The position numbers were made by a program, and so were the translations under genes. A stretch of 59,333 nucleotides of DNA. It comes from an uncultured Geobacteraceae bacterium. Its GTDB lineage: Bacteria > Desulfobacterota > Desulfuromonadia > Geobacterales > Pseudopelobacteraceae. Under the pieces are notes generated by a model, which ran no database searches, was not told the DNA's origin, and saw nothing but the letters and a program-made list of their open reading frames with translations. The stretch is taken from positions 1-59,333 of the forward strand of contig CAIYDX010000390.1 in NCBI GenBank assembly GCA_903925005.1, in the 5' to 3' direction. This document shows, in pieces, positions 1 through 59,333 of this stretch (position 1 is the stretch's first letter; each line of letters starts with the position of its first letter).

Positions 1-224
1 AACTTCAGCTTGCCATTCTCGCGGAGCCAGCCCCCCTTGAATATGTCCTGGTTCTCCCATTTTTTAGGATACCCGACCCCCGGCTTGGTCTCGACGTTGT
101 TCCACCACATGTACTCGGCACCCTTGCGGTCGGTCCAGATATTCTTGCAGGAGATACTGCAGGTGTGGCAGCCGATGCACTTGTCCAGATTGAATACCAT
201 TACCAGTTGTGCTCGTACGTTCAT
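1..224 (-). CDS. narH: Respiratory nitrate reductase beta subunit, N-terminal part (runs off the window)
   Basis: This is the first 74 codons of the iron-sulfur subunit that passes electrons from the NarI haems to NarG. The protein starts MNVRAQLVMVFNLDKC and carries a ferredoxin-type cluster motif CIGCHTCSISCKNIW (C-x2-C-x2-C-x3-C), then the WWNNVETKPG segment typical of NarH. The ATG at 224 lies 4 bases after the narG stop, with a GAGGGGGTGAGG ribosome site made from the narG end, so the two genes are translationally close. The rest of the gene and any narJ/narI lie beyond base 1. Confidence 0.93.
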   Translation of the reverse strand, partial: MNVRAQLVMVFNLDKCIGCHTCSISCKNIWTDRKGAEYMWWNNVETKPGVGYPKKWENQDIFKGGWLRENGKLK

Positions 225-228
225 TGCC

Positions 229-3200
229 TCACCCCCTCAACTTTCTAACTACCACGTAGCTGTCACGGTTTACGCCGGTCGGCCCCCAGTAGTTGAAGTA
301 ATAACTGAATTGTGCATAACCGCCCAGCATCAGGGTCGGCTTCAGGCGGATGCGGGAGAGGCTGTTGTGTACTCCGCCCCGCTTGCCGCTTTTCTTGGAC
401 TTCTTGACATTGAGTGTCCGCTCCGGCGCGTGGTACATGATCGCCGCGCCGCGTGGAATGCGTGACGAAACAACGGCCCGGCTGGTCACCACGCCATTGG
501 CGTTAAAGACCTCAATCTCCTCATTGTCCTCGATCCCGGCAGTTGCCGCGTCTTCGTGGTTGATCCAGACCACAGGGCCGCCGCGCGACAGGGTCAGCAT
601 TCTCATGTTGTCGCTGTAGGTGGAGTGGATGCTCCACTTGCCGTGCGGGGTCAGGAAGTTCAGGATCAGTCCTGTTTCTCCCTCGGTCTCGTCCAGAATA
701 GCCGGGTTGAGTTTCCCCTTGAAGGTCGGCAGTCCCTCGTCGAACTCGCCGTAATAGGGGTGATCCAGATAGAGTGACTGTCGGCCGGTGAGGGTGCGCC
801 ACGGGACGCCATGCTCCACGTTAATTGTGAATGGCGCATAAGGACGGTTCTCATTTACCAGTCCGCTCCAGACCGGGCTGCTTAAGTGGCGGCGCGGTTT
901 CTGGGTGACACCCTCCCAGGTGATGCGGAAGTTGCGGTCACCGGCTGAAATTTGGGCCAGCGGTTTACCGACGCGTTTTTCCAGGGTCTGGTAGGCGCGA
1001 TGGGCCAGTTCGCCGTTGGTCTCCGGGGCCAGGGCCATGATCACGTCGGCGACGTTGCGCACATCCTCCATATCGATGAAGGTTTTGTCTCCCCATGAGC
1101 GGGTCGGCATGGTTTTGAGGAGCTGTTCGTGGACGTCGTCCGCTTCCCAGCTCACTCCGTGGGCATGCAGGTGGCCGATGTGGGGCCCGAGCGACATGAA
1201 ACGGTTGTAGAGGTTGACGTAGTCACGCTCGATGATCGGGAGGTTCGGCATGGTCTTCCCCGGAATCGCTTCGCATTCACCCAGTTTCCAGTCCTTCACG
1301 CTCCGCTGGGCGATTTCACCCGGTGTGTCGTGCTGCAGTGGCGCGGCAATAATATCCTTGAACGGTACCGGGAAATGCTTCGGCGCCAGTTCGCTGACCT
1401 TCTTGGCCACCCCGGCGAAAATGTCCCAATCGGATTTGGATTCCCAGGCCGGATCGACAGCGGCATCCATGCAGTTGACAAAGGAGTGCATATCGGTGGT
1501 GTTCAGGTCTGATTTCTCATACCAGGTGGCAGCCGGCAAGACGATATCCGAATAGAGGGTCGAGGTGTCCATGCGGAAGTTCAGGTCCACCACCAGGTCT
1601 ATCTTGCCGGTGGGGGCCTTCTCGTGCCAGACGATATCCTTAACCTGCCCCTTGGCGACCTCTTTCGCGGTAAAGCTGCTGTTCGGCGCGCCGATGACAT
1701 GCTTGAGGAAAAATTCGTGCCCCTTGGCGCTGGAGGAGATCGCGTTGCCGCGCCAGATGAACCAGACCTTGGGAGAGTTGCCTTCGCCGTCCGGGTCTTC
1801 GACTGCAAACCGGGTTGCGCCGCTCTTCAGGCGGTCGACCAGCCAGGCGCGGACCTCGTCGTCGGTAGTCGCACCGGCCGCCTCTGCCTGCTCCATCAGG
1901 CGGATCGGGTTCTCGTTGAAATGGGGGGAGAAGGGGAGCCAGCCGAGCCGGACCGCTTTGGCGTTGAAGTCGGCGGTGTGCATCGGCATATTCTCGCCGG
2001 TCTCCGGCTTGAAGTAATCGACGAAGTTGCGGTCATAGCGCCACTGGTCGGAATGCATGTACCAGAAACTCGGCGTATTCTGCAACCGTGACGCCTTGGT
2101 CCAGTCCTGGGCCATAGCGATGGAGGTCCAGGGGGCGAGCGGCACCACCTTCTCCTGGCCGACATAGTGGGCCAGGCCGGCGCCGTTCCGACCGACACTC
2201 CCGGTCAAAATCAGGGCAGTTATGGCGGCCCGGTAGATCAGGTCGTTGTGGTACCAGTGGTTGACGCCGGCGCCGATGATGATCATGTTGCGACCGGTGC
2301 TCTGCTCACCGTTCACGGCCCATTCGCGGGCGATCGTTATCACGGAATCGGCGGCTATGCCGGTATATTTCTCCTGCCATGCGGGGGTGAAGGGCTTGTC
2401 ATCCTGGTAGTTTGTCGGATAGTCGCCCCCGAGGCCGCGCGAAACACCGAACTGGGCCATCAGAAGGTCGAAAACCGTGGCAACCGTCACCTCGCCATTT
2501 TTCGTCATGACACGCCTGACCGGGACGTCACGAAGCACGTCACCGTCGGCTTCGAAGGAAAATTTGACCGAACGGGTCTCCTGGCCGAGGAAGGTCAGGC
2601 TGCAGTCTATTTCGCCGCCGTCCACCATGTCGACCATATCGAGGTTCCAGTTCCCCTCCTGCTTGCTCCAGCGGGAGCCGACGCTGCCGTGCGGGAAACG
2701 GACATCTCCGGCGCCGTCGCCGACGCAGAGGGTCCAATCGGCATTTTCGATCCCTTCGCCCCGCACCAGTTCGGATGCCCGCAGGAATTCTCCCTGCTTT
2801 AATGCGCCTTCCTTCTCTCCCAGCTTGACCAGGAACGGGAGATCGGTGTACTTGCGCACATATTCGTCAAAGAAGGGGACCTGGCGGTTGGCGTAGAATT
2901 CGGTCAGGATCACATGGTTGACGGCCATCCAGAAAGCGCCGTCGTGCCCCTGTTCCACCGGCAGCCAGGCATCGGCAAACTTGCTCGCCATGCTGTAGTC
3001 GGGAGACATGACCACTACCTTGGTGCCGCGGTAGCGAGCCTCGGTCATGAAGTGGGCATCCGGGGTGCGGGTCATCGGTACGTTGGAACCGCACAAAACG
3101 ATGTAGGAGGCGTTATACCAGTCGGCCGACTCGTTGACATCGGTCTGTTCGCCCCAGACCTGGGGAGATGCCGGGGGGAGGTCGCAGTACCAGTCGTAGA

Positions 3201-3804
3201 AGCTCATCGCTACGCCGCCAAGGAGCTGAAGGAAACGGGTGCCGGCCGCATAGCTGATCATCGACATGGCCGGGATGGGCGAAAATCCGATAACCCGGTC
3301 CGGGCCATGTTTTTTGGCCGTGTAGAGAGAGGAAGCGGCGATCAGTTCGGTTGCCTCTTCCCATGAAGAACGGCGGAACCCACCCATGCCGCGCTTGCTG
3401 GTATAACTTTCGCGAGACTCGGGGTTCTCGACGATACTCTTCCACGCTTCGACCGGGTCGTTATGGACTAAACGAGCCTGACGCCAGAGATCGACCAGTA
3501 TCCCACGCATATAGGGGTGTTTGACCCGCAACGGACTGTAGAGATACCAGGAAAAGCTGGCCCCGCGTGGACAGCCGCGCGGTTCGTGGTTGGGGAGATC
3601 GCCGTTGAACTGCGGATAGTCGTTGGCCTGCAGCTCCCAGCCGACGATGCCGTCCTTGACATGCACCATCCAGCTGCAACCGCCGGTACAGTTTACCCCG
3701 TGAGTGCTCCGGACCACCTTGTCGTACTGCCACCGGTTCCGGTAGAACTCCTCCCACCCCCGGTCGCATGGAGTATGGTCGTCTTTTATCCGCTCGTTTG
3801 CCAT
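229..3804 (-). CDS. narG: Respiratory nitrate reductase alpha subunit (Mo-bis-MGD)
   Basis: Catalytic subunit of membrane nitrate reductase; it reduces nitrate to nitrite at a molybdenum cofactor. At 1191 residues it is slightly shorter than the enterobacterial protein (about 1250). The N-terminal [4Fe-4S] site is complete: H35, C39, C43 and C78 in the H-x3-C-x3-C-x34-C pattern typical of NarG, where His replaces the first Cys. The Mo-ligand segment YCDLPPASPQVWGEQTD is intact and contains the expected Asp. The start has a strong AGGAGG site and the ATG overlaps the upstream cytochrome stop (TAATG), so the cytochrome and narG are co-translated. The gene is intact. Confidence 0.96.
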   Translation of the reverse strand: MANERIKDDHTPCDRGWEEFYRNRWQYDKVVRSTHGVNCTGGCSWMVHVKDGIVGWELQANDYPQFNGDLPNHEPRGCPRGASFSWYLYSPLRVKHPYMRGILVDLWRQARLVHNDPVEAWKSIVENPESRESYTSKRGMGGFRRSSWEEATELIAASSLYTAKKHGPDRVIGFSPIPAMSMISYAAGTRFLQLLGGVAMSFYDWYCDLPPASPQVWGEQTDVNESADWYNASYIVLCGSNVPMTRTPDAHFMTEARYRGTKVVVMSPDYSMASKFADAWLPVEQGHDGAFWMAVNHVILTEFYANRQVPFFDEYVRKYTDLPFLVKLGEKEGALKQGEFLRASELVRGEGIENADWTLCVGDGAGDVRFPHGSVGSRWSKQEGNWNLDMVDMVDGGEIDCSLTFLGQETRSVKFSFEADGDVLRDVPVRRVMTKNGEVTVATVFDLLMAQFGVSRGLGGDYPTNYQDDKPFTPAWQEKYTGIAADSVITIAREWAVNGEQSTGRNMIIIGAGVNHWYHNDLIYRAAITALILTGSVGRNGAGLAHYVGQEKVVPLAPWTSIAMAQDWTKASRLQNTPSFWYMHSDQWRYDRNFVDYFKPETGENMPMHTADFNAKAVRLGWLPFSPHFNENPIRLMEQAEAAGATTDDEVRAWLVDRLKSGATRFAVEDPDGEGNSPKVWFIWRGNAISSSAKGHEFFLKHVIGAPNSSFTAKEVAKGQVKDIVWHEKAPTGKIDLVVDLNFRMDTSTLYSDIVLPAATWYEKSDLNTTDMHSFVNCMDAAVDPAWESKSDWDIFAGVAKKVSELAPKHFPVPFKDIIAAPLQHDTPGEIAQRSVKDWKLGECEAIPGKTMPNLPIIERDYVNLYNRFMSLGPHIGHLHAHGVSWEADDVHEQLLKTMPTRSWGDKTFIDMEDVRNVADVIMALAPETNGELAHRAYQTLEKRVGKPLAQISAGDRNFRITWEGVTQKPRRHLSSPVWSGLVNENRPYAPFTINVEHGVPWRTLTGRQSLYLDHPYYGEFDEGLPTFKGKLNPAILDETEGETGLILNFLTPHGKWSIHSTYSDNMRMLTLSRGGPVVWINHEDAATAGIEDNEEIEVFNANGVVTSRAVVSSRIPRGAAIMYHAPERTLNVKKSKKSGKRGGVHNSLSRIRLKPTLMLGGYAQFSYYFNYWGPTGVNRDSYVVVRKLRG

Positions 3805-4595
3805 TATCTGATCCTCCTTTTATAAAGAGCCAATGTCAGTAGTAACACCACAAACAGGATTCCCCCCGTCAGCGGGAAAGCAGCTGAACCGCCGCCACCT
3901 TTCTGTGTGGCAGAATCCTTGAACAGAGCCATCAACGCCGTGATCTCATCATCGGTCAACGGCCGGTCGGCATAAATTTTCTTCATGATCGGGAATTTGA
4001 GCGCTTTGAGCGCTCCTTTCATCCCCGAATCACCCATCTTCTTGTAGGATGCGCTTAAATCGGCATTGGAAAGGTTCCCACCGGCAATGCCCGGATAAGT
4101 GAAAGGGTGGCAGGAGAGACAGGGCGCGCCCCCTTTGGCAAAACGGCTGCTCCCGGTGAAAAGCGCTTTCCCTTGGGCAATCAGTTCCGGTGTCACCGCC
4201 GTTTCGGATTTTTCCGCTGCCGGCGTGGAGCTTGTCGAAGCGGCTGCGCCGCCGGCTCCAGCTAGATAGGCAATGACCTTTTTGGCATCGTCGGCGCTTA
4301 TGCCCAGATTAGGCATCTCAAAACCGAAATTTTTGACCAGTTCGGCCTGGACCGGATCTTTGGCGGCGGTCAGCTTGTCCGGTTCTACGATAACTCGCAC
4401 CAGCCAGTCAGCCGGACGTTTTTCGGCAACCCCCTTCAGATCGGGGCCGCCGCCATCGCCGCCGCCGATGCTGTGGCAACCGGCACACTGTTTGTCGAAC
4501 AGATCCTTCCCCTGATCTGCCCAAACGGGAAAGCTGCTGGTCAATAGGACCAACAGCGCGGTGAAACAGCTCAGAAACCTGCTTGGATGTGTCAT
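3804..4595 (-). CDS. Membrane-anchored dihaem cytochrome c of the nar operon (NarC-like role)
   Basis: A 263-residue secreted c-type cytochrome. The start at 4595 follows an AAGGGG site; a longer reading to 4640 lacks one. It has a signal peptide (cleavage near residue 26), a first haem motif CAGCH at 37-41 with a likely Met ligand in FEMPNLG near 94, an Ala/Ser linker, a second haem motif CLSCH at about 159-163, and a C-terminal membrane helix near 240-258 followed by KRRIR. Its stop codon overlaps the narG start. By analogy with Thermus narC, which also encodes a dihaem cytochrome ahead of narG, it probably carries electrons for nitrate reduction. That role is inferred from position, not from a recognised orthology. 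Confidence 0.85.
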   Translation of the reverse strand: MTHPSRFLSCFTALLVLLTSSFPVWADQGKDLFDKQCAGCHSIGGGDGGGPDLKGVAEKRPADWLVRVIVEPDKLTAAKDPVQAELVKNFGFEMPNLGISADDAKKVIAYLAGAGGAAASTSSTPAAEKSETAVTPELIAQGKALFTGSSRFAKGGAPCLSCHPFTYPGIAGGNLSNADLSASYKKMGDSGMKGALKALKFPIMKKIYADRPLTDDEITALMALFKDSATQKGGGGSAAFPLTGGILFVVLLLTLALYKRRIR

Positions 4596-4763
4596 ACGGT
4601 TTTCCCCTTCCGTGGTATGAAAATGAGACTCTGTTTGCAAAAATATTATTTATTAGCTACTTAGAGAGTGTCAGGTAATATCCCTTATGCAAGCGATACG
4701 CTCCATTTTTAGTAAGTCGCACAATTAGTGCGGTTATCAATACTCCAGTTGCAAATTAAATAT

Positions 4764-4777
4764 TTGACCCAAGTCAA
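4764..4777. promoter_or_regulatory. FNR/CRP-family-like palindrome in the cytochrome/nar - bcp intergenic region
   Basis: The perfect inverted repeat TTGAC-CCAA-GTCAA resembles the FNR box TTGAT-N4-ATCAA with C/G at the fifth position. It lies about 169 bp upstream of the cytochrome-nar start and 113 bp upstream of bcp, in the only non-coding gap between these divergent genes. Nitrate-respiration operons are commonly controlled by CRP/FNR-family factors. The binding protein is not identified here. Confidence 0.45.
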
Positions 4778-4889
4778 GAACGGACTTATATTGTTTTTTG
4801 AATATTTGTCGTTTATTATATTGTAGTTTTAATGTTTAATGGCAATATGGATCCAAATGATCTTGTTGGAATTTAGGGAGGATGGACAT

Positions 4890-5351
4890 ATGTCTCTGGA
4901 AGGAAAAAGTGCACCAGGTTTTTTGCTGGCAGGGAGCGATGGGAAACAGCACAGTTTGAAACAGTATGCGGGAAAAACGGTGGTGATTTATTTCTATCCG
5001 AAAGACAACACACCCGGCTGCACCAAGGAAGCGTGTGGTTTTCGCGATAACTTCAAAGAACTGACCGCCAGGGGTGTCGTGATTCTGGGGGTCAGCAAGG
5101 ACAGTATCGCCGCCCACGGTAAATTTATTACCAATTACAGCCTTCCGTTTGTCTTGCTGAGTGATCCCGATTGTTCGATGATGCAGGCGTATGAGGCGTT
5201 TGGCGAGAAGATTGCCTGTGGTAAGAAAACGCTCGGTACGATCCGCTCGACCGTGATCGTCGGCCCGGACGGTGTAGTAAAAAAGCAGTGGGCTAAAGTT
5301 GCCAAAGCTGAGCAGCATCCTGATCAGGTGCTGGCATATATTACCGCGTGA
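4890..5351 (+). CDS. bcp: Thioredoxin-dependent thiol peroxidase (Bcp/PrxQ)
   Basis: A 153-residue peroxiredoxin that reduces hydroperoxides. The start at 4890 has a GGGAGGATGGACAT site; the open frame extends 17 codons further upstream without a ribosome site. The peroxidatic Cys44 sits in TPGCTKEACGFRD with the resolving Cys49 five residues later, the PrxQ arrangement. Upstream YFYPKDN and downstream RSTVIVGPDG also fit the family, as does the length. It is transcribed divergently from the cytochrome-narG operon and may share the palindrome at 4764-4777. Confidence 0.93.
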   Translation: MSLEGKSAPGFLLAGSDGKQHSLKQYAGKTVVIYFYPKDNTPGCTKEACGFRDNFKELTARGVVILGVSKDSIAAHGKFITNYSLPFVLLSDPDCSMMQAYEAFGEKIACGKKTLGTIRSTVIVGPDGVVKKQWAKVAKAEQHPDQVLAYITA

Positions 5352-5525
5352 GACCTGGGATCGTGTGTGTGGCCATTGGCGGCGCTTCGGAGGGCAAGCT
5401 CAATAAAACACGCGGTTAGCGGCGCTTTTTAGTTATATTCGTTTGCCTTGTTGCATGGAATTGATGTATTAATGAACAGGAAAAAAAAATTTCATGAATA
5501 AATAATCAAAAAAGGATGAGTGTCT

Positions 5526-7511
5526 ATGTTTAAAAATATGAGTATCAGTTTAAAGCTGTTTCTGATGATCCTGGTGCCGATTATTGGCATGTTTCTGTTT
5601 TCATCGCGCGAGGTCATCAACAAATACAAAATACTGGGAAGTGTTAACGAAACACGGACTCTGACTGAACTTGCCGTCCGGGTCGGTGCGCTCTCTCATG
5701 AAATTCAGAAAGAGCGGGGGTTCTCCTCCGGTTTTATTAACGCCAAGGGAGAAAAATTCCGTGATGAGCTCGCAAAACAGCGCGGTCTGGTTAACGGTGA
5801 GTTGACTAAGGTTAAAGAATATGTCGCTGCCAACGGTGCGGCGCTTGACCTTGTAAAAAAACCGCTCTACGCGGCAAACAGCGGTCTCGAAAAGATCCAG
5901 GAGGTGCGCGGCGCCATCGATGCGCTCAAACTGGATGCGAAGGATTCCTTCACGTTCTACACGAAACAGATAACCTCCTACATGGAGGTCGTTGCCGCCG
6001 TTTCAACAACCAGTAAAAGCCATGAAATTATGAGAGCTGCTACCGCTTACTATGCCTTTGTAAAGGCCAAGGAAGAGACCGGTAAGGAGCGTGCTACCCT
6101 GAACGCTGTCCTGGCTGCCAACGCGTTCAATGACGAAACATATCAGAGGATGCTGCAGGTTCGGGCCGCCCAAACAAACTATCTGGATCTGTATAAGCAG
6201 TATGCTTTAACTGCCGAAGTGGCTGCTTTTGACGAAAAGAGCCGGGCTCCGGTATTCCAGAAAGTCGAAGAAATGCGCAATGCCATTTTGGCAAAGGGAA
6301 TGGCCGGCGGTTTCGGCATCACGCCGGAGAGCTGGTTCTCCCTCATCACCGAAAAAATCAACACCATGAAGGAGGTAGAGGATGTCCTTGCCAAGGATAT
6401 CACCAATACCGCCGTAACCCTTGCTTCCGAGGCCAAAACAGCGCTGGTATTCAGCATCGTGCTTTCGGTGGTTTTGGGTAGCATTACCATTATCATCGGC
6501 CTGTTTGTGATGTTCAGCATTACTACGCCACTCTCCCGGATGCTGTATATGCTCAAGGACATCGCCGAGGGTGAGGGGGATTTGGCCAGGCGTCTCGAAA
6601 CTGATCGCAAGGATGAATTTGGCGAGCTTGCCCGCTGGTTTAACCGCTTCGTGGACAATATCCATGCAATCATTTCGCAGGTGGCCGGCAATACCAGCCA
6701 AGTATCGGAGGCTGCAAATCGGTTACACTCTACCGCTACTCAGATTGCCACCGCTGCCGAGGAGGTTGCCTGCCAATCCACCACCGTGGCGACCGCCAGC
6801 GAAGAGATGTCCGCCACGTCTAATGATATTTCGCACAACTGTTCCCTTGCTTCTGAAATTTCCGGTCGAGCTAATGCTACAGCAACCGGTGGAGCTTCAG
6901 TGGTTCAGGAAACGCTTGTGGTAATGCAGAATATCGCCGAGCGTGTTCAGGAATCTGCCCGGACCGTGGAGAGCCTTGGAGCCCGCTCCGACCAGATTGG
7001 CGCAATCGTCGGCACCATCGAGGACATCGCCGACCAGACCAACCTGCTGGCTTTGAATGCGGCGATTGAGGCGGCCCGTGCCGGAGAGCAGGGCCGAGGT
7101 TTCGCTGTTGTCGCCGACGAGGTTCGTGCCCTGGCGGATCGCACTACCAAGGCTACCAAGGAGATCGGCGAGATGATCAAGGCGATCCAGCGCGAAACAG
7201 CCGGCGCGGTGGGGAGCATGGAAAATGGTGTCAATGAAGTCGAAAAAGGGATGGAGAGTTCGCGCAAATCGGGCAACGCGCTTCAGCAGATCGTCGATGC
7301 GATCGGTGAGGTGAGCATGCAGGTGCATCAGATCGCCACCGCCGCCGAGGAACAGACCGCGGTGACCGGCGAGATCTCCAGCAACATCCACCAGATTACC
7401 GATGTCGTATCTGAGACCGCCCGTGGCGCACATGAGACAGCCGCAGCTGCCTCCCAGCTTTCGTCGTTGGCCACTGAACTGCAGCGTATGGTGGGAAGGT
7501 TTAAGCTGTAG
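5526..7511 (+). CDS. Methyl-accepting chemotaxis protein with NIT-type sensor domain
   Basis: A 661-residue membrane chemoreceptor. The ATG at 5526 is preferred over a GTG at 5520 because of spacing from AGGATGAG. Order: membrane helix 1 (about 10-27), a long periplasmic helical region (about 40-300) with the NIT-domain signature [18 protein letters not shown], helix 2 (about 305-330), HAMP (about 330-385), then a cytoplasmic signalling domain with the conserved hairpin tip ([20 protein letters not shown]) that contacts CheA/CheW. There is no C-terminal NWETF pentapeptide; it ends MVGRFKL. NIT domains are proposed nitrate/nitrite sensors, which fits the adjacent nar genes. The ligand is inferred. 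Confidence 0.9.
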
Positions 7512-7533
7512 ATTATGTTTGATTGCAGTCCTA

Positions 7534-7580
7534 ATTAAACGTAAAAAGCGGCCATTTTGGTCGCTTTTTACGTTTAATTT
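7534..7580. terminator. Bidirectional-looking hairpin terminator after the chemoreceptor gene
   Basis: A perfect 18-bp inverted repeat (7534-7551 with 7563-7580) extended by wobble and GC pairs, leaving a 5-base loop. Runs of five A and five T occur in the stems, giving a T tract on either strand. It begins 22 bases after the chemoreceptor stop, so it most likely ends that transcript. Confidence 0.8.
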
Positions 7581-7730
7581 GTATAAAATACCTGGCTGTC
7601 ATAATTATGCATACCGGAGTTTCCCATTGAGTGGTGATGTCGTTTGCATACCACTGCCTGCTCTGCCGCCAGGTTGAATAGAGGCGGATTCAATGAACAA
7701 GATGCGAGTGAAGTTACCAGGGAGTGCTTA

Positions 7731-9260
7731 GTGTACAACCGCAAGCCAAAAATACTTTGTGTTGACGATGAAGCTGCCAACCTCAAGCTGCTCGACCTGC
7801 TTCTGCATGAGCAAGGCTATGAGGTTATTTGTGCCGCTGACGGACAAGAGGCGCTCCAAAAACTGGACAGACATCCGGTAGATCTGGTGCTGCTTGATGT
7901 CATGATGCCGCGGGGGAGCGGTTTTGATGTCTGCCGGAAGATAAAAGCCGGAGAAGCGACAAGAAACATACCTGTTGTCATGCTCATCACGCCCGGTTCC
8001 GGTGACGACAGGATGCACTGCATTGAGGCGGGCGCCGACGATTTTATAGCCAAACCCTTTGACAAAAATGAAGTCCTTGCGCGCGTAAAAATGCTCTTCA
8101 AGGCTAAAAGCTTTGGCGACAGCCTCCGTCTGTCATATAACAGTATTAACGATCTGTCACTGTTTGGTGAGAAGATCATGGAAGATTTTAATCCAATCAG
8201 TTATGACTTTGTGTCAAACATTGACAAGATAGTAGACCAGATCATAAGTCATAAAAGTAATGAAAAGGGTAAACCGGCAATTGTCATCGCCCAATTTGAG
8301 GACGATTATGGTGACTTGCGCTGGATGAGGTATGAATATCTGGCTGGGCAATTCATGAGGTTTGATATTAAAAAAGGTTTTCTCACAGACCGGTACCTGG
8401 ATCTGAGAGGCAATAAACGGGTGATCTACTTCAACAGCCCGGATGATCACATGGATACGGAGACCGGGCAATTCATACAGGAGTTCAGGTCCATAGGTAT
8501 AAAGGTTAAAAACATCCTCTGGTATGCGGGGAGCAGCATCTGCATCTTTGCGCTTAATTACGGCCGGGCGAATTCGGAATACGACTGCGCCGTAATAAAA
8601 AGCCTGATTGTGCAAAGCCATTTTATGCGATCGCTCTCCTCTCAGATACGCGAGACCGAAAACGCTTTTGAATATATGGTGTATTCGCTTGCGCGCGCAG
8701 CCGAGGCCAATGACGAGGGCACCGGCAACCATATATTAAGGGTCGGCGAATACAGCGCCATTTTAGCCCGGACGCTCGGACTGCCGGATACATTTGTCCG
8801 CAAGATCAAGATTGAAGCGACTCTGCACGATGTCGGCAAGATACATATGCATCCCGACCTCCTTACAAAGGTGGGCAAACTCACCGATGAGGAATTCGAC
8901 AGCATCAAAGAGCATACCGTAACCGGCGCAAAAATTATCGGGGAGCATCCGAGGCTGTTTTTCGCAAAAAATATTTCAATTTCACATCACGAACGTTGGG
9001 ATGGCAGTGGCTATCCATACCGCCTTAAGGGGGAACAAATACCGATAGAGGCAAGGATAGTAGCACTCGCGGACCAATATGACGCCCTCCGAAGCGCCCG
9101 TTCCTACAAGCCGGTTTTTGATCATGAAAAGAGCTTCAGGATAATCACCGAAGGGGACGGCAGAACCATGCCGCAGCACTTCGACCCCCAGGTGCTCAAG
9201 GCTTATATTGAATCTGCCTCCCTGTTTGAAAAGGCGTGCGAACGGCTGAAGGATAAGTAG
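7731..9260 (+). CDS. Response regulator with HD-GYP cyclic-di-GMP phosphodiesterase domain
   Basis: Predicted two-component output protein (509 residues) that hydrolyses c-di-GMP. The GTG at 7731 follows an AGGGAG site and gives the family start VYNRKPKILCVDDE; the frame upstream is open but lacks a ribosome site. REC domain at about 5-125 has the acidic pair D12/D13, phospho-acceptor D56 in LVLLDVMMP, and the KPF lysine. A middle region (about 140-330) is not recognised. The HD-GYP domain follows: LHDVGK near 365 and HHERWDGSGYP near 419, both catalytic/metal motifs intact. Its stop codon lies inside the first unit of a heptamer repeat array (9255-9349). Partner kinase may be the convergent gene at 9350-11410. 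Confidence 0.92.
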   Translation: MYNRKPKILCVDDEAANLKLLDLLLHEQGYEVICAADGQEALQKLDRHPVDLVLLDVMMPRGSGFDVCRKIKAGEATRNIPVVMLITPGSGDDRMHCIEAGADDFIAKPFDKNEVLARVKMLFKAKSFGDSLRLSYNSINDLSLFGEKIMEDFNPISYDFVSNIDKIVDQIISHKSNEKGKPAIVIAQFEDDYGDLRWMRYEYLAGQFMRFDIKKGFLTDRYLDLRGNKRVIYFNSPDDHMDTETGQFIQEFRSIGIKVKNILWYAGSSICIFALNYGRANSEYDCAVIKSLIVQSHFMRSLSSQIRETENAFEYMVYSLARAAEANDEGTGNHILRVGEYSAILARTLGLPDTFVRKIKIEATLHDVGKIHMHPDLLTKVGKLTDEEFDSIKEHTVTGAKIIGEHPRLFFAKNISISHHERWDGSGYPYRLKGEQIPIEARIVALADQYDALRSARSYKPVFDHEKSFRIITEGDGRTMPQHFDPQVLKAYIESASLFEKACERLKDK

Positions 9261-9349
9261 CGAGTGGCAAGTAGCAAGTAGCAAGTAGCGAATGGCTTGT
9301 AATTAGTTTTGTCGTTACTAACCACTCGCCACTCGCCACTAGCCGCCAC
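9255..9349. repeat. Inverted heptamer arrays between convergent genes
   Basis: Six 7-bp units (AAGTAGC/GAGTGGC/GAATGGC variants) run from 9255 to 9296. After a 24-bp spacer, four inverted units (ACCACTC, GCCACTC, GCCACTA, GCCGCCA) fill 9321-9348. The two arms can pair to form a long hairpin. The first unit overlaps the TAG stop of the HD-GYP gene and the last ends 1 base from the stop of the convergent kinase gene. It may serve as a shared terminator. Its architecture matches the arrays at 32658-32748 and 59205-59333. Confidence 0.8.
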
Positions 9350-11410
9350 TTATACTTCAATGCGGAACTCAACCCCATCTTCGGTATTGCCGGCGGTCAG
9401 CCGCCCGTTCATATTCTGTTCAATTATCACTTTTGACATATAAAGACCAATGCCGGTGCCTTTGTCAGGTGGGCGGGTAGTAAAGTAGGGGTCAAAAATC
9501 CTCGGCATGATTTCATCCGGGATGCCGCCGCAATTGTCGCGGATGCGGACGACGGATTGCCCGTTTTCACTCGTGACACGGATCCGGATGTGAGGGGCGG
9601 CGACACCTCGCTCGATGCTGGTCTCCCGGGCGTTGGAGAGTATGTTGAGCAGTACCTGTGCATACTCGTTCTGGTAACCGATAGCGGTGACAGTTTCGTT
9701 ATCTTCAAGCTCCAGCTGAATGTTATGGCTGGACATTGCCGCGGAAACGAACTCGATTGCGTGTCGGACCGTTTTACCGACAGGAAAGCGCTCTATCTGT
9801 TTGTCTCCGCGAAAAAAATTGCGGAAGTCGTCAATAGTGCGTGACATGTGCATGATAACGTCCATTGCCGTGCCGATGTCCTTCTTCATTTCGTCATGTG
9901 ATATCGTGCCTGCGTCGTACGAAATCTGCAAGTTCTGAATGATCAGACCGATATTGTTTAGCGGCTGACGCCACTGATGGGCGATGTTGTTGATCATTTC
10001 GCCCATGGAGGCCAGGCGCCCCTGCTGAATCAATGTCTGATCCTTCTTACGCAGATCGGCTACCGCCAGATTGATGCGATCTTCCAACGAATGGTTCAGT
10101 TCTTCCAGCTTTGCTTGTGCCGCCTCGCGCTCGGCTACCTCCTCTACAAGCCTTTCGGTTTGATCGAATAGTTCCTGTTCCATCTGTTTTCGCTCGGTAA
10201 TATTCTGGTTGCTGGCCCGCCACCCCCATGGGAGGCCGTCAGATGTAAAAATCTGCTGACAGACATGACTGATCCAGCGCACCTCACCGTTCTTGCAGAT
10301 AATCCTGAGCTCGACCGGCAGGATCTGGCCGTTTGAATCCTTGTCATGAACGTGATGCTTGAACAGTTCGCGGTCATCGGGATGTATGAGTGTGTGTATC
10401 AGTTCGCTGTCAGTTTCGAAATCATCAATTTGGTATCCGGTCAGGGGCGTTACCGATGGTGATATATAGAGGAATCTATCGTCCGGCAAACGCCAGTATT
10501 CCCAGTTCGACGAATAATCCGCGACAATCCTCAGATGAGATTCGCTTTCCTGCAGTGATTCCTGAGTCATCTGGCGTTCGGCGATTTCTTGCTCCATCTG
10601 CACGGTTTGCAGATGGAGCTCGTTTTCGATCTGCTTTTGCGCGGTAGCGCTCCGTGAAAGCTGGTGTGACCCCGCCACGGTCGCTCCCAGACCAAGCAGC
10701 CAGATCAGTCCGTGAAAAGTAAGAGATCCGATAATCTGTTCGCGGCTGGTATCTATCAACGGCTGAATTGGAATTGAAACACTAATCCCGCCACGTATGG
10801 CACCGATCTTATATCCCTGTGAAGCATGACACTTCAGGCATGGTTCATCGGTAACAAAGGGTCTCATCAGTCGCATAAACGGTTTGCCATCCATTATAGC
10901 GACTGTGCTGACCTCGTTGGCGCCATGTTCGAAAGAGTGGAGCGCCTCACCTTCCCAGGGGTCGGGGGCGTTTTCGGGGCGAAGCGGATTCAGGCTGGTG
11001 ATGTGGGCGCGTCCGAGAAAAATACTCCCTTCTTTAGAGAGCTCATTGACTTGCCTGGTCATGTAGGCTGGGTTGATGAGGGTCAGCTGTTTTCCGGAAG
11101 GGGTGCTGATATCGCGCTCGGGAGCATGGGTGAGATATGGATTAGGAGGAGTTTGCGCGGTAGCCTGCACATATACGCCGCCGCGAGACGAAGCCCAGCG
11201 GCGATACAGCGCATCCCGCTCGATTACGGCGCGAGCTTCGGCCATTGCGACCTTGTGAAAGACTTTCTGTTCGGCCCTGTAATTCCAGTACCACGAGATA
11301 AAAATCAGCAGCGTCCAGCAGGTAATCAGTACCCAGGCAAACAGTTTTATTCGTCGGGAGAGAAGACCGTTTCCATCCTCGCGGTCAATAATCATTTGCA
11401 GGGGTTGCAT
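9350..11410 (-). CDS. Sensor histidine kinase with periplasmic c-type haem (DUF3365/Tll0287-like) domain
   Basis: A 686-residue membrane kinase. The ATG at 11410 follows a GGAGAGG site. Order: membrane helix (about 21-42), periplasmic Tll0287-like domain with a covalent haem motif CLKCH at 191-195, second helix (about 229-247), PAS fold (about 295-405), coiled linker, HisKA-type phosphorylation site NNIAHQW with H478, then an ATPase domain with NARET (N box), DNCGGIP, and GTGIGLYMSK near the C terminus. The haem suggests redox, CO, NO or similar sensing across the membrane; the signal is not known. It converges on the HD-GYP regulator, a possible but unproven partner. Confidence 0.88.
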   Translation of the reverse strand: MQPLQMIIDREDGNGLLSRRIKLFAWVLITCWTLLIFISWYWNYRAEQKVFHKVAMAEARAVIERDALYRRWASSRGGVYVQATAQTPPNPYLTHAPERDISTPSGKQLTLINPAYMTRQVNELSKEGSIFLGRAHITSLNPLRPENAPDPWEGEALHSFEHGANEVSTVAIMDGKPFMRLMRPFVTDEPCLKCHASQGYKIGAIRGGISVSIPIQPLIDTSREQIIGSLTFHGLIWLLGLGATVAGSHQLSRSATAQKQIENELHLQTVQMEQEIAERQMTQESLQESESHLRIVADYSSNWEYWRLPDDRFLYISPSVTPLTGYQIDDFETDSELIHTLIHPDDRELFKHHVHDKDSNGQILPVELRIICKNGEVRWISHVCQQIFTSDGLPWGWRASNQNITERKQMEQELFDQTERLVEEVAEREAAQAKLEELNHSLEDRINLAVADLRKKDQTLIQQGRLASMGEMINNIAHQWRQPLNNIGLIIQNLQISYDAGTISHDEMKKDIGTAMDVIMHMSRTIDDFRNFFRGDKQIERFPVGKTVRHAIEFVSAAMSSHNIQLELEDNETVTAIGYQNEYAQVLLNILSNARETSIERGVAAPHIRIRVTSENGQSVVRIRDNCGGIPDEIMPRIFDPYFTTRPPDKGTGIGLYMSKVIIEQNMNGRLTAGNTEDGVEFRIEV

Positions 11411-11475
11411 GAAGTACCTCTCCAGCTGAAATCACTCAGCTGAGAGTTTATCATGCAAAGTGTGCTTGGCAACTG

Positions 11476-12381
11476 TCAAAACCGGTATGATGCGGTCAGG
11501 CCGAATCCTTGCTGACTGAACATCGGCATAATCTTTAAGTTGGTGTTCCCCTGTATCGTATTGTAGCGGACAACGACCTTCCCGACGAAGTAGCCGACCG
11601 CCGCACCGAAAAAAACGTCGGACGCCCAGTGCTGGTCACTGTAAACACGCGCAAAACCGGTAAGCGTGGCGAGTCCGTACGCAATCGGCGGTACGAAAGG
11701 GTTGGCGCCGTACTCTTCGGCAACTACGGATGCAATTGAAAATGCCGCCGTGGAATGACCTGACGGAAAGGAGTAGTCGGCAATTTTGTGGCTTGGACCA
11801 TTCCAGGTGGTAGGAGCTTCCCCGGTATAGGGGCGGGGGCGCTGGGCCACCTCTTTTAATGTCCAGGTAAAGGCGCCGCTGATGGCGAGGCTTTCCACGG
11901 CCAGAAGGGATGTCCGGCGCGCTTTCGTGTCATCATTGAGGTAACCATAAAGATAGAACAGGCCGAGCGGCGGTAAGGTGTATAGCGGATTGCCGAGCGC
12001 ATTACCAACTGCCGCGCCTCTGTCTCCGACCGTGCTCTGATTTTTTTGGGCAAAATTCCTGATGTCGCCGTCGGCGAGATATAATCCTGAGGTTGCCCCG
12101 ATTACCAGGCCGGCTTTCAGCCAATCGCCTTGGTCCCAGTTGACCGGTGATGAGAGCATCTTGCCGGTGTCGGTGAAGTACCCTTTGATGTAGTCGCTGG
12201 AAAACCTGTCCGGTTGCGTGGACAGGTTTTTACCGGATTCGGTTTTTGCTTCGGTAGAAGGCTTGGTGAGATTCGACATCCCCTGCTCTTCCGCGCCTGA
12301 TATGCCGGTCAGTAATAAAATAACGGTAACTGCCGAAAAAGATATGCCAAAACTGTTACGTGCTCTTTTAAAAAGAGACAT
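11476..12381 (-). CDS. PAP2-family phosphatase, exported
   Basis: A 301-residue protein with a signal peptide (first ~30 residues). The PAP2 three-part active site is visible: KEVAQRPRPY, the PSGH core in YSFPSGHSTAAFS, and RVYSDQHWASD, whose His and Asp complete the site. Family members remove phosphate from lipid phosphates such as undecaprenyl diphosphate or phosphatidic acid. The segment before the catalytic region is unusual for a simple inner-membrane PAP2, and the C terminus (GFGLTASYRF, ending in Phe) looks like an outer-membrane strand. The ATG at 12381 follows GGGGG. Substrate unknown. Confidence 0.85.
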   Translation of the reverse strand: MSLFKRARNSFGISFSAVTVILLLTGISGAEEQGMSNLTKPSTEAKTESGKNLSTQPDRFSSDYIKGYFTDTGKMLSSPVNWDQGDWLKAGLVIGATSGLYLADGDIRNFAQKNQSTVGDRGAAVGNALGNPLYTLPPLGLFYLYGYLNDDTKARRTSLLAVESLAISGAFTWTLKEVAQRPRPYTGEAPTTWNGPSHKIADYSFPSGHSTAAFSIASVVAEEYGANPFVPPIAYGLATLTGFARVYSDQHWASDVFFGAAVGYFVGKVVVRYNTIQGNTNLKIMPMFSQQGFGLTASYRF

Positions 12382-12414
12382 TCAAACCCCCAGTAAAATA
12401 TCCGACAATAACGA

Positions 12415-14670
12415 TTACATTGATTTTCCTATTCGTTTCAACAGCAATGAGTTCAGTACGACCGATACCGAGGATAAAGCCATTGCCAGTCCGGCGTATT
12501 CCGGTTTAAGAGTGATGCCGTAACCAGACAGCATGCCGGCTGCTATCGGAATGCCGAGTATGTTGTAACAGAGAGCCCAGAACAGGTTCTGCTTGATCTT
12601 GGCCAGGGTAGCGCGGCCGATTGCTATAGCCCGCACAACGTCCATTAAATCATTACGCATCAGGACGATATCGCCGGTCTCCTTGGCGACATCGGTCCCT
12701 CCGTCGATGGCAATGCCGATCTGAGCCTGGGCAAGAGCCGGCGCATCATTGATGCCGTCACCCACCATGCCGACGATCATGCCGCGACTCTGGTAATCCT
12801 GCACCACTTCCCGTTTGCGAACAGGCATGACTTCGGCTTCAAATGAGTCTACTCCAGCCTGTTTCGCGACGATAGCGGCAACATCGGCGTGGTCGCCGGT
12901 GATCATGCAGGTGGTAATGCCCATGCGGCGCAATTCGGCTATAGCTTCCGCCGAACCGGGTTTAAGGGTGTCGGCAAAGGCGGCGACACCGACCAGCGAA
13001 TTACCGGCGGCAACATAGACCAGCGATTTGCCGGCCTCCGTCAATTCGGCACATTTCTTTGAGAGCGGCGTCAGTACAATGCCGATCTCTGCCATCAGCC
13101 TCTCGTTGCCGACAGCCAGCTGAAATCCGCCGTATGAGCAGGTTACTCCGAAACCGCCACGTTCTTCGAAGTCGGCGGCCCGCCCCGGTTCGACCCCCGC
13201 TTCCCGTGCCGCCGTAATCGCCGCTTGTGCCAGCGGATGAGCGGAATATGCTTCTGCGGTAGCAAGACACTCCAGCAGCTTGATCGGGTCAACGCTGCGC
13301 GCGACCGGAACAAGGTCGGTCATCTCGGGAGTTCCCTTGGTCAAGGTGCCGGTTTTGTCGAGCAGGAGAACGTGTAGTTTGGAAATTGTTTCTAGAACGG
13401 AGCCTCTTTTTACCAGTATGCCTCGACCAAGGGCAATACCGCTTCCAACCATGATGGCGGTAGGCGTTGCCAGCCCCATCGCGCACGGGCAGGCGATTAC
13501 CAGCACGGCGATCGCAAAACGGAAGGCGGTCAGGAAGTCACTGGCAAGAACCGAGTACCAAACGACAAAAGTTGCCGCGGACAACAGCAGTACTATCGGC
13601 ACAAACCAGGCGGAGACGGAATCGGCGAACTTTTGAATCGGAGCCCTGTCCCCTTGTGCTTCGCGCACCATTTTTATGATCTGCGCCAGCAGGGTCGCCT
13701 CGCCGATTCGGGTCGCCCGGATCCGCATCACGCCATTAGTCCCGATTGTGGCTCCGGAAACGGTATCCCCCGCTTTCTTCAGTACCGGAAGGGATTCGCC
13801 GGTGATCATACTCTCATTGACGGCGCCGCCGCCGTCAAGAACGACGCCGTCGACCGGAATTATATCCCCGGCACGAACAAGAACGACGTCGCCGACCCGG
13901 ATAACAGAGGCAGGCACCTCTTTCTCACCGGTTTCCGTGACCAGGCACGCCTTGTCGGCCTGCAGGTGGAGCAGCTTCTTGAGCGCCTCACTTGCTTTGC
14001 CACGGGCTCTGGCTTCAAGATATTTACCGAGGAGGATAAAGGAGATCAGCATGGCCGAAGTTTCGAAGAATACTTCACGATGCGGGCCGAGCAGTCCAAA
14101 GTAGGCGGCCAGAGAATAAAAATAAGCGGCCGAGGTGCCCAGGGCTACCAGTACATCCATGTTGGCGCTGCGGTTTTTGAGAGCGCTCCAGGCCCCGCGA
14201 TAGAATATCAGGCCTGCTGAAAACTGCACCGCGGTGGCCAGCAGCAGGTTGAGCTGCATAACGGCGCGATTGGAGTGTATTCCCATTGTGAACATGATCG
14301 GCAGTGAGGCCAGCAGCGAGAAGATGAACCAGTTCCGCCCAGAACGCAGGCCGTCATCCTGGGTTGTTTCAGCTCTGTTCATTTCCACCGGAGTGTAGCC
14401 GGCTGCATGAACGATGCTGAATATATCTGCGGAGCCGATCTTCTGAGGGTCAAAACGGACAAATCCGGTTTCCGCGGCCAGATTGACGATCGCGGTAGTA
14501 ATTGCAGGGTGTTCAAGCAGCTTCTTTTCGAGGGTGTTGACGCATGATGCACAGTGCAATCCGCGTACGCCAAAGGTCAATTCACCGTCCGGTTCCGGTC
14601 TGGCATCTTCGACCCGGTCGGTGCCATCGGCATTGGATTCCCCGGATATTGAAATCGGTTCCTTGTTCAC
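12415..14670 (-). CDS. copA: Copper-translocating P1B-type ATPase
   Basis: A 751-residue ATP-driven Cu(I) exporter of the inner membrane. The GTG start at 14670 follows GAGGTAA. It has one N-terminal HMA metal-binding domain with C40-A-S-C43, eight expected membrane helices, the metal-channel motif CPC in VIACPCAMGLATPTA near 393, the phosphorylated DKTGT near 437, and MVGDGINDAPAL near the nucleotide site. Membrane helix M8 retains MALSSVSVVLNS, the Met-Ser pattern of Cu(I) pumps. It lies 6 bases after the AI-2E transporter stop, so the two are likely co-transcribed. Confidence 0.93.
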   Translation of the reverse strand: MNKEPISISGESNADGTDRVEDARPEPDGELTFGVRGLHCASCVNTLEKKLLEHPAITTAIVNLAAETGFVRFDPQKIGSADIFSIVHAAGYTPVEMNRAETTQDDGLRSGRNWFIFSLLASLPIMFTMGIHSNRAVMQLNLLLATAVQFSAGLIFYRGAWSALKNRSANMDVLVALGTSAAYFYSLAAYFGLLGPHREVFFETSAMLISFILLGKYLEARARGKASEALKKLLHLQADKACLVTETGEKEVPASVIRVGDVVLVRAGDIIPVDGVVLDGGGAVNESMITGESLPVLKKAGDTVSGATIGTNGVMRIRATRIGEATLLAQIIKMVREAQGDRAPIQKFADSVSAWFVPIVLLLSAATFVVWYSVLASDFLTAFRFAIAVLVIACPCAMGLATPTAIMVGSGIALGRGILVKRGSVLETISKLHVLLLDKTGTLTKGTPEMTDLVPVARSVDPIKLLECLATAEAYSAHPLAQAAITAAREAGVEPGRAADFEERGGFGVTCSYGGFQLAVGNERLMAEIGIVLTPLSKKCAELTEAGKSLVYVAAGNSLVGVAAFADTLKPGSAEAIAELRRMGITTCMITGDHADVAAIVAKQAGVDSFEAEVMPVRKREVVQDYQSRGMIVGMVGDGINDAPALAQAQIGIAIDGGTDVAKETGDIVLMRNDLMDVVRAIAIGRATLAKIKQNLFWALCYNILGIPIAAGMLSGYGITLKPEYAGLAMALSSVSVVLNSLLLKRIGKSM

Positions 14671-14676
14671 AAATTG

Positions 14677-15738
14677 TTACCTCTGTTTGAAATCGCCATG
14701 CACGAAATGTCCCCAGGTAATTTTAATGGCCGAAGCAATGGGGAGCGCCAGCAGAATTCCCCAGAATCCGAGCGTTTCACCGAGAGCCATGACCATGATG
14801 ATGGTTACCAGTGGGTTCAGATTCATCGCTTCCTTGAAGACCAGCGGTTTTATGACATACCCTTCGACAAAGTAGATCAGTGCAAAGGCAAACGTTGTCT
14901 GTCCGAGCATGGCTGCGGACTGGAATTTAAACCAGGCAAAAAAGAGCGCCGGCAGGGTTGCGATGATTACGCCGATGAACGGCAGGATTGAGGCTGCGCC
15001 CGCAAAAGCGCCGCAAAATATCGGATGAGGGATGCCGAGGGCAAAAAGAGCGATGGTTGCCAGCAGCGCCACGATGATGGAAACCACGACCTGGCCGCGC
15101 AGATAGCCGCCGATGCTGCTGTTGACCTCGTTGGCGATTTCGGTAATCTGGCCGCGCCGCCCTTCAGGGAGCCAGGAAATCAGCGTTTCGATGACGGTAT
15201 GCTTGTAATAAAGCATAAAGAATACCAGAATCGGTGAGAGTACAATGTTGAAAAGATTGAAAAAGATACTGGTCCCGAAGTTGTAAGCCCAGAACCCGGT
15301 TTTTTCAGCCGCCGTGTCAATTTTGGCCGATGCCTTATCGATCAGCCACTGAATCTCGTCAGAACCGTAGCGGTCAGGCAGGCGGCTTTTCCAATCCAGG
15401 GCGACCTGTTTGAGTTTCACGATATAGGTCGGCAGATCAAGGACGAAAGAGTTCCAGCTGATGGTGATGGCCGGAACGATGAATGCCAGAAAAAAAACGG
15501 TCAGAAGCCCCATAATGACATACAGAAGTACCAGCGCGTAGAGCCGCCTGATACCACGCCGCTCGGCACGCACGATAAGAGGATCGAGAAGATAGGCAAT
15601 TACCCAGGAGAGGAGAAAGCACGAGATGGTGTGCTGCAGTGCGTAACCGGCTGCGGCCAGCAGGCAGAAAAGCAGTATCGTGGCAATGAATCTGCCGTAA
15701 TCGTTCCGTGGCGCATGGTGATGGTGAGCGTGCTCCAT
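14677..15738 (-). CDS. AI-2E family transporter (PerM/YdiK-type membrane protein)
   Basis: A 353-residue polytopic membrane protein with about eight hydrophobic helices and the family core (IGGYLRGQVVVSIIVALL, then ILPFIGVIIATLPAL). Members export AI-2-like signals, ions or other small molecules; the substrate cannot be told here. The N terminus is His-rich (MEHAHHHHAPRND), possibly a metal-binding tail and notable because the next gene is a copper pump. An AGGAGG site precedes the ATG at 15738. It probably forms an operon with UPF0158 (upstream) and copA (downstream). Confidence 0.87.
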   Translation of the reverse strand: MEHAHHHHAPRNDYGRFIATILLFCLLAAAGYALQHTISCFLLSWVIAYLLDPLIVRAERRGIRRLYALVLLYVIMGLLTVFFLAFIVPAITISWNSFVLDLPTYIVKLKQVALDWKSRLPDRYGSDEIQWLIDKASAKIDTAAEKTGFWAYNFGTSIFFNLFNIVLSPILVFFMLYYKHTVIETLISWLPEGRRGQITEIANEVNSSIGGYLRGQVVVSIIVALLATIALFALGIPHPIFCGAFAGAASILPFIGVIIATLPALFFAWFKFQSAAMLGQTTFAFALIYFVEGYVIKPLVFKEAMNLNPLVTIIMVMALGETLGFWGILLALPIASAIKITWGHFVHGDFKQR

Positions 15739-15746
15739 TATTCCTC

Positions 15747-16202
15747 CTAGGCGTGCTTCGTGCCATGCAGAACCGCTTCAGCCGTAAACAGGTTGTTTTC
15801 TTCCATCCAGGTTTTAAGGCGATTGGAAAGGAATTGATCCTTCAGTAACGCAAAACGATCTTCTTCGTGCGGGTAAAACGAGAGGATGTCTTCAATTTTT
15901 CCGAACGGCTTTTTCCCGGCCAATGAATTATTCAGCAAAATCCTTAATTCAGAATCTGATATCTGTGTGACAAATTCCATCATTATCTGCCGTTCGCTCC
16001 GATAGTCGAACGGGGGGATTTCCAGGAACCGTTCGCCGTTGTTCAGGAGCTGCTGCCGGACTTCATTGTTATCGGATGTTGCTGGAACAGAGAATATTTC
16101 ACCGGTCAGCCGGTCGAGATAATAGGCTTTATCAAGCTGTCCGCTGGTAAATGCGCCAAACAGATCTTCCCACAATATTTCAACACTGTGAATCGTTGCC
16201 AT
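15747..16202 (-). CDS. UPF0158 family protein
   Basis: A 151-residue soluble protein of unknown function. The family pattern is visible: an acidic N-terminal segment (ATIHSVEILWEDLFGAF), a DRLTGEIF turn, then FLEIPPFDYRSERQIMMEFV and a helical tail with KKPFGKIEDILSFYPHEEDR. The start at 16202 follows GGGGAAACTGG; a start at 16229 would add nine residues without a ribosome site. It sits 8 bases upstream of the AI-2E transporter on the same strand. Confidence 0.8.
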   Translation of the reverse strand: MATIHSVEILWEDLFGAFTSGQLDKAYYLDRLTGEIFSVPATSDNNEVRQQLLNNGERFLEIPPFDYRSERQIMMEFVTQISDSELRILLNNSLAGKKPFGKIEDILSFYPHEEDRFALLKDQFLSNRLKTWMEENNLFTAEAVLHGTKHA

Positions 16203-16282
16203 CCAGTTTCCCCTTATGCCATTTTTCAAATATATCTTCTTCTTGTTGACTTTTTACTGCTGATCGAAGCACAATCCGCATC

Positions 16283-17017
16283 ATGCGTACCATATTTATA
16301 GCCGATGCCCACCTTGTTGCACCGGATGATAACAACTGCCGGCAACTGCTCAGCTTTCTGCATGAGCTGGAGGGAGAGCTGGATACCCTCTATATTATGG
16401 GCGACCTGTTCGACTTCTGGCTTGGGTTCCCATCACAACCTTTTACACAGTATGATCCGGTGCTTGATGCCTTGGAACGGCTGGTTGCTCGCGGTTGCCG
16501 ACTTGTCTATTTTGAAGGAAATCACGATTTCCATCTGGGTGATGTTTTTTCACACCGGCTGAAGGCCGAAATCCATACCGGCCCTTCCATCGAATGTATA
16601 CAGGGCAAGCGGCTTTATGTCTGTCATGGTGATCAGATCAACAGGGAGGACCGTTGCTATCGTCTGCTGCGGTTTCTGTTGCGCACACGGTTGGTGGCCG
16701 CCGCTGTCGGGCATTTTCCTCCGTCATGGGCGGAAAAAATAAGAGAGCGTCTGCAGAAACGAAGTCAAGCCGGTTATGCCGTCAAGGCATCCCGCTGGGA
16801 TTACCGTCTGATCCTGCTTGATTTTGCCCGCAGCCTCCAGAAACAGGGGTGTGACGGTCTGGTCACCGGCCACTTTCATCTTGCTCTTCGTGAAAACCTT
16901 CCGGATACTCCTTTTGCCGTCCTGTCTCTCGGCGATTGGATGGAACAGTTTACCTATGGCGAAATGAAAGATGGAGAGTTGCGACTGCTGACCTATTCCG
17001 CCAGCTCCGATAAATAG
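16283..17017 (+). CDS. lpxH: UDP-2,3-diacylglucosamine pyrophosphohydrolase
   Basis: A 244-residue calcineurin-like phosphoesterase of lipid A synthesis that releases UMP to form lipid X. Metal-binding motifs are in order: FIADAHL (D-x-H), GDLFDFWLG, EGNHDFHLG, CHGDQI and TGHFHLA. The length matches LpxH (about 240). No clear Shine-Dalgarno precedes the ATG at 16283, but the N terminus MRTIFIADAHL is typical. It is divergent from the UPF0158 gene and converges on the transpeptidase gene. Confidence 0.9.
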   Translation: MRTIFIADAHLVAPDDNNCRQLLSFLHELEGELDTLYIMGDLFDFWLGFPSQPFTQYDPVLDALERLVARGCRLVYFEGNHDFHLGDVFSHRLKAEIHTGPSIECIQGKRLYVCHGDQINREDRCYRLLRFLLRTRLVAAAVGHFPPSWAEKIRERLQKRSQAGYAVKASRWDYRLILLDFARSLQKQGCDGLVTGHFHLALRENLPDTPFAVLSLGDWMEQFTYGEMKDGELRLLTYSASSDK

Positions 17018-17038
17018 CATGGCGGGCTGATAATCACT

Positions 17039-18427
17039 CTATTTCCTGAAAAATTCTTCCAAAGCCTGTTCTCCGACCTGCGACGCCTTGATCTTCCATT
17101 TGTCAGGATTGATAACCAGAGCAACCAGCGCGATACGAGGGTTCTGTATCGGCGCGAAAGCCGCAAACCATGAGTAGTGACCTTTAGGGTCCGTACCGTT
17201 GATGGATCCTGTCTTGGCTGCTATAGGGATGTTCAGAAGCGGTCGGCCCCGGCGATCATGAAATGCTTTGCGGGAGGTGCCGGTCAGGACGGTGCTGGAA
17301 AGCATCCGTGTCAATGAGGCCGATGTTTCGGGTGAGACCAGGCGGCGTAGTTCGCGTGGGGTAAAGGGTTCTTTTTCAATCCCCTTGCCATCGATTACGC
17401 TGCTGGTAAGACCTGGGGCCATCATTTTTCCGCCGTTCGCTATTGCCGACATTATAACCGCGGCGTGCAACGGAGAAATTTTAACGTCATGATCCAGGCC
17501 GGCTCCCATTAATCTCAAGTCACGAACAGTGGTCGGTTCTGCAGCCTTGCTCTGTTTGGCCGGAATGCCCGGCAGCAGTTCCTGGTTGAAGCCGAAGCGG
17601 GAAATGGATTCCATTACGGACGATTTTCCGGCAATGTCGCTTGCCACACGTCCGTAAACCGGATTGATCGATTTGCCCATGGCATAGGTGACATCCATGC
17701 GGTTGTTCCTGCCGCGAGGGTTTAAATCCCAATAACGCGGGTTCTCGGAGTGGGAATTGCCACGGAATTCGATAACGGATTCAGGCGTGATTTTATGGTT
17801 TTCAAGCGCTGCCGAGGCCGTAATGATTTTGAACAGCGAAGCCATCGGATACAGATCGTAGGCAGAACGTTTTGCCCAGCTCGGATCAACCGATGAGTAA
17901 GCGGTCATGCCGAGAATCCTGCCGGTCGCCGGTTCAATAGCGACAAAGACACCGTACGGAACCTGGCTTTTTGCCATAAAATCATGGACTCTTCGCTGCA
18001 TGTCACCCTGAATGGTAAATATGTGCTGCAACCCTTCAGGGGTGCGGGCAGATATTTTTGCCCCGGCAATGTCGGCGGTTTCAAGCAGAGCGCTGGCGGC
18101 TTCAAAGCGAGTGACTGAAACCGGCGGTTTGGCCGCTTCAGCCGGCTTTGGAGTCGGCGCGGTGAAAGATGCAAGCCAGTCTCGGATTTGTGATCCGGTC
18201 AACTTTGTCTGATTCAGCGTCAGAACGCAGAGCGGCGCCAGCGACAGAACAATGGCAATGAACAGCAGAACCGGCTTCAGTCGACGGAGGCGTTTCCCCT
18301 TAAGAGTAAACAGTCTGGGGCGAACCTGTTTACTGGCCGGTATAAGACGCCTGTTCTTGGAACAGTCAGTGAGAATATTGAAGCCCGATGCTGATTTTTT
18401 TTGTAATATATGTTTTAAATCCTGCAT
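17039..18427 (-). CDS. Penicillin-binding protein, transpeptidase domain
   Basis: A 462-residue serine transpeptidase anchored by one N-terminal helix (about 50-70). The active-site triad motifs are SLFK (S-x-x-K) in YPMASLFKIITA, SIN (S-x-N) in MGKSINPVYG, and KTG in AAKTGSING. Class B PBPs cross-link peptidoglycan; this one has only a short region between the helix and the catalytic domain, so it lacks the large N-terminal domain of FtsI/PBP2. The start at 18427 has a weak ribosome site. The exact role (elongation, division or spore-like coat) is not evident. Confidence 0.87.
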   Translation of the reverse strand: MQDLKHILQKKSASGFNILTDCSKNRRLIPASKQVRPRLFTLKGKRLRRLKPVLLFIAIVLSLAPLCVLTLNQTKLTGSQIRDWLASFTAPTPKPAEAAKPPVSVTRFEAASALLETADIAGAKISARTPEGLQHIFTIQGDMQRRVHDFMAKSQVPYGVFVAIEPATGRILGMTAYSSVDPSWAKRSAYDLYPMASLFKIITASAALENHKITPESVIEFRGNSHSENPRYWDLNPRGRNNRMDVTYAMGKSINPVYGRVASDIAGKSSVMESISRFGFNQELLPGIPAKQSKAAEPTTVRDLRLMGAGLDHDVKISPLHAAVIMSAIANGGKMMAPGLTSSVIDGKGIEKEPFTPRELRRLVSPETSASLTRMLSSTVLTGTSRKAFHDRRGRPLLNIPIAAKTGSINGTDPKGHYSWFAAFAPIQNPRIALVALVINPDKWKIKASQVGEQALEEFFRK

Positions 18428-18517
18428 GGTATCCCGTGATGAGTTTTATCTTATAATCATATCATCAAGCGCCAGATGATGTCAATGAACCAAGTGGCTC
18501 GGACACGGTTAAAGTGG

Positions 18518-19546
18518 TTAAAACGAATTAATTCTGTTGATGAATGCAACCAGCAATCCGTAGTGATGATGGTCAAATAACAGGGAAATTCGCGGCAGGT
18601 GGGCAAGATCCGGTTCATCGATCTCTTCCGGGAATGCGCCACAGCTGCGGATTTGATCGCCATTTTTTATTAATTCCGGGAACTCTCTGGTCAGTGTTGC
18701 AATTTGCTCGTCGGAAAGCGTTTTTTGCAGGCGAATAACCAGACGGTTTACAATGAAACGGAGTGAATGATAGGTGCTGTAGAAGTTGTTTATTACTTCA
18801 AGCGCCTCCTGTTCGCTTTTCGTGACCGTGAAGAGCGAAAAGTCCTCTCCCGAGATGAAGCCTTTTACAAGTAGGCTTGCTTTGACAAAATCAATAAATT
18901 GCTCCCAGTAACCATTTTGATCGTCCATCAGAATCAACGGTTTTGGGGATGTTTTGCCGGTCTGGATCAAAGTAAAAACTTCCATCGCTTCGTCCAGCGT
19001 GCCAAATCCGCCCGGAAAAACAACTATGGCATCAGCCTCTTTAACAAAAGCCACCTTGCGGGTGAAAAAATATTTATATGTCACCAGTCGCGGATTGCGG
19101 TACATGATCGGGTTCGGCTTTTGTTCAAAAGGAAGTCGAATATTTACGGCAAATGAGTTTTCGCTGCCTGCTCCTTCATTGCCGGCCTGCATGATGCCGG
19201 GGCCGCCCCCCGTAATAACCATGTAGTTGTTTTCCGCCAGGCTGCGACTGAAACGCACGCATTTTTTATACATTTCGTCCGTTTCTTCAGTGCGGGCAGA
19301 CCCGAAGATGGTAACTTTCTTGCGATGACGATAGGGGGAAAAAACTTTCGCCGTATAGCGCATTTCGCGGAGAGTGCGGTTAATTAGTTTAAGGTCTGCC
19401 AGGTAATCGACGTTCTGACCGATTTTCAATGTTGCAAGAATCATTTCCTTGATAACTGCAGGATGATGAATGCCGCCTGATTCTTCAATCAACCTGTTGA
19501 TAATCTGATCAATCGGTTCATTGCTTTTGGAAAAACTCAATTCCAT
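18518..19546 (-). CDS. LOG-family protein (TIGR00730-like, putative nucleotide phosphoribohydrolase)
   Basis: A 342-residue Rossmann-fold protein. The family signatures are GGGPGIMQAGNEGA and PGGFGTLDE, which form the nucleotide site and carry the catalytic Glu. LOG proteins split 5-monophosphate nucleosides into base and ribose phosphate. It is longer than the usual 180-220 residues: about 80 extra at the N terminus and about 90 at the C terminus, as in the larger Pyrimidine/PpnN-like branch. A GGAAGG site precedes the ATG at 19546. Confidence 0.83.
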   Translation of the reverse strand: MELSFSKSNEPIDQIINRLIEESGGIHHPAVIKEMILATLKIGQNVDYLADLKLINRTLREMRYTAKVFSPYRHRKKVTIFGSARTEETDEMYKKCVRFSRSLAENNYMVITGGGPGIMQAGNEGAGSENSFAVNIRLPFEQKPNPIMYRNPRLVTYKYFFTRKVAFVKEADAIVVFPGGFGTLDEAMEVFTLIQTGKTSPKPLILMDDQNGYWEQFIDFVKASLLVKGFISGEDFSLFTVTKSEQEALEVINNFYSTYHSLRFIVNRLVIRLQKTLSDEQIATLTREFPELIKNGDQIRSCGAFPEEIDEPDLAHLPRISLLFDHHHYGLLVAFINRINSF

Positions 19547-19758
19547 TGTTTATGCCTTCCGGGTTCGAGCGTAAATTTATAATATTCAAACACAGTATCA
19601 CAGCCGTCACTCTAAAGCAAACAGCTGATTGCTTCCGCACCCATGGCAGGGGCTTTGAATAAGCTTGAAAGCCGGCATTAGGTTTGCTATATCAAGAGCG
19701 AAAATATATAAAGTCCGGATAGTGATAAAACCATTGCCGCCGCGCAAGGAGACAGGGC

Positions 19759-20250
19759 ATGTCCAATTCACCGCTGGTCATGTACGACGAAGAGTTCCAG
19801 GAGATTAATAGAGTTATCGAACGTCTGCTTAAGGAAGCCAACGCCAGGGTAATTTTTCTGGTAGATAAAAATGGGCAACTCATCTCAGGCGTTGGCGATA
19901 CCGAAAGTTTTGACACCACCTCAATTGCTTCTCTGACCGCCGGAAATATTGCCGCTACGGGCGGACTGGCCAAGCTTATCGGCGAGAAAGAGTTCTCAAT
20001 TCTCTTTCACGAAGGAGAAAAAGATAATCTTCACATTTCCATTGTTGGCGGCAGGGTTATTCTTGTTGTTCTGTTTGATAGCCGTTCTTCCCTCGGCCTT
20101 GTCCGTCTGCGCGTAAAAAAATCATCGGAGGAGCTTGCGGCCATTTTTCTGAAATTGGTGAAAAAGTCCGAGGAACGTGAAAAGCGGGGCTCTTCCGATT
20201 TTCCTTTTGCTGAAATTACTGACGACGATATCGACACTCTTTTTGGCTGA
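19759..20250 (+). CDS. mglB: Roadblock/LC7-domain protein, MglB-like GTPase-activating partner
   Basis: A 163-residue protein with one roadblock fold (about 15-130). It matches MglB, which stimulates GTP hydrolysis by MglA and helps set cell polarity. Supporting features are RVIFLVDKNGQLISGVGD, LTAGNIAATGGLAKLIGE, and a charged C-terminal tail. A strong AAGGAG site precedes the ATG. The MglA gene follows after 32 bases, the standard pairing. Confidence 0.9.
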   Translation: MSNSPLVMYDEEFQEINRVIERLLKEANARVIFLVDKNGQLISGVGDTESFDTTSIASLTAGNIAATGGLAKLIGEKEFSILFHEGEKDNLHISIVGGRVILVVLFDSRSSLGLVRLRVKKSSEELAAIFLKLVKKSEEREKRGSSDFPFAEITDDDIDTLFG

Positions 20251-20282
20251 AATCCAAAAATATCAACAGGTAAAACCAACTG

Positions 20283-20870
20283 ATGTCTTTCATTAACTAC
20301 GCGTTACGTGAAATAAATTGTAAAATAGTCTATTATGGCCCGGGTCTTTGCGGGAAAACGACAAATTTGCAATATATTTATCAAAAGACAGCACCGGATG
20401 CCAGAGGCAAGATGATAAGTCTGGCGACAGAGACCGAACGGACGCTGTTCTTCGATTTTTTGCCGCTTTCGTTGGGAGAAATCAGAGGATTCAAGACCCG
20501 TTTTCATCTTTACACCGTTCCGGGGCAGGTTTTTTACGATGCGTCCAGGAAGCTGATTTTAAAAGGTGTTGATGGTGTGGTTTTTGTTGCGGATTCGCAG
20601 GAAGAGAGAATAGACGCAAATATTGAGTCGCTTGAAAACTTGAGGATAAATCTTACGGAGCAAGGGTATGATCTGGACAAGCTGCCGTACGTTATTCAGT
20701 ATAATAAGCGGGATTTGCCGGATATCATGTTTGTTGAAGAGTTGCGGCGCGAGCTTAATCCTACAGATGTCCCGGAATTTGCAGCCTGTGCAACAACTGG
20801 AGAAGGGGTTTTTGAGACGCTCAAAGCGGTAGCCAGGCTGATTTTAATCGATCTGAAAAAAGGCAAATAG
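20283..20870 (+). CDS. mglA: Ras-like small GTPase MglA
   Basis: A 195-residue small GTPase that switches cell polarity with MglB. G1 is [10 protein letters not shown]; the switch-II region has [12 protein letters not shown], with the PGQ seen in MglA rather than the usual DxxG; the base-recognition motif is NKRDLP, again the MglA variant. The N terminus [20 protein letters not shown] is characteristic. Length matches the family (about 195). Confidence 0.94.
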
Positions 20871-21036
20871 TATCGGTGGTAAAACGCTCCTCATAAGCCG
20901 GGATTGGTTGGTCAAGCGGGACGGATTTTATGCTGACGAGTTGCGGATTTCGTGTTGTGGTTTCTTTAGGCTTGATTTATTTTGCGGAGCGTGGTAGGTA
21001 TCAAATCCCACCGTTACTGACATGTTGCGCACACAC

Positions 21037-21129
21037 GGAGAGATGGCCGAGTAGGTCGAAGGCGCTCGCCTGCTAAGCGAGTATACTGGGAAACCGGTAT
21101 CCAGGGTTCGAATCCCTGTCTCTCCGCCA
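21037..21129 (+). tRNA. tRNA-Ser, anticodon GCT
   Basis: A complete 93-nt class II tRNA. The acceptor stem GGAGAGA pairs with TCTCTCC, the discriminator is G and CCA is encoded. The anticodon arm CTCGC-CTGCTAA-GCGAG places GCT at 21072-21074. A long variable arm (TATACTGGGAAACCGGTATC) and TTCGAAT T-loop are typical of tRNA-Ser. It reads AGC/AGU codons. No integrase or att-like duplication was seen next to it. Confidence 0.97.
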
Positions 21130-21149
21130 CTATTTTATCGGATACCGCA

Positions 21150-21644
21150 TTGATTTCTGCTCGAATAGTACAGCTGTTCATATCTGCTTTTATTTCGGTG
21201 CTTGTTCTGGCTGTCTGCCAGGGACACGCCGAAACAGTGCCTGATAACCTCTTGCCAAGCGCCTCGCATCGCACCGTGAAAGAAAAAACCATTATTGTCC
21301 CCTCGGAGGTCTCCCGTCGCTGGAAGGCTATCAAGCTTGCCGTGATTGATAAAACCCGCGGGACGGAAAATATTTATCTGGTTCCGGTCGGTTCGCCATT
21401 CAAGGTGCCCTCTACCACACTAACCATAACGGTGGAAGCCTTTCTCCCCGCATTTACAATGGAAGGTGCAACAATCACAACCTCTTCAAATGAGCCGATA
21501 AACCCTGGTGCAAAGGTTCGTATCAGTGAAAACGGCACCTCCATCTTTCAAGGGTGGCTCTTCTTGAAATTTCCGAATACGCATGCCGTTACACATCCCA
21601 AATATGGATTCAGCCTGATTGGTGTCGTACCGGTACTCAAGTGA
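21150..21644 (+). CDS. DUF2155 family exported protein
   Basis: A 164-residue secreted protein. The N-terminal hydrophobic stretch (VQLFISAFISVLVLAVCQGHA) is a signal peptide. The mature part matches DUF2155: a WKAIKLAVIDKTRG segment, then a short beta-rich domain ending with IFQGWLFLKFPNTHAVTHPKYG. The function of this family is not known. The start is uncertain; TTG at 21150 keeps the whole signal peptide but has no obvious ribosome site, and the gene begins only 20 bases after the tRNA. Confidence 0.75.
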   Translation: MISARIVQLFISAFISVLVLAVCQGHAETVPDNLLPSASHRTVKEKTIIVPSEVSRRWKAIKLAVIDKTRGTENIYLVPVGSPFKVPSTTLTITVEAFLPAFTMEGATITTSSNEPINPGAKVRISENGTSIFQGWLFLKFPNTHAVTHPKYGFSLIGVVPVLK

Positions 21645-21662
21645 CCGTGCCCTGATCCCTCT

Positions 21663-22106
21663 TTATGTGGGAATTCCGTTCCTCGCAAGTTGATCACATC
21701 GTTCATTTTCCAGATGTCCGTCATGCCCCTTAACCCACTTCCATTGCACTGAATGTGGTTTGGCAAGGGTAAGAAGCAGCTCCCACAGGTCTCTATTTAC
21801 GACCGGCTCCTTTTTGCTGTTGAGCCATCCTTTACGCTGCCAACCGGTTATCCATTCCGTCATGCCTTTAACCAGGTATTGGGAATCAGTGGTGACCGAT
21901 ACACGGCAGGGGCGTTTCAGCAGGCGAAGCGCTTCAATGGCCGCCGTCATTTCCATGCGATTGTTGGTTGTTTCTCCGGCGCCGCCGTTCAGCTCCTTCA
22001 CGCGTCCGCCGCAGCGCAGGATCGCTCCATAACCACCCGGACCAGGATTGCCGCTGCAGGCGCCATCGCAGAAAATCTCTACAAGCTGTTCTTCACTTTC
22101 TGCCAC
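21663..22106 (-). CDS. rnhA: Ribonuclease HI
   Basis: A 147-residue RNase H that cuts the RNA strand of RNA-DNA hybrids. The carboxylate quartet is present: D14 in [12 protein letters not shown], Glu in [13 protein letters not shown], Asp in TTDSQYL, and Asp in NERCDQLA. The handle region [10 protein letters not shown] is also intact. The GTG start at 22106 follows GAAGGAG and overlaps the end of plsC by 14 bases, so the two are translationally coupled. Confidence 0.94.
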
Positions 22107-22746
22107 AAAATGCTCCTTCGCCGTTTAATAGCGCTGCAATTGCCTGCATGACTCGCTCAACTATCAATAGATGGGTTTCTTTGGAATCTTCCCTCAGGTA
22201 CAGGTCGCTGAAATCGAGAGCAGCACCGAAAACGACGGTAGCCTCTTGCCTGAATCCGGGAAATTTCCAGCGGTTCAGCCCAATCAAAGCCGTTGGAATA
22301 ACGGCTGGACGGGTATCGTAGATAATCTTTCCGACTCCGCGGTTGCCGGAGCCCAATTGTCCGTCTTTATGACGTGTACCTTCCGGGAACAGCATGACTT
22401 TCTGGCCCTGCAGCAGGTCGTTCAACTTGCGCCCCGCCCTGACGTCCCGCTTGCGCTTGACCGGGAAGGCTCCCCATGAAGAATAGATCAGGCGCAGTAA
22501 CGTGTTTTCAAACAGTTCTTCTTTGGCCGGCGCCCAGAGCATCTGGAGCGGATTATGTCTGATGACGGCCCAGGGGAGAAAGATAGTGTCATAGGCCGAT
22601 ATATGATTGGAAGCTATCAGGACAGGGCCGTCATGCGGGACGTTGCGGCCCCCCTTGATGACAAACCTGTTCAGGCATGACGCGTACATCCCGACGACAT
22701 ATACTGAAAATGTGACCCAACAGCGTTGCAGAAGATGCGCTTTCAC
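22093..22746 (-). CDS. plsC: 1-acyl-sn-glycerol-3-phosphate acyltransferase
   Basis: A 217-residue membrane acyltransferase of phospholipid synthesis (lysophosphatidate to phosphatidate). The catalytic H-x4-D is in SNHISAYD and the glycerol-phosphate binding motif is [10 protein letters not shown]. One N-terminal hydrophobic segment anchors it. The GTG start at 22746 follows AAAGGAG. It precedes rnhA on the same strand with a 14-base overlap. Confidence 0.9.
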
Positions 22747-22910
22747 ACTGCTCCTTTGATTCCGGTGCGGTTTTGTCGTTCCGCAGTTTTATAGCATAGC
22801 GGAACGGAACAGGCAATATCTCACCGGATAGGGGAATATTCCTTGAAATCACGGTCGATGTGGTATAGGTACAGCTGAAAACAATTTATCTGAATCCGGA
22901 TAGTTACGTC

Positions 22911-23300
22911 ATGCCTGAATTTGCCGTAAGTGAAGAAAAAAATCGCTGGCTGCGGCAAAAAATGGCCGAGTTGGGGGTGCGCGAAGAAGATCTCGTGGAG
23001 AGCTTCGTCCGCTCATCCGGAAACGGCGGCCAGCATGTCAACAAGACATCCAGTTGTGTGCAGCTGAAGCATGCGCCGACCGGCCTTCAGGTGACCTGCA
23101 TGCGGGAGAGGAGCCAGTCGGTGAACCGTTTTTTGGCGCGCCGTGAGTTGCTTGAGCGTATTGAGGCCGCTTCCGGAGTAGTTACTGCTGAAATGAAACG
23201 GATCGAAAAGCTGCGCAAGCAGAAAGACCGCCGCAGAAGACGCACATCCGTGCAGTCAACATCATTGTCACCTGACCCTGATAAACAGGATAAGTGCTAA
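22911..23300 (+). CDS. Peptide chain release factor-like protein (GGQ domain, ribosome rescue)
   Basis: A 129-residue protein that contains only the peptidyl-tRNA hydrolysis domain of class I release factors. SSGNGGQHVNKTSS carries the catalytic GGQ, followed by the family motif RSQSVNRFLARR, and the C terminus is strongly basic (KLRKQKDRRRRR). It lacks the codon-recognition domain, as in ArfB/RF-H and mitochondrial C12orf65-type rescue factors, which release stalled ribosomes. No strong ribosome site precedes the ATG. The EamA exporter starts 4 bases after the stop, so the two are co-transcribed. Confidence 0.87.
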   Translation: MPEFAVSEEKNRWLRQKMAELGVREEDLVESFVRSSGNGGQHVNKTSSCVQLKHAPTGLQVTCMRERSQSVNRFLARRELLERIEAASGVVTAEMKRIEKLRKQKDRRRRRTSVQSTSLSPDPDKQDKC

Positions 23301-23304
23301 AAAA

Positions 23305-24201
23305 ATGAGAATTAAAGCCCACCCGTTTCTGCTCCTGACCTTGACCGCCCTGTTCTGGGCCGGAAACTTTGTGTTGGGGCGGGCCGTTAAAAACAGTGTT
23401 CCTCCCATCAGTTTTGCCTTCTGGCGCTGGACGCTGGCTTTTCTGATTCTTATCCCGTTCTCGATTCACCATATACGCGCCGATTGGCCGCTGCTCAGAC
23501 AAAACCGGCGCTTGCTGGCCGTCTACGGTCTGCTCGGCGTTTCGTGTTTCAACACCTTCGTGTATATCGGTCTTCACTCTACTACCGCTACAAACGCGCT
23601 ACTCCTGAATTCGGTTATTCCGATACTTATCGTGCTGCTCTCGCACTTTCTGGCGGCCACACCGGTTTCGCCTCGGCAGGGGATTGGAATCGCTCTTTCC
23701 CTGATCGGGGTGCTGACTATCATCTGCCGCGCCGATCCGGACGTTCTCCTGACGCTTCAGATCAATCGGGGAGATATTTGGATTCTTCTGGCCGTCATCT
23801 GCTGGGCTTTCTATACATTCCTGCTCCGGCAGCGTCCCGCGGGTATCCACCCATTTAGTTTTCTCACATCAATCGTCGCGGTTGGGCTGATACCGCTATC
23901 GATATTGTACGCCTGGGAGTACAGCCAGGGGGGGCGTTTTGTGCTTAACCTCGCGAACAGTGTCGGCATTCTGTATGTTGCGCTGTTTCCTTCGGTGCTG
24001 GCTTTTATCTTCTGGAACCGGGCGGTCAGGGAAGTCGGTCCCAACAAGGCCGGTCTCTTTCTGTATCTGATGCCGGTTTTCGGAGCTATTCTGTCAGCCG
24101 TGTTTCTGGGTGAGTCGATTCGTGCGTTCCACCTGATCGGCAGCGCACTGATCCTGACCGGAATATACCTGACTACCATGGTGCCCGTAGGAAAGAGTTG
24201 A
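23305..24201 (+). CDS. EamA/DMT-family transporter
   Basis: A 298-residue inner-membrane protein with ten predicted helices made of two EamA repeats; the first begins with FWAGNFVLGRAV and the second after GDIWILLAVICWAFYTFLLR. Members export metabolites such as amino acids or sugars. The substrate cannot be told. It starts 4 bases after the release-factor-like gene. Confidence 0.88.
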   Translation: MRIKAHPFLLLTLTALFWAGNFVLGRAVKNSVPPISFAFWRWTLAFLILIPFSIHHIRADWPLLRQNRRLLAVYGLLGVSCFNTFVYIGLHSTTATNALLLNSVIPILIVLLSHFLAATPVSPRQGIGIALSLIGVLTIICRADPDVLLTLQINRGDIWILLAVICWAFYTFLLRQRPAGIHPFSFLTSIVAVGLIPLSILYAWEYSQGGRFVLNLANSVGILYVALFPSVLAFIFWNRAVREVGPNKAGLFLYLMPVFGAILSAVFLGESIRAFHLIGSALILTGIYLTTMVPVGKS

Positions 24202-24248
24202 TTGATACGTTACCAAGCACCTGAAATCAGCAATACACTGTTATGATA

Positions 24249-24280
24249 TTGACATTGCAATGCTCACGGGACTATATAAT
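24249..24280 (+). promoter_or_regulatory. Likely sigma-70 promoter of the first liv operon
   Basis: TTGACA at 24249-24254 and a TATATAAT box at 24273-24280 are separated by 18 bases (or 20 if read as TATAAT). This is the strongest consensus promoter in the window by eye. It lies 76 bases before the substrate-binding protein ATG. Confidence 0.55.
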
Positions 24281-24355
24281 CTGTCACTTCACAATGCGTC
24301 CTCATGCCGACAATATTTCAAATAGTGCTGTAAATCATCTTTCTGGAGGTTGCCC

Positions 24356-25525
24356 ATGAAACGAATCATCTCGGTAACGCTGTTGTTGGTGCTCTGCTCG
24401 GGCTTGGCGTATGCCGAGCATGTAAACGCTCCAATTCCGATTGGACTTGCCGTTGCGCAGACCAGTAATGTGGCGCTGTTTGGGCAGGAACAGATCCTTG
24501 GCGCAAAAATTGCCGAAACGTATTTCAACAAAAAAGGGGTGAACGGAACCCCGATTCGTCTAGTTTTTCAGGATACCGGAGGTGATGAAGCTGGGGCGAT
24601 CAATGCCTTTCAGAATCTGATCAACCAGGAGAAGGTTGTCGGTATTGTCGGCCCGACGCTTTCCCAACAGGCCTTCAGTGCTGACCCCGTCGCCAACCGT
24701 CTGAAAGTACCGGTGATCGGGCCATCCAACACCGCCAAAGGGATTCCTCAGATAGGAGAGTTTATCGGCAGGGTCTCGGCGCCGGTGGCTAAAGTGGCTC
24801 CTCATGCTTTGGCTCAAGCTCTCAAACAGAACCCAAAAATTAAAAAAGTTGCCGTTTTATACGCGCAGAATGATGCTTACAGTTCTTCCGAGACGGTCAC
24901 GTTCCAGGAAACGGTCAAGAGTCTGAAACTCGAAATAGTCTCAACTCAGAAGTTCATGACCACGGATACCGATTTTACCACGCAGGCCACCGCTGTGCTG
25001 ACTGCCAAAGCTGATCTGGCCATTGTATCGGGACTTGCCGCCGATGGCGGTAACCTGGTGAAACAGCTGCGCCAGCTGGGTTACAAAGGGGTAATCATTG
25101 GCGGTAACGGTTTTAACACGGCAAATGTGTTCCCGGTCTGCGGCAAGAATTGTGACGGCATTCTGGTCGCCCAGGCCTACAGCCCGGCAGCCGATAACCC
25201 GGTAAACAAGGCTTTTGTCGATGAGTATCGCCGTCTGTACAAGAAAGACCCGTCTCAGTTCACGGCCCAGGCGTTCGCTGCCGTGCAGGTGTTCGCGGAA
25301 AGTCTGCGCAGGGTTGAGGCCGCCACAAAGAAGAAGATAACCGGGCTTGATCTTCCCGTTGTCCGGGCAGAGCTTAACAAGGCGCTGCGTCAAGGTCCGT
25401 TTATGACGCCTCTTGGTGAAATTGCTCTCGACAAGGAGGGGGAAATCAACCAGAAACTGTTCTATGTCTCCCAGATCAAGATGGATGCCGGAGGGAAAAC
25501 CGGCAAGTTCGTCATTGTAAAATAG
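24356..25525 (+). CDS. Branched-chain amino-acid ABC transporter, periplasmic binding protein (system 1)
   Basis: A 389-residue type I periplasmic binding protein of the LivJ/LivK group. The start at 24356 follows CTGGAGG. Signal peptide MKRIISVTLLLVLCSGLAYA is followed by the domain start PIPIGLAVAQTSNVALFGQE. The segment IVGPTLSQQAFSADPVANR is the ligand loop, where Ser/Thr-Gln residues bind the amino-acid backbone. It leads a Liv operon (H, M, G, F follow), separated from livH by a 200-bp gap that holds a large hairpin repeat. Substrate is inferred from the neighbours. Confidence 0.9.
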   Translation: MKRIISVTLLLVLCSGLAYAEHVNAPIPIGLAVAQTSNVALFGQEQILGAKIAETYFNKKGVNGTPIRLVFQDTGGDEAGAINAFQNLINQEKVVGIVGPTLSQQAFSADPVANRLKVPVIGPSNTAKGIPQIGEFIGRVSAPVAKVAPHALAQALKQNPKIKKVAVLYAQNDAYSSSETVTFQETVKSLKLEIVSTQKFMTTDTDFTTQATAVLTAKADLAIVSGLAADGGNLVKQLRQLGYKGVIIGGNGFNTANVFPVCGKNCDGILVAQAYSPAADNPVNKAFVDEYRRLYKKDPSQFTAQAFAAVQVFAESLRRVEAATKKKITGLDLPVVRAELNKALRQGPFMTPLGEIALDKEGEINQKLFYVSQIKMDAGGKTGKFVIVK

Positions 25526-25665
25526 TTTCCGTCCGGAAAGGGTGCTTTTTCCCCCTGGCGACGTCAATCTTCGGCTTTGCTTGTGCGGCGTACCGATGTA
25601 CGCCTCCGCGCAACGCCTCGATTTCCTTGCCAGGAGAAAAAATCCCCGCTTTCCAAAACGGAAAC
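25525..25665. repeat. 141-bp palindromic hairpin repeat between binding protein and livH
   Basis: The ends GTTTCCGT and ACGGAAAC pair. Further in, GGAAAG, the poly-T/poly-A tracts and CCTGGC/GCCAGG pair, and the apex is a perfect 7-bp stem GGCGTAC-cgat-GTACGCC (25587-25604). The arms overlap the last codon of the binding-protein gene. It could stabilise the upstream mRNA and reduce downstream expression, as repeats often do in binding-protein operons. It looks like a dispersed repeat, but only one copy is in the window. Confidence 0.75.
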
Positions 25666-25725
25666 TAAATAACATAACATGACAGGAGAGCGGGAGGGGG
25701 TGCTTGATTCCTCTCCCGCAAACGT

Positions 25726-26676
25726 ATGGACTTTGTACAATTTCTGCAGAACCTCCTTAACGGCCTCAGCATCGGCAGTGTGTACGCGATTTTCGCACTC
25801 GGGTACACGCTGGTCTTTTCCATTCTCGGCATTATCAATTTTGCTCACGGAGCCGTGTTTACCCTCGGAGCCTACCTGACCTACAGCATGTCGGTCGGTC
25901 AGTTCGGTATCGGCGGACTCCTGGCGGGGCTCCAGACTCCATTCCAATTTTCATTTCCGGTTTCGCTGCTGATCGGGTCTATCGTTTCAGGGCTTGCCGG
26001 CGTTACGGTGGAGCGGCTGGCCTTCCGCCCGCTCCGCCTGCGGGGCGCTGATCCACTTCTGGCCCTGGTGAGCAGTCTTGGGGTCGCTCTTGTGGCGGTC
26101 AATGCCATTCAGTATCTGGTCGGATCGGAAATCTATTCGTTTCCCTCGGACGTGTACGGAGAGATTCAGCCGGCCTTCATGTTCCCTGTCGGCGACAAGA
26201 TTGTTGTCGTCCGTACCGTACAGATCATCATCTTTGCCGTCAGCATGCTGATCCTCGCTCTGTTGAGTTATTTCATCAATTTCACCAGAATCGGCAAGGC
26301 GCTTCGGGCTGTTGCGGAAAACGGAGTCACCGCCAGTCTGCTCGGGATAAACGTCGATCGCTTTATTTACTACACTTTTTTTCTTTCCGGTTTTCTCGGC
26401 GGGCTGTCCGGGAGCTTGGTCGGCACCAGCTTCGGCATTGCCGGGCCGTATTTCGGGGTTACCTATGGCCTCAAAGGACTGGCGGTGATCGTGATGGGTG
26501 GGTTGGGTAGCATTCCGGGAGCCGTTGTGGGCGGTCTGGTGATCGGCCTGGCCGAGGCTTTTGTCCCGGCAGACTATAATGCCTACAAAGAGGCGGTCGC
26601 GTTTGCATTTTTATTTGCCGTGCTGCTTGTCCGTCCGCAGGGGCTGCTCGGAAGCTCGCAGATTCAGAAGGTATAG
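25726..26676 (+). CDS. livH: Branched-chain amino-acid ABC transporter permease
   Basis: A 316-residue inner-membrane permease. The start MDFVQFLQNLLNGLSIGSVY is typical, followed by ALGYTLVFSILGIINFAHG, the LivH signature, and GMTVERLAFRPLR-like VERLAFRPLRLRG in the cytoplasmic loop. The C terminus ends LLVRPQGLLGSS. About eight helices are expected. It pairs with LivM, encoded next. Confidence 0.93.
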   Translation: MDFVQFLQNLLNGLSIGSVYAIFALGYTLVFSILGIINFAHGAVFTLGAYLTYSMSVGQFGIGGLLAGLQTPFQFSFPVSLLIGSIVSGLAGVTVERLAFRPLRLRGADPLLALVSSLGVALVAVNAIQYLVGSEIYSFPSDVYGEIQPAFMFPVGDKIVVVRTVQIIIFAVSMLILALLSYFINFTRIGKALRAVAENGVTASLLGINVDRFIYYTFFLSGFLGGLSGSLVGTSFGIAGPYFGVTYGLKGLAVIVMGGLGSIPGAVVGGLVIGLAEAFVPADYNAYKEAVAFAFLFAVLLVRPQGLLGSSQIQKV

Positions 26677-26681
26677 AAAAA

Positions 26682-27593
26682 TTGGAAGATTTTCTGCAAA
26701 ATTATGGTTTCCTGCTGGTGACCCTGGTGCAGCAGTCATTGCTGGCCATGAGCCTGTACTTTCCCCTGATGGCGGGACAATTAAGCCTTGCCAGCCCCGG
26801 CTATTACGCACTCGGGGGGTACATAGCGGCAATCATGGCGACCAATGAATACTTTGCCGCGTGGCGCGATACGCTCGGGTGGGTGATCTTCCCTCTGGAG
26901 TGGCTGATTGCCGCCCTTGCCAGCGCCGTTCTCGCCCTTTTTGTTGGTATCCCGTCCCTCCGTCTCAGGGGGATTTATCTCGCACTGGCCACCATCGCTT
27001 TCGTTGAAATCCTGAGGGTTATCTGTCTGAATCTCGAAATCACCGGAGGAGCAATCGGTATTTTCGGGATTCCGCAACTGTTTGAAAGTCGTCTGAGTTA
27101 CATCTGGACGTTCGGTCCACTGCTGCTGATCATGCTGTTTTTCAGCTACAGACTCAACCGTTCGAGAGTGGGGAGGGCGTTCAAGGCGATTCGCGAGGAT
27201 GAACTGGCGGCCGGTGCGATGGGGATCAATTCGACCCGCTACAAAGTGCTGGCGTTTGTCATCGGCGCCGTGCTGGCGGGAGTGGTCGGGGCCATGAGCG
27301 CGCCGTTCCTGAATACCTGGAACGCCAGGCAGGGGACTTTTGACGCTTCCATTGCCTATCTGGCGTACGTCCTGATCGGCGGGAGCCGCTCCATCTGGGG
27401 GCCAATGTTGGGGGCGGTGCTGCTGACGGTTTTGCCCGAGGTTCTTCGTCCGCTCAAGGACTCCCGTCTGATCATCAACGGGATGGTGCTTGTGTTTGCC
27501 AGTATCTATCTGCCGCAGGGAATAGCCGGGGCGCTTGATCGCTTAAAGAATATCGCCGTCCGAAAACTCGGGTTTATCCGGAGCGAAAAATGA
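26682..27593 (+). CDS. livM: Branched-chain amino-acid ABC transporter permease
   Basis: A 303-residue permease of the LivM family: MAGQLSLASPGYYALGGYIAA, a LRLRGIYLALATIAFVEI segment, the coupling-helix region FKAIREDELAAGAMGIN, and IGGSRSIWGPMLGAVLL. The TTG start at 26682, just 5 bases after livH, is supported by AGAAGG. It overlaps livG by 4 bases (ATGA). Confidence 0.92.
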   Translation: MEDFLQNYGFLLVTLVQQSLLAMSLYFPLMAGQLSLASPGYYALGGYIAAIMATNEYFAAWRDTLGWVIFPLEWLIAALASAVLALFVGIPSLRLRGIYLALATIAFVEILRVICLNLEITGGAIGIFGIPQLFESRLSYIWTFGPLLLIMLFFSYRLNRSRVGRAFKAIREDELAAGAMGINSTRYKVLAFVIGAVLAGVVGAMSAPFLNTWNARQGTFDASIAYLAYVLIGGSRSIWGPMLGAVLLTVLPEVLRPLKDSRLIINGMVLVFASIYLPQGIAGALDRLKNIAVRKLGFIRSEK

Positions 27594-28354
27594 CGGCACT
27601 GCTGGAGGCAGAACGGCTCTGCCGGAATTATGGCGGCTTGAAGGCCGTGAACGATGTTTCGTTCCAGGTTCTGGAAGGAGAAATATTCGGTCTGATCGGC
27701 CCGAATGGCGCCGGCAAGACCACGCTTTTTAATTTGATGACCGGTCTTACCCCTGTGAGCGGCGGTACGCTCCGTTATCGGGGTGAACTACTGACCGGAC
27801 TCTCTCCGCACCGCATTGCAGAAAAGGGGTTTGGCCGGACATTTCAGAATATCCGCCTCTTCAAGGGGCTGAGCGCCTTGGAAAATGTCAAGGTTTCACA
27901 GCATGTCACGACTAAATGCGGTCTGTTAAGCGCAGTCTTTTGTTCTCCCGCGAGTTGGGCGGAGGAAAAAGAGGTGGATGAAAAAGCTTGGGAGCTACTG
28001 AAGCTGGTAGGGCTGGCGGGCCGTGCCACGGAGTTGGCGGAAAATTTTTCCTATGGCGACCAGCGGCGCTTGGAAATCGCGCGTGCTCTGGCTCTTAAGC
28101 CGCAGGTGCTGCTGCTGGACGAACCGGCCGCCGGGATGAACGCGGCCGAGAAACATGCCCTGACAGAGTTTATCCGGGGCATCCGTGATCAGTTCAGGCT
28201 CACGGTACTTCTTATCGAACATCATGTGCCGCTGGTGATGAATCTCTGTGACCGGATTGCGGTGCTCAACTTCGGTGAGTTGATTGCGGTCGGCAAGCCG
28301 GCTGACGTCCAGAATAACCGGGCCGTAATTGAAGCATACCTGGGGGCGGAGTAG
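27590..28354 (+). CDS. livG: Branched-chain amino-acid ABC transporter ATP-binding protein
   Basis: A 254-residue ABC ATPase. Walker [10 protein letters not shown], the LivG-specific RTFQNIRLF, signature [16 protein letters not shown], Walker [12 protein letters not shown] and the switch His in IEHHVPLVM are all present. It ends IEAYLGAE. Overlaps livM (ATGA) and abuts livF. Confidence 0.95.
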
Positions 28355-29065
28355 ATGGCGTTACTGGAGCTGAAAAACCTCAGTATCAATTATGGCGGCA
28401 TTCAGGCGGTGCGCAACCTTGATCTGGAAGTGAACGCCGGCGAAGTGGTGACGCTGATCGGCGCCAACGGCGCCGGTAAATCGACGACGCTCCGCGCCGT
28501 TTCGCGCCTGTTGAAGGCGCGGGAGGGGAACATTCATTTTGACGGCAGAGATATCACCCGCCTGACTCCGGACGCGGTCGTCAGGCTGGGGATCGCTCAA
28601 AGCCCCGAAGGGCGGCAGGTGCTGGCCCGGCAGTCTGTTCTCGACAACCTTGAACTGGGCGCTTTCGTCCGAAATGACCGGGCCGGTATAAAAGACGATA
28701 TTGCCAAAATGTTTCAGCTCTTCCCTCGACTTGAAGAACGGAAACATCAATCTGCCGGCACCCTATCGGGCGGCGAACAGCAGATGCTTGCCATTGCCCG
28801 GGCCATGATGAGTCGCCCGAAACTGCTGATGCTCGACGAGCCGAGCCTTGGCCTGGCCCCGCTGATTGTCTTGGAGATATTCTCCATAATTCGCAATCTG
28901 CACGCCGAAGGGGTGACGATCCTGCTCGTCGAGCAGAATGCGAAGCTGGCGATGCAGCATTCCGACCGCACTTATGTTCTTGAAGCGGGGCAGATCACTT
29001 TTTCCGGCCGGTCAGAGGAATTTCTTTCGGACGAACGCGTTCAGCATGCCTATCTCGGCGGGTAG
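28355..29065 (+). CDS. livF: Branched-chain amino-acid ABC transporter ATP-binding protein
   Basis: A 236-residue ABC ATPase paired with LivG. Walker A GANGAGKST, LSGGEQQMLAIARA signature, Walker B LLMLDEPSLGL and the LVEQNAKLAM switch are complete. It starts directly after the livG stop and ends this Liv operon; a GxxExxY-containing inverted-repeat element begins 22 bases downstream. Confidence 0.95.
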   Translation: MALLELKNLSINYGGIQAVRNLDLEVNAGEVVTLIGANGAGKSTTLRAVSRLLKAREGNIHFDGRDITRLTPDAVVRLGIAQSPEGRQVLARQSVLDNLELGAFVRNDRAGIKDDIAKMFQLFPRLEERKHQSAGTLSGGEQQMLAIARAMMSRPKLLMLDEPSLGLAPLIVLEIFSIIRNLHAEGVTILLVEQNAKLAMQHSDRTYVLEAGQITFSGRSEEFLSDERVQHAYLGG

Positions 29066-29086
29066 GCGGATGCTCCTTAAAATCTG

Positions 29087-29530
29087 TTGTCCACGAAATA
29101 CACGAAAGACACGAAATGGAAGATAAAATCATATTCAGGGAAGAATGATACGCTATTCAAGGTGCCGTGTTTGAGGTGTACCGTGAAATCGGCTGCGGAT
29201 TTCTTGAAGCGGTCTATCAGGAATGCCTTGAAAAGGAACTTCGGTTACGGGGAATTCCCTTTATTCCCCAGCAAGATGTTAAGTTATTTTACAAAGGGGA
29301 GGAATTAAGGCAGTTCTACAAGCCAGATCTGGTCTGTTTTGACAAGATCATTGTCGAAATAAAGGCACTGCGCGAACTTACAGGAGAGCATCGTTCCCAG
29401 GTGATGAATTACCTGAAGTCTTCTGGCATGAAGATTGGATTACTTGTAAATTTTGGTTGTTACCCAAAAGCTGTAGTTGAACGAATTGTCCTCTGATTTC
29501 TTTCGTGTTTTTCGTGATTTTCGTGGACAA
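29087..29530 (+). mobile_element. 444-bp element: GxxExxY gene enclosed by 30-bp inverted repeats
   Basis: The left arm (29087-29116) and right arm (29501-29530) are inverted copies that agree at 27 of 30 positions. Each arm is TTGTC followed by three CACGAAA cores at 9-bp spacing; the only differences lie in the two-base spacers. The gene start codon overlaps the last base of the left arm and its stop lies 4 bases before the right arm, so the arms frame the gene exactly. No transposase is present. Mobility is inferred from this layout only. Confidence 0.6.
29116..29496 (+). pseudogene. GxxExxY-family protein (PD-(D/E)XK-like) interrupted by an in-frame TGA
   Basis: The expected ATG at 29116 gives MEDKIIFREE and then TGA at 29146-29148, after which the same frame continues as YAIQGAVFEVYREIGCGFLE and on to the stop at 29494-29496. 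The name-giving motif is GCGFLEAVY, followed by FYKPDLVCFDKIIVEIKA, which holds the D...E-x-K of a PD-(D/E)XK nuclease fold, and a C-terminal GLLVNFG. The family is widespread and of unknown function. A shorter protein of 109 residues could start at GTG 29167 and would keep the nuclease-like core. From memory, many relatives have Cys at the TGA position; this was not checked. Confidence 0.75.
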
Positions 29531-29598
29531 ATCTTGGGTAGGTGAATCTATTATTCCTGGTTTTACGTTTTATCTTATCAGATCGGGAGATGCCTGAT

Positions 29599-30303
29599 AT
29601 GGAAAAGCATAATGATGATTATTTCGAGATAGGGTACCGGTTTGATTTCGAGGGCAAAAGAGAGGATATTGAATTTACCGTACGCATCAACAGAACTACC
29701 CTTGTCGCTTACCCTCCGGAAGGGAGCATGGAACACGAATGGACACTTCTTGACTTCAATAAGTGCAGCATCTGTCCTCTCTCCTCCAGTGAGGTGAAAC
29801 ATTGTCCCATAGCGTTCAACCTTTCCGGTCTTGCAGAGATTTTTTCCGAGATAAACTCCTATGACGAGGCAATAATTACCGTTAATGCGGAAGAGCGCAC
29901 CTATGTAAAGCGGGCTGCCATTCAACAGGGGGCACGATCCATTATGGGTATCTACATGGCATCAAGCGGCTGTCCGCACATGACCATCTTAAAGCCGATG
30001 GTGCGGTTCCACCTCCCTTTCGCCTCCCAGGAAGAGTCACTTTATCGCCATGTAACCAGTTATCTTCTGAGTCAGTACTTTGAATATCTTGACGGCAAGC
30101 GGCCCGATCTCAATCTCAAAAAGCTTGAGATGGAGCACGTTAATGTAGACCTGGTGAATCGTGGCATTTTCAAGAGGTTCGAGCGGATTTCGAAGAAAGA
30201 TTTAAACCGGAATGCCATTATCATACTGAATACTTTGAGCGTGATGCTTAAGCTCGGCATCAAGGGAAAACTGAAGAAGCTGAAGTACTTGTATTCCCCC
30301 TAA
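29599..30303 (+). CDS. Hypothetical protein with cysteine clusters
   Basis: A 234-residue soluble protein that I do not recognise with confidence. The start at 29599 has GGGAG nine bases upstream. It has a beta-rich N-terminal half (FEIGYRFDFEGKREDIEFTV), a cysteine cluster CSICPLSSSEVKHCP near 55-70, and SSGCPHM near 135, together suggesting a metal or iron-sulfur site. The C-terminal third is Lys-rich and helical. It stands alone between the GxxExxY element and the second liv operon. Confidence 0.7.
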   Translation: MEKHNDDYFEIGYRFDFEGKREDIEFTVRINRTTLVAYPPEGSMEHEWTLLDFNKCSICPLSSSEVKHCPIAFNLSGLAEIFSEINSYDEAIITVNAEERTYVKRAAIQQGARSIMGIYMASSGCPHMTILKPMVRFHLPFASQEESLYRHVTSYLLSQYFEYLDGKRPDLNLKKLEMEHVNVDLVNRGIFKRFERISKKDLNRNAIIILNTLSVMLKLGIKGKLKKLKYLYSP

Positions 30304-30481
30304 ACTTGTGCCGGTCGGGGACGGAAAAGTATTGGTTGCCGAGCGACTTAAGGAAGCGGCCTGATTCCTTGTTCTTGCCTTCTCGTATGCTCCACCTTCC
30401 TATACAAAATCCCTTTTGCTGCACCACATAACCGTGTTATACATAAGCTGTTTCAGCAACCCATTCACAAAGGAGAGACAG

Positions 30482-31726
30482 ATGAAGAAATCGCTTATCA
30501 TGACACTGCTGTTTGGTATGGTAGTTACACAGGCATTTGCTGCCGATGTTATCAAGATTGCGATTACCGGCCCGTTTACCGGGGGGTCGGCCCCCATGGG
30601 CGCATCCATGCGTGATGGGGCCAAGCTGGCCATTGCCGAAATCAATGCGGCGGGTGGAATAAAAATCGGCGGCAAGATGATGAAATTCGACGTGACCGAA
30701 CGGGACGACGAAGCCAAGAACGAGCGGGGCGCCCTCATTGCCCAGGAACTTGCCTCGATGAAAGATCTGTCCGGTGTAATCGGCACGGTTAATACCGGCG
30801 TGGTTCTCGCCGGCGACAAGCATTTCCAGGAAAAAGGGATCACCAAGATCATTACTCCGGCTGCCGGTTCCGCTTCCATGACTCAGTGGAGCAAGGCGGG
30901 AGTCAAGGATCTGTCGATATTCCGCTTCGCCGCCCACGACGGCATCCAGGCGGCGATGGTAGTGGAGGAGACAATCAACCGCAAACTCTTCAAGGTGGCC
31001 ATTTTTCATGATTCCACCAACTACGGCGTTTCCGGCCGCGATGACATGCTGAACCAGATCAAGAAACAGGGGAACAAGCTCCAGATAGTTGCCACCGAAA
31101 AGTTCAACATTGGCGACAAGGATATGACCGCCCAACTGCTGCGGGCGAAAAACGCCGGCGCCCAGGCGGTCCTGATCTGGGGGATCGGCCCCGAATTGGC
31201 CGCCATCGCCAACGGGATGGCCAAGATCGGCATAAAGGCGCCTCTCATCGGCGGCTGGCCGCTCTCCATGTCCAACTTCCTCGACAACGCCACGAAGAAC
31301 GGCAACGGCACCCTGATGCCGCAGACCTTCATCGAGGAGCCGATTACCCCCAAGGCAAAGGCGTTCATCCAGGGTTATCACAAGGCTTACAAGGTGAGCC
31401 GGATTCCGTCGCCGGTCTCGGCCGCCCAGGGGTATGACGCGGTCTACATCTTCGCCGCCGCCGTGAAACAGGCTCAGAGCACCGATACCCATAAGATCAA
31501 GGAAGCGCTTGAGGATTTGAAGGAGCCGGTGAAAGGGGTCATTACCACCTGGCAGAAACCGTTCAGTAAGTGGGACCCGGCCAATGAGGACAGCCACGAG
31601 GCTTTCCGCCGCGACCAGGTAGTCATGGGAATGGTCAAGGATGGCCATGTGGTTTTCGCCAACGATGCCGACCGGCAGCGCTTGATCAAGAACGCCTCAG
31701 AGGTCAAGGGAAAGAAGTCCAAATGA
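30482..31726 (+). CDS. Branched-chain amino-acid-type ABC transporter, periplasmic binding protein (system 2)
   Basis: A 414-residue binding protein. The start at 30482 follows AAAGGAGAG. Signal peptide MKKSLIMTLLFGMVVTQAFA; mature start DVIKIAITGPFTGGSAPMGA, the LivK-like opening. The fold segments ATEKFNIGDKDMTAQLLRAK and LIGGWPLSMSNF fit the family. It belongs to the subgroup often found in anaerobes with LivM-LivG fusions, and its ligand may be other than leucine. It heads a second operon: livH (31773), fused livM-livG (32774), livF (34767). Confidence 0.88.
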   Translation: MKKSLIMTLLFGMVVTQAFAADVIKIAITGPFTGGSAPMGASMRDGAKLAIAEINAAGGIKIGGKMMKFDVTERDDEAKNERGALIAQELASMKDLSGVIGTVNTGVVLAGDKHFQEKGITKIITPAAGSASMTQWSKAGVKDLSIFRFAAHDGIQAAMVVEETINRKLFKVAIFHDSTNYGVSGRDDMLNQIKKQGNKLQIVATEKFNIGDKDMTAQLLRAKNAGAQAVLIWGIGPELAAIANGMAKIGIKAPLIGGWPLSMSNFLDNATKNGNGTLMPQTFIEEPITPKAKAFIQGYHKAYKVSRIPSPVSAAQGYDAVYIFAAAVKQAQSTDTHKIKEALEDLKEPVKGVITTWQKPFSKWDPANEDSHEAFRRDQVVMGMVKDGHVVFANDADRQRLIKNASEVKGKKSK

Positions 31727-31772
31727 TGATACCCGCGCCGCCGAGTGACCGGGCAGGGAGCGGAACGGAATC

Positions 31773-32651
31773 ATGAACGAAGCTGTCGTCGCCCAGATGG
31801 TGGTGAGCGGTGCGTTGATGGGGCTGGTCTACGCCCTGATCGCCTACGGCTTTCAGCTCACCTATGCAACCAGCAAGAGCATCAACTTCGGCCAAGGGGA
31901 GCTGGTAATGGTTTCGGCCTTTATCTGCCTTACCCTTACGGATCTGGGACTCCCCTACGGGATCATGGTGCCGCTCGGCCTCTTCTGCGGCTCCCTTCTG
32001 GGGCTGTTCGTCGAGCGGGCCGGCGTCCGCCTTGCCCTGGAGCAGAAGAGCGAAGGGTGGATTCTCCTCACCATCATTATCGGCCTGCTCTTTTTTTCCG
32101 CTTCGGAAAATATCTGGGGAAGGGATGACCGTCCCTTCCCCACGCCGATCCCTTCAGACGCCATCCAGCTCTTCGGCATCAGCGTGACGCCGGTGGAAAT
32201 CTCCGTCGCTGTCGGCGTGTTCTTCATCATGGGAATGATCGAACTGTTTAAACGAAAAACCTTGATCGGCAAGGCTTTCGAAGCGGTTTCGGCGGATCGT
32301 GACGCTGCGGAATTGATGGGGATCTCCGCCACCAGAACTGTCATGCTCTCCTACGCCCTCTCCGGGATGGTGGCGGCGCTGGCCGGAATCTTGGTCGCAC
32401 CGATCACCACGGTCGGGCCGACCATGGCATCCGCCCTGGTGCTCAAAGCTTTTTCCGTGGCCGTGGTGGCGGGACTCGATTCCGGATTCGGCGTCGTGCT
32501 GATAGGGCTGTTTCTAGGAGCCCTGGAAAGCCTGACCAGCTATTATGTGGGAAGCGGCTGGCGGGAGGCGCCCGGTTTGATTCTGCTGATACTTGCCCTG
32601 GCGGTGCGCCCCACCGGGGTCTTCGGCAAGGCTGTGATCAGGAAGGTATAA
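31773..32651 (+). CDS. ABC transporter permease, LivH type (system 2)
   Basis: A 292-residue permease. The LivH opening MVVSGALMGLVYALIAYGFQLTYA contains more than one helix; AGVRLALEQKSEGWILLTII replaces the usual VERLAFRPLR loop, a divergence from system 1. The coupling segment FEAVSADRDAAELMGIS and the ending AVRPTGVFGKAVIRKV are typical. The ATG at 31773 follows GGGAG. Separated from the next gene by a heptamer repeat element. Confidence 0.87.
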   Translation: MNEAVVAQMVVSGALMGLVYALIAYGFQLTYATSKSINFGQGELVMVSAFICLTLTDLGLPYGIMVPLGLFCGSLLGLFVERAGVRLALEQKSEGWILLTIIIGLLFFSASENIWGRDDRPFPTPIPSDAIQLFGISVTPVEISVAVGVFFIMGMIELFKRKTLIGKAFEAVSADRDAAELMGISATRTVMLSYALSGMVAALAGILVAPITTVGPTMASALVLKAFSVAVVAGLDSGFGVVLIGLFLGALESLTSYYVGSGWREAPGLILLILALAVRPTGVFGKAVIRKV

Positions 32652-32657
32652 AGGCTG

Positions 32658-32748
32658 GATGAGAGATGAGAGATGAGGGATGAGTTTTTCTCTCATCTCT
32701 CAACAGTTCTATCTCATCCCTCATCGGTCTTGTCTCATCCCTCATCAG
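32658..32748. repeat. Inverted heptamer arrays inside the second liv operon
   Basis: Units TGAGAGA, TGAGAGA, TGAGGGA, TGAGTTT (32661-32688) are followed by inverted copies CTCTCAT CTCTCA, then two further inverted blocks TCTCATCCCTCATC at 32712-32725 and 32733-32747 region. The arms can form alternative hairpins. The element lies between livH and the livM-livG fusion, so it could modulate expression within the operon. Same architecture as 9255-9349 and 59205-59333 but with a different heptamer. Confidence 0.8.
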
Positions 32749-32773
32749 ACGTTTATATAAAGGACTTGAATAG

Positions 32774-34747
32774 ATGCTGAAGAGACTGGTTCTCATCCTC
32801 GGTGCGGAAGCACTGCTGCTGCTGGTGCTCGCTGCGATCCCCATGGCGGTGAACAACTCCTTTGTCCTGGGGCTCTTGACCCTGTTGACGATCTACGGGA
32901 TACTCCTCATCGGCCTGGATATCACGGTCGGCTACCTGGGACAGATCAACCTTGCCCAGGCCGCCTTTCTCGGCCTGGGCGCCTACACCGCCGCCCTCGT
33001 CGTCACCAAGTTCGGTGGCGGCATGATCACGGCGCTGGCGGCTGCTGCCGCGGTCGGGTGTCTTTTTGGTGCGGCACTGTCATTTCCGGCGCTTCGCCTG
33101 GAAGGACCCCAATTTGCACTCTCTACCCTCAGCTTCATGGCTCTCACTACTACCGCTCTCAATGAATGGGAGTCCATGACCGGCGGCGCGCAAGGTTTGC
33201 AGGTACCCCGGCCCCCCCTGTTTGGTGTCATGCTGGAGGCAAAGGGGTTCTACTGGCTCTGTCTTATGCTGCTGGTGTTTGTCTGGATAGCGATGAGAAA
33301 TCTTCTCTCCTCCCAGTGGGGGAGGGCTTTCGAGGCGCTGCGCGACAGCCCCATAGCTACCGATGCCATGGGGATCGGCACCCTCCGCCACAAGGCGGCT
33401 GCGTTTACCCTCGGCTCCGGTCTCGGCGGCCTGGCCGGTGGCCTCTATGCTTTCAACTTCCAATATCTGCAGCCTCAAGTGTTCGTCTATGATCTGATGG
33501 TCATCCTTCTCCTGGGCGTTGTCCTTGGTGGGAGGAAAAGCCTTTGGGGGGCTTTCGTGGGAGCCACGATCATCGTGCTGCTCCCCAATCTTCTCTCCAA
33601 TCGTCTCCTGTTTCAGCTGTTTTCCGGAACCGGTTTTCTGCTGGCGCTTATAGCCGGGATTCGCGGTCTTGCCAATAAAAGCACCAGACCGTTTCAGGCG
33701 GTGGCGCCGGTAGTCGCGATGGGATTGCTTGTCGTGGGAGGTATTTTTACCGCCAACACCGAGGATTGGCGCAAGGCAATATTTGCCCTGATGCTGTTCG
33801 CGGTTATGGTTGGACTGCCGGAAGGGTTGATGGGTTTTGCCGCCGGTTTCCTGACGCGGCTTTTCCGCATTCCTCTCCCGAAACTGCCGGAACCGTCGGC
33901 GCTGGATGCGGTACTTGCGAAAAGAGAGACCGATGACCAGCCGCTGCTCGAACTGCAAGAGCTGAAACAGTATTTCGGAGGAGTCAGGGCTGTCGACGGG
34001 GTCTCCCTGACGGTCCGCTCCGGCCGGGTTCATGGTCTGATCGGCCCCAACGGCTCCGGCAAGAGCACACTGGTCAATGTTATTTCCGGCCTCTATACTC
34101 CGACCGCGGGAGAAATACTGCTGCATGGCAAACCGTTGGTGAAAGGGAGTCTGCTCAAAGTCGCCTTGCGGGGGCTTTCGCGCACCTTTCAGAATCTGCA
34201 GCTCTTCAGCGAATTGACCGCCCTGGATAATGTCATGGTGGCGATGAAGGGGATCTATTCGAGCCCATTGCCCCTCGTGCTGCTTGGCCTTACATGGGGC
34301 AGCGAAAGGCGTGCTCAAGCCGATTCACTTGCTCTGCTGGAGATGGTGGGGCTGATGGAGGAGTGCCGTGTTCCAGCCAAGGACCTGCCGTACGGCGCAC
34401 AGCGGTTTCTTGAAATTGCCAGGGCTCTGGCACGCCGTCCCGACCTGCTGATTCTGGACGAACCGGCTGCCGGACTTGCCCAGCCTGATGTTGTCAGACT
34501 GCTGGAAATTATCCGGCGGATTCATGAACGGGGCATCACCATTATCCTCATAGAACACCACATGCACGTGGTAAGTGAACTCTGCGATACTGTAACCGTG
34601 CTCGATTACGGCAAGATCATCGCAGAGGGGAAACCTGAAGAAGTCAAGCGCCATCCCAAAGTTATCACGGCCTATCTTGGCGGCACGGTTGAACAGATAG
34701 ACCAGGAAAATTCAAGGCAGGGGAGCGCCGTGCCGGTTCCGGCATGA
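32774..34747 (+). CDS. Fused ABC permease (LivM) and ATP-binding protein (LivG)
   Basis: A 657-residue fusion. Residues 1 to about 300 are a LivM permease (INLAQAAFLGLGAYTAALVV; the FEALRDSPIATDAMGIGTL coupling helix; GGRKSLWGAFVGA). About 300-375 adds two or three more membrane helices before a linker. From about 390 a LivG ATPase follows: Walker A GPNGSGKST near 423, RTFQNLQLF, signature [16 protein letters not shown], Walker B LLILDEPAAGL and switch IEHHMHVV. One polypeptide thus provides half the membrane pore and one ATPase. The frame is uninterrupted, so the fusion is real and not an assembly artefact visible here. Confidence 0.92.
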   Translation: MLKRLVLILGAEALLLLVLAAIPMAVNNSFVLGLLTLLTIYGILLIGLDITVGYLGQINLAQAAFLGLGAYTAALVVTKFGGGMITALAAAAAVGCLFGAALSFPALRLEGPQFALSTLSFMALTTTALNEWESMTGGAQGLQVPRPPLFGVMLEAKGFYWLCLMLLVFVWIAMRNLLSSQWGRAFEALRDSPIATDAMGIGTLRHKAAAFTLGSGLGGLAGGLYAFNFQYLQPQVFVYDLMVILLLGVVLGGRKSLWGAFVGATIIVLLPNLLSNRLLFQLFSGTGFLLALIAGIRGLANKSTRPFQAVAPVVAMGLLVVGGIFTANTEDWRKAIFALMLFAVMVGLPEGLMGFAAGFLTRLFRIPLPKLPEPSALDAVLAKRETDDQPLLELQELKQYFGGVRAVDGVSLTVRSGRVHGLIGPNGSGKSTLVNVISGLYTPTAGEILLHGKPLVKGSLLKVALRGLSRTFQNLQLFSELTALDNVMVAMKGIYSSPLPLVLLGLTWGSERRAQADSLALLEMVGLMEECRVPAKDLPYGAQRFLEIARALARRPDLLILDEPAAGLAQPDVVRLLEIIRRIHERGITIILIEHHMHVVSELCDTVTVLDYGKIIAEGKPEEVKRHPKVITAYLGGTVEQIDQENSRQGSAVPVPA

Positions 34748-34766
34748 CCAGGCGAAAGAATAATAT

Positions 34767-35501
34767 ATGCTGACTGTAGATAATCTTTATGCCGGATACG
34801 GTTTGAGTGAAGTGCTCATCGGAACCTCCCTGACGGTGAATCAGGGTACGGTGGTTGCTCTGATCGGTCCGAACGGCGCGGGAAAGACCACCACCATGCG
34901 CGCAATCTCCGGTCTGTTGAAGCCGACCAGGGGAGAAGTGAGGATCGACGGCATGCAGGTTCAGGGGATGGACGCCTCGCGGATAGCCAAGCTTGGCCTC
35001 TCCCATGCGCCGGAGGGGCGCAAGGTGTTCGGTCCCCTCTCGGTCGAAGACAACCTGCTCCTTGGCGCATACAGCAGGCTGCCGAAGTTCTTCGGCTTCC
35101 ACGGCAAAGCTGCCGGCGATCTGGAAAGGGTCTTCGATCTCTTTCCGCGTCTGAAGGAGCGACGCAGACAGTCGGCGGGAACCCTTTCAGGAGGCGAACA
35201 GCAGATGCTTGCCATCGGACGCGCGCTAATGGCAAACCCGAAAGTAATGCTGATGGATGAACCTTCCATGGGTCTTGCTCCGGTGATTGTCGAGGAGGTG
35301 TTTACCATAATCCGCCGTCTCAAGGAGTCCGGAATTACGCTGCTGCTGGTTGAGCAGATAGCCAGAAGAGCGCTGGAAGTGGCTGATTATGCCTATGTCA
35401 TGGAACGGGGAAGAATTGTTGTCGAAGGGAAACCGTCAGAGTTGAAAAAGGACGAGAGGGTGCTGGCGGCTTACCTGGGTGACGTTGCCGTGGCGGGATG
35501 A
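34767..35501 (+). CDS. ABC transporter ATP-binding protein, LivF type (system 2)
   Basis: A 244-residue ATPase: Walker [10 protein letters not shown], signature LSGGEQQMLAIGRALM, Walker B VMLMDEPSMGL and switch LVEQIARRAL. It starts 19 bases after the fusion gene stop and completes the second operon. Confidence 0.94.
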   Translation: MLTVDNLYAGYGLSEVLIGTSLTVNQGTVVALIGPNGAGKTTTMRAISGLLKPTRGEVRIDGMQVQGMDASRIAKLGLSHAPEGRKVFGPLSVEDNLLLGAYSRLPKFFGFHGKAAGDLERVFDLFPRLKERRRQSAGTLSGGEQQMLAIGRALMANPKVMLMDEPSMGLAPVIVEEVFTIIRRLKESGITLLLVEQIARRALEVADYAYVMERGRIVVEGKPSELKKDERVLAAYLGDVAVAG

Positions 35502-35540
35502 AAATAAGGCGCGGATAAATAAACCTGGAACCGGTTTTTT

Positions 35541-35670
35541 GCCACGGATGTACACGGATAAACACGAATAAAAATAGGGGATTAAATAGAAATATACTTA
35601 ACTATTGGGTGGAGCCTGGCCTGGCTGTAACTGCCTGGTTTATCCGTGAAAATCCGTGTTAATTTGTGGC
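35541..35670. repeat. 130-bp inverted-repeat element with 10-bp direct repeats in each arm
   Basis: The left arm (35541-35572) and right arm (35639-35670) are 32-nt inverted copies matching at 24 positions. Each arm begins GCCAC and is made of CACGGAT-like cores at 10-bp spacing; nearly all mismatches fall in the three-base spacers. The 66-bp centre has no open frame. It looks like a gene-less relative of the GxxExxY element at 29087-29530. It fills the 224-bp gap upstream of the repeat-bearing secreted protein. Confidence 0.75.
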
Positions 35671-35725
35671 TAACTGTTTTTTATGATTTAAATGGTCGCG
35701 GTTCCAAAGTTGAGGGGGTGTCAAG

Positions 35726-37645
35726 GTGAGAGAAAGAAACAGTAAACTTTATTACTTGCCGGTTGTGCTCTTCGTGCTTTTGGCGTTGCTCTCAATGGCA
35801 GCTATTGTAACTGCCGAAACCAATGAAGAGAAAGAGGCAAGAGAACACCAGCAGGCTAAAGAAAAACAGGAAAAGAAACAGAAGGAACTGCAGGAAAAGA
35901 AGCTGAAACTGGAACAGGAAAAGAAGCTGAAACTGGAACAGGAAAAGAAGCTGAAACTGGAACAGGAAAAGAAGCTGAAACTGGAACAAGAAAAGAAGTT
36001 GAAGCTGGAACAGCAACAAAAAACAGGACAACCGCCGCAACAAAAGACAGGTCAGCAACCGGAGCAACCGGGAGGGCAGCAACAGCAGGAAAAACAGAAA
36101 CCGGTGCGTCCTTTACCGCTGCACGACCCCGGTCCAACCGGCGCTTCACCCTCAAACGATTCCACCGTGCGCCCAAATGCGTTCGGCCGTAAGCCGGTCA
36201 ACGCGACCGGCCCCAAAATGGATGACTCAAATCCGATGAAGCCCACTCCAGGCCCTGTAAGGAAGTTTCGTCAGGTCGAGCCGGTTTACAAACTACCGCC
36301 GGATCTGAAAGCTGGTCAGGGAAACAGCGCTGTCCTGCCAAAGGCCCATGGGGATGCCATACTTCACCAGGTGAACTCGGCACGGACGAACATGCGCGGT
36401 GTCAATGCCAGGCATTTGCCGACCGGCCAGGTTCTGGTCCATCAGGATGGCGGTTTGATCATCAAGGCTTCGAGGGGGCGAGACTACAAGGTCCGTGCGG
36501 ATGGCACACTCGCTTCATTCTCCGAACGTGGCCGAACCGGAAATTTCGGCAATGACGGGAAGCTTCGTTCACTGCATGCAAATGGGATGGATATTGTTCG
36601 TGGCCCGCACAACGAGCGCCGCATCGTGACCGTTCGGCCTGACAATAGCGTTTTGGTCTCCACCGGGCCACATAGCGGCTACCTGCAACGTACAGTCGTT
36701 CGTAATAACCAGCCTGTTATTCAGCGTACCTATGTGGAGAAAAACGTCAGCTACACGCGAGTCTATTCCAGCTACACTTATGGCGGTGTGGTGATGCAGC
36801 AGTATCTGCCGGAGACAAACTTCACCCCGACTTTTTACAAGTGGGCCTACAATCCGTGGAGAACGCCGGTCAGGTATGCCTGGGGGTGGCAACAAGATCC
36901 CTGGTATGGATACTACAACGGATATTTTGTCCCTGCGCCTGTTTATCCGAATTCGGCGCTCTGGCTTACCGATTATCTTTTGGGTGAAACATTGCGGTCG
37001 GCATATCTGGCCCGTGGCCTGACTAGCGCCACGGGGCCATCTGCCTATATTCCGGCGGATTCCCCGATACCCCCCGAACTCAGGGATATGATAGCTCTAG
37101 GGATCAAAAAGCAGCTTGCACGGGAAAGGGAGGCCACCAGGTATCCTGATCAAGCCGTGGATTATGGCGGGCTCCCTGCCGCGATACGCGACCCGAATCA
37201 TCTGTTCATCGTTTCCGACAATATCGAGGTCACCGGCGATGAACAAGTATGCAACTTGACTGCCGGAGATGTTTTGCGACTCACCGGCACTCCGCCTGAG
37301 GGTGTCATGACTGCGGATCTGCGAGTCGCAAGCAGCCAGAGAGGTGATTGTCCAGCTGGTTCCGTAGCGACCATTGCACTTAACGATCTTCAGGAAATGC
37401 ATAACCGCATGCGGGAGAGGATTTACGACGGGCTTGAACTGCTTCGGCAAAGAAACGGTTACAGCGGACTCCCCGCTCCTCCAATGGGGATAATTCCTCC
37501 TCCCAGGGTGAATGAAGCGGCAGCCCCTGCCGACAACAGTCGGAACGTGCTGGATATGCTGCAGGCGCAGCAGAGCGAAGCGGATCAATCAGAGGCACAG
37601 GTGATCCAGGCCGCTTTCAATGAAGATCACGGTTCGGGGCAATAA
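35726..37645 (+). CDS. Exported protein with coiled-coil repeats and a Tyr/Trp-rich domain
   Basis: A 639-residue protein that I do not recognise. The GTG at 35726 follows TGAGGGGG. A signal peptide or anchor (about 8-30) is followed by a charged region with five 8-residue repeats KKLKLEQE (about residues 57-96), a Gln/Pro-rich linker, and a central domain rich in beta-type repeats (RPDNSVLVSTGPHSGYLQ). A segment FYKWAYNPWRTPVRYAWGWQ with many aromatics follows. The C-terminal quarter has a possible SH3-like region (LTAGDVLRLTG). It probably acts in the periplasm or envelope. The TPR gene downstream may be in the same unit. Confidence 0.7.
   Translation: MRERNSKLYYLPVVLFVLLALLSMAAIVTAETNEEKEAREHQQAKEKQEKKQKELQEKKLKLEQEKKLKLEQEKKLKLEQEKKLKLEQEKKLKLEQQQKTGQPPQQKTGQQPEQPGGQQQQEKQKPVRPLPLHDPGPTGASPSNDSTVRPNAFGRKPVNATGPKMDDSNPMKPTPGPVRKFRQVEPVYKLPPDLKAGQGNSAVLPKAHGDAILHQVNSARTNMRGVNARHLPTGQVLVHQDGGLIIKASRGRDYKVRADGTLASFSERGRTGNFGNDGKLRSLHANGMDIVRGPHNERRIVTVRPDNSVLVSTGPHSGYLQRTVVRNNQPVIQRTYVEKNVSYTRVYSSYTYGGVVMQQYLPETNFTPTFYKWAYNPWRTPVRYAWGWQQDPWYGYYNGYFVPAPVYPNSALWLTDYLLGETLRSAYLARGLTSATGPSAYIPADSPIPPELRDMIALGIKKQLAREREATRYPDQAVDYGGLPAAIRDPNHLFIVSDNIEVTGDEQVCNLTAGDVLRLTGTPPEGVMTADLRVASSQRGDCPAGSVATIALNDLQEMHNRMRERIYDGLELLRQRNGYSGLPAPPMGIIPPPRVNEAAAPADNSRNVLDMLQAQQSEADQSEAQVIQAAFNEDHGSGQ
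35894..36013 (+). repeat. 24-bp tandem repeat, five copies, coding for KKLKLEQE
   Basis: Units begin at 35894, 35918, 35942, 35966 and 35990. The first three are identical, the fourth differs at its last base and the fifth at several positions. The unit is a multiple of 3, so copy number can change without a frameshift, and identical copies suggest recent expansion. Confidence 0.9.
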
Positions 37646-37664
37646 AAGAAATGGAATTTATCCT

Positions 37665-38780
37665 ATGACGGCTGGTTCTAAAAAGACATTGCAGCGATTC
37701 ATATTCAGGCTGGCATTAGTGCTGTTTTTGGTCGGAATAACCGCATGGCAGGAAGCAAATGCAGCGCCTGTTACAGTCATCCGTGAATATATCTATCACG
37801 CCGGCGATGCCGACAGTAAGCTGACCAGCCGGGCCATAGCCCTGGAGCAGGTTAAGCGCCTTCTGCTTGAGGAACTTGGCACCTACCTGATCAGCAATAC
37901 CGAGGTTAAAAATTCAACCTTGACCAAGGATGAAATTGTCACATACACCGCCGGGGCGGTTGTTACGGTGATTATCGAGGAACGCTGGAATGGCGTGGAA
38001 TACTTCCTGAGGGCAAAAATCAGTGCGGATACCGCCGAGGTCGCTAAGTCGGTTGCCGCCATGCATGACGACCGCGAGAAGGCGGCAGAACTGGTGCAGC
38101 TCCGTGCCCAGGCCGGCGAGTCGCTTAAGGAGATCGAGCGGCTGCGTAAAGAGCTGGCCGAAGTCAAATCGTCCACCAAGCCGGACAACGCGCCAAATGT
38201 TGCGTCGGTGCAAAAGGGGTATAACGAGGCGGTCGCCAAATTGACCGCTAAGGACTATCTGGAGCAAGGCATCCGCCTGCGGAAAACCGGCACTTTCGAG
38301 GAATCGCTGGCCGCATTCAGCAACGCGGTAGCTGCCACTCCCAATTGGTTCCGTCCATACGTCACCCGTGGGGCGATATTTCTGCTCCTTAATAATCCGC
38401 AAAAAGCTTTGGATGATTTGGAACGCGCCCTGCAACTTAATCCGGCTGACCTGACCGCGGTGAGTCTTCACGGTATTGTGCTCCTGAAGCTGGGACGGAA
38501 GGAGGATGGTGCCTTCGAGCTTAAAAGGGTTGCAGCGGCATCTCCGAATGATCCCAACACCCAGACCAATATTGCCGGGATACTTGTCAAAAACAACTTG
38601 TCGAACGAGGCACTTCCTTTTCTTACCCGTGCAATCGATCTGCGTCCCAATGACAACGGCCGAGCCTATTTTCTGCGTGCGCAGGTATACAATCAGCTAG
38701 GCAGAAAGCAGAAAGCGCTGGAAGATTTGAACATGGCCGCGCGGCAAGGGAATGCAAAAGCCCGCGAACTGTTGAGATAG
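37665..38780 (+). CDS. TPR-repeat exported protein
   Basis: A 371-residue protein. The start at 37665 is chosen because it sits directly before the signal peptide; an ATG at 37620 would overlap the upstream gene. The signal peptide (RFIFRLALVLFLVGITAW) is followed by a domain with VIREYIYHAGDADSKLTSRA, similar to envelope-assembly N-terminal domains, a coiled coil (about 140-185) and at least three TPRs (about 215-365), e.g. ALDDLERALQLNPADLTAV. TPRs mediate protein binding. It follows the Tyr/Trp-rich exported protein closely, so the two may work together. Confidence 0.75.
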   Translation: MTAGSKKTLQRFIFRLALVLFLVGITAWQEANAAPVTVIREYIYHAGDADSKLTSRAIALEQVKRLLLEELGTYLISNTEVKNSTLTKDEIVTYTAGAVVTVIIEERWNGVEYFLRAKISADTAEVAKSVAAMHDDREKAAELVQLRAQAGESLKEIERLRKELAEVKSSTKPDNAPNVASVQKGYNEAVAKLTAKDYLEQGIRLRKTGTFEESLAAFSNAVAATPNWFRPYVTRGAIFLLLNNPQKALDDLERALQLNPADLTAVSLHGIVLLKLGRKEDGAFELKRVAAASPNDPNTQTNIAGILVKNNLSNEALPFLTRAIDLRPNDNGRAYFLRAQVYNQLGRKQKALEDLNMAARQGNAKARELLR

Positions 38781-38815
38781 GGTAGAGTGAACCTCAGCTG
38801 GGACATTGTTTCGTC

Positions 38816-41599
38816 TCAGTGCGCCTCGCTCCAGTTGGCCCCGTAGCTGATATCCACCTTGAGCGGAACCCGCGTTTCCACCGCATGTTCCATCTCCTCC
38901 TCCACCAACCGCTCCATCTTCAGCAATTCATCCTCCGGCACTTCAAAAACCAGTTCGTCATGCACCTGCATGATCAGACGGCTCTGCAGCTGCTCCAGGC
39001 GGATGCGTGAGTCAACCCGGATCATTGCCGCCTTGATGATGTCGGCGGCCGAGCCCTGAATCGGGTAGTTGATGGCGTTACGGCGGGCAAAGGCAAGGAC
39101 ATTGCCGTTTGAGCTCTGGATATCCGGGATTGGAAGGCGCCGCCCAAGGATCGTGGTGACGGCGCCCGATTCTTCCGCCTGGCGGATGCAGGAGTCCAGG
39201 TAAGCCATCGCGCCGCTGTGGCGTTCGCGGTAGGCGGCGATGAACTCTTCGGCGGTTTTGCGGGCTATGCCGAGCTGCTTTGCCAGAGAGAAGGCCCCCT
39301 GGCCGTAGATGATGCCGAAGTTTATCGTTTTGGCCTGGCGGCGCATTTCCGGGGTAACCATCTCCGGGAAGAGGCCGAAGATCTCGGCGGCGGTGCGGGT
39401 ATGGATGTCTTCGTCATTGGCAAAGGCGTGGCAGAATACCTTGTCTCCGGATAGATGTGCCAGGACGCGCAGTTCTATCTGGGAATAATCTGCCGACAGG
39501 ATGAGATGCCCCGGTGGGGCGATGAAGGCGTGGCGGATACGGCGCCCCTCTTCGGTGCGGATCGGGATGTTCTGCAGATTCGGATCGGACGAAGAGAGCC
39601 GGCCGGTATTGGTGACGGTCTGGTTGTAGGAGGTGTGCACCCTGCCGCTCTTCGGACTGACCAGACGGGGGAGGGCGTCGGTATAGGTCGATTTGAGCTT
39701 GGCGACACTACGGTAATCAAGGATCAAACGGACTATTTCATGTTCTTCCGCCAGTGCGGTCAGCACTTCGTTGTCGGTTGACCAGCCGGTCTTGCCTTTG
39801 GTTTTTTTGCCGGTTTTCAGCCCCATTCGCTCAAAAAGCACCTCGCCCAGCTGTTTGGGGGAGTTGAGGTTGAATTGCTGTCCGGCCAGCAAAAAGACCT
39901 GCCCTTCAAGAGTGGACATGCGACCGGCAAAGTCTGCGGAGAGTCCCGCCAAAAGGTTGGAATCCAGCAGTACTCCATGGTTTTCCATCGCGGCTAGAAT
40001 CGGCACCAGCGGCATTTCTACGGTATGAAACAGCTCCTCAAGCTGGTCAGTGACCAGCAGCGGTTCAAACTTCCGGCGGAGCAGCCATGTGGCATCGGCA
40101 TCTTCGGCGGCATAGCGCGAAGCAGCATCGATCGGTACTTCGGCAAAGTTGATTTGATCCCTGCCTTTGCCGGTCACGTCACTATAGCTGATCATCTTGT
40201 GGCCGAGCTGTTCAACAGCCAGCGAATCCAGGCCATGCCCCTGCCGTGACGGGTTGAGCAGATAGGAAGCCAGCATCGTGTCGAACCAGACACCGGACAG
40301 GCTGACGCCGTTATTAGCCAGCACCTGCATGTCGAATTTGATGTTCTGACCGATCTTGCGGACGGCAGGATTCTCAAGCAGGGGGCGCAGGCGGTTAAGG
40401 ACGGTGTCTCGGGGAAGTTGGTTGGGGGCGAGGTCAACCCCCTCCCCCTTCCGTTCTCCCTCTTGAAAGGGGAGAGGATTAAAAGCAAATAAAGTTCCCT
40501 CCCCTTCAAGGTGAGGATGAGGGTGGGAATGGGGTTTGCAGGCAACCACATGCCCGACCGGGATATAATAAGCTTCATGATCCATAAACGAAAACGACAA
40601 TCCGACAATTTCAGCAAGGCGCGGGTCGAGGCTGGTGGTTTCCAGATCGACAGCAAATTCTCCGGTGCGCTCCAGGCCATCGATGAGAGTTTCCAGCTGC
40701 TTCGTGGTCGTAATAGTGTGGTATTTCTCCGTTGATAATGTCGCTTGCGCGGTCAGTTCCTTGATCAGCGAAGTAAAACCATGTTTTTTAAAGAAAATAT
40801 TCAGGACTTCCTGGTTAGGTTCCTGTGCTGAAAGGGTGTCCAGATCTACATCCAGCGGGACACTGCACTCAATTGTCGCCAGGCGGCGTGACAGCAGTGC
40901 TTGTTCGCGGAATTCACGCAGCTTTTCGCCGTTTTTACCCTTAACCTCATCGGCACGTTCAAGCAGCTGATCGAGTGATCCGAACTCCTGAATCAATTTG
41001 GCGGCGGTTTTTTCGCCGATGCCCGGCACACCCGGAATGTTGTCCGAGGAGTCTCCCGCCAAACCGAGAATGTCGGTAACCAGTTCAGGGCCGACGCCAA
41101 AGCGCTCAATTACATCAGCTATTCCGGACTCCTTCCCCTTCATGGTATCCAGCAGGGAGACGCGCTCGGTCACAATCTGCATCAGGTCCTTGTCGCCGGT
41201 AACTACCACCACTCTGCCGCCTTGAGCGGCAAAACGTCCGGCCAGCGCGCCTATTATGTCATCCGCTTCATATCCCTGCAGCTCCAGCGTCGGGATGTTG
41301 AATGCCCGCACCACCTCGCGAATCGGCTCCATCTGCAGACGCAGGTCATCAGGCATCGCGGCGCGGTTGGCCTTGTACTCCGGGTACATCTCGGTGCGGA
41401 ATGTCGTCCGTCCGGCGTCGAAAACCACCGCTACATGCCGCGGGTTGTAATCTTTCAGCAGTTTGAGCAGCATCTGGATGAAACCGTAGATGGCGTTGGT
41501 CGGAAAACCGCTGGGGGACGACAGGTGCCGTATCGCATAATATGCGCGATAGATATAGGAGGAACCGTCAACCAGGTAGAGTGTCTCGTTATGACTCAT
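38816..41599 (-). CDS. polA: DNA polymerase I
   Basis: A 927-residue replication/repair polymerase. The start at 41599 (MSHNETLYLVDGSSYIYRAYY) is family-typical; the open frame extends further upstream without support. Order: 5-nuclease domain (1 to about 290), 3-5 exonuclease domain (about 315-500) with its acidic residues apparently intact (FAVDLETTSLD, IKFDMQVLANN, YAAEDADATW), then the polymerase with motif A LSADYSQIELRVLAH, motif B RRQAKTINFGIIYG and motif C QVHDELVFEVPEDE. An extra segment of about 33-40 residues rich in His, Pro, Glu and Gly (starting near residue 355, PHSHPHPHLEGEGTL) interrupts a loop in the exonuclease domain and is encoded by a palindromic repeat. The gene overlaps the DUF4177 gene by 11 bases. 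Confidence 0.95.
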   Translation of the reverse strand: MSHNETLYLVDGSSYIYRAYYAIRHLSSPSGFPTNAIYGFIQMLLKLLKDYNPRHVAVVFDAGRTTFRTEMYPEYKANRAAMPDDLRLQMEPIREVVRAFNIPTLELQGYEADDIIGALAGRFAAQGGRVVVVTGDKDLMQIVTERVSLLDTMKGKESGIADVIERFGVGPELVTDILGLAGDSSDNIPGVPGIGEKTAAKLIQEFGSLDQLLERADEVKGKNGEKLREFREQALLSRRLATIECSVPLDVDLDTLSAQEPNQEVLNIFFKKHGFTSLIKELTAQATLSTEKYHTITTTKQLETLIDGLERTGEFAVDLETTSLDPRLAEIVGLSFSFMDHEAYYIPVGHVVACKPHSHPHPHLEGEGTLFAFNPLPFQEGERKGEGVDLAPNQLPRDTVLNRLRPLLENPAVRKIGQNIKFDMQVLANNGVSLSGVWFDTMLASYLLNPSRQGHGLDSLAVEQLGHKMISYSDVTGKGRDQINFAEVPIDAASRYAAEDADATWLLRRKFEPLLVTDQLEELFHTVEMPLVPILAAMENHGVLLDSNLLAGLSADFAGRMSTLEGQVFLLAGQQFNLNSPKQLGEVLFERMGLKTGKKTKGKTGWSTDNEVLTALAEEHEIVRLILDYRSVAKLKSTYTDALPRLVSPKSGRVHTSYNQTVTNTGRLSSSDPNLQNIPIRTEEGRRIRHAFIAPPGHLILSADYSQIELRVLAHLSGDKVFCHAFANDEDIHTRTAAEIFGLFPEMVTPEMRRQAKTINFGIIYGQGAFSLAKQLGIARKTAEEFIAAYRERHSGAMAYLDSCIRQAEESGAVTTILGRRLPIPDIQSSNGNVLAFARRNAINYPIQGSAADIIKAAMIRVDSRIRLEQLQSRLIMQVHDELVFEVPEDELLKMERLVEEEMEHAVETRVPLKVDISYGANWSEAH
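40438..40534. repeat. Palindromic repeat element inserted in frame within polA
   Basis: A GC-rich inverted repeat of about 97 bp: CCCTCTTGAAAGGGGAGAGG pairs with CCCTCCCCTTCAAGGTGAGG on either side of an AT-rich loop (ATTAAAAGCAAATAAAG), and outer C-rich/G-rich flanks also pair. It resembles the intergenic REP-like repeats common in proteobacteria but is translated here. The reading frame is open through it and polA motifs on both sides are intact. Confidence 0.8.
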
Positions 41600-41777
41600 G
41601 GTGTTCCCCCGCTTCCCGCGTGAAAAGTGCAAAGGCCATAGCCGGACGCTTGCTGGATTCACGCATGGCGAACTGCAGCCCGTCGAAATTCCACCCTTTG
41701 GAACTCCAGTCATTGAGAGTCTCTTCGATCACATCCTCGGTGACGGTCCCAATTTCAACAACCTTGTAGGTCAGCAT
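41589..41777 (-). CDS. DUF4177-like small protein
   Basis: A 62-residue protein (MLTYKVVEIGTVTEDVIEET). It fits the DUF4177 pattern: a YKVVEI strand, an LNDWSSKGWNFDG helix-turn, and an RPAMAFALFTR strand. The function of the domain is unknown. An AAAGGA site precedes the ATG at 41777. It overlaps polA by 11 bases and probably shares its transcript. Confidence 0.8.
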   Translation of the reverse strand: MLTYKVVEIGTVTEDVIEETLNDWSSKGWNFDGLQFAMRESSKRPAMAFALFTREAGEHHES

Positions 41778-41832
41778 GTATGTATCCTTTATGTAAGGGA
41801 CTTGGGAATTATTAAAATACCTTTTTTGACTT

Positions 41833-41921
41833 GTAGGGGCTAAGCAAGTTTCATCTGCTTCGCCCGCCTTTGAATCGGTGCCAACAAGAGTAAAGCAGGT
41901 GAGCGTTTGCTTTACCCCTAC
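41833..41921. repeat. 89-bp hairpin repeat with GTAGGGG / CCCCTAC ends
   Basis: GTAGGGGCTAAGCAAG at the left pairs with CTTTGCTTTACCCCTAC-type sequence at the right. The centre carries additional short inverted pieces (e.g. CTGCTTCGCCC). It lies in the 266-bp gap between DUF4177-polA and the IclR gene, where no gene was seen. It resembles a dispersed intergenic repeat class. Confidence 0.65.
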
Positions 41922-41995
41922 GTTTAAAAACGGTAAATCAGCATTTTCTTCATCCCTAAGTTCTACAGTTCCGGGAATTACAGGAGAACTGCATA

Positions 41996-42020
41996 AAAAA
42001 AAGGCGGCTCGAAAGCCGCC
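41996..42020 (-). terminator. Rho-independent terminator after the IclR gene
   Basis: On the minus strand, GGCGGCT-ttcg-AGCCGCC is a perfect 7-bp stem with a stable tetraloop followed by a run of T. It starts 24 bases after the IclR stop. Confidence 0.88.
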
Positions 42021-42043
42021 CTGGAGGTGTCTGTGAAAACGGA

Positions 42044-42826
42044 TTACTTCTGGAAGCCGAGCTTTGCGGAAATTTCGTCACCCGCTTTGAGGACCAGCGG
42101 AATAAGTTCATTTTTGATGCGATCGTCCGAGAAACGCATTGACGGGCCGGAAATGCTGACTGCACCGATTATGCGGCGGGTGTAGTCACGGATCGGCGCA
42201 CTTACACACTTGACGCCGATATCAAGCTCCTCGTTGTCATATGCATATCCCTGCTCGGCAATCTGTTTCAGCTGTTTTTTCAAGGCATCACGGTCGGTGA
42301 TGGTGTTTGGTGTATAGCTTTTCAGCTCTTTTGCGGGGAGGTATGACTCAAGCTCCTCATCGCTCATAAAGGCGATCTGCACCTTGCCGGCGGCGGTGCA
42401 GTAAGCCGGCAGTCGCGACCCTACCCGCGGGACGACCCTGACGGTCATGCCGGTTTCAACAACATCGAGGTAGACTATATTGAAGTCTTTTAAAATTGAA
42501 ACATACGTAGTCTCGTTACAGTTCGCCACCAATGTCTCAAGAACCGGTTTTGACTGTCTGAGCAGCCCCATCTGTTTGATAAATGTCTGCCCGAGTTCCA
42601 GGGTTCTCAAACCGAGACGGTAGTTCTCGGTCACCTTGTTCTGCTCGATGTAGCTGCGTGATTCAAGTGTTGCCAGCAGCCTGAAGACATTGTTCTTGTG
42701 GAGTTTCAAACGTTTGCTGAGTTCGGTGACCCCCAGTTCGTCAACTTCACCATGAAACTGTTCCAGAAGGTCAAGAGCATGTGAAACGGCCTGTATAAGA
42801 TATTCGGATTTTTCTTTTTTTGCCAT
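42044..42826 (-). CDS. IclR-family transcriptional regulator
   Basis: A 260-residue regulator. The N-terminal winged helix (about 10-75, VTELSKRLKLHKNNVFRLLATLE) binds DNA; the C-terminal domain (about 85-255) binds a small molecule, with YLDVVETGMTVRVVPRVGSRLPAYCTAAGK as the family core. Effectors are often aromatic or short acids; none is evident. It is divergent from the Usp gene, with 219 bp between them, which it may regulate. Confidence 0.9.
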   Translation of the reverse strand: MAKKEKSEYLIQAVSHALDLLEQFHGEVDELGVTELSKRLKLHKNNVFRLLATLESRSYIEQNKVTENYRLGLRTLELGQTFIKQMGLLRQSKPVLETLVANCNETTYVSILKDFNIVYLDVVETGMTVRVVPRVGSRLPAYCTAAGKVQIAFMSDEELESYLPAKELKSYTPNTITDRDALKKQLKQIAEQGYAYDNEELDIGVKCVSAPIRDYTRRIIGAVSISGPSMRFSDDRIKNELIPLVLKAGDEISAKLGFQK

Positions 42827-43045
42827 GGGGTAAGTCCTTTTTGTAAATTAGAGTAAAAGTAAGCAAGTTGCAACATATCAAAATGTAATCGTTAATTAAG
42901 AATAAAGCCAAAAGTACCGTTTATGCGACATAATGGCAAAATGATAGAATATTGTTTTACAATTGTCAAGTGTGAAAAATTGCTTTATATTGAATTATTG
43001 AATGATCCGCCAGTGGTTTGTTTGTAAAACATGTATGAGGGTGCT

Positions 43046-43501
43046 ATGCTCAGCCTGCGCAAAAAAATACTTGTGACGATTGATGGTTCCCCGCAGTCCG
43101 ACAAGGCGGCCGAAGAGGCCGTTCGGCTTGCCGCCGGCAATCAGAGCCAGATAAAAAGCCGGATATATGCGCTGCTGGTGCTTCCTAATGCACCGACTTC
43201 GACATACACCGACTTTGTTCCGGCGGCTCCTGTGACAGAAACAAATAAATGGGATGAGCTTAGAGAACGTATATTTTTTGTTGTCGAAAAATGTGCGGCG
43301 GAACACGCCATTCCATTGGAAATGATCGTTGAATACGGTGATCCGGCTGATAAAATCATCTCATTTGCCAAACGCGAGGAGATAGATGTGATTGTTATAG
43401 GCAGTTCCGGCAAGGGGTTTATCCAGCGCCGAATCACGGGGAGCGTTTCCCATAAAGTTACCAGTAATGCACCATGTTCGGTTTATGTAGTAAGAGGTTA
43501 A
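43046..43501 (+). CDS. Universal stress protein (UspA family)
   Basis: A 151-residue protein of the UspA superfamily. The start at 43046 has GAGGG upstream; an ATG at 43031 lies before that site. The ATP-binding pattern G-x2-G-x9-G-S/T is visible in GSSGKGFIQRRITGSVS, and VTIDGSPQSDKAAEEAV is the N-terminal nucleotide strand. Role in stress or energy sensing is inferred from the family. Confidence 0.88.
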   Translation: MLSLRKKILVTIDGSPQSDKAAEEAVRLAAGNQSQIKSRIYALLVLPNAPTSTYTDFVPAAPVTETNKWDELRERIFFVVEKCAAEHAIPLEMIVEYGDPADKIISFAKREEIDVIVIGSSGKGFIQRRITGSVSHKVTSNAPCSVYVVRG

Positions 43502-43519
43502 CTAAGAAAGGAATACTAA

Positions 43520-44314
43520 GTGTCACGTCTTTTAATTGTTCGACTGTTTTTTGCTGTAATTGTAATATTGCTGCCGTTGTCGGCTTCTGCCGCTGAATCG
43601 TTCCGCGTACCAATTTTGCTGTATCATCGGTTAGGAGCGACAGTTGCCGATGGCATGACTATCACGACCCCTGTCTTTGAAGCGCATATGAAATATCTGC
43701 ACGACAACGGCTATAAAGTCATTCCGCTGCGGCAGCTCGTTGATTATTACCGGGGAAAAGCTCCCGCGCCGGGACCAAAGTCTGTTGTTATAGTAGAGGA
43801 TGATGCCCACAAGTCGGTCTACAGCGATATGCTTCCGGTTATAAAGAAGTACCGCTATCCGGTGACAATATTCTGCTATCCGTCGGCAATTTCCAATGCA
43901 AAATACGCGTTGACCTGGGACCAGCTGAAAGATTTGCAAAAAACCGGACTGTTTGAAGTTCAGTCGCATACCTTTTGGCACCCGAACTTTAAAATAGAAC
44001 GCAAGAGGCTGAGTCAGACAGCTCTGGATGCGTTCGTAAAGGTACAGTTAACAAAGTCGAAGAGCCGTTTGGAAACTCAGCTTGGAACAAAAGTTGACAT
44101 GCTTGCCTGGCCTTTTGGGATATATGACGACTATTTGATCGGCAAGGCCAAGGAGGCGGGCTATGTCGCCACCTTCACCATCGAACGCCGGCATGCAGCC
44201 GCATCTGATTCTGTTTTCAAACTCCCACGCTACCTGCTGATAAATGCCGACAACGTCAAGGCTTTTGCGCAACTGCTTGAAGGTAATGCAGTTAAGCGCA
44301 ATGTAGTCTATTGA
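43520..44314 (+). CDS. Polysaccharide deacetylase (NodB domain), exported
   Basis: A 264-residue carbohydrate esterase. Signal peptide at about 1-25 (LLIVRLFFAVIVILLPLSASA). The NodB motifs are modified but readable: VIVEDDAHKS carries the Asp-Asp pair (usually TFDDG), SHTFWHPN is the H-x3-H zinc motif, and WPFGIYDD follows. It removes acetyl groups from a cell-surface glycan. GTG start at 43520 follows AAAGGA. It overlaps the next small gene by one base (TGATG). Confidence 0.87.
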   Translation: MSRLLIVRLFFAVIVILLPLSASAAESFRVPILLYHRLGATVADGMTITTPVFEAHMKYLHDNGYKVIPLRQLVDYYRGKAPAPGPKSVVIVEDDAHKSVYSDMLPVIKKYRYPVTIFCYPSAISNAKYALTWDQLKDLQKTGLFEVQSHTFWHPNFKIERKRLSQTALDAFVKVQLTKSKSRLETQLGTKVDMLAWPFGIYDDYLIGKAKEAGYVATFTIERRHAAASDSVFKLPRYLLINADNVKAFAQLLEGNAVKRNVVY

Positions 44315-44499
44315 TGCCTGACGATGCTCCCAAAAAACACCCCTGTCCGGACTGCACCTGTTGTCAGTGGTGTTCGGATGATCGCTGCCGTCTCTGTCTG
44401 AATCGCACAACCTGTCGTCGTCGCAAACGGTCGATTGCGGAACAGATTGCGTTGTACGAGTCGCTGAATACCCCCGACACCAGTGCAGAAAAACAGTAA
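44314..44499 (+). CDS. Small Cys-rich protein coupled to the deacetylase
   Basis: A 61-residue protein with eight cysteines in its first 35 residues (CPDC, CC, C, C, C, C), followed by a basic patch RRRKRS and a helical acidic tail. It may bind zinc or iron-sulfur. Its ATG overlaps the deacetylase stop, so it is translated with it. I do not recognise the family. Confidence 0.6.
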   Translation: MPDDAPKKHPCPDCTCCQWCSDDRCRLCLNRTTCRRRKRSIAEQIALYESLNTPDTSAEKQ

Positions 44500-44651
44500 A
44501 GCTGTGCGTGCGTCTCACTTGGAGGCGTGGCATGAACATGCTGCCTGTATGGTAACAAGCACTATATTAAAAAATCCGGGACAATTATGTTGGAATAATC
44601 CGCAGTAATGTGGTAGAAAAGGAAACTATCAAAAAAAACAGGAGGTCGCAG

Positions 44652-45062
44652 GTGAAAAAAACAGCATTAGTAGTTATCAGTATTGCCGCTCTCGCTCTTG
44701 CAGGATGTAAAGATAAACCAAAAACCGAAGTTCCAAACCCAGCCCAGCAGGGTCAGGCGCCGGGTGGCGCAGTACCTCCTGGCGGAGACCCTCACGCAGG
44801 CATGAAGGCTCAGGAGATTGCTGCAGGGGCCGGTAAAAAAGCAACGGTTTCTCAGACCATGAACTCCGGCGGTTATACTTATGTCGAAGCAGCCGATGAA
44901 AAAGGCGAGAAAGTATGGTTGGCGCTGCCTGAATTGAAAATTGCCAAAGGGGACAAGATTGAGTACCCGGAAGCTCCGCCTATGATTAACTTCCAGAGCA
45001 AAACGCTAAAGAGAACCTTTGAAAAGATCCTCTTCGTTCCAGGGATCAGAATAGTTAAATAA
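44652..45062 (+). CDS. Lipoprotein with OB-fold-like domain (NrfJ-like)
   Basis: A 136-residue lipoprotein. The GTG at 44652 has a strong AGGAGG site. The lipobox LALAGC gives a lipidated Cys20. A Pro/Gly-rich linker leads to a small beta domain (GGYTYVEAADEKGEKVWLAL) that resembles NrfJ-like or nucleic-acid-binding OB domains. Location: inner face of the outer membrane or outer face of the inner membrane. Followed by a clear terminator. Confidence 0.75.
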   Translation: MKKTALVVISIAALALAGCKDKPKTEVPNPAQQGQAPGGAVPPGGDPHAGMKAQEIAAGAGKKATVSQTMNSGGYTYVEAADEKGEKVWLALPELKIAKGDKIEYPEAPPMINFQSKTLKRTFEKILFVPGIRIVK

Positions 45063-45081
45063 TTTACTGAGTATCTATACA

Positions 45082-45113
45082 AACGGGGCCATGCAAATGA
45101 CCCCGTTTTTTTT
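45082..45113 (+). terminator. Rho-independent terminator after the lipoprotein gene
   Basis: Stem AACGGGG...CCCCGTT with additional pairs AT/AT around a GCAA loop, followed by eight T. It starts 20 bases after the lipoprotein stop and also abuts the stop of the convergent radical SAM gene. Confidence 0.9.
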
Positions 45114-46653
45114 ATGCCGCCGATTGTGCCGCTTTTGATGGTCCATGGTGCGGAATGATGTTAAGCACCTTGGCGTAGCACTCTTTCCCTTTATTGATCC
45201 TGCCCAGTTCGGAATACAGATCTCCCAGAAGAAACCACCCCCACGGATTGTCCGGCTGCAGGATCGTTATCTCAAGCAACGCCTTCTCGGCATTATCATA
45301 ATCCCCCTGCTGGCGATACCACTCTCCAGCTATTACATTGGTCGTGTAGCAGTATCCGAGGCGCTCCTTTTGCCGTCTGAAACGATCAGGATCAACCTGT
45401 TGATTCTTTGTAAGCTCCTTTAGAAGGCGCGCGGATGATTGTCCTCGCGTGGAAGCCGCGTAAAGTGCGGTTTGGCGGGTGCCGGCAAAAATAGCGGGAG
45501 TGGTGGCGCCTGTCGCAAGCGCATCTTTATAAAGCTGCGTTCCAGGGTAATAGGCAAGTGGCGAGACATAGCCGTCGTCAGGGTGGATTTGGCGGACCAG
45601 TTGAATCGTCTGGCGGATGTCGGCGTCGGTCTCACCCGGAACATCGCTGATCAGGTAAATGGAAAGATTGATTCCTATCTCTCTGATCAGTTCGCAGGCA
45701 TTAATGATCTGGGAGGGGGCGATGTTTTTCCCCAGTTGCTCAAGAATGTTCGGTGAACCCGATTCAACGCCGAGCTGGATGCATTCGCAGCCGGCCCGCT
45801 TCATTTCTATTGCCAGCTCTTCGTCAATTGCCGTAACGCGCGACTGGCAGTTCCAGAGAATGTTGATATTCAGCTTCTGGAGCAGCCGACAAAAATCCAG
45901 AACTCTTCTGCGGTCGGCCGTAAAGGTGTCGTCGCGTATCGAAAAATAAATCAGACCGAACTTTTGACGAATATACAGAATCTCATTAACAATAGCTTCC
46001 GGGGAGCGGAAACGGACTTTTCTTCCCCAAAAGTCCGGAGAACTGCAGAAATAACAGGTTGACGGGCAGCCGCGAGTCGTAACGATAAATTCAGATTGCA
46101 ATTCAAGATCAAGGCCGACTGATTCCTCCAGGTACTGTGCCGGCAACGGCAGACGATCGAGATCATCGAGGCTTTTGCGTGTAGTGGTGACCACAATGGC
46201 GCCGTTACTGCGAAAGGCCACTCCGGCTATCTCCTGCCATTCCTTCTTTGCTGATATCCGCGCAGCCAACTCCAGAAGAGTTGCCTCCGCTTCGCCCCGG
46301 ATTACAATGTCCACCGGCGAGCCTTCCACCAAGATGTCTTCATAGCAGAAGGTAGCGTGTCCACCCCCCATTACTATGGTGCTGTTCGGAAGGATTTCGC
46401 GGCATATGCCGGCAAGGTTCAGTGATATATGCCTGTTATGGGTCCACTGGGAAATGCCGATCAAATCAGGCTGGGAGGCCAGTAACTCCTGCTTGATTCC
46501 GGAGGTTGTCCAAGCGGAAAAATTGGCCAGAATCGAATCGTATCCGGCCTCTCGCAAACAGGCGTGGAGGTAGCATAAACCGGTTGGTACGAGGCTTATG
46601 TAAGGATCTCTGCGATGTGGTAAGCCGGATTGATAGGCGAGCAGAATTTTCAT
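45112..46653 (-). CDS. B12-binding radical SAM protein with C-terminal TPR
   Basis: A 513-residue enzyme. The N-terminal Rossmann-like cobalamin domain (about 1-140, MKILLAYQSGLPHRRDPYIS; MGGGHATFCYEDIL) precedes a radical SAM core with CPSTCYFC (C-x3-C-x2-C, near 194) and further family segments (GVESGSPNILEQLGKNI). The tail (about 420-513) holds two TPRs. The substrate is unknown; such enzymes often methylate or rearrange unactivated carbons. It stands alone, followed by a terminator for the NlpC gene. Confidence 0.86.
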   Translation of the reverse strand: MKILLAYQSGLPHRRDPYISLVPTGLCYLHACLREAGYDSILANFSAWTTSGIKQELLASQPDLIGISQWTHNRHISLNLAGICREILPNSTIVMGGGHATFCYEDILVEGSPVDIVIRGEAEATLLELAARISAKKEWQEIAGVAFRSNGAIVVTTTRKSLDDLDRLPLPAQYLEESVGLDLELQSEFIVTTRGCPSTCYFCSSPDFWGRKVRFRSPEAIVNEILYIRQKFGLIYFSIRDDTFTADRRRVLDFCRLLQKLNINILWNCQSRVTAIDEELAIEMKRAGCECIQLGVESGSPNILEQLGKNIAPSQIINACELIREIGINLSIYLISDVPGETDADIRQTIQLVRQIHPDDGYVSPLAYYPGTQLYKDALATGATTPAIFAGTRQTALYAASTRGQSSARLLKELTKNQQVDPDRFRRQKERLGYCYTTNVIAGEWYRQQGDYDNAEKALLEITILQPDNPWGWFLLGDLYSELGRINKGKECYAKVLNIIPHHGPSKAAQSAA

Positions 46654-46657
46654 GGCG

Positions 46658-46686
46658 AAAAAAAATCCGGGTCAGGCGACCCGGAT
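46658..46686 (-). terminator. Rho-independent terminator of the NlpC/P60 gene
   Basis: On the minus strand ATCCGGGTC-gcct-GACCCGGAT is a perfect 9-bp stem followed by a run of eight T. It lies 28 bases after the NlpC/P60 stop and immediately before the radical SAM start. Confidence 0.9.
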
Positions 46687-46713
46687 GTAAGAAACACGCA
46701 TAAGTGAAAGTTG

Positions 46714-47742
46714 CTATTTTGCAAGGTTGAGAGACACGCCAAGCGTATCGTTCTTTAAAATATCATTCTCGTTCTCTTCTTCGACACCAAACAGTAAATC
46801 ATTGAAATTAATGGCGTCGGAAGCCGTGTTTGTCATACGCCTGGCTCCCAGATAACGAGACAGGTAGTAGGGGGTATCCATAGACGAAATTACCACGCGA
46901 TGTTCGCGGGAAGATGCATGGATCATTTTACGGTTGCCAAGATAAATGCCGACGTGCGAAGGGAAGCTGGCATAGGTTTGAAAGAAGACAAGATCGCCTT
47001 TTTTTAAGTCGCCACGCATGACTTCGTTGCCGACATAAAACTGCTCTCGGGCTGTGCGGGGAAGTTTGACACTCTGCTCTTTGAACACCTGTTGGGTGAA
47101 GCTCGAACAGTCCAAGGCACTGCGACTGCTGCCTCCAAAGCGGTAGCGGGCGCCCAGAAAGCTGTAGGCGCTCTTTTTCAGACTGCTGATACCCTGGTTG
47201 GCTTCAAGGGTTTTGGCCAGGTCAACCGGGCGATCCGACTCAAGGTCGGTCAGTTCAGCCAGCGTTTCGGTCAACTCCTGCTCATTCAAAAGGTCTTTGC
47301 TGATAAGCTGCAGTCTGTTGCTGCCGGGACCGGCGGAATGTGGCGTAGATTCGGCAGCCGCCACAAGAACCAAAACCTGCCCCAGCTTGATTTTGTTGCC
47401 TTTCAGCCCGTTCAGATTTCTGATGTCAGCCATCTTTACGCCTGTTTTTTTAGCGATTTTAGGAAGCGTATCGCCTTTTGATACCTTATAGGTGTCCTGA
47501 TGAGTTGCTGCTTTCTTTTGAGACTCCGCATGTGAAGGTATTATCAGGCGCGTACCCTTTAAAACGTGGGAAGCGGTCAGGTTGTTGACGGATTTGAGCT
47601 CGTCCACGGAAACGTGGTATTTGCGGGCAATCGACTGCAGAGATTCGCTTTTTCGCACTACATATGATTTTGAAGCCAGAACCAGCTGAGGCAGTGTAAG
47701 GAGTATAAGGCAGATCGTGACAACGATACGAATATGGGCCAT
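46714..47742 (-). CDS. LysM and NlpC/P60 peptidoglycan hydrolase
   Basis: A 342-residue exported endopeptidase. Signal peptide (about 1-23), two LysM repeats (about 24-70 and 80-130) that bind glycan, a linker, and an NlpC/P60 domain (about 195-305). The catalytic Cys is in ALDCSSFTQ, the His in SHVGIYLG, and a further His near MIHASSREH. It likely cuts D-Glu-mDAP type bonds. Terminator follows. Confidence 0.9.
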   Translation of the reverse strand: MAHIRIVVTICLILLTLPQLVLASKSYVVRKSESLQSIARKYHVSVDELKSVNNLTASHVLKGTRLIIPSHAESQKKAATHQDTYKVSKGDTLPKIAKKTGVKMADIRNLNGLKGNKIKLGQVLVLVAAAESTPHSAGPGSNRLQLISKDLLNEQELTETLAELTDLESDRPVDLAKTLEANQGISSLKKSAYSFLGARYRFGGSSRSALDCSSFTQQVFKEQSVKLPRTAREQFYVGNEVMRGDLKKGDLVFFQTYASFPSHVGIYLGNRKMIHASSREHRVVISSMDTPYYLSRYLGARRMTNTASDAINFNDLLFGVEEENENDILKNDTLGVSLNLAK

Positions 47743-47865
47743 GTTCCCTCCAGTTTGTTTGATATTTGATCAGGAAGTTATTGCTTATATAACATACTAT
47801 GCGATAAGTCAAATTTTAGTTGTATCTTGCATGATGCCGGTTGGCGCAAAGTGCCTGCTGATGCG

Positions 47866-48594
47866 CTATTGCTGGCGTTTGTTGCGAGCGGAAAGTCTGA
47901 TGGTGACCGGGGTGTCCCGAAGTACGGAAACCTGCTTTTCAGGAATCCGTAAATTTTTCCGGTACTCTTTTCCTTTTTGTAACTGGGTCGCATCGATCTC
48001 TTCGGTTGCAATCGATACAACTTTTGACACCTGACTGGCTGGTCCCTCGATATCGACGGAGGTCGGCTCGCAGGTGATGTGCAACGATGACTGCCCAGGC
48101 GGCAATCTGCCTTTGAGGACCGCTTTTACCGGCACACTTTTGCGCAGTTTATTCTCTGCCGAAACTCGAATGCTTGATGGCGATACCGATGTTATGACCA
48201 TGCCTGATGGCGTGGCGATGTCGGCATGATTGACTCTGATCGCGGTGGTTCCTTCTGCAATTCCGGAGGCATCGATTTCGGCGGTCAGGTCGAGCTTGGA
48301 AGGTGTAGGAGCCAGGCTTGACATGGCTTTTATCTGGACAGTCACCTCTTCAGGGAGTGTCTGGAGCAGGAAGAGCCTGTCAGGAACGCCATGTAGACGC
48401 ACTGGCGCCGTTACGGTGGTGATCTGTCCCTGGCGGGTCGTAATCAGCCCCCAGAAAACGCAGACGGCAAGCAGCAGCGAAACCTTCGGGAGCAGATTTG
48501 AGAAAACACGCTGCCGCAGGGTGATGCTCGGTTTCTTGACGTCACATCTCAATAGATCGTCCAGTGCCATGATCAGTTCGGTGGGGGTGTTCAT
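47866..48594 (-). CDS. cdaR: CdaR-like YbbR-domain protein, in frame with the DAC core upstream
   Basis: A 242-residue coding segment if initiated at ATG 48594. A membrane helix (about 37-53) is followed by YbbR-type repeats (e.g. TAPVRLHGVPDRLFLLQTLP, and PVKAVLKGRLPPGQSS). In other bacteria CdaR (YbbR) binds and regulates CdaA. Two features suggest the true protein starts further upstream: the frame is open for 77 codons before this ATG and encodes the DAC catalytic core, and the first 36 residues look like a CdaA tail rather than a CdaR start. A stand-alone CdaR can still be made from this ATG. Confidence 0.75.
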   Translation of the reverse strand: MNTPTELIMALDDLLRCDVKKPSITLRQRVFSNLLPKVSLLLAVCVFWGLITTRQGQITTVTAPVRLHGVPDRLFLLQTLPEEVTVQIKAMSSLAPTPSKLDLTAEIDASGIAEGTTAIRVNHADIATPSGMVITSVSPSSIRVSAENKLRKSVPVKAVLKGRLPPGQSSLHITCEPTSVDIEGPASQVSKVVSIATEEIDATQLQKGKEYRKNLRIPEKQVSVLRDTPVTIRLSARNKRQQ

Positions 48595-48825
48595 ACGGCG
48601 AAATTTCCCGGCGGTTACCAGCGTTATCTCGCCCCGTTCTTCCGATATGGCGATAATGACCGCGTCGCTCCGTTCCGATAGCCCGAGAGCTGCCCGGTGA
48701 CGGGTGCCCAGATGCTGGGGAACATCCGTGCTGACTGAGAGCGGCAGGTGGCAGGCCGCTTTTTCAATCCTGCCGTTATTGATGAGCGCGGCGCCATCAT
48801 GGAACGGCGCGCCATTATAAAAGAT
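48595..48825 (-). pseudogene. Diadenylate cyclase catalytic core cut off by an amber codon
   Basis: Seventy-seven codons continue the CdaA frame directly after the TAG at 48826-48828. They encode IFYNGAPFHDGAALINN (the DGA motif) and GTRHRAALGLSERSD (the RHR motif), both needed for c-di-AMP synthesis, and then flow without a stop into the CdaR segment. There is no ATG, GTG or TTG start with a ribosome site in this stretch. Without stop-codon readthrough, or a sequence error at one base, this core is not made. Confidence 0.85.
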
Positions 48826-49284
48826 CTATTCCAGCATTTGCGGTGAAATTTCACTGTTAATCAGTACCCCGTTTGTCATCAGGTCGTTCAGTGGCTCATT
48901 GCCTTGAAAAACAATCAGGGCTCCGATCCTGTTGGCAGCCATCCGGAATAATGTCTCGGCAATATCCTGAAATTGGCTATGTTGCGTTTCCTGACGACTA
49001 TCGAGTATATGCCGAAGGAGGCTGAAGCGATACAGAGCTTGCCGGATCTCGTTTTGAAATACGACGATTATCAAGATGATAAGGACGGTGCCGAGTTCCT
49101 GAAGCACCCAGCTGGTCATATACAGATTCAGGAACCGGGTAGCAAAATAGATAAGGGTTACTACACCCAGACCCAAAAGCACCTGAATGGCCCGCGTTCC
49201 ACGAAACCAGGAGTAGAGCTGGTAAAGCAGAAAAGTCATGATCAATATGTCGGCAATATCCTGAATACGAATGTTAGGGATCAC
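48826..49284 (-). CDS. cdaA: Diadenylate cyclase, N-terminal part ending at an in-frame TAG
   Basis: A 152-residue product. The GTG at 49284 has an AGGAGA site and gives the typical start PNIRIQDIADILIM. Three membrane helices (about 8-26, 33-53, 60-80) are followed by a helix (FQNEIRQALYRFSLLRHIL) and the start of the DAC domain (RMAANRIGALIVFQGNEPL), ending ISPQMLE. CdaA makes c-di-AMP from two ATP. As written the protein lacks the catalytic DGA and RHR motifs, which follow in the same frame after the stop. A complete protein with readthrough would be about 472 residues, including a fused CdaR region. Confidence 0.85.
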   Translation of the reverse strand: MIPNIRIQDIADILIMTFLLYQLYSWFRGTRAIQVLLGLGVVTLIYFATRFLNLYMTSWVLQELGTVLIILIIVVFQNEIRQALYRFSLLRHILDSRQETQHSQFQDIAETLFRMAANRIGALIVFQGNEPLNDLMTNGVLINSEISPQMLE

Positions 49285-49403
49285 TTTTACTGCGTCTCCT
49301 GAAGTAAATAAGGTGGTTTTTTTCTGGTTAATGTCCGGCAAAATGTGCTACATAGACACGCATTTTTATAGCACTTAAATTAGTCAAAAGGTAGTGGAAA
49401 CGA

Positions 49404-50114
49404 ATGTTCAGGCTTTCTGATAAAGGCGAAAAAATTCAGCAGATGTTCGGGGCGATTGCTCCCCGCTATGATTTTCTTAACCGGCTGTTGAGCTTCGGCA
49501 TAGACCGGCGATGGCGAACGAAGGCCGTACGGCTGCTCAAATACCGTGAAGGCTCCCGCATTTTGGATGTGGCTACCGGCACCGGCGATGTTGCGCTGGA
49601 AATTGCCCTCAGGACACCGGAATCGGTCAAGATTACCGGCGCCGATTTCTGCAAGGAGATGGTTGATCTTGGAGTTGTTAAGGTAGCGGCATCGCCATAT
49701 GCAGGCCGGATTGACTTGAAAGTCGCCCCCTGCGAAGATCTGCCGTTTGCCAGCGATACGTTCGACTCGATAACCATCGCTTTCGGCATCAGGAACGTTG
49801 TCGACAGAAAACTGGGGCTGGCCGAAATGTGGCGGGTACTGCGTCCCGGCGGCCGGATGGTGATACTGGAGTTTTCTACGCCACGCTCGCGCCTGTTCAG
49901 GCAGCTGTACTATTTTTATTTCCGTCGGCTGCTTCCGATTGTCGGGGGGCTGTTCTCGCGCTATAACGCCTATAAGTACCTGCCTGACTCCGTGCTGGAA
50001 TTTCCTTCACAGGAGGAATTTTCGCGCATGCTCGCCGAAGCCGGTTTCCGCAATGTCCATCTCCATGAACTTACGTTTGGAATTGCCACGATCTATGTTG
50101 GTGAAAAAGAGTAG
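49404..50114 (+). CDS. ubiE: Demethylmenaquinone/ubiquinone methyltransferase
   Basis: A 236-residue SAM methyltransferase (UbiE/MenG) that performs the C-methylation late in menaquinone synthesis. DVATGTGDVALEIA is the SAM site, GIRNVVDRKLGLAEMWRVL and ILEFSTP are family hallmarks, and the YKYLPDSVLEFPSQEE segment is specific to this family. In an anaerobe it most likely serves menaquinone. It is divergent from cdaA, sharing a 119-bp gap. Confidence 0.93.
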   Translation: MFRLSDKGEKIQQMFGAIAPRYDFLNRLLSFGIDRRWRTKAVRLLKYREGSRILDVATGTGDVALEIALRTPESVKITGADFCKEMVDLGVVKVAASPYAGRIDLKVAPCEDLPFASDTFDSITIAFGIRNVVDRKLGLAEMWRVLRPGGRMVILEFSTPRSRLFRQLYYFYFRRLLPIVGGLFSRYNAYKYLPDSVLEFPSQEEFSRMLAEAGFRNVHLHELTFGIATIYVGEKE

Positions 50115-50136
50115 TAAACCTAGAAAAAGCAGTTAA

Positions 50137-50265
50137 CTCACACGAAGGCACAAAGAACACAGAGAAATCAGACTGTTGGTGAACTTGAACAATTCACCAA
50201 AAAGGTGTCAGCAAGAAACAAGTCAAGCATTTGTTTCCTTCGTGATCTTCGTGCCTTTGTGTGAG
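50137..50265. repeat. 129-bp inverted-repeat element with short direct repeats in the arms
   Basis: Left arm 50137-50167 and right arm 50235-50265 are 31-nt inverted copies. Both begin CTCACAC and contain CACGAAG/CACAAAG-like cores at 9-10 bp spacing. The 67-bp centre has no gene. It lies between the convergent ubiE and cobC. Same architecture as 29087-29530 and 35541-35670. Confidence 0.75.
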
Positions 50266-50289
50266 AACAACCGTTTTTAGGGTAAATCA

Positions 50290-50892
50290 TCACCCGTTCA
50301 GCAGTTTCACCGTCGCTCTGCCGTCGACATAATAGTCGATGATATTCAGGCAGCCATAAGTCTGCTCTATATTGAACATCCCGGCCAGCGGGGCGCCGAT
50401 GGCATTCAGCAGCACAATGCGATTGACGCCGCCATGCCCGACCACCAGCAGTTCCTGCCCTTTATGCCGCTCCACTATTTCGTTGATAACCGGAATGACC
50501 CGCGCCTCGACATCCAGCAGGTTTTCTCCCTGCGGCACCCGAAAATTGACAAGGTCCGACAGCCGCGCCTGCCACTCGTCCGGCCAGTCAGAGCGGATTT
50601 TATCCCAGGTCAGTCCTTCCCAAACCCCGATATTCAACTCTCGCAGTTCAGGGCGAGCGACAGGCTCAATGCCGAACGCCTGACAGATGATGTCGGCTCC
50701 GGTCGTACAGCGCGACAGATCGCTTGTGTAGCAGGCCGAAATCTTTGCATCCGTCAGGCGCTCTTTGAGGCTATGATACTGCTCTACACCGTAATCGGTC
50801 AGCGCGACATCGGTCTGTCCGTTGTAGCGGGGTTGATCGAAACCGGCCACTTGGCCGTGGCGTATCAGATATATGCGGGTATGAGGTGTCAT
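50290..50892 (-). CDS. cobC: Alpha-ribazole phosphatase (histidine phosphatase family)
   Basis: A 200-residue phosphatase. The catalytic RHG is in IRHGQVAGF, the second His in VVGHGGVNR, and the acid in RELNIGVWEGL. CobC removes the 5-phosphate from alpha-ribazole phosphate or the cobamide. The name is supported by cobS directly upstream with a 27-bp gap. Last gene of a same-strand run that begins with the methyltransferase-DUF2284 gene. Confidence 0.85.
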   Translation of the reverse strand: MTPHTRIYLIRHGQVAGFDQPRYNGQTDVALTDYGVEQYHSLKERLTDAKISACYTSDLSRCTTGADIICQAFGIEPVARPELRELNIGVWEGLTWDKIRSDWPDEWQARLSDLVNFRVPQGENLLDVEARVIPVINEIVERHKGQELLVVGHGGVNRIVLLNAIGAPLAGMFNIEQTYGCLNIIDYYVDGRATVKLLNG

Positions 50893-50919
50893 AGAAATTC
50901 TCCGTGGAAATCCGACTGG

Positions 50920-51666
50920 CTAGAACATGGCCAGCGGCAGGGCCGAAATAACGACCAGAGCCAAAATCTCATTGAGTTCGTTGATGCAGCCGATCGTATC
51001 GCCGGTCAGACCGTCAAGTTTGTTCAGAAAAAATGCGCGGCCGGCAAAAGTTAGCAGGCAGACCGCAGCCAGTACAATTATTCCTTTGACAGCCAACAGG
51101 TAAAAACCTGCGGAAGCCGTCGTGACAAAAGCCAGAAAAAGTGCCGTTCCGCCGCTTTCCTGGGCGAACAGGGCTCCGAGTCCATCCTGTCTGGCATGGC
51201 GGGCGCCGGTCATGGTCAGTACCTGCCCAAAGCGGGCCATGGCGGGGAATAACAATAATGCCTGCCATTTGAGCTCAGTCGGTACCGCCGCCAGTGCCTG
51301 CCACTTGAGCAGAATACCCAATACCAGCCCGACCGCGCCTATTGCGCCGACCTGTGAATCCTTCATCACTGCCAAAAAACGTTCCCGTCCCCCTCTGGCA
51401 GCCAAACCGTCGCAGACATCCGCCAGGCCGTCCAGATGCAGGGCGCCGGTAATCAGAACAGCAAGGGTTATCAACAGCGCATCGCAGAGCGGGCGGGCGA
51501 GCCATGGAGCGATCAGCCAGTTGGCCCCTGCCAGCAGTGCCCCGATAATCAGCCCCACGAGCGGGAAAAAAGCGGTGGACCGCCCCAGGTCTTCCTTGTC
51601 GCAGCGGACGGTGACCGGGAGCGGGATGATGGTCAGAAATTGAAAGGCGATTAGAATAAGGCGCAT
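50920..51666 (-). CDS. cobS: Adenosylcobinamide-GDP ribazoletransferase (cobalamin synthase)
   Basis: A 248-residue membrane enzyme that joins the lower ligand nucleotide to adenosylcobinamide-GDP. The N terminus FQFLTIIPLP and the motif GALHLDGLADVCDGLAA (Asp-rich metal site) are diagnostic; several helices follow. It lies 71 bases after the radical SAM stop. CobU and CobT are not in the window. Confidence 0.92.
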   Translation of the reverse strand: MRLILIAFQFLTIIPLPVTVRCDKEDLGRSTAFFPLVGLIIGALLAGANWLIAPWLARPLCDALLITLAVLITGALHLDGLADVCDGLAARGGRERFLAVMKDSQVGAIGAVGLVLGILLKWQALAAVPTELKWQALLLFPAMARFGQVLTMTGARHARQDGLGALFAQESGGTALFLAFVTTASAGFYLLAVKGIIVLAAVCLLTFAGRAFFLNKLDGLTGDTIGCINELNEILALVVISALPLAMF

Positions 51667-51737
51667 GGCTTATCAATTACCACAGGGGGCGGATAGGGAA
51701 CAGCAAAAAGTGTCTGAAAACACGGAAACGTTGTTCA

Positions 51738-53204
51738 TCAAACGGCAAGAGCGCTTTGTACCAGCGTCACATACTCCCGCTCAACCATTTCGATCTGTTG
51801 CGGTATCGTGGAATGAGCGGCACGGCAGAGTGCTTGAAAGACCTCCTTCAGAAGCAAATTGATATGGCTCCCGCCGTGGTGTTCGGCGACAGTACGGTTC
51901 TGCCGAATTGCGTCCATGCCGCTGAAATAGTGCGCTGTCAGTCGTCCCATGGCCGAACAGACCAGACCAACCCGGTCGTCCCGGAATCGGTATCCGGCCT
52001 CGAACGGAAGGCGTTCGTCCAACAATAACCGCCCATCCTGCGAGAAACGATCCCAGGCTGACGAGCCGTGCAGCACAATCTGGTTATGGTAGAGAAGGTT
52101 GGCGGTCAGCTCATGTTCGTCCAGCAGCCCCAGCTCGTCGAGGAAGGTGTAGTTCTCCTCCAGTTCGGCAAGGGTGGAGTCCGGCTCGAACATTATAAAA
52201 CCGAGATTCAGCTTTATTCCGCTCTCTCTGATAATTTGCACTCCGCTGCGGATCTGATCGGTATTGGTCCGTTTGCCGATCCGGTTGAGCACCGAATCGC
52301 ACCCCGACTCGATGCCGAGAAAGATGGAGGTTGCACCATAATCGGCCAGGGTCGCGATCAATCCTGCATTGATGCTGTCCACCCTGGTCTCGAATCCGAA
52401 GGGGAGCCCGAAGTGCTTCGCCATGCGGCCGATCTGTTCAACCCGTTTGCACTCCTTTTCTCCTTGGCCGATAAAGGAGGGATCTATAAAATACAGACTC
52501 TTGATATCGCGCCGCGCCAGGCGGATCTCCAGTTCCCGCTCCAGCGAGGCAAGATCCCGTGCCCGGCGGCGGCTGCAACCGTAGTAGCGGTGGATGAAGC
52601 AGAAGCTGCAGTCGCCGTAGCAGCCGCGGCTGGCGGCGATATTCAAGGTGGTGTAGCCGCAGTTGGCTCCCACATCATTCGGAACCGGCAGCCGCGCCAG
52701 ATCGGTGACCAGCGGCCGCGGTTCGAGCGCTTCATCGCGCCGGGCAACGCCGGGGAGCGGTGCAATCGTGCGTCGTTCGCCAAAGAGCGGCAACAGTTCG
52801 GCCAGCGTCTCCTCGAACTCTCCGGCCAGGATGAAGTCAAGCTGCGTGGCGAACTGCAGGAGGCGGTGGCAGGAGAGGGTGGGAAACAGGCCGAAGGCTC
52901 CTAAAGGTGTGCTGCTGCCCTGGCGCAGCAGATCGAGGACATTGCGGACAAGCTCTTCATGCCCCCAGGAGTAGACCCAGTGAAAGAGAACTATGTTGGC
53001 TGATTCGGCCATTATGCGGGCTGCGATGACGGTTGCATCCCAGTTCCCGGAGCTGAAATCCAGATGGGCAGTGTCCCATCCTGCCCGGCGGGCAACGGCC
53101 AGCGCATAGCCGCTGTTCAGGCTGGCCGACAGCGGCGCGTTGGCTACATCGTTGTAATGCTCGATAGTCAGAGGACGGGGATTTTCGACGATCACTATTT
53201 TCAT
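51738..53204 (-). CDS. B12-binding radical SAM protein of the cobamide gene run
   Basis: A 488-residue enzyme. The start at 53204 gives MKIVIVENPRPLTIEHYNDV and no strong ribosome site is seen. A cobalamin-binding domain (about 1-150, VVALFHWVYSWGHEEL-like NIVLFHWVYSWGHEELV) precedes the radical SAM core, whose cluster motif is CYGDCSFC near 200 and whose later segments include GFETRVDSIN and GIESGCDSVLNRIGKRTN. It is encoded between dedA and cobS on the same strand. B12-binding radical SAM enzymes commonly methylate carbon; BzaD of the anaerobic benzimidazole pathway is recalled to be of this type, but this gene has not been tested against it. Confidence 0.85.
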   Translation of the reverse strand: MKIVIVENPRPLTIEHYNDVANAPLSASLNSGYALAVARRAGWDTAHLDFSSGNWDATVIAARIMAESANIVLFHWVYSWGHEELVRNVLDLLRQGSSTPLGAFGLFPTLSCHRLLQFATQLDFILAGEFEETLAELLPLFGERRTIAPLPGVARRDEALEPRPLVTDLARLPVPNDVGANCGYTTLNIAASRGCYGDCSFCFIHRYYGCSRRRARDLASLERELEIRLARRDIKSLYFIDPSFIGQGEKECKRVEQIGRMAKHFGLPFGFETRVDSINAGLIATLADYGATSIFLGIESGCDSVLNRIGKRTNTDQIRSGVQIIRESGIKLNLGFIMFEPDSTLAELEENYTFLDELGLLDEHELTANLLYHNQIVLHGSSAWDRFSQDGRLLLDERLPFEAGYRFRDDRVGLVCSAMGRLTAHYFSGMDAIRQNRTVAEHHGGSHINLLLKEVFQALCRAAHSTIPQQIEMVEREYVTLVQSALAV

Positions 53205-53289
53205 GGGATTGGTTATCGGGGATATGAGCGGTGTTGTCAATACGCAAAGGCCTCCAATGTCACGTTGGATTTCTTCAGCCGCCAATCCG

Positions 53290-53844
53290 CTACCGGTTTT
53301 TTAGCCGGTAGCGGTAAAACCAGATCCCGCCACCAACTGCCGCTATGACCAGCAAAATAGCGAGCTCGTACCTTTGAAAATCGTTCAGCACCGCTTCAAT
53401 GACATTGCCGAAAAAGTAGCCGGCCGACGAAACCGCCACCGCCCAGAGTATGGTGCTGCAGAGGTTGAGGGACACAAACCGCCCGGTCACAAAGCCGCTC
53501 GCGCCGATGACGACCGGAGTGATGGTCCGTGTGCCGTAGATGAAGCGGTAGCTGAGAATGGCAATGACCTGGTAGCGGACCAGGAACCGGCGCACTTTGT
53601 CGATACGAGGTTCCCAGTGTGGTCTATTCTCGAAAAACTGTTTCCCTTGTCGTTTCCCCACCTGGAACCAGAACTGATCGGCACAAAATGCTCCGCAGAA
53701 GGCAACCGTAATGACCCACGGCAGCTGCAGGTAGCCGCTGTGCGCCATGATTCCGGCGATGATGACGATGGTCTCACCTTCAAGCAGTGCGCCAGTCAGG
53801 AGAGCCGGATATCCGTATGTGGCGATGAACGATTCGAGAGTCAT
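53290..53844 (-). CDS. DedA-family membrane protein
   Basis: A 184-residue inner-membrane protein. Family features are EGETIVIIAGIMAHSG, FCADQFWFQVGKRQG, and the conserved RFIYGTRTITPVVIGASG, which has the arginine pattern of DedA/VTT proteins. These are linked to undecaprenyl phosphate or lipid flipping and envelope stress. It lies between the methyltransferase and radical SAM genes, 25 and 85 bases apart; DedA-type CobS-associated roles are not known. Confidence 0.87.
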   Translation of the reverse strand: MTLESFIATYGYPALLTGALLEGETIVIIAGIMAHSGYLQLPWVITVAFCGAFCADQFWFQVGKRQGKQFFENRPHWEPRIDKVRRFLVRYQVIAILSYRFIYGTRTITPVVIGASGFVTGRFVSLNLCSTILWAVAVSSAGYFFGNVIEAVLNDFQRYELAILLVIAAVGGGIWFYRYRLKNR

Positions 53845-53869
53845 GCTGAATCATACCACAGAAAAGGAA

Positions 53870-55393
53870 TCAATCCACCAGCAGCAGCCCGATATACTGC
53901 ACAAAATCATTGCTGCTGCGCAGCGGGGCGATCGGGATTCCGCAGCTTTCCGCCAGCGCGAAAACATCGCAGCCGCACGACTCAAGCGATGGCCTCCTCT
54001 TTTCCGGGAAGCGGCACTGTGTGTCGTCGCACTCTTCACACCAGCTGCAGGGACCGCCGCTGAAGACCAGCGCCTTCTTGAAGCCCCCCAGAAACGCCTC
54101 TTTCTCCAAATTCAGCAGCTTCTCCTGAAAATCGCGCAGCGGCGGTTGTCCGGCGATCAGCAGCGCACGCGAATAGCAGCCAAGCAATTCCTGAAACCCG
54201 GCCTGATCCATTGCGTGTGGGGGACAGCTCCACCTTTTGCCGTACTGCGAGCAGCCGTAGCTGCACTTGGCCCGGACCCATGCCTCGCTCCGGATGCGGG
54301 CCGGGTCGAGTTCCACTGCGGCAAAGAAACCGTGGGTGAGCGCATGGCTGCGCAGCGGGAAGAGCGATGTTATTCCCTGATACGGCTGATTGCGGCCGGC
54401 AACGATGGCGATAGAGCGGGAAGGGAGCGGGGTGACCGCGTGATGCCCGAAACCTGCGCTTTGCAGCATCGCGGCGGTTTCGGCGGTGGTGTAACTGCGC
54501 CCGTTATAAGTGTTGACCAGCATATGCAGGTCGTACATCGCGCCGAAGCTGTTAGCGTCTCGGAAGAAGTCGTGGACGATCAGCAGACCATCTTCAACCA
54601 GCATTTCGCTGGCCTTTTGAAGCAGACCCCGGTTTTCGTCCGGGCTGTAGCAGTGGCAGATGTTGGAGAAGAGCAACAGATTGGCAGTTGATCGATGTTT
54701 GGCGACAAGTTCGTCCAGTTCCTGCCGGTCCAGGATATTGCAGGGATGGAAGCTCAGATTGTCCGGGATAATCCCGGTTGCGGCGTGCGCGCAGACGTCC
54801 GGCAGGTCGCAGGCAACCCCCTGCCACTCCGGATGCCGCGCCAAAAACTCGCGCAGATAACTGCCGTCACCCGCGCCGATGTCGATGATGGTTCCCTGCT
54901 CCGGCAGCAGGGAGAGCGCATCCCACAGTTCCCGCGAGCGAACCTGCGCCGCTTCGGTCATCGCCTGCTGAAAAAGGAACAGCCGCTCCCGGTAATCATC
55001 CGGCGACTGTTCCCGGATCAGTGCGCCTTGCCTCTCATGCAGCACCACTCCAAGCTTGTGCCAGTTTTCCATCAAAATAGGTTCGAACGCCAGCACATGA
55101 CGTTGACTGTCTGAGCTCGTCCGGCTCAGGTATCTCCTGCTGAAACGCGACAGGTAGAGGCGTCCGTCATACTGCTCCAACAGTCCGACATTTACCAGCA
55201 AATCGATGAAGCGTCGTCCCTCGTCAGGCAGCATGGCTCTGTTTTCCAGCAGTTCATCAATGGTGTGCTCTTTTGCCTCCAGTAGGTCAATAACGCCGGA
55301 ATTTACTGCCTCGGCCATGACGCAGAACATGCGATAGCCGCTGATCAGGTCGCAGAAGGTGCTGTAGCTGTTATCGGAGGGGAGGATCTTCAT
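53870..55393 (-). CDS. O-methyltransferase fused to DUF2284 metal-binding domain
   Basis: A 507-residue two-domain protein. Residues 1 to about 335 are a class I O-methyltransferase of the type with an N-terminal winged-helix dimerisation domain (TIDELLENRAMLPDEGRRFIDLL) and SAM site IIDIGAGDGSYLRE. Residues about 345-507 are DUF2284, with cysteines in AKCSYGCSQYGKRWSCPPH and GGPCSWCEECDDTQCRFPEK, likely a metal or iron-sulfur site. It begins the same-strand run that ends with cobS-cobC. BzaC of the benzimidazole pathway is an O-methyltransferase; relation is inferred from context only. Confidence 0.82.
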   Translation of the reverse strand: MKILPSDNSYSTFCDLISGYRMFCVMAEAVNSGVIDLLEAKEHTIDELLENRAMLPDEGRRFIDLLVNVGLLEQYDGRLYLSRFSRRYLSRTSSDSQRHVLAFEPILMENWHKLGVVLHERQGALIREQSPDDYRERLFLFQQAMTEAAQVRSRELWDALSLLPEQGTIIDIGAGDGSYLREFLARHPEWQGVACDLPDVCAHAATGIIPDNLSFHPCNILDRQELDELVAKHRSTANLLLFSNICHCYSPDENRGLLQKASEMLVEDGLLIVHDFFRDANSFGAMYDLHMLVNTYNGRSYTTAETAAMLQSAGFGHHAVTPLPSRSIAIVAGRNQPYQGITSLFPLRSHALTHGFFAAVELDPARIRSEAWVRAKCSYGCSQYGKRWSCPPHAMDQAGFQELLGCYSRALLIAGQPPLRDFQEKLLNLEKEAFLGGFKKALVFSGGPCSWCEECDDTQCRFPEKRRPSLESCGCDVFALAESCGIPIAPLRSSNDFVQYIGLLLVD

Positions 55394-55441
55394 AGCTGTT
55401 GTCCCATATTCATAAGTTTGCTACCGGCACTGGATTAGGCA

Positions 55442-55471
55442 AATCGAAACTTATGTCAAAAAGTTTCGATT
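55442..55471. promoter_or_regulatory. Operator-like palindrome upstream of the methyltransferase-DUF2284 gene
   Basis: A perfect 11-bp inverted repeat AATCGAAACTT / AAGTTTCGATT with an 8-base spacer, about 50 bp before the ATG at 55393. The spacing (19 bp centre to centre) and AT-rich setting fit a dimeric regulator site. No poly-T follows, so a terminator is unlikely. The regulator is unknown. The rest of 55394-55626 shows nothing else I can support. Confidence 0.5.
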
Positions 55472-55626
55472 ACTGTCGAAGATAATGCTGTTTGCGGACT
55501 CAAAATTAAATTTACGATTTGGGAGCTGACGTCTGGTTTTTCATGCGAACTCATCATCTTGGAAGTCTGATCAGGAACTGTGGGTGCATGCCTGGTAAGT
55601 GCGGATCGTTCGTGGTTTATTCGATT

Positions 55627-55788
55627 TCATTTTAGCGTCACTCCTGTCTGTCGCTGAATAGCGGCAAGCAAACCTTTGACAAGATCGGCAGTACCATGAA
55701 CCGGAACGGGAACAACCTTGCCATCCTTCTCCAGCAGGTGGTGACTGCCGGTTATGGAGTAGGGCTTATCTGCGTCATCGTTACATCT
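55627..55788 (-). pseudogene. HicA-like toxin remnant
   Basis: The minus-strand frame from 55788 to the TGA at 55627-55629 encodes DKPYSITGSHHLLEKDGKVV and then PVPVHGTADLVKGLLAAIQ, which resembles the second half of HicA/YcfA toxins (the SHH dsRBD-like motif and VPVH strand). There is no start codon: the frame is closed by TGA at 55789, and the vapC end overlaps it. The N-terminal half is missing, so it is a fragment. Confidence 0.7.
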
Positions 55789-56161
55789 TCACCGCAATTA
55801 AGGATATATCCTTCATGGGATAATGTTTGCCATTGCCAGTCGCCAGGGTCGCCCCAGTGCAAAAAGCGGTTGCGGCAATCAAACAATCATCAAGTTCCAG
55901 AGCATGGCTTTTGATTGTTCCTTTGAAGTTCCCGGCTTTCATTGCAATAGCCCGGTTTATATCGATAACTTTGAGCGCATCCACCAGCCTTCTTGTCGCC
56001 AGCTCCTCATGCGGACGCATGCCAACCCAAATTTCCGCAACAGAAATCACAGAACAAAGTAATTCGTTCTCTTCCAGATTATTTGCAAAAAAATCCCGCG
56101 CTGCAACATTGCCGCGAAGCAGGTTGATCAGGATATCGGTATCAAGAAGCAGACTGCTCAT
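55781..56161 (-). CDS. vapC: VapC-type PIN-domain toxin
   Basis: A 126-residue PIN RNase. The acidic residues are in LLLDTDILI (Asp), SVAEIWVGM (Glu) and LELDDCLIAA (Asp), with the trailing TGNGKHYP usual for VapC. These toxins cleave tRNA or rRNA. Start overlaps the antitoxin stop by 4 bases (ATGA). Intact. Confidence 0.87.
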   Translation of the reverse strand: MSSLLLDTDILINLLRGNVAARDFFANNLEENELLCSVISVAEIWVGMRPHEELATRRLVDALKVIDINRAIAMKAGNFKGTIKSHALELDDCLIAATAFCTGATLATGNGKHYPMKDISLIAVKM

Positions 56162-56418
56162 GCTTTGCGTTCCGTCCTGGTAGATTTGCGCTGGTTTAGA
56201 ACATAGTGGTCAACGCCATCTTGCAACTCAGGGTGGTCCTCGTCTTTCCATGTGCCAAAACTTGTCTTCAAGACATTTTTTATCTTTTCACGCTGCAGTT
56301 CCTTACGAAGCGCCTCAGCCACAAAGCGGCTTTGCTGGCGCGCCCCAACCAATTGCTTCAGATCATTAAGAAGATCATCGGGGAGCATAAAATTTGCCTG
56401 TCGCGCTAACGCTGCCAT
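56158..56418 (-). CDS. Ribbon-helix-helix antitoxin of the VapC above
   Basis: An 86-residue protein. The N-terminal part (MAALARQANFMLPDDLLNDL) fits a ribbon-helix-helix DNA-binding fold, and the C-terminal tail is charged (WKDEDHPELQDGVDHYV) as expected for toxin neutralisation. It precedes and overlaps vapC, the standard antitoxin-toxin order. Confidence 0.82.
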   Translation of the reverse strand: MAALARQANFMLPDDLLNDLKQLVGARQQSRFVAEALRKELQREKIKNVLKTSFGTWKDEDHPELQDGVDHYVLNQRKSTRTERKA

Positions 56419-56506
56419 ATCGGTCCCTTTCTATTGTTTATTATAGAATAGTTTATAGGATAGAATCGCGATAGTCAATATATCCGAACCGGTGCATGGC
56501 AAGGCC

Positions 56507-56551
56507 GCCTATCGTCCATATTGCATAGCAATTGCAATATAGACGATAGGC
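56507..56551. repeat. Long palindrome in the toxin-antitoxin region
   Basis: Arms 56507-56525 and 56533-56551 match as an inverted repeat at 18 of 19 positions (GCCTATCGTCCATATTGCA and its complement, with one mismatch) around a 7-base centre. It lies in the 227-bp gap between the intact and frameshifted antitoxins. It may be an operator, a replication-type hairpin or an insertion footprint; nothing decides between these. Confidence 0.7.
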
Positions 56552-56645
56552 AACTGTTTTGTCATGGTTTTAGAGGGATAGGTGGCATGTGATGGTCGTA
56601 TTGACAACAGCATAACGCGAAGCCCCCTAAAGCGGTATCCCGGTT

Positions 56646-56890
56646 TTATTTCCACATATCCTCATCCACTTTTTCAAATACTGCCATAGCGCGAAGAAAA
56701 TCGTCACTCTCCTGTGCGCTCCAGGTGCCGGCAAGATGATCCAGATGGATCGCTTCTTCTTTTCGATCCCAAGCGATTCCTTGAGAATCCTGAGCATCAT
56801 GGCATTAACGCTGGTCTCCTCTTGTCGCGTCTTGTCTTTTAATACGGCGGCAATGGTATCGTCTATGCCGCGCAGAGTCATGATTGTCAT
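56646..56890 (-). pseudogene. VapB-type antitoxin with a one-base frameshift
   Basis: The reading starts MTIMTLRGIDDTIAAVL, an antitoxin-type opening. After ESLGIEK the frame shifts at an A run (56760-56763 on the plus strand as T). The product in the first frame continues as IWIILPAPG and is atypical, whereas the other frame reads AIHLDHLAGTWSAQESDDF and LRAMAVFEKVDEDMWK with a stop at 56646-56648, the normal antitoxin tail. Restoring one base at the A run joins both halves. As sequenced, the gene is frameshifted. Confidence 0.78.
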
Positions 56891-56905
56891 GGGCTGTCTC
56901 TTCGC

Positions 56906-57281
56906 TTACCTCAGCGCCAGTAAAACGCTGCTGATATATCTGAAATGATCGTCATAGGTAGCCAACGCCAGGCCATGCTGCAATGCCGAAGCGGCAAGCC
57001 ATAAGTCATTTGAAGGAATCGGGCGGCCTTTCTGTCGCAGTTCTGAAAAAAACCTGGGCATAAAATTCCGAGGTTTCGTCGTCAACCACAACTATATCTA
57101 CCCGTGCCGAATCAAAAAACTGATCGAGCTCCATCCGATTTTCCCGTTCCCTGTTTCCACAGCGAAAACCGGCGAGCAGTTCGCCGAGAATAACCGTATC
57201 GACGCCGATATATTCAGCTCGTTTCAGAAGGTTAACGGCTTCAATATCATTTCTTTTAAAGGCCGCATAAAATTTTGTATC
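56906..57281 (-). pseudogene. VapC-type PIN toxin, 5-truncated and frameshifted
   Basis: From about 57281 the minus strand encodes DTKFYAAFKRNDIEAVNLL, then VILGELLAGFRCGNRERENR, and then VVDDETSEFYAQVF; the rest, FSELRQKGRPIPSNDLWLAA, follows in a different frame across a 7-A run at 57046-57052. One extra base there would explain the shift. The start (the usual M-x-LLD before DTK) is missing because the sequence joins the DUF3368 remnant near 57281. The following antitoxin gene lies 15 bases downstream, which is the reverse of the usual order. Confidence 0.78.
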
Positions 57282-57451
57282 TTTGCGAGATTTTCAGCAG
57301 GGAAATCATTTTTTCCGGAATCGGTTACTTCATTGAGGACAGCTTCGGGTACTGATATTTACTGAAACAGAGCGGGCAACAATTCCTGAAACCCGCTCTT
57401 GAACAGACAAATAAGTGGGGATGCATTTACTACAACTCGATCAATTGACAT
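57270..57451 (-). pseudogene. DUF3368-type toxin, nonsense-interrupted and truncated
   Basis: The ATG at 57451 overlaps the UPF0175 antitoxin stop. The product MSIDRVVVNASPLICLFKSG runs to a TAA at 57359-57361; the same frame goes on as ISVPEAVLNEVTDSGKNDF and PAENLAKIQNF, the expected continuation of a DUF3368 PIN toxin, before running into the other PIN remnant near 57281. So it has a nonsense codon and has lost its C-terminal half. Confidence 0.78.
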
Positions 57452-57698
57452 CGGACAGCTCAGCCAAAACATCTTGAACACCATATTGGAAAGGTGAAAC
57501 CTTGAATCGCCCCAAGGCCTCCATGAAATCCACTCGTGACAGCCCTGCAATTTCGGCGGCCTTCTCCTGAAATATTGTGGTCATTTCATACCATTTTACT
57601 GCGGCAGCAATGCGCATCTCCCGGCCAAACTCTTCAGGGCTTTTATGTAATGCCGAAAAAGCACCATCCGGAAATTCAAGTTTCAAGGCAACTGACAT
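57441..57698 (-). CDS. UPF0175 family antitoxin
   Basis: An 85-residue protein. UPF0175 features are the hydrophobic N terminus (MSVALKLEFPDGAF), then a helix-turn-helix-like region (AAEIAGLSRVDFMEALGRF) and the ending VQDVLAELSDVN. Members pair with DUF3368 toxins, whose remnant follows with an 11-base overlap. A GGGAG site precedes the ATG at 57698. This antitoxin is intact although its toxin is not. Confidence 0.83.
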   Translation of the reverse strand: MSVALKLEFPDGAFSALHKSPEEFGREMRIAAAVKWYEMTTIFQEKAAEIAGLSRVDFMEALGRFKVSPFQYGVQDVLAELSDVN

Positions 57699-57799
57699 AG
57701 AAATCTCCCTTCCTCTTGCGCTTAAAATCAGAGCATTTTATGGTACTTATCAACATCCAAGTCAATAATTCTAATGTTATTTCAGTCTCCAATTCTGAT

Positions 57800-57833
57800 A
57801 AAAAAACACCCCGCTACGAGCAGCGGGGTGTTT
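57800..57833 (-). terminator. Rho-independent terminator after the ThiC-like gene
   Basis: On the minus strand AAACACCCCGCT-gctcgt-AGCGGGGTGTTT forms a perfect 12-bp stem followed by T residues. It starts 12 bases after the stop at 57846. Confidence 0.9.
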
Positions 57834-57845
57834 GATTTAACAAGG

Positions 57846-59156
57846 TTAGATTTTGTCCCCGCGTAAATCGCAGGCAAACAGTTTCCCTGCCCCCCGCGAG
57901 GCGCAGAAATCGCCGCACATCGTGCAGGTGTTCTCGTCCTCAGGGGTGCGGCTGGCCCTGATGGCGCGGGCATCTTCGGGGTAGAGCGCCAGCTGGAACT
58001 GTTTCTCCCAGTTCAGGTCGCGGCGGGCCTTCGACATCTCCTTGTCCCGCTGCCGCCCCTTCTCCGGGTACTTGTTCATGTCGCCGATGTAGGCGGCTAT
58101 CTTGGCGGTCTTGACACCCATCCGCACATCCTCCTCGTTCGGGAGCGCCAAGTGCTCGGCCGGAGTAATGTAGCAGATCAGGTCGGCGCCGAAGCGGCTT
58201 GACTGGGCTGCGCCGATCGCGGCGGTGATGTGGTCGAAACCGGGGGCTACGTCGGTGGCAATCGGCCCGAGCATATAGTATGGCGCTCCGCCGCTCATCC
58301 TTTTTTGCAGCTGGATGTTCCCTTCTATCTCGTCCAACGGCACGTGTCCCGGCCCTTCCACCAGCATCTGACACCCCATCTCGCGGCCTATTTCGGCCAG
58401 TTCGCAGTTGAAGATCAGCTCCTGGATCTGGGCCCGGTCGGAGGAGTCGTGAATCGCTCCGGCCCGCAGGCCGTTACCGAGCGAGAGAACCGTATCGTAC
58501 TTCTTCAAAATTGAGGCTACCCGGTCGAACTTTGCGTAAAGCGGATTTTCGCGGTTATTCGCGATCATCCAGGCGACCATAGATACGCCCCCTTTCGAGA
58601 CCAGTCCGCCGTAGCGATACCCCTGCTTGCGCAGACGCTCGATGGTGCAAAGGTTGATGCCGCAGTGTACGGCCATGAAGGCCATGCCGTCGGCGCACTG
58701 CTGCTCGATAATGTCGAAAAGCATCTCCTCGTCCAGCTTGTTCGGGTCGCCATATTTACGGGCCGCCTCGCAGAAGGCCTGATAGAGCGGCACATTGCCG
58801 ACCGGCAGGTCAACGGCGGCGATCACCTCGCGCCGGACGCGGTCGAGGTCCCCCCCCACGGAGAGTTCCATCAGCGTGTCGGCGCCGGATTCCTGTGCCG
58901 CCAGCGCTTTACGGACCTCGGCTTCGTAGTCCACGATGTCCGAGGAGGTACCGATAGAGGCGTTGACCTTGGTGGAGAGCCCTTTGCCGATACCGGCGAC
59001 GCGGGATGGTTTACGGCTGTGGTTCCAGGGGATGACGATCTTCCCTTCGGCCACCATGCGGAGGATATACTCCGCTTCAAGCTTCTCGTTAACGGCCACG
59101 GTCTGCATCTGGGGAGTGATGATGCCCTGGCGGGCGGATTCGATCTGGGTTAGCAT
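57846..59156 (-). CDS. ThiC-family radical SAM enzyme: phosphomethylpyrimidine synthase or 5-hydroxybenzimidazole synthase (BzaF)
   Basis: A 436-residue enzyme with a ThiC core that converts aminoimidazole ribotide. Family motifs are KVNASIGTSSD, DTLMELSVGGDL, MAVHCGINLC, VEGPGHVPLDEI and the C-terminal cluster CTMCGDFCA. It has the short form of the family (about 430 residues). The iron-sulfur cysteines are spaced C-x2-C-x3-C, whereas E. coli-type ThiC has C-x2-C-x4-C. ThiC makes the thiamine pyrimidine; BzaF makes 5-hydroxybenzimidazole, a cobamide lower ligand, from the same substrate. Its nearness to cobS/cobC, a methyltransferase and a B12-type radical SAM gene favours BzaF, but the sequence alone does not decide. 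The ATG at 59156 follows AAAAGGA. No riboswitch is visible in the 177 bases upstream. Confidence 0.8.
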   Translation of the reverse strand: MLTQIESARQGIITPQMQTVAVNEKLEAEYILRMVAEGKIVIPWNHSRKPSRVAGIGKGLSTKVNASIGTSSDIVDYEAEVRKALAAQESGADTLMELSVGGDLDRVRREVIAAVDLPVGNVPLYQAFCEAARKYGDPNKLDEEMLFDIIEQQCADGMAFMAVHCGINLCTIERLRKQGYRYGGLVSKGGVSMVAWMIANNRENPLYAKFDRVASILKKYDTVLSLGNGLRAGAIHDSSDRAQIQELIFNCELAEIGREMGCQMLVEGPGHVPLDEIEGNIQLQKRMSGGAPYYMLGPIATDVAPGFDHITAAIGAAQSSRFGADLICYITPAEHLALPNEEDVRMGVKTAKIAAYIGDMNKYPEKGRQRDKEMSKARRDLNWEKQFQLALYPEDARAIRASRTPEDENTCTMCGDFCASRGAGKLFACDLRGDKI

Positions 59157-59204
59157 TTGTTTGGTCCTTTTTATTATGGTGATGTTAAAAAAAAGTGTGT
59201 AATA

Positions 59205-59333
59205 GGGTCAAGGGTCAAGGGTCAAGGGTCAAGGGTCAAGGGTCAAGGGTCAAGGGTCAAGGGTCAAGGGTCAAAATTAGAAAAATTAAAATATAGGGCT
59301 ATAAGCCTCTACTTGACCCTTGCCCCTTGACCC
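59205..59333. repeat. Heptamer array GGGTCAA with inverted copies, runs off the window
   Basis: Ten perfect GGGTCAA units fill 59205-59274. After a 38-bp AT-rich spacer come inverted units TTGACCC, TTGCCCC, TTGACCC (59313-59333), which continue past the end. The arms pair to form a long hairpin. It lies 48 bp upstream of the ThiC/BzaF-like start. Third member of the heptamer class also seen at 9255 and 32658. Confidence 0.85.

Follow-up and report, generated by a model that had tools for sequence, protein, structure and literature searches.

Organisation of the locus

The window, by which we mean the whole 59,333-nucleotide stretch analysed, is contig C390 of the draft assembly of an uncultured Geobacteraceae bacterium (5,416,205 bases, 419 contigs, 94.88% complete, 6.16% contaminated). 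Its minus strand carries a gene in which a membrane domain, a diadenylate cyclase (DAC) domain and a YbbR domain follow one another in a single frame, interrupted by an amber codon (Table 1).

Table 1 Features of the interrupted cyclase gene in the window.
Feature	Position	Strand	Remark
DAC-YbbR fusion gene, TAG-interrupted	47866..49284	-	472 codons plus terminal TAG; single unbroken frame in relatives
AGGAG, probable ribosome binding site	49296..49300	-	11 nt before the GTG start; presumed role
CdaA_N membrane domain (PF19293)	49045..49281	-	profile match
DAC domain (PF02457), TAG-split	48604..48954	-	profile match
In-frame TAG	48826..48828	-	codon 153 of the fusion gene, counting from GTG 49284
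DGA motif	48790..48798	-	3' of the stop
RHR motif	48694..48702	-	3' of the stop
First in-frame ATG past the stop	48592..48594	-	78 codons on, beyond the catalytic motifs
YbbR domain (PF07949)	47893..48135	-	profile match

The plus-strand letters at the stop are CTA, which is TAG on the minus strand, and the frame reads ISPQMLE, the stop, IFYNGAPFHDGAALINN and, further on, GTRHRAALG, all as the earlier note had described. Ahead of the TAG, the product takes in the membrane domain and the beginning of the DAC domain but lacks DGA and RHR: both motifs follow the TAG here, whereas in the aligned relatives they stand in one uninterrupted product. The 77 codons after the stop had been given as free of further stops. 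This is correct, but since DAC and YbbR are fused in this gene the open frame in fact extends over 319 codons, into the YbbR domain, and ends with the terminal TAG at 47866; the 77 codons span the distance from the stop to the first ATG in frame (48594). There is no ATG, GTG or TTG in frame between the stop and that codon and no strong Shine-Dalgarno sequence upstream of it, as judged by eye, in agreement with the earlier view that translation finds no good start soon after the stop.

With X placed at the stop, the interrupted frame scores above the cut-offs of three Pfam models along its length, CdaA_N (39.4 bits, cut-off 23.8), DAC (130.2 bits, cut-off 27) and YbbR, and of the NCBI CdaA model TIGR00159 (199 bits, cut-off 188.8). 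These matches bear out the assignment of the gene to CdaA as far as its cyclase part is concerned; the whole is a CdaA_N-DAC-YbbR fusion rather than a plain cdaA. From sequence, the most likely start is the GTG at 49284, preceded by AGGAG, because several relatives have stops in this frame immediately upstream of it (L008, L011, L018 and L031; L034, L035, L043, L044, L047 and L054, some of them from the same genomes; and others of the order). The window itself has no closing stop there, and the TTG at 49341 is a possible alternative.

The fusion gene is flanked by a LysM-NlpC/P60 gene and ubiE and does not form part of a cdaA-cdaR-glmM operon; glmM adjoins the other DAC gene of the genome, described below. 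Near ubiE, positions 50290-51666 hold two cobalamin genes over their cut-offs, alpha-ribazole phosphatase (TIGR03162) and CobS (TIGR00317), followed by an ORF (51738-53285) for a radical SAM protein that scores under every listed NCBI cut-off.

Conservation of the gene and of the interrupted codon

A DAC match was found in 140 of the 141 genomes of the order, that of the window included. The loci returned for 29 of 38 matched relatives could be aligned over the stop, and all 29 have Ser at its position; so do all 26 named MAG loci, a set that overlaps with the first. The alignment with relatives that had been proposed as a check thus returns a sense codon, and no aligned relative has a stop at it. 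The 26 named relatives, found by protein match, are MAGs labelled Geobacter sp., Geobacteraceae, Desulfuromonadaceae, Desulfuromonadales, Deltaproteobacteria or Proteobacteria, the best being 90% identical. More distant sequences can have Ala, Asn or Thr at the site, so the residue is not catalytic. In four relatives whose proteins were aligned over the stop, 17-18 of the 20 residues before it and 17-19 of the 20 after it are identical to the window's. With all three domains recognised and the flanks this well conserved, the frame across the stop is more than chance.

We considered whether the two halves function separately, with translation restarting at ATG 48594 to give a YbbR protein alongside the truncated membrane part. 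There is an in-frame ATG ahead of the YbbR part, and in Firmicutes the YbbR protein CdaR is separate from CdaA, beside which it is encoded (PMC8573169, PMC6368335). Against this, the ATG has no strong ribosome binding site as judged by eye, the truncated part lacks both catalytic motifs, and most relatives keep the single frame; we regard this as the least probable of the readings considered here.

Elsewhere in the order, no genome with the gene has a stop within the region coding for the membrane and DAC parts, frame breaks in three genomes (G041, G074 and G116) being counted apart. Stops do occur within the gene match in 11 other genomes (G008, G019, G021, G037, G043, G098, G102, G105, G106, G111 and G127), all upstream of the start. 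When a full-length fusion gene (L005:1333-2748) served as the query, stops were listed in ten intact-looking genomes: five re-align at query residues 384, 384, 394, 394 and 471, and the other five were not re-found within the alignment. We read these stops as probable natural ends of YbbR tails that vary in length.

UAG as a terminator in this genome

We asked whether UAG might be a sense codon at this site, with a suppressor tRNA, pyrrolysine or programmed read-through allowing the full-length enzyme to be made. The well preserved frame past the stop is the sole positive point for this. UAG terminates 79 of 323 stop-to-stop frames of 300 or more codons (663 kb of the genome, antisense frames kept), compared with 47 of 241 in G016 and 23 of 90 in other relatives, and it is also the terminator of the fusion gene itself. 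We then compared conserved loci: 848 ORFs of relatives were tried, 616 were dropped for less than 60% identity or less than 70% cover, and the 232 that matched well define 180 distinct loci covering 204 kb, within 910 kb of the genome. A clear internal stop with well conserved flanks was found at one of the 180, the window gene, and no frameshift was flagged at any of them. Six further rows contained a stop, each with at most 8 of 20 identities on its weaker side; the one on contig C26 probably lies in an N-terminal extension. In the reverse control, the genome's ORFs against G016 (168 loci), seven rows contained a stop and none exceeded 11 of 20 identities on both sides. A clear in-frame stop is seen at one of these conserved loci rather than at several, and relatives do not keep a stop at the site.

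The best score against the PylS model is 28.4 bits, under the cut-off of 178.15, and none of the 34 distinct tRNAs read from 35 matches has a CUA anticodon. This set is incomplete, as it lacks some common tRNAs (for Phe, Lys and Ile, among others), which leaves room for a CUA tRNA; a pattern search for one returned five places, none of them a CUA tRNA, with a pattern whose form would find 22 of the 34 tRNAs read. The RNA 3' of the stop folds no better than shuffled sequences (z -0.49). We also scanned codon usage for coding frames that a single stop divides. Six places in the genome were flagged, and since the focal gene was not among them we consider the scan too insensitive to count. Among the tRNA genes, the 3' part of tRNA-Arg(TCT) is repeated 6.7 kb downstream (G000:C152:16452 and 23157; L145, L201), an arrangement like that at the termini of integrated elements.

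Read-through or recoding, one of three options that the earlier note had offered, therefore finds no support in the common use of UAG as a terminator, the PylS score, the incomplete tRNA set or the conserved loci, and we consider it highly unlikely. A variant in which a real UAG is partly read through, so that the cell has, besides the constant enzyme from the glmM locus, a low and adjustable level of the full-length DAC-YbbR cyclase, would be slightly less probable still.

Sequence divergence after the stop

The nonsynonymous divergence (dN) of the window gene from eight near relatives was determined by segment (Table 2). For the DAC part after the stop, four of the eight window values lie slightly above the top of the relatives' range. 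Of the alignment columns that do not vary among 17 relatives, the window departs from one per segment, which is inside the leave-one-out range.

Table 2 dN by segment of the fusion gene.
Segment	Window vs 8 relatives	Among relatives	Window mean / relatives' mean
Before the stop	0.035-0.053	0.003-0.055	1.35
DAC part after the stop	0.060-0.108	0.009-0.097	1.45
YbbR part	0.127-0.194	0.034-0.223	1.06

These values indicate no clear relaxation of constraint after the stop; a slight relaxation is possible, and a very recent null would be expected to show none. The lack of clear decay means that the change is either very recent or a base error. In the latter case the TAG would be a base-call, consensus or strain-mixing error and the gene whole in living cells. 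Besides the undecayed sequence, the draft state and contamination of the assembly favour this explanation, as does the position of the window's stop: no other genome of the order has one in the membrane and DAC part. Errors of this kind are infrequent here, however, as the single clear stop and the absence of frameshifts among the 180 conserved loci argue that the assembly is not noisy at large. We hold a base error to be a serious possibility, somewhat short of an even chance.

A second diadenylate cyclase gene

The search for a second dac gene, suggested as a further check, was positive: the genome contains two DAC genes, the other being on contig C205 (L001, G000:C205). It has 262 codons without a stop, includes DGA and RHR, and scores as CdaA (TIGR00159, 197.9 bits, cut-off 188.8). 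The gene order there is folP (dihydropteroate synthase gene)-dac-glmM, with folP and glmM over their NCBI cut-offs. Its matches within the genus are 71-87% identical, the best being in G100, the genome that also matches the fusion gene most closely (90%). This argues that C205 is from the same organism, despite the contamination figure. We also detected a gene with a 7TMR-HDED domain (PF07697), without stops in the match, a domain that we take to mark PgpH-type c-di-AMP phosphodiesterases. The genome returned no match to the c-di-AMP riboswitch (RF00379) at an E-value of 0.001, and the only Rfam match over its gathering score in the window is one tRNA.

Loss of c-di-AMP synthesis, one of the outcomes offered earlier for this locus, we reject in view of the second, uninterrupted DAC gene: a null at the window gene does not equal lost c-di-AMP synthesis, and the earlier assessment was overstated in this respect.

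Most genomes of the order have two cyclase types. Assigned by best E-value and with the window's genome included, each type is found in 135 of the 141 genomes, and 130 of the 141 have both the C205-like and the YbbR-fused gene. The six genomes in which the fusion gene was not found (G044, G045, G051, G053, G085 and G096) also have no good match to its neighbour ubiE, which suggests absent sequence rather than gene loss.

Frame breaks in other genomes

Including the window, the fusion gene is broken in 4 of 135 genomes. In G116, a single-contig genome, it occupies two frames, and the change from one to the other falls within seven consecutive G lying between the DAC and YbbR parts (L225). In G074 it is likewise in two frames, with one base fewer than a close relative at the DGA motif (L224), and the TGA listed for this genome goes with that break. 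In G041 about 30 codons are missing and the frame changes (L243, L247).

Two control genes, the paralogue in 135 genomes and ubiE in the 133 genomes where it matches well, showed no interior break, base-by-base reading having covered part of the control rows. Eight paralogue rows contained a stop, four at residues 255-260 of 262 and four that were not re-found. The ubiE of G094 contains runs of N and cannot be judged, and the short control matches lie at contig ends (G109, G105) or begin at contig starts (G002, G041). As the fusion gene contributes 0.488 of all compared codons, the chance of all four breaks falling in it is 0.057, and of three out of three, leaving out the window, which was chosen for its break, 0.116. 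This is a weak hint that the fusion copy may be the more expendable of the two; the other breaks may themselves be sequencing slips.

Interpretation

Of the three options offered for the stop, namely read-through, recent loss and base error, which were the right set to consider, recent loss of this gene and base error are the likely pair. Most simply, the stop is really present in the sequence and has a commonplace origin, either a recent null mutation in one of the genome's two cyclase genes or an incorrect base.

To the first of these, a very recent null tolerated thanks to the uninterrupted second gene, we assign an even chance. If the base is real, a single-base nonsense change would have arisen in a DAC-YbbR gene that is intact in other respects and was under constraint until recently. 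If UAG terminates here, the product would end after 152 codons, and no active cyclase would come from the window copy because translation would stop before DGA and RHR; the YbbR part would be lacking too. The null would be very recent and as yet undecayed, and it would be tolerated through the second diadenylate cyclase gene (folP-dac-glmM), presumably with enough c-di-AMP made by that enzyme. Two points weigh against the null: one base in a draft assembly with this level of contamination can be wrong, and a fixed null should decay in time, of which there is no clear sign.

The stop codon itself matters little, as nothing tested points to recoding and lost c-di-AMP synthesis is not implied. 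What may be worth keeping is the setting: most genomes of the order have two cyclase types, one C205-like (beside folP and glmM in this genome) and one fused to YbbR, and cells could perhaps do without the fused copy more readily than without the other.

Comparison with known systems

The cdaA-cdaR-glmM trio is known as an operon from Firmicutes. Here this cyclase-regulator-glmM trio looks, from the gene arrangement, to be split over two loci. A literature search for diadenylate cyclase and YbbR in Geobacter found nothing; the fusion may be in print elsewhere, and we claim no novelty for it.

The window gene resembles CdaA (DacA; PF19293 and PF02457, TIGR00159) in its membrane domain, its DAC domain and its DGA and RHR motifs, and solved CdaA chains are among its sequence matches. 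It differs from CdaA in sharing one frame with YbbR, in not lying beside glmM and in being interrupted by TAG. With CdaR (YbbR, PF07949), the CdaA partner of Firmicutes, it has one YbbR stretch in common, which in the window gene forms the C-terminal part of the cyclase protein itself. The C205 gene shares with the window gene the DAC domain, both motifs and a TIGR00159 score over the cut-off; unlike it, the C205 gene is short (262 codons), without YbbR, unmatched by the CdaA_N Pfam model and uninterrupted. Compared with an ordinary nonsense allele or assembly error, finally, the window gene is alike in having one stop in an otherwise whole gene, and no tested feature sets it apart.
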